Source: an uncultured Erwinia sp. (GTDB lineage: Bacteria; Pseudomonadota; Gammaproteobacteria; Enterobacterales; Enterobacteriaceae). From it: DNA of 64,000 bases. This document shows, piece after piece, positions 1-64,000 of this stretch (the first letter of the stretch is position 1; every line of letters starts with the position of its first letter). The notes under the pieces were generated by a model that was not told the origin of the DNA, made no database searches, and saw nothing but the letters and a program-made list of their open reading frames with translations. The position numbers were made by a program, and so were the translations under genes. The DNA lies in the NCBI GenBank assembly GCA_913775305.1, contig CAJYIY010000103.1:1-64000 (forward strand), read 5' to 3'.

Positions 1-75
1 ACTCAGAAGTGAAACGCCGTAGCGCCGATGGTAGTGTGGGGCCTCCCCATGCGAGAGTAGGGAACTGCCAGGCAT
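1..75 (+). rRNA. rrf: 5S rRNA, 3' part
   Basis: The first 75 bases match the 3' portion of enterobacterial 5S rRNA, from the segment ACTCAGAAGTGAAACGCCG to the conserved end AACTGCCAGGCAT. About the first 45 bases of the gene lie outside the window. This is the end of an rRNA operon. In E. coli, rrnE lies just upstream of metA, so the position agrees. Confidence 0.96.
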
Positions 76-87
76 CAAATTAAGCAG

Positions 88-114
88 AAGGCCATCCGTA
101 AGGATGGCCTTTTT
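88..114 (+). terminator. rRNA operon terminator
   Basis: A perfect 10 bp stem (AAGGCCATCC / GGATGGCCTT) with a GTAA tetraloop runs into a T-run. It starts 13 bases after the 5S rRNA end and is a textbook intrinsic terminator for the rRNA operon. Confidence 0.93.
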
Positions 115-167
115 GCGTTTGAGGGACTCAGGAAGCGAAAGAACAGACGGTCGCATTCCTGAAGAGA

Positions 168-281
168 CAGGGCACCTACGCCAGCAAGCAGCCAGCCCGC
201 CCGCTGAATTTAGCGTAGCAGGAGCACCGTTCCTGGCGTAGGAAATCCTCAGCGGGATCTGCTGTTTGCTCTCTGACCCTG
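168..281. repeat. long imperfect inverted repeat between 5S rRNA and metA
   Basis: Three pairs of complementary blocks nest around one centre: CAGGG (168-172) with CCCTG (277-281), AGCAAGCAG (183-191) with CTGTTTGCT (262-270), and CCCGCTGA (200-207) with TCAGCGGG (249-256). A competing 10 bp pair, CCTACGCCAG (175-184) with CTGGCGTAGG (233-242), crosses them. No ORF fits. The rest of the 5S-metA gap (115-339) shows nothing else. I do not recognise a named repeat family. Confidence 0.55.
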
Positions 282-339
282 AAACATTTTCAACTATCTT
301 ATGAACAACTCGACTTTTGTGATGCATCACGCTATCTTC

Positions 340-371
340 AGGCATCTGGATGTCTAAACGTATAAACGTGT
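340..371 (+). promoter_or_regulatory. four tandem MetJ boxes upstream of metA
   Basis: Four consecutive 8-mers resemble the met box AGACGTCT: AGGCATCT, GGATGTCT, AAACGTAT and AAACGTGT. They end 18 bases before the metA start codon. Arrays of met boxes bound by MetJ with S-adenosylmethionine repress metA in enterobacteria. The later boxes match less well, as is usual. Confidence 0.82.
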
Positions 372-389
372 GTAGTGAGGAAGTTGACC

Positions 390-1319
390 ATGCCGATCAG
401 GGTTCCTGATGAATTACCAGCCGTGAGTTTTCTGCGCAATGAGAACGTCTTTGTCATGACGTCGACTCGTGCCAGCACTCAGATGATCCGTCCATTGAAG
501 GTGCTGGTACTGAATCTGATGCCGAAAAAGATCGAAACTGAAAATCAGTTTTTACGTCTGCTTTCCAACTCTCCGCTACAGATTGATATTCAGCTGCTGC
601 GCATCGACAGCCGTGAGTCACGCAATACGCCCAGCGAGCACCTGAATAACTTCTATTGTAATTTCGAAGATATCAAGCACGATAATTTCGACGGACTGAT
701 TGTCACCGGTGCACCGCTCGGGCTCGTCGATTTCAACGATGTTGCCTACTGGCCGCAGATTAAGCAGGTACTGCACTGGGCGCGTGAGCACGTGACCTCC
801 ACGCTGTTTGTCTGTTGGGCGGTACAGGCCGCGTTAAACATTCTCTACGGCATTCCCAAGCAGACGCGGGAGAACAAACTGTCTGGCGTATTTGAACATC
901 AGATCCTGCATCCTCATGCGCTGCTGACGCGAGGTTTTGACGATACTTTCCTGGCGCCTCACTCGCGCTATGCCGATTTCCCGGCACAGATCCTGCGTGA
1001 TTATACCGATCTGGAAATCTTTGCCGAATCTGAAAAAACCGGTGCCTATCTCTTTGCCAGTAAAGATAAGCGTCTGGCCTTTGTGACCGGCCATCCGGAG
1101 TATGATGCACTAACGCTCTCGGGCGAATATCACCGCGACTATGAAGCGGGACTGAACCCTGAAATACCCTACAACTATTTCCCACAGGATAACCCTGAGC
1201 TGCCACCGCGTGCCAGCTGGAGAAGCCACGGCAACCTGCTGTTTTCAAACTGGTTAAACTACTACGTTTATCAGATCACGCCGTTCGATCTGCGCCATAT
1301 GAATCCAACACTGGACTAA
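390..1319 (+). CDS. metA: homoserine O-succinyltransferase
   Basis: MetA transfers a succinyl group from succinyl-CoA to homoserine, the committed cytoplasmic step into methionine. The 309-residue product has the same length as E. coli MetA and is recognisable throughout, including the nucleophile-containing segment [12 protein letters not shown] and the C-terminal [16 protein letters not shown]. An in-frame GTG at 375 would add five residues, but it lies in the ribosome binding site (GAGGAAG), so the ATG at 390 is the start. Transcription should be repressed by MetJ through the adjacent boxes. The E. coli genes yjaA and yjaB, between rrnE and metA there, are absent here. Confidence 0.97.
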
Positions 1320-1329
1320 ATTGACTCCA

Positions 1330-1372
1330 CCCGATCGCACGCGAGCGTACTAAGCCGATGGCTGCGATCGGG
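1330..1372 (+). terminator. possible metA terminator hairpin
   Basis: A perfect 10 bp inverted repeat (CCCGATCGCA at 1330-1339, TGCGATCGGG at 1363-1372) begins 11 bases after metA. No T-run follows, so it may act as a 3' end stabiliser or Rho-assisted terminator rather than a strong intrinsic one. Confidence 0.4.
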
Positions 1373-1550
1373 GAAATCGTCACCCTCATTTCTTTGCCAT
1401 TCCCCGACTTTCAACCCCATCTCTGAAGTCACGATCCGCTGAATCGATCCATCCCGTCGTGCGCAATCAGCATGATGAAAACATCTTCATTTATTTATAA
1501 TTTTTTATTGATATCTAAATCAATCAGTTAAATCATTTTCATAATTAAAA

Positions 1551-1582
1551 TGGAAATAGTTTTTGATTTAGTAAATTTACTG
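1551..1582 (+). promoter_or_regulatory. IclR operator / aceB promoter region
   Basis: The segment TGGAAATAGTTTTTGATTTA closely matches the IclR site of the E. coli aceBAK promoter as I remember it, including the preceding AATTAAAA. It lies about 85 bases before aceB inside an AT-rich stretch. IclR repression here would be relieved by glyoxylate or related effectors. iclR itself lies 6.6 kb downstream. The remainder of the metA-aceB gap shows nothing further. Confidence 0.75.
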
Positions 1583-1664
1583 TTTATATTTTGATCCTGC
1601 AGGTTAAAGATTATCCACTTAACGATCGTCACGTCATGCAGACGAAACCGACAGGAGCAGGGGT

Positions 1665-3263
1665 ATGACACAGCAGCTAATCAGCGCGGAACTCACCTTC
1701 CACCGCCAGCCTGGACAGCAGGAGCGCGAAATTCTTACGGATACAGCAGTAGATTTCCTTACCGAACTGGTGACGCGCTTCACGCCCAGTCGCAATGCAC
1801 TGTTGGTGGAGCGGGCGAAAATCCAACGCAAAATTGATGCGGGTGAACTACCTGATTTTATTTCGGAAATGACTTCCATTAAAAAAGAGAACTGGCAGAT
1901 CCGCGGCATACCGGGTGACTTACAGAACCGTCGGGTGGAAATTACCGGCCCCGTTGAACGCAAGATGGTCATCAATGCACTGAATGCCAACGTTAATGTG
2001 TTTATGGCCGACTTCGAAGATTCGCTGGCTCCAGGCTGGGAGAAAGTGATCGCTGGCCAGATCAACCTGCGCGATGCGGTTAACGGCACCATCAGCTACG
2101 TCAATGAAGCCGGTAAGATTTACCAGCTGAAACCCAATCCAGCCGTGCTGATTTGCCGCGTTCGCGGTCTGCACCTGCCGGAAAAGCATGTAACGTGGCG
2201 GGGTGAGGCGATTCCCGGCAGTCTGTTTGACTTCGCCCTCTACTTCTTCCACAACGTTCAGGCCCTGCTGGCAAAAGGTAGCGGTCCCTATTTTTATCTG
2301 CCGAAAACGCAGACGTATCAGGAAGCGGCCTGGTGGAGTGAGGTCTTCAGTTATGCCGAGGATCGCTTTGATCTGCCGCGCGGTACCATCAAGGCCACCC
2401 TATTGATTGAGACGCTGCCCGCGGTATTTCAGATGGATGAGATCCTCTGGAGCCTGCGCGATCACATCGTTGGTCTGAACTGCGGTCGCTGGGATTACAT
2501 CTTCAGCTATATCAAAACGCTGAAAAATCATCCCGATCGCGTCCTGCCGGATCGGCAATCGGTGACGATGGATCAGGGATTTCTCGATGCCTACTCGCGA
2601 CTGCTGATTAAAACCTGCCACCGCCGCGGAGCTTTCGCCATGGGAGGCATGGCCGCTTTTATCCCATGCAAAGACGCGGAGCGTAACGAGTGGGTATTGA
2701 ACAAAGTCAAAGCGGACAAACAGCGTGAGGCCAGCAACGGCCACGATGGCACCTGGATTGCCCATCCCGGACTGGCAGAGACGGTGATGGCGATCTTTAA
2801 CCAGACGCTGGGCGACGGGCTAAACCAGCTGCACGTGACGCGTGAACAGGATGCTGTCATCACTGCCGAACAGCTGCTGGCTCCGTGTCATGGCGAGCGA
2901 ACCGAAGCCGGAATGCGCGCCAATATCCGCGTCGCGGTGCAGTACATCGAAGCCTGGATTAACGGCAACGGCTGTGTGCCGATCTATGGCCTGATGGAAG
3001 ATGCCGCCACGGCGGAAATCTCGCGTACCTCTATCTGGCAGTGGATCCGCCACGGCAAAACCTTACAGGGGGGTGAGGTGGTCACCGAAGCCCTGTTCCG
3101 CAGGATGCTGACCGAAGAGATGCTGGTTATCCGCGAAGAGCTCGGCGCTCAGCGCTTTGAACAGGGACGCTTTGAAGAGGCAGCAGCTTTGATGGAGCGC
3201 ATTACTACCGAATCCGAACTGGTTGAATTCCTGACGTTACCCGGCTACCGCTTACTTCCCTGA
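1665..3263 (+). CDS. aceB: malate synthase A
   Basis: AceB condenses glyoxylate with acetyl-CoA to give malate, the second step of the glyoxylate bypass. The product has 532 residues against 533 in E. coli. Recognisable segments include [15 protein letters not shown] near residue 110, [16 protein letters not shown] near 270 (the malate synthase signature region) and [11 protein letters not shown] near 330. It is the first gene of aceBAK, with 20 bases to aceA and a good ribosome binding site for each. The N-terminus MTQQ aligns with the E. coli start. Confidence 0.97.
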
Positions 3264-3283
3264 ACTCGACAAGGAGCACTGCT

Positions 3284-4588
3284 ATGACTTCTCGTACCCA
3301 ACAGATCCAACAAATCGAACAATCCCGACGCGATGCACGCTGGGAAGGTATTACTCGCCCCTACAGCGCGGAAGACGTGGTGAAACTGCGTGGTTCAGTG
3401 AATCCGGCCTGTACGCTGGCTCAGCAGGGGGCTGAAAAGCTGTGGGCGCTGCTCAACGGTGGGGCGAAAAAAGGCTACGTTAACAGCCTCGGTGCGCTGA
3501 CCGGCGGTCAGGCATTACAGCAGGCGAAAGCGGGAATTGAAGCGATTTACCTCTCGGGCTGGCAGGTGGCGGCAGATGCTAACCTGGCCTCCAGCATGTA
3601 CCCGGACCAGTCACTCTATCCGGTGAACTCGGTACCGTCGGTGGTTGAGCGCATCAACAACAGCTTCCAGCGTGCGGATCAGATCCAGTGGGCCAGTGAC
3701 ATTGAACCGGGCGATCCGCGTTACACAGACTATTTTCTGCCCATTGTGGCCGATGCGGAGGCCGGTTTTGGTGGCGTGCTGAATGCCTTTGAGCTGATGA
3801 AGTCGATGATCCAGGCCGGTGCTGCCGGAGTCCACTTCGAAGATCAGCTGGCCTCAGTGAAAAAATGCGGGCACATGGGCGGAAAAGTACTGGTGCCCAC
3901 TCAGGAAGCCATACAGAAACTGGTTGCCGCACGACTGGCTGCCGATGTCGTGGGGGTGCCGACGGTGCTGATCGCCCGCACCGATGCTGATGCAGCTGAC
4001 CTGCTGACCTCCGACTGCGATGAGTACGATCGTGAATTCGTCACCGGCGAACGCACTCAGGAAGGATTTTACCGTACCCGCGCCGGGATCGAGCAGGCGA
4101 TCAGCCGTGGGCTGGCCTATGCGCAGTATGCCGATATGATCTGGTGTGAAACCTCAAAACCGGATCTCGACCAGGCGCGACGCTTCGCTGAAGCCATTCA
4201 CGCCCGCTTCCCGGGCAAGCTGCTGGCCTATAACTGTTCGCCGTCGTTTAACTGGAAGAAGAATCTCGACGATCGCACTATTGCTCAGTTCCAGCAGGCG
4301 CTGTCGGATATGGGTTACAAATACCAGTTCATCACGCTGGCGGGTATCCACAGCATGTGGTTCAACATGTTTGATCTCGCACAGGCCTATGCGCAGGGTG
4401 AGGGCATGCGTCACTACGTCGAAAAAGTACAACAGCCGGAATTTGCCGCTATCGATAAGGGCTACACCTTCTCTTCCCATCAGCAGGAAGTGGGAACCGG
4501 CTACTTTGACCACGTAACCACGATTATTCAGGGCGGCAGCTCTTCCGTGACCGCGCTCACCGGCTCTACCGAAGAAGATCAGTTCTGA
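3284..4588 (+). CDS. aceA: isocitrate lyase
   Basis: AceA splits isocitrate into glyoxylate and succinate, diverting carbon from the TCA cycle during growth on acetate or fatty acids. The 434-residue protein carries the catalytic motif [17 protein letters not shown], with the active-site cysteine near residue 195. It also has the Mg-binding [11 protein letters not shown] and the [12 protein letters not shown] segment. It follows aceB in the operon. A stable hairpin after its stop separates it from aceK and fits the known need for far less AceK than AceA. Confidence 0.98.
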
Positions 4589-4593
4589 CAAAC

Positions 4594-4613
4594 GGCGGGC
4601 CGTCTGGCTCGCC
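4594..4613 (+). promoter_or_regulatory. intercistronic hairpin between aceA and aceK
   Basis: GGCGGGC (4594-4600) pairs with GCTCGCC (4607-4613), one pair being G-T. It starts 5 bases after aceA and lies about 35 bases before aceK. In E. coli, intercistronic structure here lowers aceK expression. No T-run follows, so read-through is expected. Confidence 0.55.
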
Positions 4614-4647
4614 CCATAATCGCATTGCCCGGTTGATGAGGTGAACG

Positions 4648-6453
4648 ATGTCGGAGAGAGAAACGCTGATAGCCAGAACTATCCTGCAGGGATTCGATGC
4701 ACAGTACGGCCGCTTCCTGGACATTACTGCCGGTGCCCAGCAGCGCTTTGAGCAGGCTGACTGGCAGGTGGTACAGCGGGCGATGAAAGCGCGTATCCAC
4801 CTGTACGATCACCACGTCGGGCTGGTTGTTGAACAGCTGCGCAGCATTACCGGTACGCAGTCAGAAGATCGTGACTTCCTGCAGCAGGTCAAAAATATCT
4901 ACACCGACCTGCTGCCGGACTATCCGCGCTTTGAAATCGCTGAAAGCTTTTTCAATTCCGTTTACTGCCGTCTGTTCAGCCATCAGTCGCTGACCCCGGA
5001 ACGACTGTTTATTTTCAGCTCCCAGCCGGAGCAGCGTTTTCGTATGATCCCGCGGCCACTCGCGCGGGAGTTTAGCGCGTCAGCGGGCTGGCGGCCGCTG
5101 TTAACTCGCCTGCTGCACGATCTGCCGCTGCGTCTGCCCTGGCAGGATCTGCCGCGGGATATCCAATTCATCATCAGCCACCTGCGGGAAAATTTCAGCG
5201 AAAGTGAGCTGCAGCAGGCAACGCTGCAGGTGGCTAACGAGCTGTTTTATCGTAACAAAGCCGCGTGGCTGGTGGCTAAACTACGTACGCCTTCAGGAGT
5301 CTGCGCATTCCTGATGCCAATCCACCGCAGTGACGCGGGTGAACTGTTTATCGACACCTGCCTGACCCGCAACCGTGAAGCCAGCATCGTTTTTGGCTTT
5401 GCCCGCTCTTACTTCATGGTGTATGCGCCGCTGCCCGCCGCGCTGGTGGAATGGCTGCGGGAGATCCTGCCGGGCAAAACCACCGCTGAACTATATATGG
5501 CGATTGGCTGCCAGAAGCATGGTAAAACGGAAAGCTACCGGGAATACCTCAGCCATATGGCCGCGACCCGCGAGCAGTTCGTTATTGCTCCCGGCGTTCC
5601 GGGGCTGGTGATGCTGGTATTTACCCTGCCGGGATTTGACAGGGTCTTTAAAGTGATTAAAGACACCTTCGCGCCGCAAAAAGAGGTCACACCGCAGCGG
5701 GTGCGCGAGTGCTATCAGCTGGTCAAGGAGCACGATCGCGTTGGCCGCATGGCCGACACGCAGGAATTTGAAAACTTTGCTATTGAACAGGGAAGACTCA
5801 GCCCGGACCTACTGGCCACGCTGTGGCGTGAGGTGCCGGAAAAACTCCAGCAGCAGGGCGAGATGCTCATCATTAATCATCTGTATATGGAACGTCGGAT
5901 GATGCCGCTCAACCTGTGGCTGGAACAGGCCGACGATCGGCAGCGACACGATGCGATTGAAGAGTACGGCAATGCGGTAAAACAGCTGGCGGCGGCCAAT
6001 ATTTTTCCCGGTGATATGCTGTATAAAAATTTCGGTGTGACCCGCCATGGAAGGGTGGTGTTTTACGACTACGATGAAATCAGCTACATGACTGAAGTAA
6101 ACTTCCGCGATATTCCGCCGCCGCGTTATCCGGAGGATGAACTGAGCCATGAACCGTGGTACAGCGTTGCACCGGAAGATGTCTTTCCGGAAGAGTTTCG
6201 TCACTACCTCTGTGCGGACCCGAAGATAGCGCGGCTGTTCGACGAAATGCACGGTGAACTGTTCCGCGCCGATTTTTGGCGCGGGTTACAGCAACAGATC
6301 CGCAACGGGCACATTGAAGATGTTTTTGCCTACCGTCGCCGACAGCGCTTTTGTCAGCGCTACGGTGACGGTCTGCCCGGTCTGGCGTGTCGACAATCAG
6401 GTGTAGAAGTAGCGCACCACGTGGAAAAATACCGGTGCGGCAAAGCAGAGTGA
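4648..6453 (+). CDS. aceK: isocitrate dehydrogenase kinase/phosphatase
   Basis: AceK phosphorylates and dephosphorylates isocitrate dehydrogenase (Icd), setting flux between the TCA cycle and the glyoxylate bypass. The protein has 601 residues, a little longer than E. coli AceK (578). It carries the ATP-site region [18 protein letters not shown] near residue 315 and the catalytic-type segments [18 protein letters not shown] and [18 protein letters not shown] near 450-480. The last 57 bases overlap, tail to tail, the CdsA-like gene on the other strand. The extra C-terminal residues after [10 protein letters not shown] look non-conserved. Confidence 0.95.
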
Positions 6454-7329
6454 ATCAATGCGGTCCATCATGCCGCCGTGCCCTTCAAGCATAGCACCGA
6501 AATCTTTCACCCCGCGATCGCGCTTGATAGCCGACATGCACAGGCCGCCAAGGAAGCCGAGCAGGGTGATAAGGAGTGAGATCAGGAACGCCTGCCAGGG
6601 AGCAAAAGGTGTTATCCACCACAGCCCCATGCCGACCAGGCTGGCGCTGAGGATCCCGCCAACAAAGCCCTCAACCGTTTTGTTTGGGCTAAGCTTCGGC
6701 ACAATCGGCCGCTTGCCCCAAAGTTTGCCGAAGACATACTGCAGGACATCGGAGATCTGCACCACAATCATCAGGAACAGCAGCAGCTTGATGTTCTGCT
6801 GCCCATAGCCGGGGATCGACAGCATCAGCAGCGCCGGTGCGTGGCTGATACAGTAAACGGCAATCATCATGCTCCACTGAATTTTGGCCGCACGCTCCAG
6901 GAAATGGCTGGTATCTCCCGCCAGGGCCAGCCGGGCAGGGATAAACAGCCAGGCGTACACCGGGATCAGGATGACAAACACGCCGTACCATTCGATGCCG
7001 ACCAGCAGGTACTGTAACGGCAGAATGATAAAGAAGCACCAGAACAGTGTCTCATGATCGCTCCTGCGCGTTGGCAACAGGGTGATGCACTCCCGCAGCG
7101 CATAGAACGACATCAGCATAAACAGCACTGTCGAACCTATTGGTCCGAGCGTCATCGCCAGCACCGTGATAATGCACATCACCCACCAGGCGCGAATGCG
7201 AGCGTTGAGGTTGGCGATGGTGTCGTTCTGCTTAAACTTCGCCAGTACGCCGCCGATAATGCTGGCCACCACCAGCAGGCCAAACAGGCCGCACAGCAGC
7301 CAGCTCAGTTCGGTATCCCAGATTTTCAT
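6397..7329 (-). CDS. CdsA-family phosphatidate cytidylyltransferase (YnbB-like)
   Basis: The 310-residue membrane protein has about eight hydrophobic segments. It ends with the CDP-diglyceride synthase signature: [20 protein letters not shown] followed by GMMDRID, including the paired acidic and histidine residues. Members use CTP and phosphatidic acid to make CDP-diacylglycerol. It resembles E. coli YnbB more than the housekeeping CdsA (family assignment by eye). Its start ATG overlaps the stop of the acyltransferase upstream (ATGA), so the two are co-translated. E. coli has no such genes between aceK and iclR, where it has arpA. Its physiological role here is unknown. Confidence 0.88.
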
Positions 7330-8009
7330 GGTGCAATCGCCTCCAGTGCGGCTTTGGTCCTTGCCAGAAAGGCCTGTTTGTCTTCTCCTTCGGCCACGCC
7401 CGGCTGCGGCGTACCAAAGGTGGCGCTACAGATAATCGGCACCACCAGCCGCGAGCCTTTCGGCAGCACCCGATTAAGATTGTCCAGCCATACCGGGACC
7501 AGTTCGACCTGCGGATAGGCTTTCGAGAGGTGATAAAGACCACTCTTAAAAGGGTTAAGCTGCTCCCCGCTACCGCGCGTACCTTCGGGAAACAGAATAA
7601 GCGAATGCTGGTTGTCCAGCGCCTGCTTCAATGGCAGCAGGACGTCTTTGTTCACTACCGCCCCGTTTGCGATCTGCTTTTCGGCGGGTTCAGCCTCATG
7701 CTGTCCGGTTGGGCGCCGCTCAACCAGCACTGCGCCGAAGATACGTAAAGCCAGATAGCGCTTCAGGCGTGAACCCAGCCAGTAGTCGGCAGCGGCGACC
7801 GGATGAACCTGTGTACGCATCTGCGGCGGCAGGCTGGACCAGATCACCAGTCCGTCGAGGTGGCTGCTGTGATTGGCATAGTAAATACGAATTTTTTCCG
7901 GCTCCGGCTCGCTTTGCCAGCGGGAGCGTATACCGGTCAGAAAACGGCAAACGGTGACCAGCAGTGCGCTGACCAGGCGGCGATCGGCAGACAGGCGTGG
8001 CTCAGACAT
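7326..8009 (-). CDS. PlsC-like 1-acylglycerol-3-phosphate acyltransferase family protein
   Basis: The protein has 227 residues. It shows the lysophospholipid acyltransferase motif H-x4-D in YANHSSHLDGLVIW near residue 46, and the block III motif LILFPEGTRGSGEQL near 140. Enzymes of this family make phosphatidic acid from lysophosphatidic acid, which the overlapping CdsA-like partner would use, so the pair could form a short phospholipid precursor route. It lies 153 bases downstream of iclR on the same strand and may have its own promoter. It is not the housekeeping plsC by context. Substrate is inferred from family only. Confidence 0.85.
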   Translation of the reverse strand: MSEPRLSADRRLVSALLVTVCRFLTGIRSRWQSEPEPEKIRIYYANHSSHLDGLVIWSSLPPQMRTQVHPVAAADYWLGSRLKRYLALRIFGAVLVERRPTGQHEAEPAEKQIANGAVVNKDVLLPLKQALDNQHSLILFPEGTRGSGEQLNPFKSGLYHLSKAYPQVELVPVWLDNLNRVLPKGSRLVVPIICSATFGTPQPGVAEGEDKQAFLARTKAALEAIAP

Positions 8010-8162
8010 CAGTCAGTTTCTCCTGTCGTTTAAGGACGTTACAAGTCGGGCATACGGTCCCGTCTTTCGCAGTTTGTCCCGGTAAAACAGGTGAAGATGA
8101 ACATCCTTATCCATATCAAACCCTCAGCGTTGAAAAAACGACCAGACGGTGTCAACACGTGC

Positions 8163-8996
8163 TCAGTGGCTACCGCCATATTCGCGGGTGATCTCTTTTG
8201 CCGCTTTGATCACCATCGCCCCAATCTCGGTCACGCGATCGTCGGTGATGCGAGAAATCGGGCCGGAGATCGACAGCGCAGCAAACGGTTCACGGTGCTC
8301 GTCGTAAATGCAGGCTGCAACGCAGCGTAATCCCAGCGCATGCTCCTCATCATCAAAGGCATAGCCTGCTTTGCGCGCCTGCGCCAGATTATCTTTCAGA
8401 CTCTGCGGAGACATCAACGTTTTCGACGTATAGTGATGCAACCCCTGACGGTGCAGCAGCTCGGTCATCTGTTTTTCATTGAGATTAGCCAGGAAAGCCT
8501 TACCCGCGCCGGAGGCGTGCATTGGCAGTTTGCCGCCAATCGGGGCGGACATACGCATCAGCTGGGTACACTGCACCTGATCGATAATCACTGCCTGATG
8601 ATCGCTGAGATCCAGCACGGCCAGATTCACCGTTTCACCGGACTCCTCCATCAGCCTGCGCAGCACCGGGTGAACCAGCGCCAGCAGATTACGGCTTTGC
8701 AAAAAGCTGCTGCCAACGACAAATGCATGCGCACCGATGGTCCACAATCCTAAATCACCCACCTGGCGCACGAACCCCTGCTGTTGCATGGTCGTCAGCA
8801 GGCGATGCGTGGTGGAGTTGGGCAGCCCTGCCTGCTGGGCCAGTTCGGTGAGCGCCACGCTGCCGTGGGACTCGGCAATGAACTCCAGTAGCTTCAGACC
8901 GCGGGTTAACGACTGAACCTGGCCAGCAGGTTGGGCTGTCTGAGCGCTGGCAGTACGAGGTTTTTTGCCGCGTTTAACCGGGACGGGGATTGCCAT
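8163..8996 (-). CDS. iclR: glyoxylate bypass repressor IclR
   Basis: IclR represses aceBAK and its own gene. The 277-residue protein has a winged helix-turn-helix (ALTELAQQAGLPNSTTHRLL, residues about 47-66) and the effector domain, with MSAPIGGKLPMHASGAGKAF near 150 and the C-terminal family signature near 240. The length matches E. coli (274). It sits between metH (divergent) and the acyltransferase gene. An IclR box lies just upstream, implying autoregulation. Confidence 0.96.
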   Translation of the reverse strand: MAIPVPVKRGKKPRTASAQTAQPAGQVQSLTRGLKLLEFIAESHGSVALTELAQQAGLPNSTTHRLLTTMQQQGFVRQVGDLGLWTIGAHAFVVGSSFLQSRNLLALVHPVLRRLMEESGETVNLAVLDLSDHQAVIIDQVQCTQLMRMSAPIGGKLPMHASGAGKAFLANLNEKQMTELLHRQGLHHYTSKTLMSPQSLKDNLAQARKAGYAFDDEEHALGLRCVAACIYDEHREPFAALSISGPISRITDDRVTEIGAMVIKAAKEITREYGGSH

Positions 8997-9022
8997 ATCT
9001 GAGTCCTTAATTTTTCACCATA

Positions 9023-9037
9023 TGGAAATCATTTTCG
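9023..9037 (-). promoter_or_regulatory. IclR box upstream of iclR
   Basis: TGGAAATCATTTTCG is a near-palindrome matching the IclR autoregulatory site TGGAAATNATTTCCA with two mismatches at its end. It lies 27 bases from the iclR start, where binding would block the promoter. Confidence 0.7.
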
Positions 9038-9095
9038 TTTTATTGGCTAATAATGCAACGCGTTGCTTTCTGGTCGGATCAGTTCGCTGATTAAC

Positions 9096-9108
9096 TGAAA
9101 ATGTCTCA
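9096..9108 (+). promoter_or_regulatory. possible MetR site upstream of metH
   Basis: TGAAAATGTCTCA fits the MetR consensus TGAA-N5-TTCA with one mismatch and lies 87 bases before the metH start. MetR activates metH in E. coli. This is a single weak match, so it remains tentative. Confidence 0.4.
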
Positions 9109-9194
9109 CCAGCCATCGCTGTTACCTGCGTAAAAGTTGTGCCAGGATGACCAGCAGGCAGTGGAGCTTTTGGTGACGCGTAAGGGGCTGGGTG

Positions 9195-12100
9195 GTGAGC
9201 AACAGAGTTAAGGCGCTGCATCAGCAGCTGGCAAAACGCATTATGCTGCTGGACGGCGGTATGGGCACTATGATCCAGAGTTACCGTCTGGAAGAGAGCG
9301 ATTTCCGCGGTACGCGTTTTGCCGACTGGCCCTGCGATTTGAAAGGCAACAACGACCTGCTGGTACTGACCAGGCCCGAGGTGATTAGCGAGATCCACCA
9401 TGGTTATCTTGCTGCCGGTGCCGACATCCTTGAAACCAACACCTTTAACGCCACCACCATTGCCATGGCTGATTACCAGATGGCGTCGCTGTCGGCAGAA
9501 ATTAACCTGGTGGCAGCAAAGCTGGCACGCGCCTGTGCCGACGAGTGGACGGCAAAAACGCCGCATCGCCCGCGCTACGTTGCCGGCGTGCTGGGCCCGA
9601 CCAACCGTACCTGCTCGATCTCGCCGGACGTGAACGACCCGGCATTCCGTAACGTCACTTTCGATCAGCTGGTGGAAGCCTACCGCGAATCAACCCGTGC
9701 GCTGGTCGAGGGCGGTTGTGACATCATCATGATTGAAACGGTATTCGATACGCTGAACGCTAAGGCGGCTGTTTTTGCGGTGAGGGCCGAATTCGACGCG
9801 CTGGGCATTGCGCTGCCGATGATGATCTCCGGTACCATCACCGATGCCTCTGGCCGAACGCTGTCCGGACAAACGACCGAAGCTTTCTACAACTCCCTGC
9901 GCCATGCAGAGCCGCTCTCCTTCGGTCTGAACTGTGCGCTGGGACCGGACGAACTGCGCCAGTATATCGCTGAACTGTCGCGCATAGCTGAAGGCTACGT
10001 CACCGCACACCCTAACGCCGGGCTGCCCAACGCTTTTGGTGAATACGATCTGGATGCGCAGACCATGGCGGAACAGATTGGCGAGTGGGCGCAGGCCGGT
10101 TTACTCAACATAGTTGGCGGCTGTTGCGGCACCACTCCGGAACATATCGCAGCGATGGCGAAAGCGGTAGAGGGCGTACCCCCGCGCCCGCTGCCTGTGG
10201 TGGCGGTTGCCTGCCGCCTTTCCGGGTTGGAGCCGCTGAATATCAGTGGCGATACGCTGTTTGTTAACGTCGGGGAGCGTACCAACGTCACCGGCTCGGC
10301 GAAGTTTAAGCGGCTGATCAAAGAAGAGAAATATAACGAAGCGCTGGATGTTGCCCGCCAGCAGGTTGAAAGCGGCGCGCAGATTATCGACATCAATATG
10401 GATGAGGGAATGCTCGATGCTGAAGCAGCCATGGTGCGTTTCCTTAATCTGATCGCCGGTGAGCCGGATATTGCCCGCGTGCCGATTATGATCGACTCCT
10501 CAAAGTGGGAAGTGATCGAAAAAGGCCTCAAGTGCATTCAGGGCAAGGGGATCGTGAACTCTATTTCGATGAAGGAAGGCGTAGAGCCGTTTCTGCATCA
10601 CGCCCGGCTGGTACGTCGCTACGGTGCCGCGATGGTGGTGATGGCATTTGATGAAGTCGGCCAGGCCGACACTCGTCAGCGCAAAATCGACATCTGTCGC
10701 CGCGCCTATAAGCTACTGACCGAAGAAGTGGGCTTCCCGCCGGAAGATATCATCTTTGATCCGAACATCTTTGCCGTGGCCACCGGTATCGAAGAACATA
10801 ATCATTATGCGGTGGACTTTATCGGCGCCTGTGAGGACATCAAGCGTGAACTGCCGCATGCCATGATCTCTGGCGGCGTATCTAACGTGTCCTTTTCTTT
10901 TCGCGGTAACGACCCGGTACGCGAAGCCATTCACGCCGTGTTCCTTTATCACGCCATCCGTAACGGAATGGATATGGGCATCGTCAATGCCGGGCAGCTG
11001 GCGATTTATGACGATCTACCCGCCGACCTGCGCGAAGCGGTAGAAGATGTTATCCAGAACCGTCGCGACGACGGCACCGAACGGCTGCTGGCGCTGGCAG
11101 AAAAATATCGCGGCAGTAAAGGCGGCGACGACAACAAACAGCAGCAGGCCGAGTGGCGCAGCTGGGAAGTGGCTAAGCGTCTGGAATACTCGCTGGTGAA
11201 AGGCATCACCGAGTTTATTGAGGAAGACACCGAAGCCGCACGTCAGCTTTCTGCCCGGCCGATTGAGGTCATTGAAGGCCCGTTAATGGCCGGAATGAAT
11301 GTGGTCGGCGATCTGTTTGGCGAAGGCAAAATGTTTCTGCCTCAGGTGGTGAAATCCGCCCGCGTGATGAAGCAGGCAGTGGCTTATCTTGAACCTTATA
11401 TCGAAGCCAGCAAGGAGAAGGGCAGCACCAGCGGTAAAATCGTGCTGGCAACGGTGAAGGGCGACGTTCATGACATCGGTAAAAACATCGTTGGCGTGGT
11501 GTTACAGTGTAATAATTACGAAATTATCGATCTTGGCGTGATGGTGCCGAGTGACAAAATCCTCAAAACTGCCCGTGAGGCTAATGCCGATATTATTGGT
11601 CTGTCCGGGCTGATCACGCCCTCGCTGGACGAGATGGTTAACGTGGCAAAGGAGATGGAACGCCAGGGCTTTACCCTGCCGCTGCTTATCGGCGGGGCGA
11701 CCACCTCAAAGGCACACACGGCGGTAAAAATCGAGCCGCATTACAGCGGCCCGACGGTCTATGTGCAGAACGCCTCGCGCACCGTTGGCGTGGTGTCATC
11801 CCTGCTGTCGGCAGCACAGTACGATGATTTTGTTGCGCACATACGGAAAGAGTACGACACGGTGCGCATCCAGCACGCGCGTAAAAAACCGCGCACGCCG
11901 CCAGTCAGTCTGCAGGCAGCGCGCGATAACGCCTTCAGCTTCGATTGGGAAAATTACACACCACCGCCAGCGCACAGGATTGGTGTAAGCGAAGTGAGTG
12001 CTAACATCGAAACTTTGCGCAACTATATCGACTGGACACCGTTCTTTATGACCTGGTCACTGGCAGGGAAATATCCGCGCATTCTGGAAGATGAAGTGGT

Positions 12101-12878
12101 GGGCGAAGAGGCAAAACGTCTGTTTGCCGACGCCAATGCCATGCTCGATCGGCTCAGCGCCGATGGCACGCTTAATCCCGTTGGCGTGGTGGGGATTTTC
12201 CCCGCCAACCGCGTGGGGGACGACATTGAGATCTACCGCGACGAGTCACGAATCGAGGTATTGAAAGTAAGTCATCACTTACGTCAACAGACTGAGAAAC
12301 TGGAGTTTCCCAACTACAGCCTCGCTGATTATGTGGCGCCGAAGTCCAGCGGAAAAGCTGACTACCTTGGTGCGTTTGCCGTCACCGGGGGGCTGGAAGA
12401 AGATGCGCTTGCCGAGGCATTTGACGCCCGGCACGACGACTACAACAAAATTATGCTTAAAGCCCTAGCCGATCGCCTGGCCGAAGGCTTTGCCGAATAT
12501 CTGCATGAGCGGGTGCGTAAAGTGATCTGGGGCTTTGCCGCCACCGAGAACCTGAGTAATGAAGAGCTGATCCGTGAAAACTATCAGGGTATCCGCCCGG
12601 CACCGGGCTATCCGGCCTGTCCGGAACACAGTGAGAAAGCGACCATCTGGCAGTTGCTTGATGTAGAAACCCATACGGGTATGAAGCTGACCGAATCTTT
12701 TGCCATGTGGCCAGGCGCTTCAGTCTCCGGGTGGATCTTCAGCCACCCGGAGAGCAAATACTTCGCTGTCGCTCAGCTTCAGCACGATCAGATTGAGGAC
12801 TATGCTAAACGCAAAGGCATGACGGTCAGCGAAGCCGAGCGCTGGCTGGCACCGAATCTTGGCTATGACACGGATTAA
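9195..12878 (+). CDS. metH: cobalamin-dependent methionine synthase
   Basis: MetH moves a methyl group from methyltetrahydrofolate through cobalamin to homocysteine, making methionine. From the GTG at 9195 it has 1227 residues, exactly the E. coli length; an adjacent GTG at 9192 is possible. Domains in order: homocysteine-binding with zinc cysteines (FGLNCALG near 247, [10 protein letters not shown] near 310), folate-binding (about 355-620), the B12 cap and B12 domain with [13 protein letters not shown] (cobalt-ligand His near 759), and the C-terminal reactivation domain with [12 protein letters not shown]. It ends 3 bases from a convergent fimbrial adhesin gene. Its last bases were copied in the duplication described below. 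Confidence 0.98.
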
Positions 12879-12881
12879 CGG

Positions 12882-13907
12882 CTACTTATAACTGACGGTA
12901 AAATTGGCTTTTGCATTGGCGCTGCCCGGCTGCGGCGAGTTGTTGGTTTTGATGTAGCGCGCGTTGAACTGCAGAACCGTCTCTCCGGGCGTAATGGCGC
13001 CAGCCGGGTTTACCACGCCGAGCGGAAAGGCCGTCACGCCATCTTCTTTCAGAATCTGAATGCCAACGCCGGTGGCTTTTGAGGTGCTGTCCAGCCCCAG
13101 AATACCGTTCGGGCCATCGGCAATCGTCGAACCGCCGGTGGGAGTAAAGGTAACATTGGCAATATTGCTCATGGCACTTCCGGTGGTGCAGTTAGTCAAC
13201 GGGATCTGAAAGCGCTGAGAAAAGCTGGTGGGGTTCAGGTCACTGATGGAGTAATTGCCCATTAAAACTGAAATTGTAGAGCCAGGGCTGGCAATCGAGC
13301 AGTTGTCCGCGGTGACCGTAATACTGAAATCAGAACTCAGGAATGTGAATTGTCGGGTGGATAGCGATGACGTGCTTTTGACCACATGGACACCGGGTTC
13401 AATCTCTCCCGTCTTCACTAAAATTACGCCGATGGTGGGTGTGTAATTGTACTTAGATGCAGGAATAGACTGGGAAATCGGGAAGAACGCTGAATTGGTC
13501 AGGTCGCCGAACTTTTTTATTCTTGTCATCACGCCGATTCCGGGAATGTTAGTCGGAAATACTTTACCGGCAGAGCCAGGATAGCCCTGGGCGACAACAT
13601 CCACTGGCGCTGCGGCGGCGGTGTTGTTTCCTACCAAAATGGCATTGCCATAACAATTTAAATAAGCATATCCACTGTAGTTGATTAACAGTATTTTCTC
13701 TTCACCAATGATACTGCCTATGGCAGCATCCCGACCTACAGTAATCCCCCCGAAAGTGCCGCTGACAGGAACGGTGTCGTCATAGGCGGTACTCCAGCCA
13801 TTAAGCCACAGGCAGGTGTTTTTGGGTTGAGTTAATGACGATGCCGCAAAAGTCTGTTTTGCCAAAAGAAGACACAGTAGCGTCATCAGGTATGAAATTT
13901 TTTTCAT
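12882..13907 (-). CDS. fimbrial tip adhesin, copy A
   Basis: This is a secreted two-domain fimbrial adhesin of 341 residues. A signal peptide (MKKISYLMTLLCLLLAKQTFA) is followed by a probable receptor-binding domain (about 22-185) and a C-terminal pilin domain with a cysteine pair (DNCSIAS, LTNCTTG) and the donor-strand type end ANFTVSYK. A GTG at 13952 is in frame, but the ATG at 13907 matches the paralogue and begins a proper signal peptide. It is the last gene of the fimbrial operon. It is a paralogue of the neighbouring copy B, nearly identical in the pilin domain and clearly different in the N-terminal domain. The receptor is unknown. Confidence 0.88.
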   Translation of the reverse strand: MKKISYLMTLLCLLLAKQTFAASSLTQPKNTCLWLNGWSTAYDDTVPVSGTFGGITVGRDAAIGSIIGEEKILLINYSGYAYLNCYGNAILVGNNTAAAAPVDVVAQGYPGSAGKVFPTNIPGIGVMTRIKKFGDLTNSAFFPISQSIPASKYNYTPTIGVILVKTGEIEPGVHVVKSTSSLSTRQFTFLSSDFSITVTADNCSIASPGSTISVLMGNYSISDLNPTSFSQRFQIPLTNCTTGSAMSNIANVTFTPTGGSTIADGPNGILGLDSTSKATGVGIQILKEDGVTAFPLGVVNPAGAITPGETVLQFNARYIKTNNSPQPGSANAKANFTVSYK

Positions 13908-14024
13908 CTTAAAATATTGCCTTGTTAATGAGCTACGGGGCTGAAATGACACTTACTTCTGGCTGGTCAAAAATATCAATTTCACGCTTAATCCATTCTC
14001 TTTGAGAATCTATTTAAAATCCGT

Positions 14025-14190
14025 TCAGTGCTGACAGACAGTTTTACCAGATTTAAACCATCCTGCTGCTGCAAACCATTGGCTTTGATGTCATTACCGC
14101 ACTGTTGATTTGCGTTATTATCCTGGCTTACATATAACCAATATATCGGTTGTTTTTTTCTTCAGATTCATTAGCACTTACTTATCCAGT
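14025..14190 (-). pseudogene. remnant of the usher gene 3' end
   Basis: The segment aligns base for base with the last 55 or so codons of the intact usher gene (15433-15598), including the region encoding QQDGLSLAKAVCRH. It has no start and many substitutions. Most changes read G or C in the intact gene and A or T here, as expected for unselected DNA in enterobacteria. It marks the right end of duplication copy A. The other bases of the 337-base gap between the adhesins (13953-14024) match the spacer upstream of copy B. Confidence 0.9.
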
Positions 14191-14223
14191 TTATCACTCT
14201 ATAAAAATTTAAATTTTTCCTCA

Positions 14224-14286
14224 GGCATAGCGGTCAGCGAAGTCGGGCGCTGGCTGGCACCGACTCCTGGCTATGACGCGGATTAA
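14224..14286 (+). pseudogene. remnant of the metH 3' end
   Basis: About 63 bases match the last codons of metH (12816-12878), including CGCTGGCTGGCACCGA, GGCTATGAC and the TAA stop, with scattered substitutions. It has no upstream metH sequence. This scar shows that the duplication extended past the adhesin into the neighbouring housekeeping gene. Confidence 0.93.
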
Positions 14287-14289
14287 CGA

Positions 14290-15315
14290 CTACTTATAAC
14301 TGACGGTAAAATCGGCTTTTGCATTGGCGCTGCCCGGCTGCGGCGAGTTGTTGGTTCTGATGTAGCGCGCGTTGAACTGCAGAAGCGTCTCTCCGGGCGT
14401 GATGGCACCAGCCGGGGTTGCCACACCGAGCGGAAAGGCCGTCACGCCATCTTCTTTCAAAATCTGAATGCCAACGCCCGTGGCTTTAGAGGTGCTGTCC
14501 AGCCCCAGAATACCGTTCGGGCCATCATTAATCGTCGAACCACCCGTCGGGGTAAAGGTAACATTGGCAATATTGCTCATGGCACTCCCGGTGGTGCAGT
14601 TAGTCAACGGGATCTGAAAGCGTTGAGCCAAACTGGCGGGGTTCAGGCTACGGAGTGAGTAATTGCCCATTGGAACTGAAATTGTAGAGCCAGGACTGGC
14701 AATCGAGCAGTTGTCCTCGGTGACCGTAATACTGAAATCAGAACTCAGGAATGTGAATTGTCGAGTGGATAGCGATGACGTGCTTTTGACCACATGGACG
14801 CCGGGTTCGATATCTCCGGTCTTCACTAAAATCACGCTGATGGTGGGGGTGTAATAGAACCTGCCCGAAGGAACAGGTTGGGAAACCGGAAAGAACTCTG
14901 AATCTTTTAGATCGCCGAATTCTTTTATTCTTGTCATCACGCCGATTCCGGGAATGTTAGTCGGAAATACTTTACCGGCAGAGTCAGGATAGCCCTGCGC
15001 GATAACATCCGCTGGCGCTGCGGCGAAGGTGTTTTTACCTACTACGATGGCTTTATTAAGACAATTCAAAGCAGCATATCCACTTTGGTTGATAAACAAT
15101 ATTTTTTCATCGCCAATAATACTGCCTACGGCAGCATCGCGCTCTACAGTAATCCCTCCGAAAGTACCGCTAACAAGAATGTTGTCGTCAAATTTACTAC
15201 CCCAGGAGCTGTACCACAAACATGTATCAACGGGTTGAATTATTGACGATGCTGCAAAAGTCTGTTTTGCAAAAAGAAGGCATAGTAGTGTCATCAGACA
15301 TGACATTTTTTTCAT
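14290..15315 (-). CDS. fimbrial tip adhesin, copy B
   Basis: This is a 341-residue paralogue of adhesin A, starting at MKKMSCLMTLLCLLFAKQTFA (signal peptide). An in-frame TTG at 15336 is less likely as a start. The C-terminal pilin domain has the same cysteines and ends ADFTVSYK. By hand count, roughly 45 substitutions fall in the first 165 residues and about 14 in the last 175. Both copies keep the N-terminal domain cysteines (TCLW, LNC). It directly follows the usher gene and is the promoter-proximal adhesin. With two intact genes, the fimbria could carry alternative tips. Confidence 0.88.
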   Translation of the reverse strand: MKKMSCLMTLLCLLFAKQTFAASSIIQPVDTCLWYSSWGSKFDDNILVSGTFGGITVERDAAVGSIIGDEKILFINQSGYAALNCLNKAIVVGKNTFAAAPADVIAQGYPDSAGKVFPTNIPGIGVMTRIKEFGDLKDSEFFPVSQPVPSGRFYYTPTISVILVKTGDIEPGVHVVKSTSSLSTRQFTFLSSDFSITVTEDNCSIASPGSTISVPMGNYSLRSLNPASLAQRFQIPLTNCTTGSAMSNIANVTFTPTGGSTINDGPNGILGLDSTSKATGVGIQILKEDGVTAFPLGVATPAGAITPGETLLQFNARYIRTNNSPQPGSANAKADFTVSYK

Positions 15316-15432
15316 CTTAATATACTGCCTTATCAATGAGCTATGGGGCTGATATGAGACTTATTTCTGGCTGATCACAGATATCGGTCTCATACTCAGC
15401 CCATCCTCTTTCAGAAGCTAATCCATATCTGT

Positions 15433-17904
15433 TCAGTGTCGACAGACAGCTTTTGCCAGACTTAAACCATCCTGCTGCGGCAAACCATTGGCTTTAATGT
15501 CGGCCCGGCACTGCTGGTCTGCGTTACTACCCCAGCTGACATTGACTGACATGTCGGTTATTTCTTCCTGCAAATTCATCAGCGCCTGGCCAGCCTGACC
15601 TACCAGCGTCAGCTCTTTTCCCTGACGATCGCGCACCGATGCGCCGAATGGCACGTAGCGCCCGTTGGGTTGGGTCAGCTGCAGCAGCAAACGCAGATTT
15701 TTACTGGCACTGTAGTGAATTGCCACTACCGATCCCTGACGTGGATAGACCTGCTGCACCCGGCCGTCGATATCGACATTATTGCTGACATTACGCACAT
15801 CCAGCAGGATACGGTTAGCGCGGTAAGGCCGCAGATAGGGGACCAGGGCGTAGCCCCGCTCGTTGGTCACGGAGGTCGGCGCATTTTGCAGTGATACGCC
15901 CGGCGTGTTATCAACCTTTACCAGGCCAACGGTATCACCCAGCTGCTGGCTCAGCTCTACGCCACCCGAATGCATCAACAGCGCACCGGAGACGCTGCCG
16001 TTGGCACTGTGGTAGTTTTCCCCTGCGCTAATCCCCCCGTTGAGCTGTGCCCACGGGGTCAGATAGCCAGCCGATGCGGCATAACCTGTGCTGTTGGCCT
16101 GTGATTGATTGCGCACGTCAAGATTGTAGTTGAACTGGTTTTTCTCACCCGCTGTGCCGCTCACTCCCAGGTTTTCACTGTATTTGCGATCCTGTCCGCG
16201 GTTCACCGTGCTGGAGACTGTTGCATTACCCAGCGGCATGGACAGCATCACGGAGATGTCCGTGCCGGAGGTGGAGCCATAGCCGCTATTTTCAGTGGTG
16301 CGGCTGGCATAGATACCCAGGTTGACCAGCGAAATCGTTGTGTTGTAGCCCAGCTGCAGTTGGCGAGTTTTACGTGAAGAGTGCCACCAGGTTTGCTGGT
16401 TCGCCGTCAGATAAATTGAGCTACTGGCACCGATATTCTGCGTTAACGTTGCTTCGATACGGTTGCGTCGGCTCTCCGGTTGGTAGTTAAAGCGATCGAT
16501 AAAGCTGCGTTCATCCATCGCTTCAGAAAATGTGCGGTAACCTTCCGTCGAGTAGCGATAACCGGCAAAGCGCAGGTTTGTACCGCTGTTGAAAGCTTTA
16601 CCGTAACGCAGGCTGTAACTTTGTCCACCCTCCTGGTGATCGCGATATTTCGTCATGGATTGTGAGATATCTAAAGCCATTGCGCCGAAGCTGCCAAGGC
16701 TTTTGCCAATCCCTACCAGCCCTGCCTGATAGATATCACTGATGGTGAACCCGGACGATAGCGTGTAGTCATGAGAAAGGCCCAATGCTCCCGATGCCTG
16801 CACAAATCGCGGGTGAATCGAGTAAGAGGATGACGTTGATTTATATTCACCAAGAGCAACATTATAGCGCCAGGTTCCACGGCGTAGCAGGTTACCGAGG
16901 GTGGCGAACGGCTGGGTGAAATGTCTCACTGTGCCATCGGCTTCGGTAATGGTCACGTCAAGATCGCCGTTACCGGATGCGGTATTGAGGTCACGAATTT
17001 CAAATGGGCCGGGTGGAACAAAGGTGGTATACAGCGAATAGCCGTGCTGGCTGATTTCCACTTTAGCCTGACTGTTGGCCACGCCGCGTATCACCGGGGA
17101 GTATCCCTGCAGGGAGTCAGGTAACATTTGCACCACCGAACCGGCCTGAATACCACGAAAAGGTACGCTGTCCAGCACGTCGCCACCGGTAAACAGCTCT
17201 CCCGCCTGTACGTTGCCAAGAGTGCCGGGTAAATCTTTCTCGACATAGGTGTTATACCGTTGCCAGGTTTCTCCCTTGCGCCATGAGGCAGAAGAGCGCA
17301 GGCGGAAGCCGAGCAGATTGAGCCCCCCCTGCAAATAAACATTGGCTGAGTGAGTGTTGCGACCCTGGTTTTCGCTGCTTGAGGCAGAAGCATTATAGTT
17401 CAACAGCAGGGCCGGGATACCGTCATCCCACTTCTTTGGGTCGATATACCCCTGTGCTGATTGATCCAGACTTTCCTGGGGGATAAGAATGCGTAACGCC
17501 AGTTTTTTACTGTCAAAATAGGCGCTGGCATGCTCCACTAATTCACTGACGTCGACACATGTATCACCGGATGTGCCCTTCAATATACTTTCGCGTACCC
17601 CTGCATTCTGGAGTAGCGAGACGGGAACACAGGGAACCAGCTTATCGCCGTGCATTTTGAATTCGACAGTATTCTGACCAAAATCCTGATTATTAATAAA
17701 AAGGGAAACAGGATAACTTCCGGGCAGCAGATTTTTCTGATTTAAAACGGAATTAATATCGACATTATTGCCATCCGCTGCGGATGGCACATTCATGAAG
17801 TCCTGATCAAACTTGATATCATCGTCAGCTGCAGCGTTGCGTGCACTCAGGACAACGCAAACCGTAAGCGACAGTAAAGAATAACGATAGTTTGGTAACA
17901 TCAT
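15433..17904 (-). CDS. fimbrial outer-membrane usher protein
   Basis: This 823-residue usher is the outer-membrane pore and assembly platform for a chaperone-usher pilus. A signal peptide ending near NAAA is followed by the N-terminal chaperone-binding domain, a long beta-barrel region with the usher motif SVPFRGIQAGSVVQMLPDSL near 255, the plug domain (PVIRGVANSQAKVEISQHGY) and C-terminal domains ending in a cysteine pair (QQCRADIKANG, KAVCRH). The first ATG of ATG-ATG follows GGGGA. It lies 15 bases after the chaperone gene. Its 3' end is the source of the remnant between the adhesins. Confidence 0.95.
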   Translation of the reverse strand: MMLPNYRYSLLSLTVCVVLSARNAAADDDIKFDQDFMNVPSAADGNNVDINSVLNQKNLLPGSYPVSLFINNQDFGQNTVEFKMHGDKLVPCVPVSLLQNAGVRESILKGTSGDTCVDVSELVEHASAYFDSKKLALRILIPQESLDQSAQGYIDPKKWDDGIPALLLNYNASASSSENQGRNTHSANVYLQGGLNLLGFRLRSSASWRKGETWQRYNTYVEKDLPGTLGNVQAGELFTGGDVLDSVPFRGIQAGSVVQMLPDSLQGYSPVIRGVANSQAKVEISQHGYSLYTTFVPPGPFEIRDLNTASGNGDLDVTITEADGTVRHFTQPFATLGNLLRRGTWRYNVALGEYKSTSSSYSIHPRFVQASGALGLSHDYTLSSGFTISDIYQAGLVGIGKSLGSFGAMALDISQSMTKYRDHQEGGQSYSLRYGKAFNSGTNLRFAGYRYSTEGYRTFSEAMDERSFIDRFNYQPESRRNRIEATLTQNIGASSSIYLTANQQTWWHSSRKTRQLQLGYNTTISLVNLGIYASRTTENSGYGSTSGTDISVMLSMPLGNATVSSTVNRGQDRKYSENLGVSGTAGEKNQFNYNLDVRNQSQANSTGYAASAGYLTPWAQLNGGISAGENYHSANGSVSGALLMHSGGVELSQQLGDTVGLVKVDNTPGVSLQNAPTSVTNERGYALVPYLRPYRANRILLDVRNVSNNVDIDGRVQQVYPRQGSVVAIHYSASKNLRLLLQLTQPNGRYVPFGASVRDRQGKELTLVGQAGQALMNLQEEITDMSVNVSWGSNADQQCRADIKANGLPQQDGLSLAKAVCRH

Positions 17905-17919
17905 GATTATTATCCCCGA

Positions 17920-18651
17920 TTAATTTACGAGGGAGTCGGGCTGTTGTTGAATGCCACCGTAATCGTTAATAGTGGAAAAGCTCACTTTACCCTGCTGTAC
18001 AGCGGCATTGCCTGACAGCAGGTAATCGCTGTGGCTAAATGGAGCCAGCATTGCAGGGTCTTTGACGACCAGTTTGTTTCCGGCAGAGATAACGCTGACC
18101 TCGGAAAATGAGATGTGCCACGGGGTATTATTAGTGGCGCGCAGCCATGATTTCCCACCCTGATTGATACGCTGCCAGCTAATTTTTTTGACGGCATCCT
18201 CAGGCGTGCCGACCAGCCCCGCTGGACGATAGAACAGCTTAATGCGAGAGCGGATCGCAATCGTGAGTTTGTTATCACTCTGACCTTTATTCAGGGAAGG
18301 GATTTCCTGCGCATTGAAATAAAATACGGACTCACGATCTTTAGGCAGACCGTTATCCGGCAGCTTAATGATTTTTACAATCTGATCTTCAGAGGGTGCA
18401 AGTCGGAAAAGTGCAGGCGTGGCAATGAATGGCACCTTCTCATCGCTACGATCGCTGGCACCATTAACCCAGACCTGAACGGCATAATTATCCTTGCTCA
18501 CATTGCTTAACGTACTGGTGGCGCTTTTATCATTCTCGCTATAAATAATGCGCGTTTTATTAATCATGACCCCAGCAAAGGCCGTCGATGAGGTAAGCGC
18601 AGTTATCACAAGGATGGAAGTGTATCGAGCTAAATATCTATGTAGAAACAT
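17920..18651 (-). CDS. periplasmic fimbrial chaperone
   Basis: This 243-residue PapD-family chaperone binds pilin subunits in the periplasm by donor-strand complementation and delivers them to the usher. It has a signal peptide ending near STAFA, the edge strand with alternating hydrophobics, and the family signature RESVFYFNAQEIPSL near residue 120. The conserved Arg (INKTRIIY) and Lys (RSRIKLFYRP) that anchor the subunit C-terminus are present. It is the second gene of the operon, after a hairpin that should reduce read-through from the subunit gene. Confidence 0.94.
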   Translation of the reverse strand: MFLHRYLARYTSILVITALTSSTAFAGVMINKTRIIYSENDKSATSTLSNVSKDNYAVQVWVNGASDRSDEKVPFIATPALFRLAPSEDQIVKIIKLPDNGLPKDRESVFYFNAQEIPSLNKGQSDNKLTIAIRSRIKLFYRPAGLVGTPEDAVKKISWQRINQGGKSWLRATNNTPWHISFSEVSVISAGNKLVVKDPAMLAPFSHSDYLLSGNAAVQQGKVSFSTINDYGGIQQQPDSLVN

Positions 18652-18712
18652 CCTGTGTCCCGATTATATTTTAAGGCGTACCAAATGGTGAGGGTTTGAG
18701 AGGCAGAGAAAT

Positions 18713-18741
18713 AATGCCTGAACAGCAATTATTCAGGCATT
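18713..18741 (-). terminator. attenuating hairpin after the major fimbrial subunit
   Basis: A perfect 10 bp inverted repeat (AATGCCTGAA / TTCAGGCATT) with a 9-base loop lies 14 bases after the subunit stop codon on the minus strand. It is followed by a T-rich stretch (ATTATTTCT). Partial termination here would give many subunits per usher and chaperone, as in other fimbrial operons. Confidence 0.75.
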
Positions 18742-18754
18742 TTAAGCTAGCAGG

Positions 18755-19288
18755 TTATTTGTAGTTAATAACGAAACCAGCTTTTGCATCCGCTTTGCCT
18801 GCTTCAGCGGCACCTAACGCAATATAATCTGCAGTAAAGGTGATTGGTTTGGTCAGGTCATAGCTGTTGGCAGAGTCTGTACCGATCGGCACCACATTGT
18901 TTTGCTGATCGAGAATACGTACGGCTACATTTTTTGCGCCGCCGGTCACGCCCAGATACTGCTGCTTATCACCCGCGGTTCCGCTCATAGAAATGAAACG
19001 CACGGTACCGGTTTTACCAGTCAGGTCGCATTTGCCGCCTGATTCTGACGCGTCACTCACCGCCAGAGTAAAGGTTGCACCACCGGCATTATCGTTTGCC
19101 TTTGCCAGGCTGCTGGCCTGAACTGAGCCCAAATCGATGGTGCTGTTGGCGTTACCGTCATTGACCGCAACAGAGCAGGTGTTGTCATTAATTTCGCCAG
19201 TAAAGTTTATCGTTCCGTCGATGGCCATCGCCTGCATGGAAAACATGCCGGCGGAAGCCACAAGTAATGCGGGCAGTGTGAATTTCAT
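18755..19288 (-). CDS. major fimbrial subunit (pilin)
   Basis: This 177-residue type 1-like pilin starts at MKFTLPALLVASAGMFSMQA (signal peptide, cleavage near AMA-IDG). The in-frame upstream codons (TTG 19303, ATG 19297) overlap the ribosome binding site GGGA. The mature protein has the pilin cysteine pair (DNTCSVAV, GGKCDLTG), a penultimate tyrosine (FVINYK) and the small-residue-rich composition of fimbrial rods. It is the first gene of the operon, facing away from yjbB. The specific fimbrial class cannot be named from sequence reading alone. Confidence 0.93.
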   Translation of the reverse strand: MKFTLPALLVASAGMFSMQAMAIDGTINFTGEINDNTCSVAVNDGNANSTIDLGSVQASSLAKANDNAGGATFTLAVSDASESGGKCDLTGKTGTVRFISMSGTAGDKQQYLGVTGGAKNVAVRILDQQNNVVPIGTDSANSYDLTKPITFTADYIALGAAEAGKADAKAGFVINYK

Positions 19289-19797
19289 GATAATCATTCC
19301 CAATATTTATGAATAAATCTGACTTTATGACTGCGTTTAATTTAGCTTTCTAGTCAATAGACTTGTGCGGAAAAGATTCTAATTTATTTCTTTTTTTTTG
19401 AGAACAGTTAATTAATTGATTAGAATCAATACATATAAAAATGTCGCATCGATTTATAATTTATATTTTATTGTCGCGTGTGTAATTTTTTTATTTTTAT
19501 TGCGACATTATGTTCTGTGTATTTACCGCATAGTGATATTTAATGTCAGCATATAGCAGCTGGGTAAAAAAAAGACTACATTACAATCCGTTAAGCAATC
19601 CCTTACCTTAACTAAGGGATTATCCTATTCTCTGTCAGCCATAGAAATGTGTAAATTGATCCTGAAAATTCCAGCTAAATGGAAAGTATACTGTTGTTAT
19701 AGAACCCAGTCCTCAGCTTTTCTGGATTCAACTAAAATGACCTGTAAGCTGCACAAAGCATGTTGTGCGTTTTATTTCAGCCAGGAGAAATTTATCG
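19289..19797. other. AT-rich control region between the fimbrial operon and yjbB
   Basis: About 500 bases without a gene, strongly AT-rich over 19310-19560. It must hold divergent promoters for the fimbrial operon and yjbB. Two palindromes stand out: ATTGATTAGAATCAAT (19415-19430), upstream of the pilin gene, and AATCCCTTA (19597-19605) with TAAGGGATT (19613-19621), nearer yjbB. No invertible-element repeats or recombinase gene were seen. Confidence 0.5.
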
Positions 19798-21423
19798 GTG
19801 TTAACCTTGCTCAATCTTCTCTCAGCCGTGGCGCTGCTGGTATGGGGAACCCATATTGTGCGTACCGGTATTATGCGCGTTTACGGTGCCGATTTGCGGC
19901 GGGTGCTCAGCCGCAGCGTGGAAAAAAAACCGATGGCGTTCCTCGCCGGGATCGGTGTGACCGCGTTGGTACAAAGCAGTAACGCCACCACGCTGCTGGT
20001 GACTTCGTTTGTTGCCCAGGAACTGGTCGGGCTGACGCCTGCACTGGTGGTTATTCTCGGCGCAGATGTCGGTACGGCATTGATGGCGCGGATCCTGACC
20101 TTCGATCTGTCGTGGCTGTCGCCGCTGTTTATCTTCTTCGGGGTGGTGTTTTTTCTCGGCCGTAAACAGACCCGCGCCGGGCAGCTCGGACGAGCCAGCA
20201 TCGGCCTGGGGCTGATTCTGCTGGCGCTGCAGCTGATTGTTGCCGCCGCCGCACCGATCACCCAGGCGTCCGGCGTGAAAGTTCTGTTCTCTTCGCTGAC
20301 CGGCGATGTGATGCTGGATGCACTCATCGGTGCGGTGTTTGCCATTATCAGCTACTCCAGCCTGGCGGCGGTGCTGATCACCGCCACGCTGACCGCCACC
20401 GGGGTGATCTCGTTTAAGGTAGCCCTGTGTCTGGTCATTGGAGCTAACCTCGGCAGCGGACTGCTGGCGATGCTGAACAACAGCACTTCAAACGCGGCCG
20501 GGAAACGCGTTGCCCTGGGAAGCCTGCTGTTTAAATTTATTGGTTCGCTGATAGTGTTGCCGTTTGTTGACCTGCTGGCCGGGTGGCTGGAGAAGCTGCC
20601 GGTCAGTGATGAAGAGCTGGTGATATTCTTCCACGTTTTCTACAACCTGATCCGCTGCCTGATCATGGTGCCGTTTGCCGAACCGATGGCCGCACTGTGT
20701 AAGCGTCTGATCCGCGAAGAGCCGGAAACCGACCTGCGTCTGAAGCCAAAGCACCTTGATACCAGTTCGCTGGATACCCCGGCGCTGGCGCTGGCCAACG
20801 CCGCCCGCGAAACCCTGCGCATGGGCGATGTGCTGGAGCAGATGCTGGCAACGTTCAGAAAGGTGGTGCACGGTGAATTACGTGAGGACCGGGAGATCCG
20901 CAAACTGGATGATGATGTCGATGTGCTGTACACGGCAATCAAGCTGTACCTGGCGCAGATGCCGAAGGAAGATCTGCCGGAAGAGGATTCGCGACGCTGG
21001 GCAGAAATCATCGAGATGGCACTTAACCTGGAGCAGTCCGGGGATATTCTTGAACGTATGAGCGGGGACGTCGCGGACAAATCGCTGACCGCACGGCGGG
21101 CGTTCTCGGTCGAGGGCATGCAGGAGCTGGATGCGCAGCTTGAGCTGTTAACCAGCAATCTGCGCCTCAGTCTGTCGGTATTCCTCTCCCGCGATTTGGC
21201 CAGTGCGAAACGCCTGCGCCGTTCCAAACATCGGTTCCGCATTACTAATCGTCGTTATTCACACGCTCACGTTGACCGTCTGCATCAGCATAACGTTCAG
21301 AGCATCGAAACCAGTTCGCTGCACCTCGGGCTGCTGGGCGACATGAAACGCCTGAACTCGCTGTTTTGTGCCGTGGCCTACAGCGTGCTGGAACAGGCGG
21401 ATGATGATAAAGACGAGGAGTAA
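19798..21423 (+). CDS. yjbB: Na/Pi-cotransporter II family protein YjbB
   Basis: YjbB is an inner-membrane phosphate transporter of the Na/Pi-cotransporter type; E. coli YjbB has been linked to phosphate export. The 541-residue protein has two repeats with QSSNATT-like motifs (VTALVQSSNATTLLVTSF near 60; ISYSSLAAVLITATLTATG near 190) and a C-terminal PhoU-like helical domain (about 330-541). The GTG at 19798 follows AGGAGA by 9 bases and matches the E. coli N-terminus (LTLLNLLSAVALL). An in-frame GTG at 19765 lies upstream of that site and is not the start. In E. coli it follows metH; here the fimbrial operon intervenes. Confidence 0.94.
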   Translation: MLTLLNLLSAVALLVWGTHIVRTGIMRVYGADLRRVLSRSVEKKPMAFLAGIGVTALVQSSNATTLLVTSFVAQELVGLTPALVVILGADVGTALMARILTFDLSWLSPLFIFFGVVFFLGRKQTRAGQLGRASIGLGLILLALQLIVAAAAPITQASGVKVLFSSLTGDVMLDALIGAVFAIISYSSLAAVLITATLTATGVISFKVALCLVIGANLGSGLLAMLNNSTSNAAGKRVALGSLLFKFIGSLIVLPFVDLLAGWLEKLPVSDEELVIFFHVFYNLIRCLIMVPFAEPMAALCKRLIREEPETDLRLKPKHLDTSSLDTPALALANAARETLRMGDVLEQMLATFRKVVHGELREDREIRKLDDDVDVLYTAIKLYLAQMPKEDLPEEDSRRWAEIIEMALNLEQSGDILERMSGDVADKSLTARRAFSVEGMQELDAQLELLTSNLRLSLSVFLSRDLASAKRLRRSKHRFRITNRRYSHAHVDRLHQHNVQSIETSSLHLGLLGDMKRLNSLFCAVAYSVLEQADDDKDEE

Positions 21424-21474
21424 CCCGCATCCCCTGGCGGTCGGTTGCAGGTCGGGGAGTGGTTTGGAATATGT

Positions 21475-21727
21475 GGGCCAACCAGGCCGTGTGACGGCGG
21501 CACGCCGGGGTATTGAGTGCCACAAAGCACTGGCCCACAATCTGGCCATCAATGCAGGCTTCCAGCATATGCTGCCCGTCCGGGATCTTCTTTAGCCGCC
21601 CCTGCCAGAGCTGTAGCGATGGATAAGGGAGCCGAAGCGTATCGCTGTAGGTTTACGGCTGGCTGTGCATCTGATGCAGCGCCGCAGCGTCATCAGGCTC
21701 GGCGTGTCGGATGATAATTTCACTCAC
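21475..21727 (-). pseudogene. yhhY: yhhY N-acetyltransferase pseudogene, stop-interrupted and truncated
   Basis: Reading the minus strand from a GTG at 21727 (ribosome binding site AAGGAGAG) gives VSEIIIRHAEPDDAAALHQM then HSQP, a TAA stop at codon 25 (21655-21653), and in the same frame TYSDTLRLPYPS, ACIDGQIVGQCFVAL and RRHTAW. These align with E. coli YhhY, a GNAT amino-acid acetyltransferase of about 162 residues, over its first half. The second half, including the acetyl-CoA site, is missing; homology stops near 21475, about 50 bases from the end of yjbB. The gene is dead by both lesions. In E. coli it flanks ryhB, as here. Confidence 0.85.
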
Positions 21728-21824
21728 CTGGACTCTCCTTCGCTTAGAAATCCTTTTTAAAATCAGGGTTTTTTATCATCGAATCAAGGAAAAATAATCC
21801 GGAAAGAACTTTACAATTGCGAAT

Positions 21825-21843
21825 GATAATGATTATTATTGCT
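21825..21843 (+). promoter_or_regulatory. Fur box and ryhB promoter
   Basis: GATAATGATTATTATTGCT matches the 19 bp Fur consensus at about 14 positions. It overlaps a probable promoter: TTTACA at 21810-21815, 18 bases, then TATTAT at 21834-21839. Iron-loaded Fur would repress the small RNA gene directly downstream. Confidence 0.8.
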
Positions 21844-21845
21844 TT

Positions 21846-21942
21846 GCATTTTCAGCAGAGCCCTGCTCCAGGTTGAAAAGGCACGACATTGCTCACATTG
21901 CTTCCAGTGTTTCTTAGCCAGCTCGGGTGCTGGCTTTTTTTT
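21846..21942 (+). ncRNA. ryhB: RyhB iron-responsive small RNA
   Basis: The segment CACGACATTGCTCACATTGC plus TTCCAGTGTTTCTTAGCCAG is nearly identical to the conserved seed core and 3' part of E. coli RyhB. It ends in the intrinsic terminator GCCAGC-TCGG-GTGCTGGC followed by eight or more T. Only the 5' stem region differs. RyhB pairs with mRNAs for iron-rich proteins, with Hfq, when iron is scarce. The start is estimated from the -10 box and could shift by a few bases. The position beside yhhY and yhhW agrees with E. coli; yhhX is absent. Confidence 0.92.
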
Positions 21943-22180
21943 GCCCGCCTGCCGACGGCCTTCCCTGATTTTGCCCACCCGCCCACGTTAAGGCTTTGTG
22001 CCGATTTCACCGCGTTGCGTCACTGTGACCTTTACGAAGCGATGTTTCGCTATGGGCAGTCAGACTGATGCTGTCGCTGCTATTTCATCGAATAATTTGA
22101 ACAGAGGAGACAATTTTCTCCGCTATCAACCCGGGTCATTGGCGCGCAGACTAGGTGGAAAACATTGAGGAGAACTGAAT

Positions 22181-22876
22181 ATGATCTACTTACGTAAAGC
22201 ACAGGATCGGGGTCACGCGAATCATGGCTGGCTGGACAGCTATCACACCTTCTCTTTCGCTAACTATTATGACGCTAACTTTATGGGCTTCTCCGCGCTG
22301 CGGGTCATTAACGAAGACGTCATCGACGCCGGGCAGGGTTTTGGTACTCACCCTCATAAAGATATGGAAATTCTGACCTACGTGCTCTCCGGCACCGTAG
22401 AGCATCAGGACAGCATGGGCAATAAAGAGCAGATCCCGGCGGGTGAGTTCCAGATTATGAGTGCAGGGACCGGGGTCCGTCATTCCGAGTACAACGCCAG
22501 CAAAACGCTGCCGCTGCATCTGTATCAGATCTGGATTATCCCGGAAAGAAGCGGTATTGAGCCACGTTATGCACAGCGCCGCTTCGATGATATTCAGGGT
22601 CGCCAGCTGGTGCTGTCGCCGGATGCACGTGACGGCTCACTGAAGGTGTATCAGGATATGACGCTTTCCCGTTGGGCATTGAAAGCGGGCGAGCAGGGCA
22701 CGGCAGACGTTGCCGAAGGCCGCCGGATCTGGATCCAGGTGGTGAAAGGCGATGTCACCGTTAACGGCGAAGCGGCAACCACCAGCGACGCCTTTGCCAT
22801 CTGGGATGAGCCATCTCTGGAGATAAACGCCAGCAGCGATGCCGAAATCCTGCTGTTCGATCTGCCACCGGTTTAA
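22181..22876 (+). CDS. yhhW: pirin-family protein YhhW
   Basis: This is a 231-residue bicupin, the same length as E. coli YhhW, for which quercetin 2,3-dioxygenase activity has been reported. The metal-site motif is visible in GFGTHPHKDMEILTYVLSG (residues about 53-71) with HQD and HSE histidines further on. It is preceded by a strong ribosome binding site (GAGGAGAA). The 238 bases between ryhB and this gene hold no other feature I can name. A terminator follows. In E. coli the gene lies next to gntR, as here. Confidence 0.93.
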   Translation: MIYLRKAQDRGHANHGWLDSYHTFSFANYYDANFMGFSALRVINEDVIDAGQGFGTHPHKDMEILTYVLSGTVEHQDSMGNKEQIPAGEFQIMSAGTGVRHSEYNASKTLPLHLYQIWIIPERSGIEPRYAQRRFDDIQGRQLVLSPDARDGSLKVYQDMTLSRWALKAGEQGTADVAEGRRIWIQVVKGDVTVNGEAATTSDAFAIWDEPSLEINASSDAEILLFDLPPV

Positions 22877-22905
22877 AGCCAGCGAAGATAGCTGCATCAC
22901 ACTTT

Positions 22906-22928
22906 GGGCGCGGAAAACCGCGCCCTTT
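22906..22928 (+). terminator. yhhW terminator
   Basis: An 8 bp GC stem (GGGCGCGG / CCGCGCCC) with an AAAA loop is followed by a pyrimidine-rich stretch (TTTCTCTTTTT). It lies between yhhW and gntR. Confidence 0.85.
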
Positions 22929-22989
22929 CTCTTTTTCCCACGCATTTTTGTTACACTCAGCCTGATACTGACTAACCCGCTGAAGCCAA

Positions 22990-23985
22990 ATGAAGAAAAA
23001 AAGACCGGTACTACAGGATGTTGCCGATCGCATCGGCATTACCAAAATGACCGTCAGCCGCTATCTGCGTAACCCGGTACAGGTATCCGTCGCGCTACAG
23101 GGAAAAATTGCCGCTGCGCTGGATGAGCTGGGCTACATTCCCAATCGTGCGCCGGATATGCTGTCGAATGCCACCAGCCGGGCGATTGGCGTTCTGCTGC
23201 CATCGCTGACCAACCAGGTGTTTGCCGACGTGCTGCGCGGTATTGAAACCGTCACCGATGCGGCAGGCTACCAGACGCTGGTGGGCCACTTCGGCTACAG
23301 CCCGGAGAAAGAGGAGTTGCAGCTCCGTTCCCTGCTGGGCTGGAATATCGATGGCCTGATCCTCACCGAACGTACCCACACCGCCGCCAGCCTGCGCATG
23401 ATTGAAACCGCCGGAATTCCGGTAATTGAGATGATGGACAGCGTGTCGCCGTGCCTGGATATGGCGGTAGGGTTCGATAATGTGGAGGCCGCAAGGCAGA
23501 TGACCCAGGCCATTTTGCAGCGCGGCCATCGCTATCCGGTTTACCTCGGTGCGCGGCTTGATGAACGAACCCTGCAAAAAGAACGCGGCTACGCGCAGGC
23601 GATGCGCGAGGCCGGGCTGGAACCCAGAACCGTGATGATGGAAGCGGCCTCGTCGTTTACCGCTGGCGCGATGCTGCTGCGTGAGGCGCAGCAGCGCTAT
23701 CCGCAGACCGACAGCCTGTTTTGTACCAATGACGACCTGGCGGTAGGGGCGATGTTTGAGTGCCAGCGCCAGGGGCTGCGGGTACCGGAACAGATGGCGA
23801 TCGCCGGTTTTCACGGCCACGATATTGCCATGGCTACCACACCGCAGCTGGCCACCGTCCAGACCCCGCGCGAACAGATGGGCCGGGAAGCCGCAGCGAT
23901 GCTGCTGGCGCGTATTCGCGGTGAACCCGTTAATGGCGGACCGCTGGATATCGGCTTCACGCTCTCTATTGGCGAAAGCATTTAA
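22990..23985 (+). CDS. gntR: gluconate utilisation repressor GntR
   Basis: This 331-residue LacI-family repressor carries an N-terminal helix-turn-helix (VLQDVADRIGITKMTVSRYL, residues about 7-26) and hinge, then the periplasmic-binding-like effector domain. The length and sequence match E. coli GntR. It controls gluconate kinase and transporters and responds to gluconate. A GntR operator lies just downstream, before gntK. The start ATG-AAG-AAA has only a weak Shine-Dalgarno, as is common for regulators. Confidence 0.95.
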   Translation: MKKKRPVLQDVADRIGITKMTVSRYLRNPVQVSVALQGKIAAALDELGYIPNRAPDMLSNATSRAIGVLLPSLTNQVFADVLRGIETVTDAAGYQTLVGHFGYSPEKEELQLRSLLGWNIDGLILTERTHTAASLRMIETAGIPVIEMMDSVSPCLDMAVGFDNVEAARQMTQAILQRGHRYPVYLGARLDERTLQKERGYAQAMREAGLEPRTVMMEAASSFTAGAMLLREAQQRYPQTDSLFCTNDDLAVGAMFECQRQGLRVPEQMAIAGFHGHDIAMATTPQLATVQTPREQMGREAAAMLLARIRGEPVNGGPLDIGFTLSIGESI

Positions 23986-24120
23986 TCCCATAAGGGCGCA
24001 TTCGCGTCCAATGAACTCTTTGTGCTTCTTTCAGACAGTTTTTGCTGTTTTTATGAAGCTCCTCACATTTACCAGCTTTTCCCGCTTCTGCTGTTGCCAT
24101 AATTTGTACACAGCCAGACA

Positions 24121-24136
24121 ATGTTACCGATAACAA
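24121..24136 (+). promoter_or_regulatory. GntR operator before gntK
   Basis: ATGTTACCGATAACAA is a palindrome matching the GntR site ATGTTA-N4-TAACAT except for the last base. It lies 44 bases before the gntK start, in the 194-base gap after gntR, and should control gntKU. Confidence 0.88.
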
Positions 24137-24179
24137 GTTGCCGTTCACACCTGCTTTTTACTCTGACGGAGCGAAAATA

Positions 24180-24719
24180 ATGACCTCATCTACCCCGTCC
24201 AATCACGTATTCGTACTGATGGGCGTATCCGGAAGCGGCAAATCCGCCGTGGCTAATGCTGTTGCGCATCAACTGAAGGCCGCCTTCCTTGACGGCGATT
24301 TTCTGCACCCGCGTGCCAACATTGAAAAAATGGCCAGTGGCCATCCGCTGAATGACGCCGACCGCAAACCATGGCTACAGTCGATTAACGACGCCGCGTT
24401 CGCGATGCAGCGCACCAATAACGTGTCGCTGATCGTCTGTTCGGCGCTGAAGAAGCACTACCGCGATATCCTGCGCGAAGGGAATCAGAACCTTTCCTTC
24501 GTGTACCTGAAAGGGGATTTCGACACCATCGAATCCCGTCTGCGCGCACGCAAAGGCCATTTCTTTAAGCCACAGATGCTGGTTACTCAGTTCGCCACGC
24601 TGGAAGAACCAGGCAGTGAAGAAAAAGATGTGCTCATTGTCGATATCAATCAGTCTCTTGATAACGTGGTTGCCGCAACGCTGAAAGCGATTGATGGTGC
24701 CATCAACAAGACTAAGTAG
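24180..24719 (+). CDS. gntK: gluconokinase
   Basis: GntK phosphorylates gluconate to 6-phosphogluconate with ATP in the cytoplasm, feeding the pentose phosphate and Entner-Doudoroff routes. The 179-residue protein has the Walker A motif GVSGSGKSAVA near residue 15, and DGDFLHPRANIEKMASG and CSALKKHYRDILREGN typical of the family. The ATG at 24180 follows GGAG by 8 bases; an in-frame start at 24138 is too far from any ribosome binding site. gntU follows after 6 bases, so the two form an operon. Confidence 0.95.
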   Translation: MTSSTPSNHVFVLMGVSGSGKSAVANAVAHQLKAAFLDGDFLHPRANIEKMASGHPLNDADRKPWLQSINDAAFAMQRTNNVSLIVCSALKKHYRDILREGNQNLSFVYLKGDFDTIESRLRARKGHFFKPQMLVTQFATLEEPGSEEKDVLIVDINQSLDNVVAATLKAIDGAINKTK

Positions 24720-24725
24720 GGTGTA

Positions 24726-26066
24726 ATGAGTACTGCAACGCTGGTTTTGACCGCAGCGGGTTCGGTATTACTGCTGCTGTTTTTAGTGATGAAGGCGAGA
24801 ATGCACGCCTTTGTGGCGCTGATGTTAGTGTCGATTGGTGCGGGTCTGTTCTCCGGCATGCCGCTGGATAAAATCGCCCAGACGATGGAAAAAGGCATGG
24901 GCGGCACGCTCGGCTTTCTCGCGATTGTCGTGGCACTGGGAGCGATGTTTGGCAAGATCCTGCATGAAACCGGGGCAGTTGACCAAATCGCCATCCGCAT
25001 GCTTAAAGCCTTCGGTGAAAGCCGCGCGCATTACGCAATGGGTATTGCCGGGCTGATCTGCGCCCTGCCTTTATTCTTTGAAGTGGCGGTCGTGCTGCTA
25101 ATCAGCATCGCCTTTGCCGTGGCGCGACGCACCGGAGATAACCTGGTGAAGCTGGTTATCCCCCTGTTTGCCGGCGTTGCGGCGGCGGCGGCATTTTTGC
25201 TGCCCGGACCTGCGCCGATGCTGCTGGCTTCGCAAATGCACGCCGATTTTGGCTGGATGATCCTGCTGGGGCTGTGTGCCGCCATCCCTGGTATGTTGAT
25301 TTCCGGCCCGCTGTTTGGTCGCTTTATCAGCCAGCACGTGCAGTTCACGCCGCCTGCGGAAAACGAACATCCCGAATTTGAAGAGAGCAAGCTGCCGTCA
25401 TTTGGCTTCAGTCTGTCGCTGATCCTGTTCCCGCTGGTGCTGGTGGGGTTGAAAACTATCGGTGCCCGCTTTACCGAGCCCGGCTCCCGTCTGTATGAGT
25501 GGCTGGAATTTATTGGTCACCCGTTTACCGCGATTCTGTTGGCCTGCCTGGTGGCGATTTATGGTCTGGCCTGGCGTCAGGGAATGGATAAAGAGCGTGT
25601 AATGCAGATCTGCGGCGCGGCGCTGCAGCCAGCCGGTATCATCCTGCTGGTCATCGGTGCCGGGGGCGTATTTAAGCAGGTGCTGGTGGACTCCGGCGTC
25701 GGCCCGGCGCTGGGCAATGCCCTGACCGGTGCCGGCCTGCCCGTTGCGCTGGCCTGCTTCGTCCTGTCCGGCGCGGTGCGTATTATTCAGGGTTCGGCAA
25801 CCGTCGCCTGCCTGACCGCTGTCGGGCTGATTATGCCGGTGATTGAGCCGCTGCATTATTCCGGCGCTCAACTGGCCGCGCTGTCGATCTGTATTGCCGG
25901 TGGCTCGATCATTTTCAGCCACGTTAACGACGCCGGCTTTTGGCTGTTTGGCCGGTTTACCGGCGCAACGGAAGGGCAAACGCTGAAGACCTGGACGCTG
26001 ATGGAAACTATCCTCGGCACGGTCGGTGCAGTTATCGGCATGATCGCTTTCGAGCTACTGTCGTAA
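24726..26066 (+). CDS. gntU: gluconate permease GntU
   Basis: This is a 446-residue inner-membrane gluconate transporter of the GntP family, the same length as E. coli GntU (low-affinity system). It has about 12 hydrophobic segments and conserved stretches such as KLVIPLFAGVAAAAAFLLPG, RIIQGSATVACLTAVGL and SHVNDAGFWLFGRFTGATE. It is co-transcribed with gntK under GntR. Its stop is followed after 7 bases by a terminator hairpin. Confidence 0.96.
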   Translation: MSTATLVLTAAGSVLLLLFLVMKARMHAFVALMLVSIGAGLFSGMPLDKIAQTMEKGMGGTLGFLAIVVALGAMFGKILHETGAVDQIAIRMLKAFGESRAHYAMGIAGLICALPLFFEVAVVLLISIAFAVARRTGDNLVKLVIPLFAGVAAAAAFLLPGPAPMLLASQMHADFGWMILLGLCAAIPGMLISGPLFGRFISQHVQFTPPAENEHPEFEESKLPSFGFSLSLILFPLVLVGLKTIGARFTEPGSRLYEWLEFIGHPFTAILLACLVAIYGLAWRQGMDKERVMQICGAALQPAGIILLVIGAGGVFKQVLVDSGVGPALGNALTGAGLPVALACFVLSGAVRIIQGSATVACLTAVGLIMPVIEPLHYSGAQLAALSICIAGGSIIFSHVNDAGFWLFGRFTGATEGQTLKTWTLMETILGTVGAVIGMIAFELLS

Positions 26067-26073
26067 TTCACTG

Positions 26074-26110
26074 GAAGGGGTGGCGGAACAGGCGCGACCC
26101 CTTCTGCTGT
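26074..26110 (+). terminator. probable gntKU terminator
   Basis: GAAGGGGT (26074-26081) pairs with ACCCCTTC (26097-26104), with a 15-base loop and then TGCTGTTTT. The T-run is interrupted, so the strength is uncertain. The rest of the gap to asd (26111-26423) must hold the asd promoter; I see no distinctive site in it. Confidence 0.65.
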
Positions 26111-26423
26111 TTTCCTGTTACCGCCTTGTGACGTTGTTCCTGCTGCTGGCAGGCTAAAACCCCTGTAATCACCGATAAAACCCGCGCTAATCTCCAATAT
26201 CACCCCCGATAACAGGGCTGTTGCCTTAACCCGATACCGGCTTTAATACGGGCCGCTTACGCTGTCTGGCATCAATTATTAGCCCCTCTGCTAAAAAAAC
26301 TCCCTGAATCGATTTAATTCACTTGCCACTTTTGCTGCACCTTGTAGATTTGGACAGAGTACATTCCGGTGATTTTAACTGAGTTACGGGCGTTATGAGT
26401 GCAGGCCCGAGGTAAAGGTAGAT

Positions 26424-27533
26424 ATGAAAACTGTAGGACTTGTCGGTTGGCGTGGCATGGTGGGTTCCGTGCTGATGCAGCGTATGATCGAAGAGCGTGA
26501 CTTTGACGTTGTACGCCCGGTGTTTTTCTCCACTTCCCAGCACGGCCAGGCCGCGCCGGAGTTTGGCGGCCGTTCTGCCGGTACGCTGCAGGATGCGTTT
26601 GATATCGATGCGCTCAGTGCGCTGGATATCATCATTACCTGCCAGGGGGGAGATTACACCAGCGAAGTTTATCCAAAACTGCGGGCCGCTGGCTGGCAGG
26701 GTTACTGGATTGACGCCGCATCCACGCTGCGCATGAAGGACGATGCGATTATTATCCTCGACCCGGTGAACCACCAGGTTATCCACGACGGCCTGAATAA
26801 CGGTATTAAAACCTTCGTCGGCGGTAACTGCACGGTCAGCCTGATGCTGATGTCGCTGGGCGGTCTGTTTGCCAATAATCTGGTGGAGTGGGCATCAGTC
26901 GCCACCTATCAGGCGGCCTCCGGCGGCGGCGCGCGCCATATGCGTGAACTGCTGGCCCAGATGGGTATGCTGCATGACCATGTGGCGAAAGAGCTGCAAA
27001 ACCCGGCATCGGCGATCCTCGATATCGAGCGCCGCGTGACCGAGCTGACGCGCAGCGGTACCCTGCCTACCGATAACTTTGGCGTACCGCTGGCCGGTAG
27101 CCTGATCCCATGGATCGATAAGCAGCTTGATAATGGCCAGAGCCGCGAAGAGTGGAAGGGTCAGGCTGAAACCAACAAAATCCTGCGTACTGACAGCCTT
27201 ATTCCGGTTGACGGTCTGTGCGTTCGCGTGGGTGCGCTGCGCTGCCACAGCCAGGCATTTACGCTGAAGCTGAAGAAAGACGTGCCGCTGGATGAGGTCA
27301 CACAGCTGCTGGCTTCCCACAACGACTGGGTGAAAGTGGTGCCAAACGATCGTGAGCTGACTATGCGCGAACTGACGCCTGCTGCGGTAACCGGCACGCT
27401 GAATACCCCGGTGGGTCGTCTGCGCAAGCTGAACATGGGGCCGGAATATCTTTCTGCCTTTACCGTTGGCGATCAGCTGCTGTGGGGTGCGGCGGAACCG
27501 CTGCGCCGTATGCTGCGCCTGCTGGTCGGCTAA
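26424..27533 (+). CDS. asd: aspartate-semialdehyde dehydrogenase
   Basis: Asd reduces aspartyl phosphate to aspartate semialdehyde with NADPH, the common step to lysine, diaminopimelate, threonine and methionine. The 369-residue protein (E. coli 367) starts [20 protein letters not shown] (nucleotide-binding loop). It carries the catalytic cysteine in [18 protein letters not shown] near residue 135 and the family stretch [16 protein letters not shown]. The ATG follows GAGG by about 9 bases. lysC, which supplies its substrate, lies 15 kb away in this window. asd precedes the glg operon, as in E. coli. Confidence 0.97.
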
Positions 27534-27542
27534 ACGGCTGCG

Positions 27543-27585
27543 CTTTCCCCTGCCGCCTGCGGCAGGGGAAAGTGTCTGTTTGTTA
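27543..27585 (+). terminator. asd terminator
   Basis: A 13 bp perfect stem (CTTTCCCCTGCCG / CGGCAGGGGAAAG) with a four-base loop is followed by TGTCTGTTTGTTACTTT. It starts 10 bases after the asd stop. Confidence 0.9.
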
Positions 27586-28004
27586 CTTTCTGAGTCAGTC
27601 ATTATGGCTGACGGCATTACCCGTTGTTACCCGTTGTACTAAGTACCTGAACCACCGTTTTTGAGTTTTTCCCGCCTGATTTGGGGCTTCCCCGGGCTGG
27701 CGACTCAAGTCGTTTCTCACGTTCCTGCCTTACGCCTTAACAGCAGTACAATTTGTTGTGAAAGAAATATTTTTACGCTTTCGTACCCGGCTATTGTTGT
27801 GACCTGGCTATGCTTAACTCAGTCCTTGTTTCATCTAAAAACAAAAGTTTCGCTTAAAGGTTTGTTATTGCGTGCGGCGGTGGTTTTTCCAGAGGATGGT
27901 AACCTCCTCAGCAGCATGCCATTAAGCTCAATGAAGAGCAGAGTATGTTCCGTGCGTGTTAAGACGTGTGGTCATCACCTGCCGTCTATCATGGGAAGAA
28001 AGTC
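27586..28004 (+). other. glgB promoter and leader region
   Basis: About 420 bases without a supported gene. An in-frame upstream ATG at 27966 would extend GlgB by 13 residues, but the extension is not conserved. The segment AGAGGATGG (near 27891) followed by AACCTCCT can fold with GGA exposed, as at CsrA sites. That is tentative; CsrA represses the glycogen genes in E. coli. I could not place the promoter. Confidence 0.35.
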
Positions 28005-30188
28005 ATGTCAGAGCTTGCCGATCGTCGTGTGATTAATGCTTTACTTTCCGGTCATCTCGCTGACCCATTTTCTCTTTTGGGCATGCATCAAACCGCCAAA
28101 GGTCTGGTGGTTCGCGCGCTGTTACCGGACGCCAGCGAAGTCTGGGTGATTGAAACCCGTACCGGGCGTAAATGCGCGCAGCTGGAGTGTCTGGACGGGC
28201 GCGGTTTTTTTCAGGCGGTGATGCCGCGCCGTAAAAATCCGTTTCGTTATCAGCTGGCTGTCACCTGGCACGGCCAGCAAAATCTGATTGACGATGCCTA
28301 CCGTTTTGGCCCGCTGCTGCCCGAGATGGACAGTTGGCTGCTGGCCGAGGGCACGCACCTGCGACCCTACGAAAAAATGGGTGCGCACGCCGATGTGATC
28401 GATGGTGTGATTGGAACGCGCTTTGCGGTATGGGCACCCAATGCCCAGCGCGTTTCGGTCGTGGGCGAGTTTAACTATTGGGATGGTCGCCGTCATCCGA
28501 TGCGCTTCCGCCGTGAGCAGGGCGTTTGGGAGCTGTTTATTCCCGCAGCCCGGCCCGGCCAGCTGTATAAATTCGAAATTGTCGATGCCCACGGCCAGCT
28601 GCGTCTGAAGGCCGATCCGTACGCTTTTGAGGCCCAGATGCGGCCCGAGACCGCTTCGATGATCTGTGGCCTGCCGGAAAAGACCGAAATCTCTCCTGAA
28701 CGCCAGCGTGCCAACGGCTTTGATGCCCCGATCTCTATTTATGAAGTGCATCTGGGATCCTGGCGCCGCCATACCGACAATAACTTCTGGCTGAGCTACA
28801 AAGAACTGGAAGAACAGCTGATCCCCTATGCCAAAGAGATGGGCTTTACCCATCTGGAACTGATGCCGATTAACGAGCATCCCTTTGACGGCAGCTGGGG
28901 CTATCAGCCGCTGGGCATGTACGCGCCAACCCGGCGTTTTGGTACCCGCGACGAATTCCGCTCGTTTATCGCGGCGGCGCACAACGCCGGGCTTAACGTG
29001 CTGCTTGACTGGGTGCCGGGGCACTTTCCGTCGGACGAATTTGGCCTGTCAAATTTTGACGGCACGAACCTGTACGAACACAGCGATCCGCGCGAGGGCT
29101 ATCACCAGGACTGGAATACCCTGATCTACAACTTTGGCCGCCGGGAAGTGAGCAACTACCTGGCGGGTAATGCGCTTTACTGGATTGAACGTTTTGGCAT
29201 TGATGGCCTGCGAGTGGATGCCGTGGCCTCAATGATTTATCGCGACTACAGCCGTGCCGAAGGCGAATGGGTGCCCAACTATTACGGCGGGCGGGAAAAT
29301 CTGGAGGCGATCGCCTTCCTGCGCTACACCAACCGCACGCTGGGTCATGCTGCACCGGGGTCTATCACTGTTGCCGAAGAGTCAACGGACTTCGACGGCG
29401 TCTCACGCCGGCCGGAGCTGGGCGGGCTGGGGTTCTGGTTCAAATGGAATCTTGGCTGGATGCACGACACGCTTGATTACATGAAGCTGGATCCGGTTCA
29501 TCGCCGCTATCATCATGATCTATTGACCTTCGGTATCCTCTATAACTACACCGAAAACTTTGTGCTGCCGCTGTCGCACGATGAAGTCGTACACGGCAAA
29601 CGATCGATTCTCGATCGCATGCCGGGCGATGCGTGGCAGAAGTTTGCCAACCTGCGCGCCTATTACGGCTGGATGTTCGGCTTTCCCGGCAAAAAGCTGC
29701 TGTTTATGGGGAACGAGTTTGCGCAGGGGCGTGAGTGGAATCACGACAGCAGCCTCGACTGGCATCTGCTGGAAGGGGGCGACAGCTGGCATAACGGCGT
29801 GCAGCGGCTGGTGCGCGATCTTAACCACACCTATCGCGCTCATCCGGCGCTTTACCAGCTCGATTTCGAGCCTGCCGGCTTTGAGTGGCTGGTTGTGGAT
29901 GATTTTGAAAATTCGGTTTTTGTCTACGTGCGCCGCGATCGCGACGGTAACGAGCTGATCGTCGCCAGTAATTTTACCCCGGTGCCACGCTATAACTACC
30001 GCTTTGGCGTCTCACAGGGTGGACGCTGGCGTGAAGTGCTGAATACCGATTCAGTCCACTATCACGGCAGTAATCTCGGCAACAATGGCACCGTTGATAC
30101 TGACGAATGGGAAAGCCACAATCGCAGCCACTCGCTCAGCCTGACGCTACCGCCGCTCTCCACCCTGTGGCTGGTTCGGGAGGCGTAA
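28005..30188 (+). CDS. glgB: 1,4-alpha-glucan branching enzyme
   Basis: GlgB makes the alpha-1,6 branches of glycogen. The 727-residue protein (E. coli 728) has an N-terminal carbohydrate-binding module region, then a GH13 barrel with ILDWVPGH-type strand motif ([14 protein letters not shown]), nucleophile in [15 protein letters not shown] near residue 405, acid/base in EESTDFDGV near 458 and [10 protein letters not shown] near 520. The ATG at 28005 follows GGGAAGAA and matches the E. coli N-terminus ([20 protein letters not shown]). It is first in glgBXCAP, with only 3 bases to glgX. Confidence 0.97.
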
Positions 30189-30191
30189 TCA

Positions 30192-32168
30192 ATGGCATCG
30201 ATACGCTCAGGCAACCCGCAGCCTCTCGGGGCCAGCTATGACGGTAAAGGCGTTAATTTTACGCTGTTTTCTCAGCATGCGGAGCGCGTTGAGCTGTGCC
30301 TGTTTGATGATGACGGCAGCGAAAAGCGTATCGATCTGCCCGCACGCAGCGGCGATATCTGGCACGGATATCTGCCGGCTATTCAGCCGGGCCAGCGCTA
30401 CGGATATCGGGTACATGGCCCGTGGGCACCGGAGCACGGCCAGCGTTTTAATCCGGCGAAGCTGCTGGTGGATCCCTGCGCGCATGAGGTGCAGGGTGAG
30501 GTGACCGACGATCCGCGTTTCCAGTGCGGTGAGCAGGTGCCGGACACTGTGGATAACGGCAGCATCGCGCCGAAATGCGTGGTGCTGGCGGATGACTTCG
30601 ACTGGGAAGATGACGTAGCACCGCGTGTTCCCTGGGGGAGCACGGTGATCTATGAGGCGCACGTTCGCGGACTGACCTGTCAACATCCCGATCTGCCGCC
30701 GGAGATCCGCGGGACCTATGCGGCACTGGGCCATCCGGTGATGATTCACTATTTTCAGCAGTTGGGGATCACCAGCCTTGAGCTGTTACCGGTGGCCTGC
30801 TTCGCCAGTGAACCGCGTCTGCTGCGCATGGGACTGACCAATTACTGGGGCTACAACCCGCTGGCCTGCTATGCACTCCATCCCCGTTATGCTGCGGGAA
30901 ACGCCGTACGGCAGGAATTCCAGCAGGCGGTGAAGGCGCTGCACCGCGCAGGGATTGAGGTGATTCTCGATGTGGTGTTTAACCACACGGCGGAGCTGGA
31001 GGAAACCGGTCCAGTGCTGTCGATGCGCGGTATTGATAACCAGAGCTATTACTGGCTGACCGGAGAGGGCAACTATCAGAACTGGACCGGCTGCGGCAAT
31101 ACACAAAACCTGAGCCACCCTCAGGTCACCGCGTGGGTGCTCGACTGCCTGCGCTACTGGGTGGAAGTGTGCCACGTTGATGGTTTCCGCTTCGACCTGG
31201 CCACGGTATTGGGCCGCACGCCGGACTATCAACGGGATGCGCCGCTGTTCCGGGCGATTGCCGCCGACCCGCTGCTCTCACCGTGCAAAATGATCGCCGA
31301 ACCCTGGGATATCGGACCGAATGGGTATCAGGTTGGCAATTTTCCCCCGCCGTTTGCCGAATGGAATGACCACTTCCGCGATGTCGCCCGCCGCTACTGG
31401 CTGCATGGTGATCTTTCCAACGGCGAATTTGCCCGGCGCTTTGCCGCTTCAAGCGATATTTTTCAGCGCGACGGGCGGCTACCCTCCAGCAGCATTAACC
31501 TGATTACTGCTCATGACGGTTTTACCCTGCGCGACGCGGTCAGTTTTAACAAGAAGCATAATGAGGCCAACGGCGAAGATAACCGTGATGGCAGTAGCAG
31601 CAACTTCAGCCATAACCATGGCATTGAAGGGTTGGATGCCCCGCTGCTGATTGCGGAACATCGTCGCCGCAGCATGCATGCGCTGCTGACCACGCTGCTG
31701 CTGGCGCAGGGAACACCCATGCTGCTGGCGGGTGATGAGCATGGCCACAGCCAGCACGGGAACAACAATGCCTATTGCCAGGATAACCAGCTGACCTGGC
31801 TTGACTGGCAGCACCATGACAGTGGGTTGTTGTCCTTCACTGCCGCGTTAATCCATCTCAGGCGCCGAATTCCGGCACTTCAGGTCGATCGCTGGTGGCA
31901 GGAGGGGGATGGAAACGTCGAGTGGCTGAATCAACTGGGGCAGCCGCTGAGTGCCAGTGAATGGCAGCAGGGAGCACATCGTTTGCAAATCCGGCTTTCG
32001 CAGCACTGGCTGATCGTGCTCAACGCCACCGAAGAAGTGTGTGATCTGGTTCTACCTCTGGGTAACTGGCACGCCATTCCACCGTTTGCCGGAGAGGGTA
32101 ATCCGATCCTGACAACGGTCTGGCATGGTACTGCGCAAGGTATGTGTGTGTTCCAGGAAAAATCATAA
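30192..32168 (+). CDS. glgX: glycogen debranching enzyme
   Basis: GlgX hydrolyses alpha-1,6 links in limit dextrins left by phosphorylase. The 658-residue GH13 isoamylase-type protein (E. coli 657) shows [12 protein letters not shown] near 260, nucleophile in [13 protein letters not shown] near 335, acid in [15 protein letters not shown] near 371 and [15 protein letters not shown] near 440. It is tightly coupled to glgB and lies 12 bases before glgC. Confidence 0.97.
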
Positions 32169-32180
32169 CAGGAGTCAGAC

Positions 32181-33470
32181 ATGGCCAAACTTGATAAGAA
32201 CGATTCCCTGATGCTGGCAAGACAATTGCCAACACAAACTGTTGCCCTGATCCTCGCAGGCGGACGCGGTACCCGTCTGCGCGATCTCACCGCTAAGCGC
32301 GCCAAACCCGCTGTTCACTTTGGTGGCAAGTTTCGCATTATCGACTTCGCACTCTCCAACTGCCTGAATTCAGGGATCCGACGTATTGCGGTCATCACCC
32401 AGTATCAGTCGCACACGCTGGTGCAGCATATTCAGCGCGGCTGGTCGTTTCTGAATGAAGAGATGAATGAGTTTGTCGATCTTCTGCCTGCACAGCAGCG
32501 GCTGTCGACCGAGCACTGGTATCGCGGCACCGCCGATGCGGTGACGCAGAACCTTGACATCATCCGGCGCTATCGCGCGCAGTACATCGTGATTCTGGCG
32601 GGTGACCACATCTACAAGATGGACTATTCGCGGATGCTGATCGACCACGTCGAAAATGACGCCCGCTGCACTATTGCCTGCCTGCCGGTGCCACTGGAAG
32701 AGGCCAGTTCCTTCGGCGTGATGAAGGTGGATGAAAATAATCGGGTGGTCGAGTTTCTGGAGAAGCCCGCCGATCCGCCGTCAATGCCGGGTGATGACAC
32801 TAAGGCGCTGGCCAGCATGGGTATCTACGTGTTTGACGCAGCCTATCTTTATGGCCTGCTGGAAGCCGATCAGGAGCTGCCGGAGTCCGATCATGACTTC
32901 GGTAAAGATCTGCTGCCGAAGATCGTGGCCAGCGGCGAAGCGGTAGCCCATTCCTTCAATCTCTCCTGCGTACAGAGCGGTGAACCGAGTGAGCCATACT
33001 GGCGCGATGTCGGTACGCTGGAAGCCTACTGGAAGGCGAATCTCGATCTGGCCTCAGTCACCCCGGAGCTGGACATGTACGACAGTGACTGGCCTATCCG
33101 CACCCATATGGAGCCGCTGCCGCCGGCAAAATTCGTTCAGGACCGCTCCGGCAGCCACGGTATGACAATGAATTCACTGGTGTCGGGAGGCTGTATCATC
33201 TCCGGCTCGGTGGTAGTGAACTCGGTGCTGTTCTCCCGCGTTCGTATTAACTCCTTCTGCAATATTGAGTCGTCGGTATTACTGCCGGACGTAGAGGTAG
33301 GACGCTCCTGCCGCCTGCGCCGATGCGTAATAGACCGCGCCTGCGTGCTGCCAGAAGGAACGGTGATCGGCGAAAACCCGGATGATGATGCCCGGCGTTT
33401 TCACCGGTCGGAAGAGGGGATTGTCCTGGTCACAAGGACCATGCTGGCGAAGCTCGGCTGGATCGGCTAG
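32181..33470 (+). CDS. glgC: glucose-1-phosphate adenylyltransferase
   Basis: GlgC makes ADP-glucose from glucose-1-phosphate and ATP, the committed and allosterically controlled step of glycogen synthesis. The 429-residue protein (E. coli 431) has the nucleotidyltransferase loop [20 protein letters not shown] near residue 25. It also has the substrate site segment [19 protein letters not shown] near 190 and a C-terminal beta-helix domain. The activator-site lysine region near the N-terminus ([12 protein letters not shown]) is conserved. It has a strong ribosome binding site (CAGGAG). Confidence 0.97.
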
Positions 33471-33527
33471 GCGAAAAGACGTGATGATCTGAGAGCATCA
33501 CGTTCTGGCACTGTTAAGGAGCCGATA

Positions 33528-34961
33528 ATGCAGGTGTTACATGTCTGTTCAGAGATTTTCCCGCTGCTGAAAACGGGCGGGCTTGCTGATGTTGTTGGGG
33601 CATTACCGGCGGCGCAGATTGCAGCAGGAGTAGATACGCGTGTGTTACTTCCGGCATTCCCCGATCTGAAAAAAGGGATTGTTGATGCGGTGGTGGTGGC
33701 GAAACTGCAAACTTTCGCCGGTTATGTTGAACTGCTCTACGGACATTATGATGGCGTAGGGATTTATCTTATCGATGCGCCGGGCCTGTACGATCGGCCC
33801 GGCAGTCCGTACCACGATGAGTCACAATTTGCTTACACCGATAACTATCTGCGCTTTGCGCTGCTGGGCTGGATGGGCTGTGAAATGGCCTGTGGTCTGG
33901 ATACCTTTTGGCGGCCCGACGTGGTCCATGCGCACGACTGGCATGCCGGGCTGACCTGCGCCTATCTGGCCGCACGCGGTCGTCCGGCCAGGTCGGTGTT
34001 TACCGTCCACAATCTGGCCTATCAGGGGCTGTTCAACGCGCACCATATTGAGCAGATCCAGCTGCCGCGATCGTTTTTCAATATGTACGGACTGGAGTTT
34101 TACGGCCAAATCTCTTACCTGAAAGCCGGGCTGTATTACGCCGACCACATCACCGCAGTGAGTCCAACCTACGCTCAGGAAATTACCCAGCCGGAGTTTG
34201 GCTACGGCATGGAAGATCTGCTGAAGCAGCGGCAGCTGGAGGGAAGACTGAGCGGCATTCTGAACGGTGTCGATCCGGCAATTTGGGATCCACAGCATGA
34301 TCCGCTGCTGACGGCGCGCTATAACCGTGATGTTCTGGACACTAAAGTTGAGAACAAGCGTCAGCTGCAAATTGCCATGGGGCTGAAAATTGATGAAAAA
34401 GCGCCCATTTTCGCCGTGGTCAGCCGTTTGACCAAACAGAAAGGACTGGATCTGGTGCTGGAAGCGCTACCTGGCCTGCTGGAAGGGGGCGGGCAGCTGG
34501 TGTTGCTGGGGGCCGGTGATGCGGTCCTGCAGCAGGGATTCCTTGCCGTTGCCGCCGAATATCCGGGACAGGTGGGCGTGCAGATCGGCTATCACGAGGC
34601 GTTCTCCCACCGCATTATGGGCGGCGCGGATGTGATTATGGTGCCCAGCCGCTTTGAGCCATGCGGCCTGACACAGCTTTACGGGCTGAAATACGGCACT
34701 CTGCCGCTGGTGCGGCGCACCGGTGGCCTGGCCGACACGGTTAATGATTGTTCGCTGGAGAACCTTGCAGACGGTATCGCCAGCGGTTTTGTGTTCGAAG
34801 ACAGCAACGCGTGGTCATTGCTGCGCGCTATTCGACGTGCTTTCGTCCTCTGGTCCCGTCCTTCCCTCTGGCGCTATGTTCAGCGACAGGCGATGGGAAT
34901 GGATTTTAGCTGGCAGGTGGCTGCTGTGGCCTACCGCGACCTCTATCAACGTTTGTTGTAA
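33528..34961 (+). CDS. glgA: glycogen synthase
   Basis: GlgA adds glucose from ADP-glucose to the growing alpha-1,4 chain. The 477-residue GT5 protein is the same length as E. coli GlgA. It has the ADP-glucose motif KTGGLADV near residue 15, HAHDWHAGL near 135 and the C-terminal retaining-GT motif [19 protein letters not shown] near 373. It lies 57 bases after glgC and 20 before glgP. Confidence 0.98.
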
Positions 34962-34981
34962 CCTGACGATGGGAAACTGAT

Positions 34982-37429
34982 ATGAATGCACCTTTCTCCT
35001 ATGCCTCACCGACGCTCAGCGTGGATGCACTTAAGCACTCAATTGCTTATAAGCTGATGTTTACCATCGGTAAAGATCCGTCGATTGCGAATAAACACGA
35101 GTGGCTTAACGCCACACTGCTGGCGGTACGCGATCGTATGGTGGAGCGCTGGCTGCGTTCAAATCGTGCCCAGCTGTCGCAGGACGTCCGGCAGGTTTAC
35201 TATCTGTCGATGGAGTTTCTGGTTGGCCGCACTTTATCCAATGCCCTGCTGGCAATGGGGATTTACCAGGACGCTCAAACGGCCCTGGAAGAGATGGGTT
35301 TCGACCTGGAGGACCTGATCGAAGAAGAGAACGATCCCGGCCTGGGAAACGGCGGGTTGGGACGACTGGCGGCCTGTTTCCTGGATTCTCTGGCCACGCT
35401 TGGCCTGCCCGGCCGTGGCTATGGCATCCGCTACGACTACGGCATGTTTAAACAGAATATCGTCGACGGCCAGCAGGCGGAATCCCCGGACTACTGGCTG
35501 GAATACGGTAACCCGTGGGAGTTTCAGCGCTTCAACACCCGCTACAAAGTCCGCTTTGGCGGGCGTATCCAGCAGGAGGGCAGCCTCGCGCGCTGGGTAG
35601 AAACAGAAGAAGTGCTGGCAATGGCTTACGATCAGATTATCCCCGGATTCGATACCGATGCCACCAACACCCTGCGGCTGTGGGGGGCTCAGGCGAGTAA
35701 TGAGATTAACCTCGGCAAGTTTAATCAGGGCGACTACTTCGCGGCGGTGGAGGATAAAAACCATTCGGAAAACGTGTCTCGCGTGCTGTATCCCGATGAT
35801 TCAACCTATTCGGGTCGGGAGCTGCGGCTGCGTCAGGAGTACTTCCTGGTCTCGTCCACGGTTCAAGATATCCTTCATCGTCACTGGGCGATGCATCAGA
35901 CTTTTGACAATCTGGCGGATAAAATCGCCATCCACCTGAATGATACTCATCCGGTGCTGGCTATTCCTGAACTGATGCGGGTGCTGATCGATGAGAGCAA
36001 ATTCAGCTGGGATGACGCATTCGGTGTGGCCTGTCAGGTGTTTTCCTACACCAACCACACGCTGATGCAGGAAGCACTGGAAACGTGGCCAGTGGATATG
36101 ATCGGTAAGATTCTGCCGCGCCATCTGCAAATTATTTTTGAGATCAACGACTACTTCCTGAAAACCGTTCAGGAGCAGTATCCGGAGGACTGGCAGCTGC
36201 TGGCCCGTATCTCGATCATTGATGAAAATAACGGACGCAAAGTGCGCATGGCCTGGCTTGCGGTGGTGGTCAGCCACAAGGTTAACGGCGTGTCAGAACT
36301 GCACTCCAACCTGATGGTTCAGTCACTGTTTGCTGACTTTGCCAGACTTTTTCCCGGTCGCTTCTGCAATAAAACCAACGGCGTCACCCCGCGTCGCTGG
36401 CTGGCCCTGGCCAACCCGCCGCTGTCGGGCGTGCTGGACGAGACGATTGGCCGTACCTGGCGCACCCAGCTCAGCCAGCTGGAGGAGCTTAAGCAGCATA
36501 TTGATTATCCTAATTTTATTGCGAAAATCCGCGATGCCAAACTGGCGAATAAAAAGCGGCTGGCGGCCTTTATAGGCCAGAAGCTGGATATTGTGGTTGA
36601 TCCCCATGCCATGTTTGATGTGCAGATCAAGCGGATACACGAATATAAGCGACAGCTGCTGAATGTGCTGCACGTGATAACCCGTTACAACAGGATAAAA
36701 GCGGATCCGGAAGCCGACTGGGTGCCGCGTGTCTGTATCTTCGCCGGTAAAGCCGCCTCAGCCTACTACATGGCCAAACACATTATTCATCTGATTAACG
36801 ATGTGGCGGCGGTGATCAACAGCGATCCTGCAATAAAGAACCGGCTGAAAGTGGTCTTTGTTCCCAATTACGGCGTCAGCCTGGCGCAGATCATTATACC
36901 GGCAGCCGATCTTTCCGAGCAGATCTCGCTGGCCGGTACGGAAGCGTCCGGCACCAGTAATATGAAGTTTGCCCTGAACGGGGCGCTGACTATCGGTACG
37001 CTGGACGGCGCTAACGTTGAAATGCTGGAGCATGTGGGTGAAGAGAATATCTTTATCTTCGGCAACACCACGCCGCAGGTTGAGGCGCTGCGCAGCAATG
37101 GCTACAGCTCGCACACCTATTACGAGCAGGACGCCGAGCTACATCAGGTTCTGACGCAGATCGCCACCGGGGTGTTCAGCCCGCAGGAGCCTGGCCGCTA
37201 CCGTAATATTTTTGATTCACTGGTTAACCTTGGCGATCACTATCAGCTGCTGGCCGATTACCGCAGCTATGTTGATACTCAGGACAAGGTGGATAAACTT
37301 TATCGCAATAAAAATGAGTGGACGCGGCGGGCGCTGATTAATATCGCCAGTATGGGATATTTCTCTTCCGATCGTACCATTCAGGAGTATGCGGACGAAA
37401 TCTGGGGCATCCAGCCTGTGCGCCTGTAG
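34982..37429 (+). CDS. glgP: glycogen phosphorylase
   Basis: GlgP releases glucose-1-phosphate from glycogen chain ends. The 815-residue protein (same as E. coli) has the pyridoxal-phosphate site [19 protein letters not shown] near residue 656, [20 protein letters not shown] near 120 and [12 protein letters not shown] near 546. It is the last gene of glgBXCAP and is followed by a strong bidirectional terminator. Confidence 0.98.
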
Positions 37430-37442
37430 GCCGTTAATAAAA

Positions 37443-37480
37443 AGGGCGACCGCTGTTGAGCGGTCGCCCTGACTGTTTTA
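37443..37480. terminator. bidirectional terminator between glgP and glpD
   Basis: A perfect 12 bp stem (AGGGCGACCGCT / AGCGGTCGCCCT) with loop GTTG is flanked by an A-run on the left (a T-run on the minus strand) and GACTGTTTTA on the right. It can serve both the glg operon and the convergent glpD. Confidence 0.9.
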
Positions 37481-37555
37481 CACTCCTGGCGGCTTGAGGC
37501 GATCGGTTTCAACCGGCCTGGCAGGCTGAAACCACCGCAGGCAGCGCCCGGTGTA

Positions 37556-39061
37556 TCAGGATGCCAGGGACAGTATCGGCTTGGCGTGCTGTTCCAGCCA
37601 TTCAGCCACGCGAGCCTGCTGCTGTTCGTTCAGCCACATCCCCTCTTTGGTACGGCGCCAGATCGCATCTTCTTTCGTGCGAACCCACTCTTTCTGCACC
37701 AGATAACGCAGTTCCGCTTCATAGAAATGGTGGCCAAACAGTTCGCCCAAATCATCAATACTGTTCGCCTCTTTCAGGAACAGCTCGCTGCTGCTGCCGT
37801 AGGTACGGGCATAGTGGCGGGCCATCTCTTCGGTGATAAACGGATAGCGGCGGCGCAGGCTGGCCGCATAATCCTCACGGCTTCCGGCAAAATCGCCGCC
37901 CGGCAGCACGCAGGTCTTAGTCCATGCAGCGCCGATGCCCGGGTAGTACTTGCTGAGTTTTTCCATCGCATGCTCGGCCAGCTTGCGGTAGGTGGTCAGC
38001 TTACCGCCAAATACCGACAGCAGCGGGGCCTGGCCCTGCTCATCATGAACGTCGAGCGTATAGTCGCGGGTGATCGCCTGTGGAGAATCGGACTCGTCAT
38101 CGCACAGCGGGCGAACGCCAGAATAGGTCCAGACAATATCGCTTTTCGCCAGCGTTTTCTTAAAGTGGGCGTTGTAAACCTTCAGCAGGTAGTCGATCTC
38201 GTTGTCGTCGATTTTGACATCCTGCGGATCGCCTTTGTACTCAACATCGGTGGTACCAATGATCGAGAACTCATCCATCCACGGGATCACAAAGACAATA
38301 CGGTGATCTTCGTTCTGCAGGATATAGGCCTGCTTTTGGTTGTGTACGCGCGGAACCACGATATGGCTGCCTTTGATCAGGCGGATGCCATAAGGCGATT
38401 TCAGCTTCAGTCCGTCATCAAACAGCTGCTTCACCCACGGACCGGCGGCATTGACCAGTCCCTTCGCCTGCCAGGTGTGGACTTTACCGCTGTCGATATC
38501 TTCAGCCTCGACGGTCCACAGGCCGTTTTCACGCCAGGCTTTGGTGACGCGGGTGCGGGTACGCACTTCGCCGCCGCGCTTCTCGATTTCCTGCGCGTTC
38601 AGCACCACCAGGCGCGCATCATCCACCCAGCAGTCGGAATATTCGAAACCGCGCACGATTTCAGGTTTGAGTACCGATTCTGCACCAAAACGCAAACCTT
38701 TACTTCCCGGCAGGCTGGTACGTTTACCGAGATTGTCGTACATAAACAGGCCAATACGGATCATCCAGGCCGGGCGCAGATGCGGACGATGCGGCAGGCG
38801 GAAGCGCATCGGGAAAGCGATGTGCGGGGCCATTTTAAGCAGCACTTCGCGCTCGGCCAGCGCCTCGCTGACCAGGCGGAATTCATAGTGTTCCAGATAG
38901 CGCAGGCCACCGTGGATTAATTTAGAACTGGCGGAAGAGGTGGCGCAGGCGAGGTCTTTAGCCTCCAGCATCAGCACCGACAAACCCCGTCCGGCTGCAT
39001 CGGCCGCAATACCCGCGCCGTTAATGCCGCCGCCGATTACGATCAGGTCTTTGATTTCCAC
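37556..39061 (-). CDS. glpD: aerobic glycerol-3-phosphate dehydrogenase
   Basis: GlpD oxidises glycerol-3-phosphate to dihydroxyacetone phosphate at the inner membrane, passing electrons to quinone. The 501-residue protein (E. coli 501) starts with the FAD-binding motif DLIVIGGGINGAGIAADAAG, followed by SSASSKLIHGGLRYLEHYEF and, near 330, GVRPLCDDESDSPQ. It is transcribed away from glpEGR, with GlpR operators in the shared upstream region. A long ORF on the opposite strand is a coding-frame shadow. Confidence 0.97.
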   Translation of the reverse strand: MEIKDLIVIGGGINGAGIAADAAGRGLSVLMLEAKDLACATSSASSKLIHGGLRYLEHYEFRLVSEALAEREVLLKMAPHIAFPMRFRLPHRPHLRPAWMIRIGLFMYDNLGKRTSLPGSKGLRFGAESVLKPEIVRGFEYSDCWVDDARLVVLNAQEIEKRGGEVRTRTRVTKAWRENGLWTVEAEDIDSGKVHTWQAKGLVNAAGPWVKQLFDDGLKLKSPYGIRLIKGSHIVVPRVHNQKQAYILQNEDHRIVFVIPWMDEFSIIGTTDVEYKGDPQDVKIDDNEIDYLLKVYNAHFKKTLAKSDIVWTYSGVRPLCDDESDSPQAITRDYTLDVHDEQGQAPLLSVFGGKLTTYRKLAEHAMEKLSKYYPGIGAAWTKTCVLPGGDFAGSREDYAASLRRRYPFITEEMARHYARTYGSSSELFLKEANSIDDLGELFGHHFYEAELRYLVQKEWVRTKEDAIWRRTKEGMWLNEQQQARVAEWLEQHAKPILSLAS

Positions 39062-39072
39062 GTCATCTCCTC

Positions 39073-39115
39073 CGATGTTCGGAATCGTTCAATAATGTTC
39101 GTTTTCGAGCATTAT
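39073..39115 (-). promoter_or_regulatory. GlpR operators upstream of glpD
   Basis: ATAATGTTCGTTTTCGAGCA then TTAT (39092-39115) is a strong near-palindrome matching the GlpR consensus WATGTTCGWTWWCGAACATW. A second, weaker copy (GATGTTCGGAATCGTTCAAT) lies beside it at 39074-39093. GlpR repression here is relieved by glycerol-3-phosphate. Confidence 0.88.
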
Positions 39116-39168
39116 ATTAATCGCAAACCAACATTGATGCCAGCGTTAACCGGATAAAAACATTTATG

Positions 39169-39184
39169 CGTGATGCAGGTAACA
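39169..39184. promoter_or_regulatory. possible CRP site between glpD and glpE
   Basis: CGTGATGCAGGTAACA fits TGTGA-N6-TCACA with one mismatch in each half. CRP-cAMP activation of glp genes is known in E. coli. Two mismatches keep this tentative. Confidence 0.45.
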
Positions 39185-39297
39185 TTAATGTTATACCAAT
39201 TGCGCAAATTACTCAGGATATGCCTGGTTAAAGCAGGCCGGGTTCAGGCTACAATAGGATTCATTTGGCGACTTTTGACTGTTAGCGAGACCCCACC

Positions 39298-39627
39298 ATG
39301 GAACAATTTGAGTGTATCAACGTCCAGGAAGCCCGGCAGAAACTGGCCGACGGCAACACCCTGCTGGTTGATATCCGCGATCCGCAAAGCTTCTCTGCGG
39401 CTCACGCGAGCGGCGCATTCCACCTGACCAACGATTCGCTTCCGGCCCTGATGGCCGAAGCCGATCTGAGTGGCTCGGTGCTGGTGATGTGCTACCACGG
39501 CAACAGCAGCAAGGGAGCCGCTCAGTATCTGCTGAACCAGGGATTTGCTGCGGCCTACAGCATCGACGGCGGTTTTGATGCCTGGCATGCTGCATTTCCA
39601 CAGCAGGTCGAATCTGACATTCGCTGA
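39298..39627 (+). CDS. glpE: thiosulfate sulfurtransferase GlpE
   Basis: This 109-residue single-domain rhodanese (E. coli 108) transfers sulfane sulfur from thiosulfate to cyanide or thioredoxin. The catalytic cysteine lies in [18 protein letters not shown] near residue 65, with [18 protein letters not shown] near 25. It is the first gene of glpEGR, divergent from glpD. Confidence 0.95.
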
Positions 39628-39722
39628 CCGATATGCGGCGGTGGAAGCCGTTGATCCTGCAAGCTTCGCTGTGACGGGGTATACTGCCGCTCTCGTTTTA
39701 ATCCACAGGGAATCGGCCTTCA

Positions 39723-40556
39723 ATGATGCGCATCACCCAATTTACCCATCTGCGCATGGCGCAGGCGTTTGTTGACTACATGGCGACGCGCGGCATTACG
39801 CTGCGTATTGAGCAGGAAGGCGGCTACACGCTCTGGCTGGATGATGAATCCCAGTTAAGCGTGGTCGAAAACGAACTTAACCAGTTTATTCGCGAGCCTG
39901 AGCATCCACGCTACCAGGCCGCCAGCTGGAAAACTGAAAACACCGACAGCGGCATTCAGTACGTCAGGCCCGCCGGCCCGCCGCTGAAAGACAGAGTGAA
40001 AGAGATGGCCGGGCCGGTTACCCTGGTCGTCAGCGTTGCGTCAGTGCTGGTCTATTTGATGATTGCCCTGGGCGGCTATGCGCAGGCGATTGCCTGGCTC
40101 GGCTGGCCGAAGGACAGCATGCAGCATTTCCAGGTGTGGCGCTGGTTCAGCCACGTGCTGATGAACTTCTCACTGATTGCACTGCTGATTAACCTGCTGT
40201 GGTGGTTTTATGTCGGCGGGCGCATCGAAAAACAGCTCGGCAGCGGGAAATTATTTACTATCGCGCTGATCTCCGCGCTGCTGTGCGGTTTCGCTCAGTC
40301 TAAATTTAATGGCTTCTGGTTCGGCGGACTGTCGGGTGTTGACCATGCGTTGGTCGCCTATGCCTGGCTGCATGCCATGCGCGACGATCGCAGCCCGCTG
40401 AACATGGGCAGCGGGCTGATGGGGATCTTTGTCGTGTGGGTGGTGCTTGAGGCCGTGGGCGTCTTCGGCACCAATACCGGCCTGCCAAGCCATCTTGCCG
40501 GGCTGCTGGTGGGTCTGGCCATGGCGTTTGTCGATACCCGTCAGAAAAAACGATAA
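39723..40556 (+). CDS. glpG: rhomboid protease GlpG
   Basis: This intramembrane serine protease cleaves transmembrane segments. The 277-residue protein has an N-terminal cytosolic domain (about 1-85) and six membrane segments. The catalytic serine lies in FGGLSGVDHALVAYAWLH near 201, the catalytic histidine in LPSHLAGLLVGL near 253, and the conserved WR-motif segment in VWRWFSHVLMNFSLIAL. E. coli GlpG has 276 residues. It sits between glpE and glpR and ends 13 bases before the glpR start codon. Confidence 0.96.
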   Translation: MMRITQFTHLRMAQAFVDYMATRGITLRIEQEGGYTLWLDDESQLSVVENELNQFIREPEHPRYQAASWKTENTDSGIQYVRPAGPPLKDRVKEMAGPVTLVVSVASVLVYLMIALGGYAQAIAWLGWPKDSMQHFQVWRWFSHVLMNFSLIALLINLLWWFYVGGRIEKQLGSGKLFTIALISALLCGFAQSKFNGFWFGGLSGVDHALVAYAWLHAMRDDRSPLNMGSGLMGIFVVWVVLEAVGVFGTNTGLPSHLAGLLVGLAMAFVDTRQKKR

Positions 40557-40569
40557 CAGGGGAACTCTT

Positions 40570-41328
40570 TTGAAGCAGACACAGCGTCATGACGCGATTA
40601 TCGATCTGGTGCGTCGCCAGGGATATGTCAGTACTGAAGAGCTGGTGGAGCATTTCGCCGTCAGTCCACAAACTATTCGCCGCGATCTGAACGACCTGGC
40701 GGAGCAGAACAAAATTCATCGCCATCACGGTGGTGCAGCGTTACCTTCCAGTTCGGAAAATACCGCCTGGCAGGATCGTAAAATGATGTGGTCCGCGCAG
40801 AAAGCGCGTATCGCCCAGCGGGTTGCCAGCCAGATCCCCGATGGAGCATCACTGTTTATTGATATCGGCACCACGCCGGAAGCGGTGGCCCATGCGCTGA
40901 TGAACCACAATAACTTGCGCATCGTGACCAACAACCTGAACGTGGCGGTTCTGCTGATGGCCAAACCTGATTTTCGCCTGATCCTTGCCGGCGGAGAAGT
41001 GCGCACCCGCGACGGTGGCATTATGGGCGAAGCGACGCTCGACTATATTTCTCAGTTCCGCCTGGATTACGGCATTCTTGGCATCAGCGGTATCGATCTG
41101 GACGGCTCGCTGCTGGACTTCGACTACCACGAAGTTCGCACCAAACGGGCCATTATTGAGAACTCACGCTGCGTGATGCTGGTGGCGGACCACTCCAAGT
41201 TTGGGCGCAATGCAATGGTGAATCTGGGCAGTATGGATCTGATTGACTATCTGTTCACCGATGAAGCACCGCCGCCGGAGATCATGAAAACTATTGAGCA
41301 GCATGAGGTGCATCTGGAGCTGTGTTGA
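40570..41328 (+). CDS. glpR: glycerol-3-phosphate regulon repressor GlpR
   Basis: This DeoR-family repressor of glp genes has 252 residues, the same as E. coli. The start is a TTG at 40570, 7 bases after GGGG; it gives LKQTQRHDAII, aligning with E. coli MKQTQRH. An upstream in-frame ATG (40429) lies inside glpG and would add unrelated residues. The N-terminal helix-turn-helix is GYVSTEELVEHFAVSPQTIR, followed by the sugar-phosphate binding domain (FIDIGTTPEAVAHAL). Operators lie before glpD. Confidence 0.95.
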   Translation: MKQTQRHDAIIDLVRRQGYVSTEELVEHFAVSPQTIRRDLNDLAEQNKIHRHHGGAALPSSSENTAWQDRKMMWSAQKARIAQRVASQIPDGASLFIDIGTTPEAVAHALMNHNNLRIVTNNLNVAVLLMAKPDFRLILAGGEVRTRDGGIMGEATLDYISQFRLDYGILGISGIDLDGSLLDFDYHEVRTKRAIIENSRCVMLVADHSKFGRNAMVNLGSMDLIDYLFTDEAPPPEIMKTIEQHEVHLELC

Positions 41329-41357
41329 TGGTGTCCGCGAAGGCAGGGTGCTGAAGC

Positions 41358-41384
41358 GGGCCACGCGCTCCCGGAGCGTGGCCC
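41358..41384. terminator. inverted repeat between glpR and the convergent transporter
   Basis: GGGCCACGC (41358-41366) pairs with GCGTGGCCC (41376-41384). It lies between the convergent ends of glpR and the PanS-like gene, where a shared terminator is expected. No T-run is seen on either strand, so termination efficiency is doubtful. Confidence 0.5.
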
Positions 41385-41389
41385 GTGCA

Positions 41390-42322
41390 TCAGCTCAGTG
41401 ACTTCTTCTTATCTTTGATCGCTTTGCCTGACCAGTAACCGGCCAGCAGTGAACCGGACAGATTGTGCCAGACCGAGAACAGCGCGCCCGGCAGTGCCGC
41501 CAGCGGAGAGAAGTACAGCTTGCCCAGCGTTGCCGCCAGACCGGAGTTCTGCATACCCACTTCCAGCGCCAGCGTGCGGCAGGTGGACTCATCGAAGCCA
41601 AACAGCTTGCCGCCCCAGTAGCCGCCCAGCAAGCCGATGGCGTTATGCAGGATCACCGCGACAATCACGACCAGACCGACCGAACCGATAAAGCTCTGGC
41701 TGCCTGCCACCACCGCGCTGATGATCAGCAGAATGCAGACCATCGAAAACGCCGGCAGATACGGCTCCACGCGCTTCACCAGGCCGTTCATGGTGTGATG
41801 AATAATCAGACCCAGGCTAATCGGTACCACGACGATTTTAACGATGCTGAGCAGCATGCCCGCCACATCCACCTGTATATGCGTATCGACATAGAACCGG
41901 GTCAGCAGCGGAGTGGCAAATACGCCAACCAGCGCGGAGACGGAGGAGATGGTTACCGACAGCGCAACATCGCCTTTGGCCAGATAGATCATCACGTTTG
42001 ACGCCGTACCGCTTGCCACGCTGCCCACCAGAATCATCCCGGCTGCAAGGTCGGGTGGCATATTAAACAGCTTCGCCAGCCCCCATGCCGCCAGTGGCAT
42101 CACCAGATAGTGCAGGAAGGTCCCGGCAATCACCGGTGCCGGACGGGTCAGCACGCGCTTGAAATCATCAACGTTCAGCGTCACGCCCATGCCAAACATA
42201 ATCAGCATCAGCAGGTAAGTGACATAAGGGCCAATGCCGGTAAAAGTGGTCGGGGTGTAATAAGCGGCAACGGAGAGCAGGACTGCCCAGAGGGGAAACA
42301 GTCGGGTAACAGCAGCAAGCAT
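41390..42322 (-). CDS. bile acid:sodium symporter-family transporter, PanS-like
   Basis: This is a 310-residue inner-membrane protein with 9-10 hydrophobic segments. It shows the family hallmarks [20 protein letters not shown] near residue 100 and [20 protein letters not shown] near 250. It resembles the enterobacterial PanS/YocS group, of which Salmonella PanS carries ketopantoate and related pantothenate precursors. Transport specificity here is an inference from that resemblance. It lies at the right edge of the block that is out of place relative to E. coli, between glpR and lysC, and has its own upstream gap of 245 bases. Confidence 0.82.
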
Positions 42323-42521
42323 AGAAAAGCATCCTTTTTTAACCCCGTGATATCCGCCGCGGCACCGCGGTACAGGCCGTTCAGCAAACCCGCAGCGATG
42401 TTCTTCCAGCCTTCGCTAAGCGGATAATGGGGCGTTTAATATGGTGTGATTGATCTGAAAATTTGCACAGCACGCCGTACAGACCGGAACGAGGACATCA
42501 CGGCCTGCGCATCATAGCATC

Positions 42522-42557
42522 AAAAAAAAGGGATGTCGGGCCAGCGGTCACTGGCCC
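42522..42557 (-). terminator. lysC terminator
   Basis: On the minus strand a 7 bp GC stem (GGGCCAG / CTGGCCC) just after lysC is followed about 9 bases later by a run of eight T. This separates lysC from the PanS-like gene downstream. Confidence 0.75.
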
Positions 42558-42566
42558 GCCCGGCGA

Positions 42567-43919
42567 TTACTCAAACAGATTGCGGTGCAGCGCCTGCACC
42601 ACTTTTTCTGCATCCTGACCTGGCACCAGGAAGCACAGGTTGTAGCTGCTGGCGCCGTAGCAGATCAGGCGCAGACTGAACGGTTCCAGCACGCTAAAGA
42701 CGTCTTTGCCCACGCCGCAGGCTTTGGACAACTCGTTACCGATAATCGCCACCAGCGCCAGATCCTCTTCGACTTCCACACGGCACAGCGAGGAGAGTTC
42801 GGTCAGCAGCGCCTGAGTCAGCAGGCTGTCGCCGGTTGAGGTTGAACCGGTAGTGTCAAGCGTCAGCGCGACGCTCACTTCGGAGGTGGTGATCAGATCG
42901 ACGGAGATATTGTGGCGCGCCAGAATGTTGAACACCTCGGCAAGGAACCCACGAGCGTGCAGCATATTCAGGCTGTTCAGCGTCAGCAGGGTCTGCCTGC
43001 GGCGCAGCGCCAGGGCACGGAACAGCGGTGGATTTTCGGTGGTGTTGCTCACCATGGTGCCGCCTGCGGACGGATCCTTGCTCGAACCAACAAACACCGG
43101 AATACCGCAACGAACGGCCGGCAGCAGCGTGGCCGGATGCAGAATTTTAGCCCCGAAGGTTGCCATTTCGGCGGCTTCTTCGAAGGTAATCACATCGATG
43201 CGTTTGGCGGCAGGCACCACGCGCGGGTCGGTGGTATAAATGCCCGGTACGTCGGTCCAGATATCAACGCGACCTGCCTGCAGGGCTTCGGCCAGCAGCG
43301 CAGCGGTGTAATCACTGCCGCCGCGGCCGAGGGTGGTGGTACGGCCTTTGGCTTCGCTACCGATAAAGCCCTGAGTCACGATCAGCGCTTCGCTGATACG
43401 TGGCTTGAGCTGTGCGGTTGCGAGCTCAGCCAGCGTTGCCACGTCGGGTTCGGCACGACCAAAACGATCGGTGGTGCGCATCACTTTACGCACGTCAAAC
43501 CACTGAGCGGCAACATCACGCTGACGCAGAATTTCAACGAACAGCAGAGTAGACATCAGCTCACCGTGGCTGACCAGTTCATCGGTCAGGGCGGCGGACG
43601 TTGCCAGCGCGGCGCCTTCGGCCAGCGTGGCAATATTGTCCAGCATGCGGTCGATCTCTTCACGGATCACCTTGCTCTGCTTCAGTTCATCAAGAATGGC
43701 GTACTGAATACGACGAATATTGTCCAGCAGAGCGGCGCGCTGCTCCAGCGGCTGGCCTTCAGCCAGAGATACGAGCAGATTGGTGACGCCCGCAGAAGCG
43801 GAAAGGACCACCAGACGAACATCAGGATTGGACAACACCACATCGGCACTGCGGTTCATAGCGGCGAAGTCGGCAACGCTGGTGCCACCAAATTTCGCTA
43901 CGATTAAATTCTGGGACAT
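42567..43919 (-). CDS. lysC: lysine-sensitive aspartokinase III
   Basis: LysC phosphorylates aspartate with ATP, the first step to lysine, threonine and methionine. The 450-residue protein (E. coli 449) has the kinase motif VAKFGGTSVADFAAMNRS at its N-terminus, TLGRGGSDYTAALLAEAL near 200 and C-terminal ACT domains (about 295-450) that bind lysine. It is not fused to homoserine dehydrogenase. A lysine riboswitch lies in its leader. A long antisense ORF over the gene is a frame shadow. Confidence 0.97.
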   Translation of the reverse strand: MSQNLIVAKFGGTSVADFAAMNRSADVVLSNPDVRLVVLSASAGVTNLLVSLAEGQPLEQRAALLDNIRRIQYAILDELKQSKVIREEIDRMLDNIATLAEGAALATSAALTDELVSHGELMSTLLFVEILRQRDVAAQWFDVRKVMRTTDRFGRAEPDVATLAELATAQLKPRISEALIVTQGFIGSEAKGRTTTLGRGGSDYTAALLAEALQAGRVDIWTDVPGIYTTDPRVVPAAKRIDVITFEEAAEMATFGAKILHPATLLPAVRCGIPVFVGSSKDPSAGGTMVSNTTENPPLFRALALRRRQTLLTLNSLNMLHARGFLAEVFNILARHNISVDLITTSEVSVALTLDTTGSTSTGDSLLTQALLTELSSLCRVEVEEDLALVAIIGNELSKACGVGKDVFSVLEPFSLRLICYGASSYNLCFLVPGQDAEKVVQALHRNLFE

Positions 43920-44011
43920 GACTATGACTACCTCGTGTCAGGTTTTATCTTTCAGCCTTGGCACAAGGAAAGAGCAGAAACGGGTCAGACGTAGAAGGGA
44001 TAACTACGAGT

Positions 44012-44201
44012 CACCCAGAAGCGCTCCACCTTGCGGCACGTTCGACTGCGAACGTTCCAGGTGACAACTCAGAGGATTCAGCCCCTGCAGTCGATACGCC
44101 CCACTCCGCGTGGTTAATACCTCGGCGTCGCTCCCCCTGATGTGTCATCAACGGATACGGATCCTCAAACACACTGCCTGGGCGACGCGCCTCTTCTGGC
44201 T
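44012..44201 (-). ncRNA. lysine riboswitch in the lysC leader
   Basis: On the minus strand the leader begins GCCAGAAGAGGCGCGTCGCC and contains GGGGCTGAATCCTCTGAG and AACGTTCGCAGTCGAACGT. It closes with GCGCTTCTGGGTGA, so CCAGAAG pairs with CTTCTGG as helix P1. These segments match the E. coli lysC riboswitch core closely. About 92 bases separate it from the start codon, including TTGTGCCAAGGCTGAAAG, also as in E. coli. Lysine binding should shut off lysC. Confidence 0.93.
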
Positions 44202-44235
44202 TGCGCGCACATGCACGCGTTAATTCAGGCCAGTA

Positions 44236-44264
44236 GAAATATCGGGTTATGGTGCCGGTGTCAA
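44236..44264 (-). promoter_or_regulatory. probable lysC promoter
   Basis: On the minus strand, TTGACA (44264-44259) and TATTTC (44241-44236) are 17 bases apart. Transcription would start about 28 bases before the riboswitch P1 helix. The -35 is perfect and the -10 moderate. Confidence 0.6.
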
Positions 44265-44273
44265 CGCCGGGAG

Positions 44274-44332
44274 GCGGATGATTATTCATTTTCCTTATTA
44301 CCCTGGTCATATCAATCTTACTAATCATCCGC
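44274..44332. repeat. inverted repeat upstream of the lysC promoter
   Basis: Perfect 11-base arms, GCGGATGATTA (44274-44284) and TAATCATCCGC (44322-44332), are separated by 37 bases. The pair lies just upstream of the lysC -35 box, in the lysC-pgi divergent region. It could be a pair of operator half-sites; I know of no regulator for it. Nothing else is evident up to pgi (44333-44594). Confidence 0.5.
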
Positions 44333-44579
44333 GGCTAAAAAAGCGTCGCAAATTGACGCCGTGGGGCAGGTAAGCACGGTACGGGCTGTAAATTTTTTTC
44401 TTTCATCGTCATACTGAAATGCTTAGTGTGAATCATCCTCACCGACAGAATGTGAAATAGCGCCCGGACAAACCGCAGACTTACCGTTGTTGATAGACGG
44501 AGCCTGTTGCAGGAAAAGGGGAGAGGCTCCCCGTAAACAGGTAGGATGCAGTCCGGTCTGATTTACGATTCTTAAATAA

Positions 44580-46238
<1,659 letters not shown>

Positions 46239-46252
46239 TTTATCCCGACCAG

Positions 46253-46283
46253 AAAAAAACCCCCGGCATACGGGGGTTTTTTT
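46253..46283 (+). terminator. pgi terminator
   Basis: A 13 bp stem (AAAAAAACCCCCG / CGGGGGTTTTTTT) with a five-base loop starts 14 bases after the pgi stop. This is a classic intrinsic terminator, symmetric enough to work in both directions. Confidence 0.95.
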
Positions 46284-46789
46284 ATTGTCTGTTCAACGGT
46301 GACTGACTTCAGCGTTCGTTGCCGTTTCTTCCTCTGCCAAGGCGGCTATTCCATTCTTTACCTGTCTTTCACCCTGAGGTTTTTCCTGAAATCAGCGAAA
46401 GTTCACCCCGAAAGGATGAGATTAATCCTAAAAAAAAGGTATAAGAATCGATTATTTTACTGAATTACATAAGAAAAAATAACAATAACATCATGATTTA
46501 AAACATTTTTGTTTCTAATTATTGTGCCGGAAAACAGGATGTTACAACGCCAGTCTGTTTTATCGGTATAATGCTGATTTTTGGTACAAATTAGCATTTT
46601 ATTCTATAAAACATGTTTGATAATATGTCGATAAATTAAAAATATCTTTTTAATAGTAAAAGAAGTGTAAAAAACTATTTTTTCAATAACTGGAAGGGGC
46701 GCTGATTTCTGGGTGTGTTTTCCCCATAATGAAGTTGCCAGGAACCATCCAGGCCCTGGTATCCATTCATTTACTGAAGGGAAAGTGTA
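46284..46789 (+). other. AT-rich upstream region of yjbEFGH
   Basis: About 500 bases without a gene, very AT-rich between 46430 and 46690. That composition fits a silenced, regulator-driven promoter. Apart from the candidate RcsAB box below I see no clear promoter or operator. The start-proximal part carries CCAGG/CCTGG half-repeats and a ribosome binding site (GAAGGGAAAG) before yjbE. Confidence 0.5.
46442..46455 (+). promoter_or_regulatory. possible RcsAB box upstream of yjbE
   Basis: TAAGAATCGATTAT has a perfect left half of the RcsAB box (TAAGAAT-ATTCTTA) and a poor right half. E. coli yjbEFGH is controlled by the Rcs phosphorelay. The site is 334 bases from yjbE, which is far, so this is weakly supported. 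Confidence 0.3.
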
Positions 46790-47059
46790 ATGAAAAAAGT
46801 CTTATGTGCTACTGCAGCCATACTGTACTTAGCAAGCTCCGCTGCTTTCGCCGCTCCTGGTGATGTGGCGACCACAACCACGGCCAGTACCACCACTGGC
46901 TCTGCTGCTGGCGATAACGCAGCCGGACTCTCTTCCGGTGCGTCTACTGCTATCGGTGTCGGTGCGGTTGCTGTGTTAGCAGGTGTTGCGCTGGCATCAG
47001 CAGGCGGCGGCGATGGTTCCAACACCGGGACCACCACCACCACCAGCACCACTCGCTAA
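46790..47059 (+). CDS. yjbE: small exported protein YjbE
   Basis: This 89-residue protein has a signal peptide (cleavage near AFA-APG), a Thr/Ser/Ala-rich mature part, a short hydrophobic segment (AIGVGAVAVLAGVALASAGG) and a Thr-rich tail (GTTTTTSTTR). It corresponds to E. coli YjbE, the first gene of an operon linked to extracellular polysaccharide production. The biochemical role is unknown. A hairpin after the stop probably lowers expression of the following genes. The low complexity makes the homology call rest mostly on position. Confidence 0.8.
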   Translation: MKKVLCATAAILYLASSAAFAAPGDVATTTTASTTTGSAAGDNAAGLSSGASTAIGVGAVAVLAGVALASAGGGDGSNTGTTTTTSTTR

Positions 47060-47074
47060 GTATCAACATTAAAC

Positions 47075-47098
47075 ATAACCACACGTGAGTGTGGTTAT
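47075..47098 (+). terminator. attenuating hairpin between yjbE and yjbF
   Basis: A perfect 10 bp stem (ATAACCACAC / GTGTGGTTAT) with a GTGA loop is followed by TTTTC. It lies 16 bases after yjbE and suggests partial termination, with yjbE made in excess over yjbFGH. Confidence 0.7.
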
Positions 47099-47134
47099 TT
47101 TCAAACTGCTTTCTTAAGCTCAGGGATTCCACAG

Positions 47135-47782
47135 GTGCGAAACCTACCATTGCTGCTGCTTTGCCTGTTACTTCAGGCCTGTACACAAACTCAAAAGGGA
47201 TTGGGTGAAACCTTAAAGCTGGCCTTTCTCGGCGAAGACGACATCCAGTTAACCAATCAACAAATCGCCAATATTCCCTACGCCAGCATGTATCTGCGCC
47301 TTAACGGCGGTCAGCAGATTTTCGTGGTGATGGGCTTTAGCGAAGAGGGTCAGCAGAAATGGATCACCCAGGATCGATCCACGGTGGTAACGCAAAGCGG
47401 CCGTCTGGTGAAAACCCTGGGCCTGGCAGATAACCTGAATGAGGTGAGCAATCTGCAGCAGGATCCGCTGCGTGATGCGCTGCGCCTGACGGATGGCTCA
47501 AGCTGGACACGCGTGCTCAGCTGGACGGAAAAAGGTCAGCTGCGCACCGGTACCGCGGTCTCTCATTTCACCCGCCAGCAGGATGAAGTCCTGCAGCTGG
47601 CCGGCCGTCAGGTTGCCTGCCGCGTCTGGCAGGAAGAGGTCGAGCTGAAGGAAACCGGAAAAACCTGGCGCAACACTTTCTGGGTTGATACGTCCAGCGG
47701 ACAGGTACGCCAAGCCGTACAAATGCTGGGAGCGGACTACTTCCCTGTGGCAATCACTATTCTGAAGCCTGCGAAATCATGA
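47135..47782 (+). CDS. yjbF: lipoprotein YjbF
   Basis: This 215-residue protein has a lipoprotein signal (LLLCLLLQACTQTQ, lipidated cysteine at about residue 16), so it should be anchored to a membrane on the periplasmic side. It matches the YjbF family (E. coli 212 residues), related to group 4 capsule GfcB. It is translated from a GTG at 47135 and overlaps yjbG by 4 bases (ATGA). It acts in exopolysaccharide production or export with YjbG and YjbH; mechanism unknown. Confidence 0.88.
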   Translation: MRNLPLLLLCLLLQACTQTQKGLGETLKLAFLGEDDIQLTNQQIANIPYASMYLRLNGGQQIFVVMGFSEEGQQKWITQDRSTVVTQSGRLVKTLGLADNLNEVSNLQQDPLRDALRLTDGSSWTRVLSWTEKGQLRTGTAVSHFTRQQDEVLQLAGRQVACRVWQEEVELKETGKTWRNTFWVDTSSGQVRQAVQMLGADYFPVAITILKPAKS

Positions 47783-48534
47783 AAAAAATCACAACTCTTC
47801 TCGCAGGGATAGTGGCATCGCTGTCGCTGCAGGCACTGGCGGACAGCCAGGTCACGGTGTTTTACCCGGGGCAGTCGCAAACTGCCGTTGTCAGTCATGC
47901 ACAAAATCTGGCACAGCTGGTGGCCAGCCCGGCGCTTCAGGGAAAAACCTGGTGGCCCGGTACGGTCATCAGTGAAAAGCTGGCCACGGCGGTGGCGCTT
48001 CGACAGCAGCAGGAAGTGGTTGCACGCCTACAGGTGTGGCGAGATACCCTGCGCAGCGATAACGATCTGGCAGAAGCGGCGGTGGTCGAGAATGTCCGCC
48101 AGCAGATTGCCGCGCTGAAGGTCACCGGGCGCCAGCGGGTGAACCTCGATCCTGACTGGGTACGAACCCGGCCGGAGGCCAATCGCCGACTGGCAGGGGA
48201 ATACAGCGTTTACACCGTGGCAAAACCGACCTCGGTCAGGCTGGCCGGTGCCGTTGATGGTGCGGGTACCACGCCGTGGGTTGCCGGACGGCCGGTAGCT
48301 GATTACCTCGACTCACGCGCGCATCAAAGCGGCGCCGATCGTAATGTGGCGCAGGTTATCTCCCCAGCGGGTGACGTGACCGAGGTTCCCGTTGCCTACT
48401 GGAATCGTCGCCACGTCGAGCTGGAGGCGGGCAGCACCATCTTTATTGGTTTCTCATCCTGGGCGCTGCCGAGCGACCTTGCCGACCTTAACCAGCAGAT
48501 CGTTTCTGTATTGACGCACCGGATCCCTGACTGA
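47779..48534 (+). CDS. yjbG: exopolysaccharide operon protein YjbG
   Basis: This 251-residue periplasmic protein has a cleavable signal peptide ([20 protein letters not shown] then ADS). It corresponds to E. coli YjbG (245 residues), a homologue of GfcC of the group 4 capsule system, which has two ubiquitin-like beta-grasp domains. Conserved parts include [20 protein letters not shown] and the end [19 protein letters not shown]. Stop and start overlap with both neighbours shows translational coupling. Confidence 0.9.
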
Positions 48535-50627
48535 TGAAAAAACGTTATCTTCTCAGCCTGCTTTCACTTTCCGTTGCCTGTGCCTGCCAGGTTCAGGCGG
48601 CTTCCTATCCCGAACCGGTTGGACCCTCACAGTCCGACTTCGGCGGTATTGGCCTGCTACAGGTGCCAACGGCGCGTATGGCAAAAGAGGGCGAATTCAG
48701 CCTGAACTACCGCTACAACGACCAGTACCGTTTTTATTCCACCTCGTTACAGCTGTTCCCGTGGCTGGAAACGACCATTCGCTATACCGATGTTCGTACC
48801 CGTAAATACAGCTCATTTGAAGATTTCAGCGGCAACCAAACCTATAAAGATAAAGCCTTCGATCTGAAACTGCGCCTGTGGGAAGAGGGATTCTGGCTGC
48901 CGGAAGTGTCGATCGGCAAACGGGATATCGGGGGAACCGGCCTGTTCGACAGCGAATATCTGGTGGGTACCAAGGCCTGGGGGCCGTTTGATTTCACCCT
49001 CGGCGTTGGCTGGGGCTATCTCGGCAACAGCGGTAACGTGACGAACCCGTTCTGTAAAGCCAGTGAAAAGTACTGCTACCGTTCCGAAGGCAATCGTAAA
49101 GCGGGATCGTTAAGCCTGGGCGATTCCTTTAAAGGCCCGATGGCGGTCTTCGGCGGGATTGAATATCAGACGCCGTGGCAGCCGCTGCGCCTGAAAATGG
49201 AATATGAAGGTAACGACTATCAGGGCGACTTTGCCGGCAAGCTGGATCAGAAAAGCAAGGTTAACGTCGGGGCTATCTACCGTATTACCGACTGGGCGGA
49301 CGTTAACGTCAGCTACGAGCGCGGCAATACCTTCATGGCCGGCTTCACCCTGCGTACCAACTTTAACGAGCTGACCCAGCCGCAGCTGGATGCGCCGAAA
49401 AAAGCCTACGATCCGCAGCCGCAGGGCCGTTTCCTCGACTCCACGGTGACCGCCAATCAGCTGACCGACCTGAAATACAATGCCGGGTTTGAAGCACCGC
49501 ATATTCAGCTGAAGGGCGATACCCTGTACGCCAGCGGCGAGCAGACCCGGTATCGTGACAATCAAAAAGCGGTGGATCGCGCCAACGTTATCCTGGCCAA
49601 TCATCTGCCATCAGGCGTAAAAACGATTGAGCTGACCGAAGAGCGCTATCACATGCCTCAGGTGACCACAAAAACTGACGTTGCCAGCCTGCAGCGCCAG
49701 CTGGAAGGCTATCCGCTGGGGCATGAAGAGACGCTGCAGCAGCAGCGGATCAACCCGGTTACGCCGGAGCACACCGAGCAGGGCTACTACATTGACGGTC
49801 GTCGCTTCGACTACAGCCTGTCGCCGGTGCTTAACCAGTCGTTTGGTGGCCCGGAAAACTTCTACATGTATCAGATCGGGGTTTCGGCCGGGGCGAACCT
49901 GTGGGTCACCGACCACCTGGTGCTTGACGGCAGCCTCTTCTTTAACGTGTTGAATAACTACAATAAATTTAACTATACCAATTCGCCGGGCGACTCCACG
50001 CTACCTCGCGTTCGTACGCAAATTCGTGAATATGTCGAGAACGACGTTTACGTGAACAACCTGCAGGCGAACTACATGCACTACCTGGGCGGTGATTTCT
50101 ACGGCCAGGTATACGGTGGTTATCTGGAGACCATGTTCGGCGGAGCCGGTGGTGAACTGCTTTATCGCCCGCTGGATTCCAGCTGGGCGGTGGGTGTGGA
50201 TGCCAACTACGTCAAGCAGCGTGACTGGAACAACATGATGAAGTTCACCGACTACAGCGCGAAAGTCGGCAACCTCACCGTTTACTGGCAGCCAACGTTT
50301 ATGGATCAGGTGCTGGTAAAAGCCAGCGTGGGGCAGTACCTCGCCGAGGATAAAGGCGTGACGCTGGACGTCTCGAAACAGTTCGACAGCGGCGTCAGAG
50401 CGGGCGTATACGCAACGAAAACTAACGTCTCGTCAGAAGACTACGGTGAGGGTGATTTCACTAAGGGCTTCTACATCTCGGTGCCGATGGATCTGTTCAG
50501 CATCCGTCCAACCCGCAGCCGCGCGAATATCAACTGGACACCGTTGACGCGTGATGGCGGCCAGCAGCTGGGACGTAAGTACGAGCTGTATAATATGACC
50601 ACCGATCGCGATCGCAACTTCCGCTAA
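48534..50627 (+). CDS. yjbH: outer-membrane beta-barrel protein YjbH
   Basis: This 697-residue predicted outer-membrane protein (E. coli YjbH 698) is related to GfcD. It has a signal peptide ([10 protein letters not shown]), the conserved N-terminal [20 protein letters not shown], many alternating beta-strand segments and an aromatic-rich C-terminal part. It probably forms one or two barrels serving polysaccharide export. Its ATG overlaps the yjbG stop (TGATG). A terminator follows. Confidence 0.92.
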
Positions 50628-50648
50628 CTGCACTCGCTGACATCTGAG

Positions 50649-50672
50649 GGGCCGATTTTCGGCCCTTTTTCT
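50649..50672 (+). terminator. yjbEFGH terminator
   Basis: A 7 bp GC-rich stem (GGGCCGA / TCGGCCC) with a three-base loop runs directly into TTTTTCTTT, 21 bases after yjbH. Confidence 0.9.
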
Positions 50673-50793
50673 TTGCAGGAATATCGGCCTGTTTCTTAAT
50701 CCAGAATTCCCTGTCTTGTGATCTGCATCACACTAAAGCATAGTGTTGTCTGTCGGTAAGCCCGACAAATAACAATCATTTAGAGGTGTGAAC

Positions 50794-51210
50794 ATGAATA
50801 CCCCCGTACGTAAAAATCCGGCCAATCGTCTGGCCTTTATTCTGCAGATGGTGCTGAACGCAGGCCTGATTGCGCTGGCCTGTATCCTGGTGATCTTTCT
50901 TGGCAAAGAGACGATACACCTGGCGAACGTGCTGCTGAACACCGGGGAGCAGGCGTCGTCCTATCTGCTGATTGAAGGCATCGTGATTTATTTTCTCTAT
51001 TTCGAGTTTATCGCGCTGATCGTCAAATACTTCCAGTCTGGCTACCACTTCCCGCTGCGCTACTTTGTCTATATCGGCATCACCGCGATTATCCGCCTGA
51101 TCATCGTCGACCATAAAAATCCGTTCGATACCCTGGCCTACAGCCTGGCCATTCTGATCCTGGTGATCACCCTGTGGCTGGCAAACAGCAATCGCCTGAA
51201 GCGCGAATAA
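50794..51210 (+). CDS. psiE: phosphate-starvation-inducible membrane protein PsiE
   Basis: This is a 138-residue protein with four hydrophobic segments (E. coli PsiE 136). The conserved region [20 protein letters not shown] then [14 protein letters not shown] is near-identical to E. coli, and it ends LKRE. The ATG at 50794 follows AGAGG by 7 bases; the GTG at 50788 is too close to it. E. coli psiE is under PhoB and CRP control. The precise function is unknown. In E. coli xylE separates it from malG; here it is absent. Confidence 0.93.
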
Positions 51211-51237
51211 AAAAACAGGCGGCCATCGGGCCGCCTG
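51208..51237 (-). terminator. malEFG terminator (shared with psiE)
   Basis: A perfect 9 bp stem (CAGGCGGCC / GGCCGCCTG) with an ATCG loop lies between convergent psiE and malG. The A-run on its left is a T-run on the minus strand, so it ends malEFG transcription. It may help stabilise the psiE message. Confidence 0.85.
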
Positions 51238-51288
51238 AAACACAGGATATAACGAAGTAACAACAGCAGCAGTAACCAATAAATCGAA

Positions 51289-52179
51289 CTAGCCCTTCAC
51301 GCCTCCGGCGGTTAAACCGTTCACCAGCCAGCGTTGAGCGATAATAAATACCAGAGTAATCGGCAGCGCTGACAGCACGGCAGCAGCGGCAAAATCCCCC
51401 CACAAATAGTTCTGCGGATTAAGATACTGCTGCATCCCTACCGCCAGCGTGTAGCTGTTAACATCGCGCAGCAGCAGCGAAGCCACCGGTACCTCAGTGA
51501 CCGCCGCGATAAACGACAGAATAAACACCACCGCCAGAATCGGCACCGACAGCGGCAACAGGATCAGCCGGAATGCCTGCCACGGCGTGGCACCATCCAG
51601 CGCGGCCGCCTCTTCCAGCGAACCGTCTATCGTTTCGAAGTAGCCTTTTATCGTCCAGACGTGCAGGGCAATGCCGCCGAGATAGGCGAAAATCAGCCCC
51701 GCATGCGTATTCAGGCCGATAAACGGCAGATACTGTCCCAGTCTGTCAAACAGCGCATAAAGCGCCACCAGCGACAGCACCGCCGGGAACATCTGGAAAA
51801 TCAGCATCCCTTTCAGCAGACTGGATTTGCCGCGAAAGCGCATGCGGGCAAAAGCATAGGCGCAGGTGGTGGAGAGGGCGACGATACCCACCGCGCTGAT
51901 GGCCGCCACTTTAATGGAGTTCCACAGCCACAGCAGCACCGGAAACGGCGGGGGTGTCACGCTGCCGTTTTCATGCACCACCGGGATGCCGAGCGCCAGC
52001 TTCCAGTGATCCCAGGAAATATGTTCCGGCAGCAGTGAGCCGATGGCGTAGTTGCCCGGACGCAGCGAGATGGCCAGTACCATCAGCAGCGGATACATAA
52101 TGATGGCCACAAAGCCCAGCAGCAGCAGATGGCTCAGCAGCAGGCGAAGCTTCTGCGATTTCGGTTGTACGATAGCCAT
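51289..52179 (-). CDS. malG: maltose ABC transporter permease MalG
   Basis: This is an inner-membrane subunit of the maltose/maltodextrin importer MalFGK2. The 296-residue protein (same as E. coli) has six membrane segments and the EAA loop that docks on MalK ([20 protein letters not shown]). It ends ...[10 protein letters not shown], with the C-terminal tail that reaches into the MalK dimer. It follows malF after 8 bases and is last in malEFG. Confidence 0.97.
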
Positions 52180-52187
52180 GTTTTACC

Positions 52188-53720
52188 TCATTCGACTTTG
52201 ATGCGGGTGGCTTTCAGGTTCAGCACCGCCAGTCCGCCTACCAAAAGGAAAATCAGCGTGGCGATGGCTGCGGCCAGGCCAAAGTCCTGCCCACCGCCGC
52301 CTTCAAAGGCAATGCGCCACGTATAGCTGACCAGCAGGTCGGTATAACCCGCGGGCGTGGTGGTGCCAAGACGGTCCGGCCCGCCGTTGGTCAGCAGCTG
52401 AATCAGCACAAAGTTATTAAAGTTAAAGGCAAAGCTGGCGATCATCAGCGGCGTCAGCGGCTTCAGCAGCAGCGGCAGCGTGATGCGGAAGAAGTTCTGC
52501 ACGGTGGTGGCACCGTCCAGCGCCGAAGCCTCGTACAGATCGTCCGGAATCGCCTTCAGCAGCCCCATGCACAGGATCATCATGTAGGGGTAGCCAAGCC
52601 AGGTATTGACGACCACCAGCATGGTGCGCGCCAGCGTCGGGTCGCTAAACCAGGCAGGCTTCAGGCCGAACAGAGCGTTAAGCATGATATTGATTTCGCC
52701 GAAGCTCTGGTTAAACAGCCCCTTGAAAATCAGGATTGAGATAAAGGCCGGTACCGCGTAGGGCAGGATCAGCAGCAGGCGATAAACCGCACGCCCGCGC
52801 AAAGCTTCCCACTGCATCAGGCAGGCCAGCACCATTCCCACCGCCGTGGTCAGGATTACCGTCAGCAGCGAGAACACCAGCGTCCAGATAAAGATGCCGA
52901 TAAAGGGCTTCTGGATGCCGTCATCGGTCATCACCCGAAGGAAGTTTTTCCAGCCGATGCTCACCGTGTAGCCGGGGCTGAGTCGATCTCCGCTCCACTG
53001 CTGACCGGCATCCTTCGCCTGATAGAAACCAACCTCGTCATTTGGCCAGTAAACCGTACCGGTTTGCTGATTGGTCAGGCTGCCATCCGCCGCCAGCTTG
53101 TACAGCGGTTGCGTGCCGGAGAACTGGCGCAGCGAGCTCATCCGCACGCTGCTGCCGTCGGGCAGAGTGGCGGTGATCAGTCCCAGCGCCTGGCGGTTTT
53201 GTGTCACCACGCGCAGCATGGCGCGCTCACCCGCTGGGGTTGCTGCGCTCTCTTTCAACGTCAGGGTCTGCGGATTCTTATCATCAAAGCTGAAGGGGGC
53301 GGAGAGATAGCCGGGCTTATCGTCGGCAGTCAGCTGCAGCACCCACTGGTTGCCCTGCGGCCAGAGCGTAAAGTTATAGCGCTCCCCGGCCTGATACTGG
53401 CGATCCAGCAGCACCGCCTGCGCCCGTTCAAAGGTCAGCTGGTTAGTGCTGCTGTAGTTAGTAAAGGCAATGGCGATGGTCGCCGCCAGCGGAAAGAGGA
53501 CAAACAGCGCCATGCCCGCCAGTCCCGGATAGACATAACGCCAGGCGCTGGCCCGGCGTTGAGCAAAAATCACCAGCCCGACGCTGAGGACAATCAGCGT
53601 CAGCGCGGCGAACAACACTTCACCCTGTGCATACATCAGCACCACGAGGTAGCCGGTAAACAGCGCAAACAGGGTAACGATCAGCCACTTCAGGCCATGC
53701 TTACCGGCAATGTTCGCCAT
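52188..53720 (-). CDS. malF: maltose ABC transporter permease MalF
   Basis: This is the second permease of MalFGK2; it holds the membrane maltose-binding site. The 510-residue protein (E. coli 514) has eight membrane segments, a large periplasmic P2 loop (about 95-275) between the third and fourth, and the EAA loop EASALDGATTVQNFFRITLP near 400. It lies 55 bases after malE, across an intercistronic hairpin. Antisense ORFs over it are shadows. Confidence 0.97.
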   Translation of the reverse strand: MANIAGKHGLKWLIVTLFALFTGYLVVLMYAQGEVLFAALTLIVLSVGLVIFAQRRASAWRYVYPGLAGMALFVLFPLAATIAIAFTNYSSTNQLTFERAQAVLLDRQYQAGERYNFTLWPQGNQWVLQLTADDKPGYLSAPFSFDDKNPQTLTLKESAATPAGERAMLRVVTQNRQALGLITATLPDGSSVRMSSLRQFSGTQPLYKLAADGSLTNQQTGTVYWPNDEVGFYQAKDAGQQWSGDRLSPGYTVSIGWKNFLRVMTDDGIQKPFIGIFIWTLVFSLLTVILTTAVGMVLACLMQWEALRGRAVYRLLLILPYAVPAFISILIFKGLFNQSFGEINIMLNALFGLKPAWFSDPTLARTMLVVVNTWLGYPYMMILCMGLLKAIPDDLYEASALDGATTVQNFFRITLPLLLKPLTPLMIASFAFNFNNFVLIQLLTNGGPDRLGTTTPAGYTDLLVSYTWRIAFEGGGGQDFGLAAAIATLIFLLVGGLAVLNLKATRIKVE

Positions 53721-53739
53721 AGAAATTCCTTACAGCAGC

Positions 53740-53759
53740 GGCGGGCGCTTCCGCCCGCC
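53740..53759 (-). promoter_or_regulatory. intercistronic hairpin between malE and malF
   Basis: A perfect 8 bp GC stem (GGCGGGCG / CGCCCGCC) with a CTTC loop and no T-run lies between malE and malF. E. coli has REP elements here that stabilise malE mRNA and allow far more MalE than MalF. This structure is the likely equivalent. Confidence 0.7.
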
Positions 53760-53775
53760 TGACAGACAATGGGGA

Positions 53776-54972
53776 TTATTTAGTGATACGCGCCTGGGCG
53801 TCTTTCAGCGCGGCTTCGACCGTCTGACGACCATTGATCGCGTTTAACACAGCCGTGCGTTCCGCATACCAGAAGGCGCTCATCTGCGGCACGTTTGGCA
53901 TCACTTCACCTTTCTGCGAGTTTTCCATGGTGGCAGCAATCTTCGGATCTTTCGCCAGCTTCTCCTGCATTGACTTCAGCGCTACGGCACCCAGCGGTTT
54001 ATCGGCATTCACCTTCGCCAGCCCGTCATCGGTCAGCAGGTAGTTTTCCAGAAATTCCTTCGCCAGCTCTTTATTCGGGCTGGCGGCATTGATGCCCGCA
54101 CTCAGCACGCCGACGAACGGTTTGGAGGGCTGGCCCTTGAAGGTCGGTAGCAGGGTGACGCCGTAGTTAATTTTGGCGCTGTCGATATTGCCCCAGGCCC
54201 ACGGACCGTTAATGGTCATCGCGGTTTCGCCTTTGTTAAAGGCCGCTTCGGCAATCGCAAAATCCGTATCGGCATTCAGATGCTTGTTCTTAATCAGATC
54301 GACGAGGAACTGTAATCCTTCCTGCGAACCTTTATTTGCCACGCCGACATCTTTCAGGTCATAGCTGCCGTCCGCACGTTTCTTAAAGGCGTAACCGCCG
54401 TTAGCGGCGGTAAGCGGCCAGGTGAAGTACGGTTCCTGGAGGTTAAACATGATGGCGCTTTTGCCTTTGGCCTTCATCTGCTTATCCAGCGCCGGGATCT
54501 CTTCCCAGGTTTTTGGTGGCTCCGGCAGCAGGTCCTTGTTATAAATCAGCGACAGCGCTTCAGCGGCGATCGGATAGCCAATCAGCTTGCCGTTATAGCG
54601 CACCGCATCCCAGGTGAAGGAATAGAGTTTGTCCTGGAAGGCTTTATCCGGTGAAACCTCGGCCAGCAGGCCGGACTGGGCATAGCCCCCGAAGCGATCG
54701 TGCGCCCAGAAAATGATATCCGGTCCGTCACCGGTAGCTGCTACCTGCGGGTACTTCTCTTCCAGTTTATCCGGATGCTCAACCGACACTTTGATGCCGG
54801 TGTCCTGCTCGAACTTCTTTCCGACTTCTGCCAGGCCATTATAACCCTTATCGCCGTTGATCCAGATAACCAGCTTGCCTTCTTCTATCTTTGCCTGCGC
54901 CAGCGCAGGGAGTAACAGGCTGGAAAGGGTACACAGCAGCAATGTTTTACTCGCTAATCTGAACTTCGCCAT
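53776..54972 (-). CDS. malE: periplasmic maltose-binding protein
   Basis: MalE captures maltose and maltodextrins in the periplasm for MalFGK2 and for Tar chemotaxis. From the ATG at 54972 (behind AGGAACGAAT) it has 398 residues: a signal peptide ending ALAQA and mature [20 protein letters not shown], as in E. coli. An in-frame start at 55044 would add 24 residues before a normal signal peptide and is rejected. The ligand residues in [19 protein letters not shown] and [19 protein letters not shown] are kept. Confidence 0.97.
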
Positions 54973-55303
54973 TATTCGTTCCTCTAAGAATATGAAGCCG
55001 GTTTGTGGTTGCAGTCTGCTGTTTAGCCACAAAAACTGCGTCATCCCCGTCTCTACTCCCCCCGATGACTTTTTGTGATCGAACTAACAAAAATTTCATT
55101 TCTGCGCTCCCGGCCACAAAAAACACCCTTTATTTTTGCAAGTGCCGTCACGAAATTCGCCCGCCAACCTGATTGCGGATGTCGGGGGTATTTTTCTCAT
55201 CCTCCTTTCTCCTCCCCCATAAAAAATTGGGCGGTGGAGGAGTTATCTTTCCGCGCGCTGCCGCACACTCCGGCCATCAACAGTCAGTGGACGGGAGAAG
55301 CGG
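54973..55303. promoter_or_regulatory. divergent malE-malK control region with MalT and CRP sites
   Basis: This 331-base gap carries several copies of the MalT core GGA(T/G)GA. On the minus strand: GGGGATG (55048-55042), GGGGGAGGAGA (55218-55208) and GGAGGATGAG (55206-55197). On the plus strand: GGAGGAG (55236-55242). TGTGATCGAACTAACA (55074-55089) resembles a CRP site. E. coli drives malEFG and malK-lamB-malM from such a shared MalT/CRP complex. The exact box boundaries are approximate. Confidence 0.75.
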
Positions 55304-57734
<2,431 letters not shown>

Positions 57735-57744
57735 CAGTGTGTCA

Positions 57745-57770
57745 CGGGCGGGCCAGTTCTGACCCGCCCG
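57745..57770 (+). promoter_or_regulatory. intercistronic hairpin between lamB and malM
   Basis: A perfect 8 bp GC stem (CGGGCGGG / CCCGCCCG) with a 10-base loop and no T-run lies 10 bases after lamB. It probably protects the lamB message and lowers malM expression. Confidence 0.65.
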
Positions 57771-57835
57771 CTCCTCATTACCCCCGAAACTGCATTGCCT
57801 GGTGGGATCGGGGTGGCCCGTTTAAGGAACACAAA

Positions 57836-58753
57836 ATGAAAAAAAATCTGCTGTCACTGTGCCTGATTGCGGGACTGAGTTCCGCATCACTCCTGCCCGC
57901 TACGGCGGCAACCTTCACCTCCCCACAGAATGTGGCGGTGGCCCCGGCTATTCCGGCCTCCGCACTGCAGCGCCTCTCCTGGCTGCCGATTACGCCTCCG
58001 GCCAGTCAGGATATGACGCTGGATGCCGCGTCCCAGAACCTGAATCAGGGTGACATCACCGGACCCGTTGCGGCAGTCACCCTGCCGGCCGACCGCGGCT
58101 CGCTGGAAATTACCCTGACAAGCGCAGTGAAAGATCGTCATGTCTATGTGCCGAACGTGCTGGTGCTGGACGAGCAAATGCGCCCGGCCGCTTTCTATCC
58201 CGGCAGCTACTTCCCTTACCAGAAGCCCGGAGTGGTATCGCAGGACCGACTGGAAGGAACGCTGAAGCTGACCCCGGCGCTGGGGCAAAAACAGATCTAC
58301 CTGCTGGTGTACACCACCCGGCAGGATCTGACTACCACCACCCAACTGAAAAATCCGGCGAAGGCCTATGCCGAAGGTGTGGGTAACGCCGTCCCGTCAA
58401 TTCCCGATCCGATAGCCAGCCACGTCAGCAGCGGCCAGATTACGCTGAAGGTTAAAGCGGAGCAGGGCAGCGGTAACATTATGATAGGTCAGGTATTTAA
58501 CCAACCGCAGCCGCAGCCGGTTGTCGTTGGCAGCACCGCCGCTCCGGCAGCGGCTGCACCGGCACCTGCGGCTCCGGCGGCGAAAGCGGAGCCGATGCTC
58601 AGCGACACCGAAAGCTACTTTAATCAGGGGATCCGCCAGGCGGTGAAGGCGGGAGATATCGACAAAGCGCTGCGTCTGATGAACGAGGCCGAGCGTCTGG
58701 GCTCCTCATCGGCCCGGCAAACCTTTATCAGCAGTGTGAAAGGCAAGGGATAA
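57836..58753 (+). CDS. malM: maltose operon periplasmic protein MalM
   Basis: This 305-residue periplasmic protein of unknown biochemical function belongs to the mal regulon (E. coli 306). It has a signal peptide (MKKNLLSLCLIAGLSSASLL then PATAA), a beta-rich body and an Ala/Pro-rich linker (PAAAAPAPAAPAAKAEP, about 248-264). A short helical end with a repeat-like SETYFNQGI-type start follows (here SDTESYFNQGIRQAVKAGDI). The ATG at 57836 follows AAGGAA; longer in-frame starts overlap lamB and lack a signal peptide. Confidence 0.93.
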   Translation: MKKNLLSLCLIAGLSSASLLPATAATFTSPQNVAVAPAIPASALQRLSWLPITPPASQDMTLDAASQNLNQGDITGPVAAVTLPADRGSLEITLTSAVKDRHVYVPNVLVLDEQMRPAAFYPGSYFPYQKPGVVSQDRLEGTLKLTPALGQKQIYLLVYTTRQDLTTTTQLKNPAKAYAEGVGNAVPSIPDPIASHVSSGQITLKVKAEQGSGNIMIGQVFNQPQPQPVVVGSTAAPAAAAPAPAAPAAKAEPMLSDTESYFNQGIRQAVKAGDIDKALRLMNEAERLGSSSARQTFISSVKGKG

Positions 58754-58785
58754 CATCCCCATATTGCTGGGCTGGCTCCATGACT

Positions 58786-58811
58786 GGTGCGCCGTGCGGC
58801 GCACCTTTTTT
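58786..58811 (+). terminator. malK-lamB-malM terminator
   Basis: A perfect 8 bp stem (GGTGCGCC / GGCGCACC) with a GTGC loop runs into TTTTTT, 32 bases after malM. Confidence 0.93.
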
Positions 58812-58920
58812 CATTCCTGTCGTTCAACCTGTAAATTTCTGCGTAATTGCCCGGCTTTAATAGGTTTGGCTACAGTGTCTGCGTTACACTGCGCTTCTGA
58901 ATTTTTTGCGGAGAAGTGCT

Positions 58921-59475
58921 ATGGCTGAGAACGCGCTGCCGCTGTTGCGCGCTATCGACTGGCTACCCGAATCATCGCCCCTGTTAACGGCTCCCCTGCT
59001 CGACTGGCTGATGGAAGAAGACTCAATGACCCGGCGTTTTGAACGCCACTGTCAGCAGGTGACCGTAAACCTGTTGCGCGAAGGATTTATCACTGCGCAG
59101 GAGGCCGGAAGCGATGCTGAGCTGCTGCCGGCGGATCGTCGCATCTGGCTGCGAGAGATCGAACTGTGTGGCGACGGTGTCCCCTGGCTGGTGGCACGAA
59201 CGCTGGTGCCGGAATCGACCCTGGTCGGTCCGGAGCAGAAGCTACAGCAGCTGGGAACCATGCCCCTTGGGCGCTATTTATTTACCCGTTCGACCTTAAC
59301 CCGAGATTTTATTGACGTTGGCCGCAGCGGCCCTCTGTGGGGACGGCGTTCGCGTCTGCGCCTGTCGGATAAACCGTTGCTGCTGACGGAGCTGTTTTTA
59401 CCGGCATCTCCTCTGTATGCCAGTGGGAACGCCGGGGAGGATCCGTCGCGTGGAGAACCGTCTGCAAATGAGTAA
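58921..59475 (+). CDS. ubiC: chorismate pyruvate-lyase
   Basis: UbiC converts chorismate to 4-hydroxybenzoate and pyruvate, the first step of ubiquinone synthesis. It has 184 residues against 165 in E. coli. The core is conserved: [11 protein letters not shown] near 20, the active-site arginine in [13 protein letters not shown] near 77 and [17 protein letters not shown] near 113. It ends in [15 protein letters not shown], where E. coli stops. The extra 18 residues ([18 protein letters not shown]) read through the ubiA ribosome binding site and overlap the ubiA start by 26 bases. The ATG at 58921 follows CGGAGAAG. Confidence 0.94.
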
Positions 59476-60316
59476 GCTTTCTGCCTGTATCCGCCTGATG
59501 CGGCTTGATAAACCGATTGGCACGCTGCTGCTGCTGTGGCCGACGCTGTGGGCGCTGTGGCTGGCCGGAATGAAGGTGCCGCCGCTCAACGTCCTGATGG
59601 TGTTCGTGCTGGGCGTGATTTCTATGCGTGCGGCAGGCTGTGTGGTCAACGACTTTGCCGATCGTAAAATTGATGGCCATGTTAAGCGCACCCGGGAACG
59701 TCCGTTACCCAGCGGCGCGATCACCAGCCGTGAGGCGAAAGTGCTGTTTGTCGGTCTGGTGTTGATCTCCTTCCTGCTGGTGCTGACCATGAACAGCTTG
59801 ACCATCTGGCTGTCGCTCGGTGGCCTGCTGCTGGCGTGGATGTATCCGTTTATGAAGCGCTACACCCACCTGCCGCAGGTGGTACTGGGCGCGGCATTCG
59901 GCTGGGCCATTCCGATGGGCTGGGCGGCGGTGAGTGAAACCCTGCCGTTAACCTGCTGGCTGCTGTTCCTGGCCAACATCTGCTGGACCGTGGCTTACGA
60001 CACGCAGTATGCGATGGTCGACCGCGACGACGATCTGAAGATTGGCGTGAAGTCGACGGCAATTCTGTTTGGCCGTCACGACAAGCTGATTATCGGGCTG
60101 CTGCAGCTGGCAACGCTGCTGTTGCTGGTGCTGATCGGCTGGCTGAGTGGCCTCGGCGTGATATTTTACTGGGGCCTTTTAGTGGCCGCCGTGCTGTTTA
60201 TTCATCAGCAGAAGCTGATTGCTGACCGTCAGCGCGAGAAGTGTTTCCAGGCATTCCTGAACAATAACTATGTCGGGCTGGCGCTGTTTGCTGGCATTGC
60301 CTTGAGTATCTGGTAA
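59450..60316 (+). CDS. ubiA: 4-hydroxybenzoate octaprenyltransferase
   Basis: UbiA is an inner-membrane prenyltransferase that attaches the polyprenyl tail to 4-hydroxybenzoate. From a GTG at 59450 (9 bases after GGGGAGG) it has 288 residues, and [10 protein letters not shown] aligns with E. coli MEWSLTQNKL. Upstream 59417 and downstream 59468 ATGs fit less well. Both Asp-rich motifs are present: [15 protein letters not shown] near 71 and [17 protein letters not shown] near 190. About eight or nine membrane helices are expected. Confidence 0.95.
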
Positions 60317-60342
60317 CGCAAACCGGACAACAAAAGAGGATA

Positions 60343-60376
60343 AAAAAAGGGCGGACCTGACGGTCCGCCCTTTTTG
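60343..60376. terminator. bidirectional terminator between ubiA and plsB
   Basis: The stem AAAAAGGGCGGACC / GGTCCGCCCTTTTT with a short loop is flanked by A and T runs. It can terminate both ubiCA and the convergent plsB. Confidence 0.93.
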
Positions 60377-60402
60377 CACGAGCGTGCTTCACATCGATAA
60401 AC

Positions 60403-62838
60403 TTATCCGTTTTTATCGTTTTGCGCGACGGCACTCTCAATCGTCATGCGAACATCCTGAGTCACCAGCTCTGCCAGCAGCTGATAAACCTGCTGGGTCT
60501 GCTCAACCTGTGCATCACCGGAGTCGCTGATATAGCCTTCATCGCGCAGCGTCAGCACCAGTGAGGTGAACACCGCCTTATCAAAGAACTCAGGGGCGTT
60601 GATGCCGTGCAGCACCGACAGGCGCTGGGCCATGGTTCGGCTCTCTTTCTCCAGTGTACCGCGGTTAATCGCCGGGTTAGCGCTGAGGATCGAGAAGGTA
60701 ATGGCATAACGCTGCAGGGTTTCACGTACGCCGGCGGCCAGCAGCTGTAGCGTACGGAAGCGGCCCGGCGTCAGACGCAGACTGTGCGCTTCGGCCAGCA
60801 ACAGTCCCTGACGGCCCATTTCTGCCACCAGCGCATCCAGTACCGCGGGCAGCTCGCTGATTTCCCAGCGCAGGAACAGCTCGCTTTTCAGCATCGGATA
60901 AACAACGCTGACCTGGCGCAGCAGCTCCTCGCGGCTCACTTCACGATGCTGTACCAGAATGGCGGCAATCAGCGACGGCATGACCAGCATGTGGTGAATG
61001 TTGTTGCGATAATAGGTCATCAGCACCGCCTGCTCGCGCGGCAGAATGACGATCTCACCAATGCTGTCCTGTTCGAGTTCGAACTTGTTCATGCTGAGCG
61101 CATGTTCCAGCAGGGCCTCAGCGCTGACATCGGGCACCGTCGCGTCGCTGGAATAGGGCACGTTGCGCAGCAGCTGTAAATAGCAATCCAGCTGCTCGGT
61201 CAGCTGCTCACGAGTCATGGAGCGTTGGCGCGATGCCAGTAACGCCGTGACGCACAGGTTAATGGCGTTCGCCGCCCCGGCATTGTTAATACGCACCATC
61301 ACTTTCTGGGCAATATCGTTAACCGCCGGAGTCAGCCACGCCGGGCGCTGCGCTTCAATCGGGTCGATAGCGTCACGCCACTCCGGCACGCGCTGGTTGA
61401 GATAGGTCACCAGCGGCAGAGGTTCACCAAAGTTGACATAGCCCTGGCCGAGATTGCGCAGCTTGCGCAGTCCGCGAACCATTGACATAAAGCCCTCTTT
61501 TTCTTTGGTCGCACCGCGCAGCTCTTTCGCGTAGGTGCCCACCTCCATCACGTGTTCATAGCCGATATAGATCGGCACCAGCGTGATAGGGCGGTTGCCG
61601 CCGCGCAGCATTGCCTGAATGGTCATCGACAGCGTACCGGTTTTCGGATCGAGCAGGCGTCCGGTACGTGAACGGCCGCCTTCCACAAAATACTCAACCG
61701 AATAGCCGCGGGTAAACAGTTCTCCCAGGTATTCACGGAATACCGTTGAGTAGAGCTTGTTACCCTTAAAGGTACGGCGAATAAAGAACGCCCCCAGGCG
61801 CCGGAAAATTGGTCCGGCAGGCCAGAAGTTCAGGTTAATACCGGCGGCAATATGTGGCGGCACCAGCCCCTGGTGATACAGCACGTAGGAGAGCAACAGA
61901 TAGTCCATATGGCTGCGGTGGCAGGGCACATAGACGATCTCATGCCCATCCTGCGCCAGCTGACGCACGCGCTCGCCGCCGCTGACGTTCAGGCCCTGAT
62001 ACAGTTTGCTCCAGGTCCAGCCCATGACGCGATCGGTAAGACGTATAGCCTCATAGGAGAAATTCGCCGCAATCTCTTCCATCAGCTCAATGGCGTTCTG
62101 CTGGGCCTTCTCATGGGAGATTTTCTTGCTGCGCGCTTCATCTTCCACCGCTTTGGCGATGGCTTTAGACTGCAGTAGCTTGTTGAACAGGTCCTGGCGC
62201 ACCGGCAGACGCGGGCCGACGGCGGCCAGCCGCTGACGGGCAAAATGCATACGCGCCACGCGCGCCAGCTTCTGGGCGATGGTTTTATCGGTACCGTGCT
62301 CGGTCGCCATCCGGCGCAGCGAGACGATAGGCGAGAACCGCACAAAGCTGTCGCGACCCAGCCAAATCACCGCGAAGAACTTCTGGATGCCGTTCAGCAC
62401 ACGCAGATGCGGCTGCTCGGCCCCCTGAACTTCACGCCCCGGTGCTCGGCCAAACATCACCGACACCGGCACCATCTGCACATCCAGATCGGGATGATTG
62501 CGGTGCAGATCCAGATAGTCGTGAAACAGCTTTACCGACTCAACATTCGGGACGAAATAGGGGAATACGCGCGGGCCGTCATGGATAAACACATAACGGG
62601 GCAGCAGCGTGCCGTCGATCTCCAGCGGATGCAGAGGATCGGGGAGATCCTGTTTGCGGCACTGCTCGCGCAGGGCAAGGAGATCGGCCTTTGAATCATA
62701 AGGCAGCACATACATAATAGGGCGAGAGGTATCAAGCCCAAGCTCGGCAACCGGTTCAGCCGGTATTGCCTTGCTTTTTACCAGGAATTTCACTGGCAGA
62801 TTCAACAGTTTATAATATAAATTACGCCAACCTGACAT
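60403..62838 (-). CDS. plsB: glycerol-3-phosphate 1-O-acyltransferase
   Basis: PlsB, on the inner membrane, acylates glycerol-3-phosphate from acyl-CoA or acyl-ACP, the first step of phospholipid synthesis. The 811-residue protein has the acyltransferase blocks [19 protein letters not shown] near 305, GAFFIRRTF near 350, [18 protein letters not shown] near 387 and [17 protein letters not shown] near 420. I chose the ATG opening [15 protein letters not shown] because E. coli PlsB (807) starts at the same point. An ATG at 62847 (MLSMSGW), closer to AAGAGG, is equally possible. It is divergent from dgkA. Confidence 0.95.
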
Positions 62839-62966
62839 AGACAACATGAAGCCTCTTGTTAGCAAAGCGCCGCAAGCATACCAGAAAGCGCTAACAGAAT
62901 CTGTGGTGTTGCATAATGTGCTACACCCTCTCATTGACGTTAAACTTCCTGAAGGGTTCCCTGATT

Positions 62967-63335
62967 ATGGCAAATAACGCCACCGGACTGGTTCGAATTG
63001 TAAAAGCAGCAGGCTACTCCTGGAAAGGTATACGTGCTGCCTGGAGGCATGAAGCGGCATTCCGGCAGGAAGCCGTTGCCGCGCTTATCGCCATCGTCAT
63101 TGCCTGCTGGCTGGACGTGGATGCAGTCAGCCGCGTGCTGCTGATTGGCTCTGTGGTCATGGTGATCATTGTTGAAATCCTGAACAGCGCCATTGAAGCG
63201 GTGGTTGACCGTATCGGCAGTGAGATTCATCCGCTGGCCGGACGTGCTAAAGACATGGGCTCCGCCGCCGTATTACTCAGCATATTATTGGCTATTTTTG
63301 TCTGGGCAATGCTGTTGATTACGCATTTGCGATAG
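62967..63335 (+). CDS. dgkA: diacylglycerol kinase
   Basis: DgkA is a small trimeric inner-membrane enzyme that phosphorylates diacylglycerol, recycling it into phospholipid synthesis. The 122-residue protein is the same length as E. coli DgkA. It has an N-terminal amphipathic helix, three membrane segments and the active-site signature [17 protein letters not shown] near 69. The ATG at 62967 gives [20 protein letters not shown] as in E. coli; upstream in-frame starts overlap the plsB leader. Confidence 0.97.
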
Positions 63336-63398
63336 GTTTTCCAAAATTCAACAAACTGCTGTTTTTTAGCCAGCTTTGGGTTTTCAATGCGCAAATAC

Positions 63399-63434
63399 CT
63401 GTATATACTCACAGTCGACTGTATAAACAACCAG
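63399..63434 (+). promoter_or_regulatory. two SOS boxes upstream of lexA
   Basis: CTGTATATACTCACAG (63399-63414) and CTGTATAAACAACCAG (63419-63434) are two tandem LexA sites with near-consensus ends, ending 8 bases before the lexA start. E. coli lexA has the same double arrangement, so LexA autoregulates. Confidence 0.95.
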
Positions 63435-63442
63435 GGGGCGGG

Positions 63443-64000
63443 ATGAAAGCACTAACGGCAAGGCAGCAGCAGGTTTACGACCTGATTCGCGACCACATTA
63501 ACCAGACCGGCATGCCGCCGACGCGGGCAGAAATTGCCTCGCAGCTTGGCTTCCGTTCCCCGAATGCTGCCGAAGAGCACCTGAAAGCGCTGGCCAGAAA
63601 AGGCGTAATTGAGATCGTTTCCGGCGCATCGCGCGGCATTCGCCTGATGATGGAAGAAGTCGATGGCCTGCCGCTGATTGGCCGCGTTGCCGCTGGCGAA
63701 CCGCTGCTGGCCGAGCAGCATATTGAAGGGCACTATCAGGTTGATCCTGAGCTGTTTAAGCCGAATGCGGATTTCCTGCTGCGCGTCAGCGGGATGTCGA
63801 TGAAGGACATCGGTATCATGGACGGCGACCTGCTGGCGGTCCACAAAACGGAAGAGGTACGTAACGGTCAGGTGGTTGTAGCGCGCATTGATGACGAAGT
63901 GACCGTGAAGCGCCTGAAAAAGCAGGGTAACATCGTACACCTGCTGCCTGAAAACAGCGATTTTCAGCCGATTGTCGTCGATCTACGTCAGCAGACGCTG
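63443..64000 (+). CDS. lexA: SOS repressor LexA, 3' end cut by window
   Basis: LexA represses the DNA-damage regulon and cleaves itself when RecA filaments form. 186 codons are present of about 202; the gene runs past the end of the window. It starts [20 protein letters not shown]. The winged helix-turn-helix contains [13 protein letters not shown] and [12 protein letters not shown], the Ala-Gly cleavage site lies in [19 protein letters not shown], the catalytic serine in [18 protein letters not shown] near 119 and the lysine in [12 protein letters not shown] near 156. The ATG follows GGGGGCGGG. Confidence 0.98.

Follow-up and report, generated by a model that had tools for sequence, protein, structure and literature searches.

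Among chaperone-usher fimbriae, type 3 fimbriae follow a five-gene mrkABCDF layout in which mrkF lies after the adhesin gene, and F17-like fimbriae have the order fimbrin-chaperone-usher-adhesin and an F17G-type lectin domain. The F17-like genes are presented as a four-gene cluster in the portion of the literature used here. Two predicted tip-adhesin genes have also been described in tandem within one chaperone-usher cluster, ste of Salmonella, and in the excerpts considered the authors read this tandem as suggestive of gene duplication and note that ste of several strains has a single, likely recombinant gene (PMC3373541). A limited literature search returned no report of flanking-gene scars at tandem adhesins.

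Here we analyzed a fimbrial operon with two adhesin genes in an uncultured Erwinia sp. (GCA_913775305.1, contig CAJYIY010000103.1, positions 1 to 64,000; this stretch of 64,000 nucleotides is referred to as the window). The operon lies on the minus strand between metH and yjbB and was found by Pfam analysis to include genes for a major subunit, a chaperone, an usher and two adhesins. The features of the locus are as follows.

9192..12878, plus strand: metH, an open reading frame whose end matches metH-annotated records of a plasmid collection and 25 congeners
12882..13907, minus strand: adhesin 1, 341 aa (PF00419 7.1e-17, PF22003 1.6e-6)
13908..14024, minus strand: usher-adhesin intergenic copy upstream of adhesin 1, matching copy 2 at offset 1408
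14025..14175, minus strand: usher 3'-end scar, with indels and stops and no coding constraint in its decay
14176..14222, no strand: junction of 47 bp, 23% GC
14224..14286, plus strand: metH 3'-end scar of 63 bp with the stop codon included, differing from live metH at 7 positions
14290..15315, minus strand: adhesin 2, 341 aa (PF00419 1.4e-16, PF22003 3e-6)
15433..17904, minus strand: usher (PF00577, PF13954, PF13953)
17920..18651, minus strand: periplasmic chaperone (PF00345, PF02753)
18755..19303, minus strand: major fimbrial subunit (PF00419 5.1e-15)
19765-21423, plus strand: presumably yjbB, judging by the usual gene order

Genes for a PapD-like chaperone, an usher and a major pilin occur together, all three with Pfam matches above the cut-offs, and both adhesins, which are about double the pilin in size, have an N-terminal receptor domain and a C-terminal pilin domain (PF22003 and PF00419). 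Adhesin 1 was found to have a signal-peptide-like start, an MrkD-like receptor domain and a pilin domain. Longer forms of the adhesins are present in the list of open reading frames; the starts used here were set by alignment of the two adhesins to each other and by the signal-peptide-like N terminus. Assembly of pili with the adhesin at the tip is predicted for this class of operon. The two adhesins are 82% identical in protein sequence over a gapless alignment, and the adhesin 1 stop is separated from the metH stop by 3 nt. No terminator-like site was detected at 13907-14290 on the minus strand. Weak terminator-like sites were found on this strand inside both adhesin genes (13884-13871 and 15087-15067), with a total of 12 such sites in the region compared to a shuffle mean of 7.9 (sd 3.3). 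A terminator-like minus-strand stem was also noted at 18713-18741, between the fimbrin and chaperone genes, a position that would suit higher expression of the major subunit. Elsewhere in the window, a RyhB sRNA was located at 21877-21942, just downstream of yjbB, and a lysine riboswitch at 44011-44203.

The two adhesin genes were found to be the product of a tandem duplication, as shown by the repeat and its scars. By local self-alignment, 12815-14175 (copy 1) pairs with 14223-15583 (copy 2) in direct orientation at an offset of 1408, in the following blocks.

12815-13797: offset 1408, 983 bp, 88.3% identity
13798-13803: offset 1410, 6 bp, 3 of 6 alike
13806-14041: offset 1408, 80.1% identity
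14042-14133: offset 1409, 81.5% identity
14135-14175: offset 1408, 73.2% identity

The indels between the copies are a compensated 2-base pair near 13798-13806 and single-base events at 14041/15450 and at 14134. Thus, the exact 1408-base offset of the original prediction holds for most of the repeat but not at these small indels, where blocks align at 1410 and 1409. The left end of copy 1 is formed by the last 63-64 bases of metH and the right end of copy 2 by the last 151 bp of the usher gene, such that a direct repeat carries parts of both neighbour genes at its inner joint. Upstream of adhesin 1, 13902-14024 (123 bp) differs from copy 2 at 27 positions. Assembly of one stretch twice was ruled out, since the adhesin copies differ at 132 of 1023 coding positions. 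A search of the whole source genome placed the segment 12600-15900 at one location only. Self-alignment and scar comparisons thus agree with the earlier proposal of a tandem duplication that took the ends of metH and the usher gene along, with metH and usher similarity at the inner boundaries far above that of shuffled sequence.

The metH tail between the adhesins was recovered at 14224-14286, the same 63 bases that had been predicted, with a local score of 91 compared to a best of 27 among 300 shuffles. It differs from the live metH tail of the window at 7 of 63 bases, all replacements, whereas the tails of the 25 congeners differ from it at 10-19 bases and that of Pantoea sp. 1.19 at 12; the nearest of the 27 metH tails is the window's own. 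At two codons, the scar encodes the residue found in 26 of 26 comparison tails (V and, at the last-but-one codon before the stop, A) and the live metH of the window is the odd one (A and T); therefore, at these codons the relic preserves an older state and it is the live gene (12816-12878) that changed. At four other codons only the scar differs, the live metH and all 26 tails having the same residue, and the remaining one of the 7 differences falls at a variable site.

The usher tail gave a local score of 140 compared to a best of 28 among 300 shuffles. Over 133 aligned bp (14042-14133 and 14135-14175), 28 differences were counted and were distributed as 8, 9 and 11 over the usher codon positions, as expected without coding constraint. 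Two single-base indels are present in this short scar, and stops occur in all three frames read. The metH and usher tails are thus decaying relics. An usher scar of about 165 bases at 14025-14190 had been proposed; the start near 14025 was confirmed, but homology ends near 14175. The 47 bp that follow (14176-14222) showed no similarity above shuffles to the usher, to metH or to the rest of the window, and differ in composition from the usher stretch at the same offset (23% vs 62% GC). A 30-base core of this junction was found in the source genome only at its own single occurrence when up to 3 mismatches were allowed. The junction is not explained by a clean one-step duplication.

Divergence between the adhesins was next considered (dN 0.103, dS 0.278, ratio 0.37). 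Purifying selection has acted on the pair as a whole. The frames of both adhesins are open over 341 codons, compared to the indels of the usher scar, which together with the ratio suggests that both genes have been kept, although a pairwise dN/dS cannot prove constraint on each copy. Synonymous divergence is uneven along the pair, with dS ranging from 0.07 in the last sliding window to 0.79 at codons 26-75. By tests that were picked after this profile was seen, dS was higher in the receptor part (codons 23-188; 0.385) than in the pilin part (0.163; Fisher p 0.004-0.008 depending on rounding), third-position differences were clustered (runs test p 0.0036) and, when sites taken as unselected were pooled, the usher side was more diverged than the metH side (p 0.005); the difference in divergence between the metH and usher scars alone was not significant (p 0.11). 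The receptor domains also differ more in protein sequence than the pilin domains, which is largely explained by this uneven synonymous divergence. Positive selection on the receptor domain was not supported, as dN/dS was 0.42 for this domain and 0.30 for the pilin domain. The likeliest reading of this uneven profile is that, after the duplication, the pilin half underwent gene conversion or a receptor half was imported. With respect to age, dS between the window and G008, the nearest of six relatives compared, was 0.61 for metH and 0.57 for yjbB. The metH value exceeds the mean dS of the adhesin pair, and the duplication is therefore probably younger than the split from this relative; dating by the mean is unsafe, since codons 26-75 (dS 0.79) exceed the metH value, and no single date can be given safely.

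We also searched related genomes for the state before duplication. A genus sample of 37 genomes (including the window's own) was used, in which a metH tail was obtained from 25 of the 36 congeners. In the 11 others, a query with the C-terminal 392 aa of metH found nothing at E up to 1e-40, which may point to repeated loss of metH within the genus. Matches to the window's fimbrial proteins were absent within 1.5 kb of metH in all 25 congeners (tblastn, E up to 1e-4) and absent from stretches of about 10 kb by metH in 16 congeners (tblastn, E up to 1e-6), this set consisting of the 14 without yjbB within 1.5 kb plus 2 others. In 11 of the 25, metH and yjbB are no more than 1.5 kb apart. On visual inspection, 11 of the 16 longer stretches contain open reading frames that resemble an ABC-transporter operon, in many cases accompanied by a GntR-type regulator; Pfam agreed for the five proteins tested from two congeners and returned nothing for one large open reading frame from each of three others. 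The best-scoring congener usher among the 37 genomes was only 37% identical. Thus, strains with one adhesin copy and no scars, which the original prediction proposed to look for at this interval, were not found in these 25 congeners, nor was a single-copy relative in the same gene order found among any of the genomes searched. Further upstream, two genes at 6397-8009, which we take to be CdsA-like and PlsC-like genes between aceK and iclR, align in G008 and G021 and not in G003, G304 or G004; this comparison had no G015 data upstream of metH.

In wider searches, the adhesin protein was compared to 196 relatives, 392 family genomes, 2 genomes of the Pantoea sp. 1.19 genus and 394 order genomes, and an adhesin alignment (A1) to 369 class genomes; there is overlap between these sets, and those for family, order and class each sample a larger group. 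With an E cut-off of 1e-20 (1e-15 for the Pantoea sp. 1.19 genus), matches were restricted to the window's genome and Pantoea sp. 1.19 (G304, locus L030). At 1e-10, 17 of the 196 relatives matched, namely the window's own genome and 16 others with best E of 1e-15 to 1e-10, mostly to the pilin part. A scan of genome contigs with six peptide patterns returned Pantoea sp. 1.19 (64%) and a Pseudomonas (29%), 90 records of the plasmid collection matched at less than 60% identity, and a search with the usher among 147 relatives of G304 (E up to 1e-180) returned G304 only (58%).

Among the genomes searched, Pantoea sp. 1.19 is thus the only one outside the genus with close relatives of these fimbrial genes. 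Its gene order is metH, an orphan adhesin, yjbB and then an usher operon beyond, with usher, chaperone and fimbrin 58%, 59% and 57% identical to those of the window. The orphan adhesin is intact, is 66% identical to adhesin 1 and ends 3 nt from the metH stop. By contrast, the operon adhesin gene (L030 5489-6534) is split over two frames, which could be a sequencing error. No remnants of usher, chaperone or fimbrin genes were detected in the 816 bp that separate yjbB from the orphan adhesin, and in the other genome of this genus (G104) metH and yjbB lie about 100 bp apart, with no fimbrial match in 8 kb. The 3-nt abutment common to the window and Pantoea sp. 1.19 suggests that the neighbourhood of adhesin and metH is old; its absence from the sister genomes would then reflect either repeated loss or an old transfer. 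When metH and yjbB are compared along their length, G008 is mostly the closest to the window, and Pantoea sp. 1.19, at about the same distance as the congener G015, is one of the most divergent; metH thus gives no support for recent recombination with the Pantoea lineage. The ancestral order usher-adhesin-metH of the original prediction follows from the window itself, but gains no independent confirmation from Pantoea sp. 1.19, with its usher operon beyond yjbB.

We consider it very probable that a stretch from the end of metH through the adhesin to the end of the usher gene was duplicated in tandem in this lineage, leaving the two tails as relics and one operon that would specify two tips. 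The same arrangement may have been reached by another route, in which a larger tandem duplication (e.g., one that took in the entire operon together with all or the 3' part of metH) was followed by a deletion that began within one usher copy, ended in one metH copy and left only the two tails. This route, which concerns how the duplication came about and not the duplication itself, would yield exactly the gene order seen, and an AT-rich junction of 47 bp would suit a repaired deletion and a filled-in duplication joint equally well; it is a possible but rather doubtful alternative, as two events are needed and no further remnant was found, with 12600-15900 at one place only. Since a one-step duplication of 1.4 kb and a larger duplication with deletion leave the same scars, the 47 bp are unexplained and divergence is uneven, the claim that the locus gives the order of events was not supported.

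Fimbrial operons are often exchanged between species, and the second adhesin or its receptor half might have come from another strain or species by recombination at the locus. Import of at least a receptor half would fit the uneven synonymous divergence. An imported origin is nonetheless improbable, as the metH scar has all but one of the 21 third-position bases of the window's metH, is closer to this gene than to any of the 26 other tails, and a donor with a close adhesin was not found in the genomes searched. That the adhesins arrived separately, with the scraps being chance matches or functional sequence such as a terminator, is barely credible. Pantoea sp. 1.19 does have a pair of adhesin genes near metH, which are only 34-47% alike in the two pieces that were compared; against this, both scars of the window score far above shuffles, one continuous alignment runs through the adhesin and both scraps, and the metH scar has no terminator-like site inside it.

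Under the favoured reading of tandem duplication, the starting point would have been a four-gene chaperone-usher operon (fimbrin, chaperone, usher and tip adhesin) between metH and yjbB, with the adhesin end-to-end with metH. The stretch from the last 20 metH codons through the adhesin into the usher 3' end would then have been duplicated in tandem. Since neither breakpoint fell within the adhesin, the copy kept its own upstream stretch, presumably with a ribosome binding site, and metH and the usher lost nothing; both genes are whole, and each left a tail only. The new copy may thus have been translatable from the operon transcript at once. Both adhesins are most likely carried on this transcript and would compete for the same usher. 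Since a pilus of the chaperone-usher kind has one tip, two adhesins and one usher would give a mixed population in which a single cell bears pili with either of the two tips. Later gene conversion may have homogenised the pilin halves, or one receptor half may have been imported, as the uneven synonymous divergence suggests. A more speculative extension, to which we lend only tentative weight, is that conversion keeps the pilin halves similar enough for both to be served by one usher and chaperone, with the receptor halves diverging towards different ligands, such that one operon would offer two interchangeable tips with the metH and usher relics as a duplication clock.

Compared to type 3 fimbriae of Klebsiella, the N-terminal parts of both adhesins score marginally above the Pfam cut-off for the MrkD receptor domain (MrkDrd, PF22003; 28.4 and 27.5 bits vs a cut-off of 27). 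Residues 50-155 weakly match PDB chain 3u4k_A, 'Fimbria adhesin protein' (E 0.006), which we take to be the MrkD domain. The gene layout differs from that of type 3 fimbriae, as no fifth gene follows the adhesin in the window and the end of adhesin 1 is separated by 3 nt from that of metH. By contrast, the F17-like order is matched (19303 to 14290, minus strand) with an extra adhesin added, yet an F17G-type lectin was not found, MrkDrd being the sole N-terminal Pfam match in the window adhesins at E up to 0.001. The orphan adhesin of Pantoea sp. 1.19 resembles adhesin 1 in its convergent abutment on metH, its 3-nt gap and its 66% identity, but differs in that one adhesin only is present at metH and the usher operon, with its own split adhesin gene, lies beyond yjbB. 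The window is also like Salmonella ste in its tandem tip-adhesin genes within one chaperone-usher cluster; ste belongs to another cluster and genus, flanking-gene scars are unmentioned in the excerpts considered, and the likeness is one of gene arrangement as described (PMC3373541). Tandem tip adhesins are thus already described, and the gain here is a worked example, not a new principle. As such, the adhesin pair is a clear example, still legible in the sequence, of the way in which a second pilus-tip adhesin arises, through a duplication with breakpoints that spare both neighbours. Its relics offer a neutral standard by which the copy and later gene conversion can be gauged, and the scraps of neighbour genes between the adhesins make this duplication unusually easy to read.
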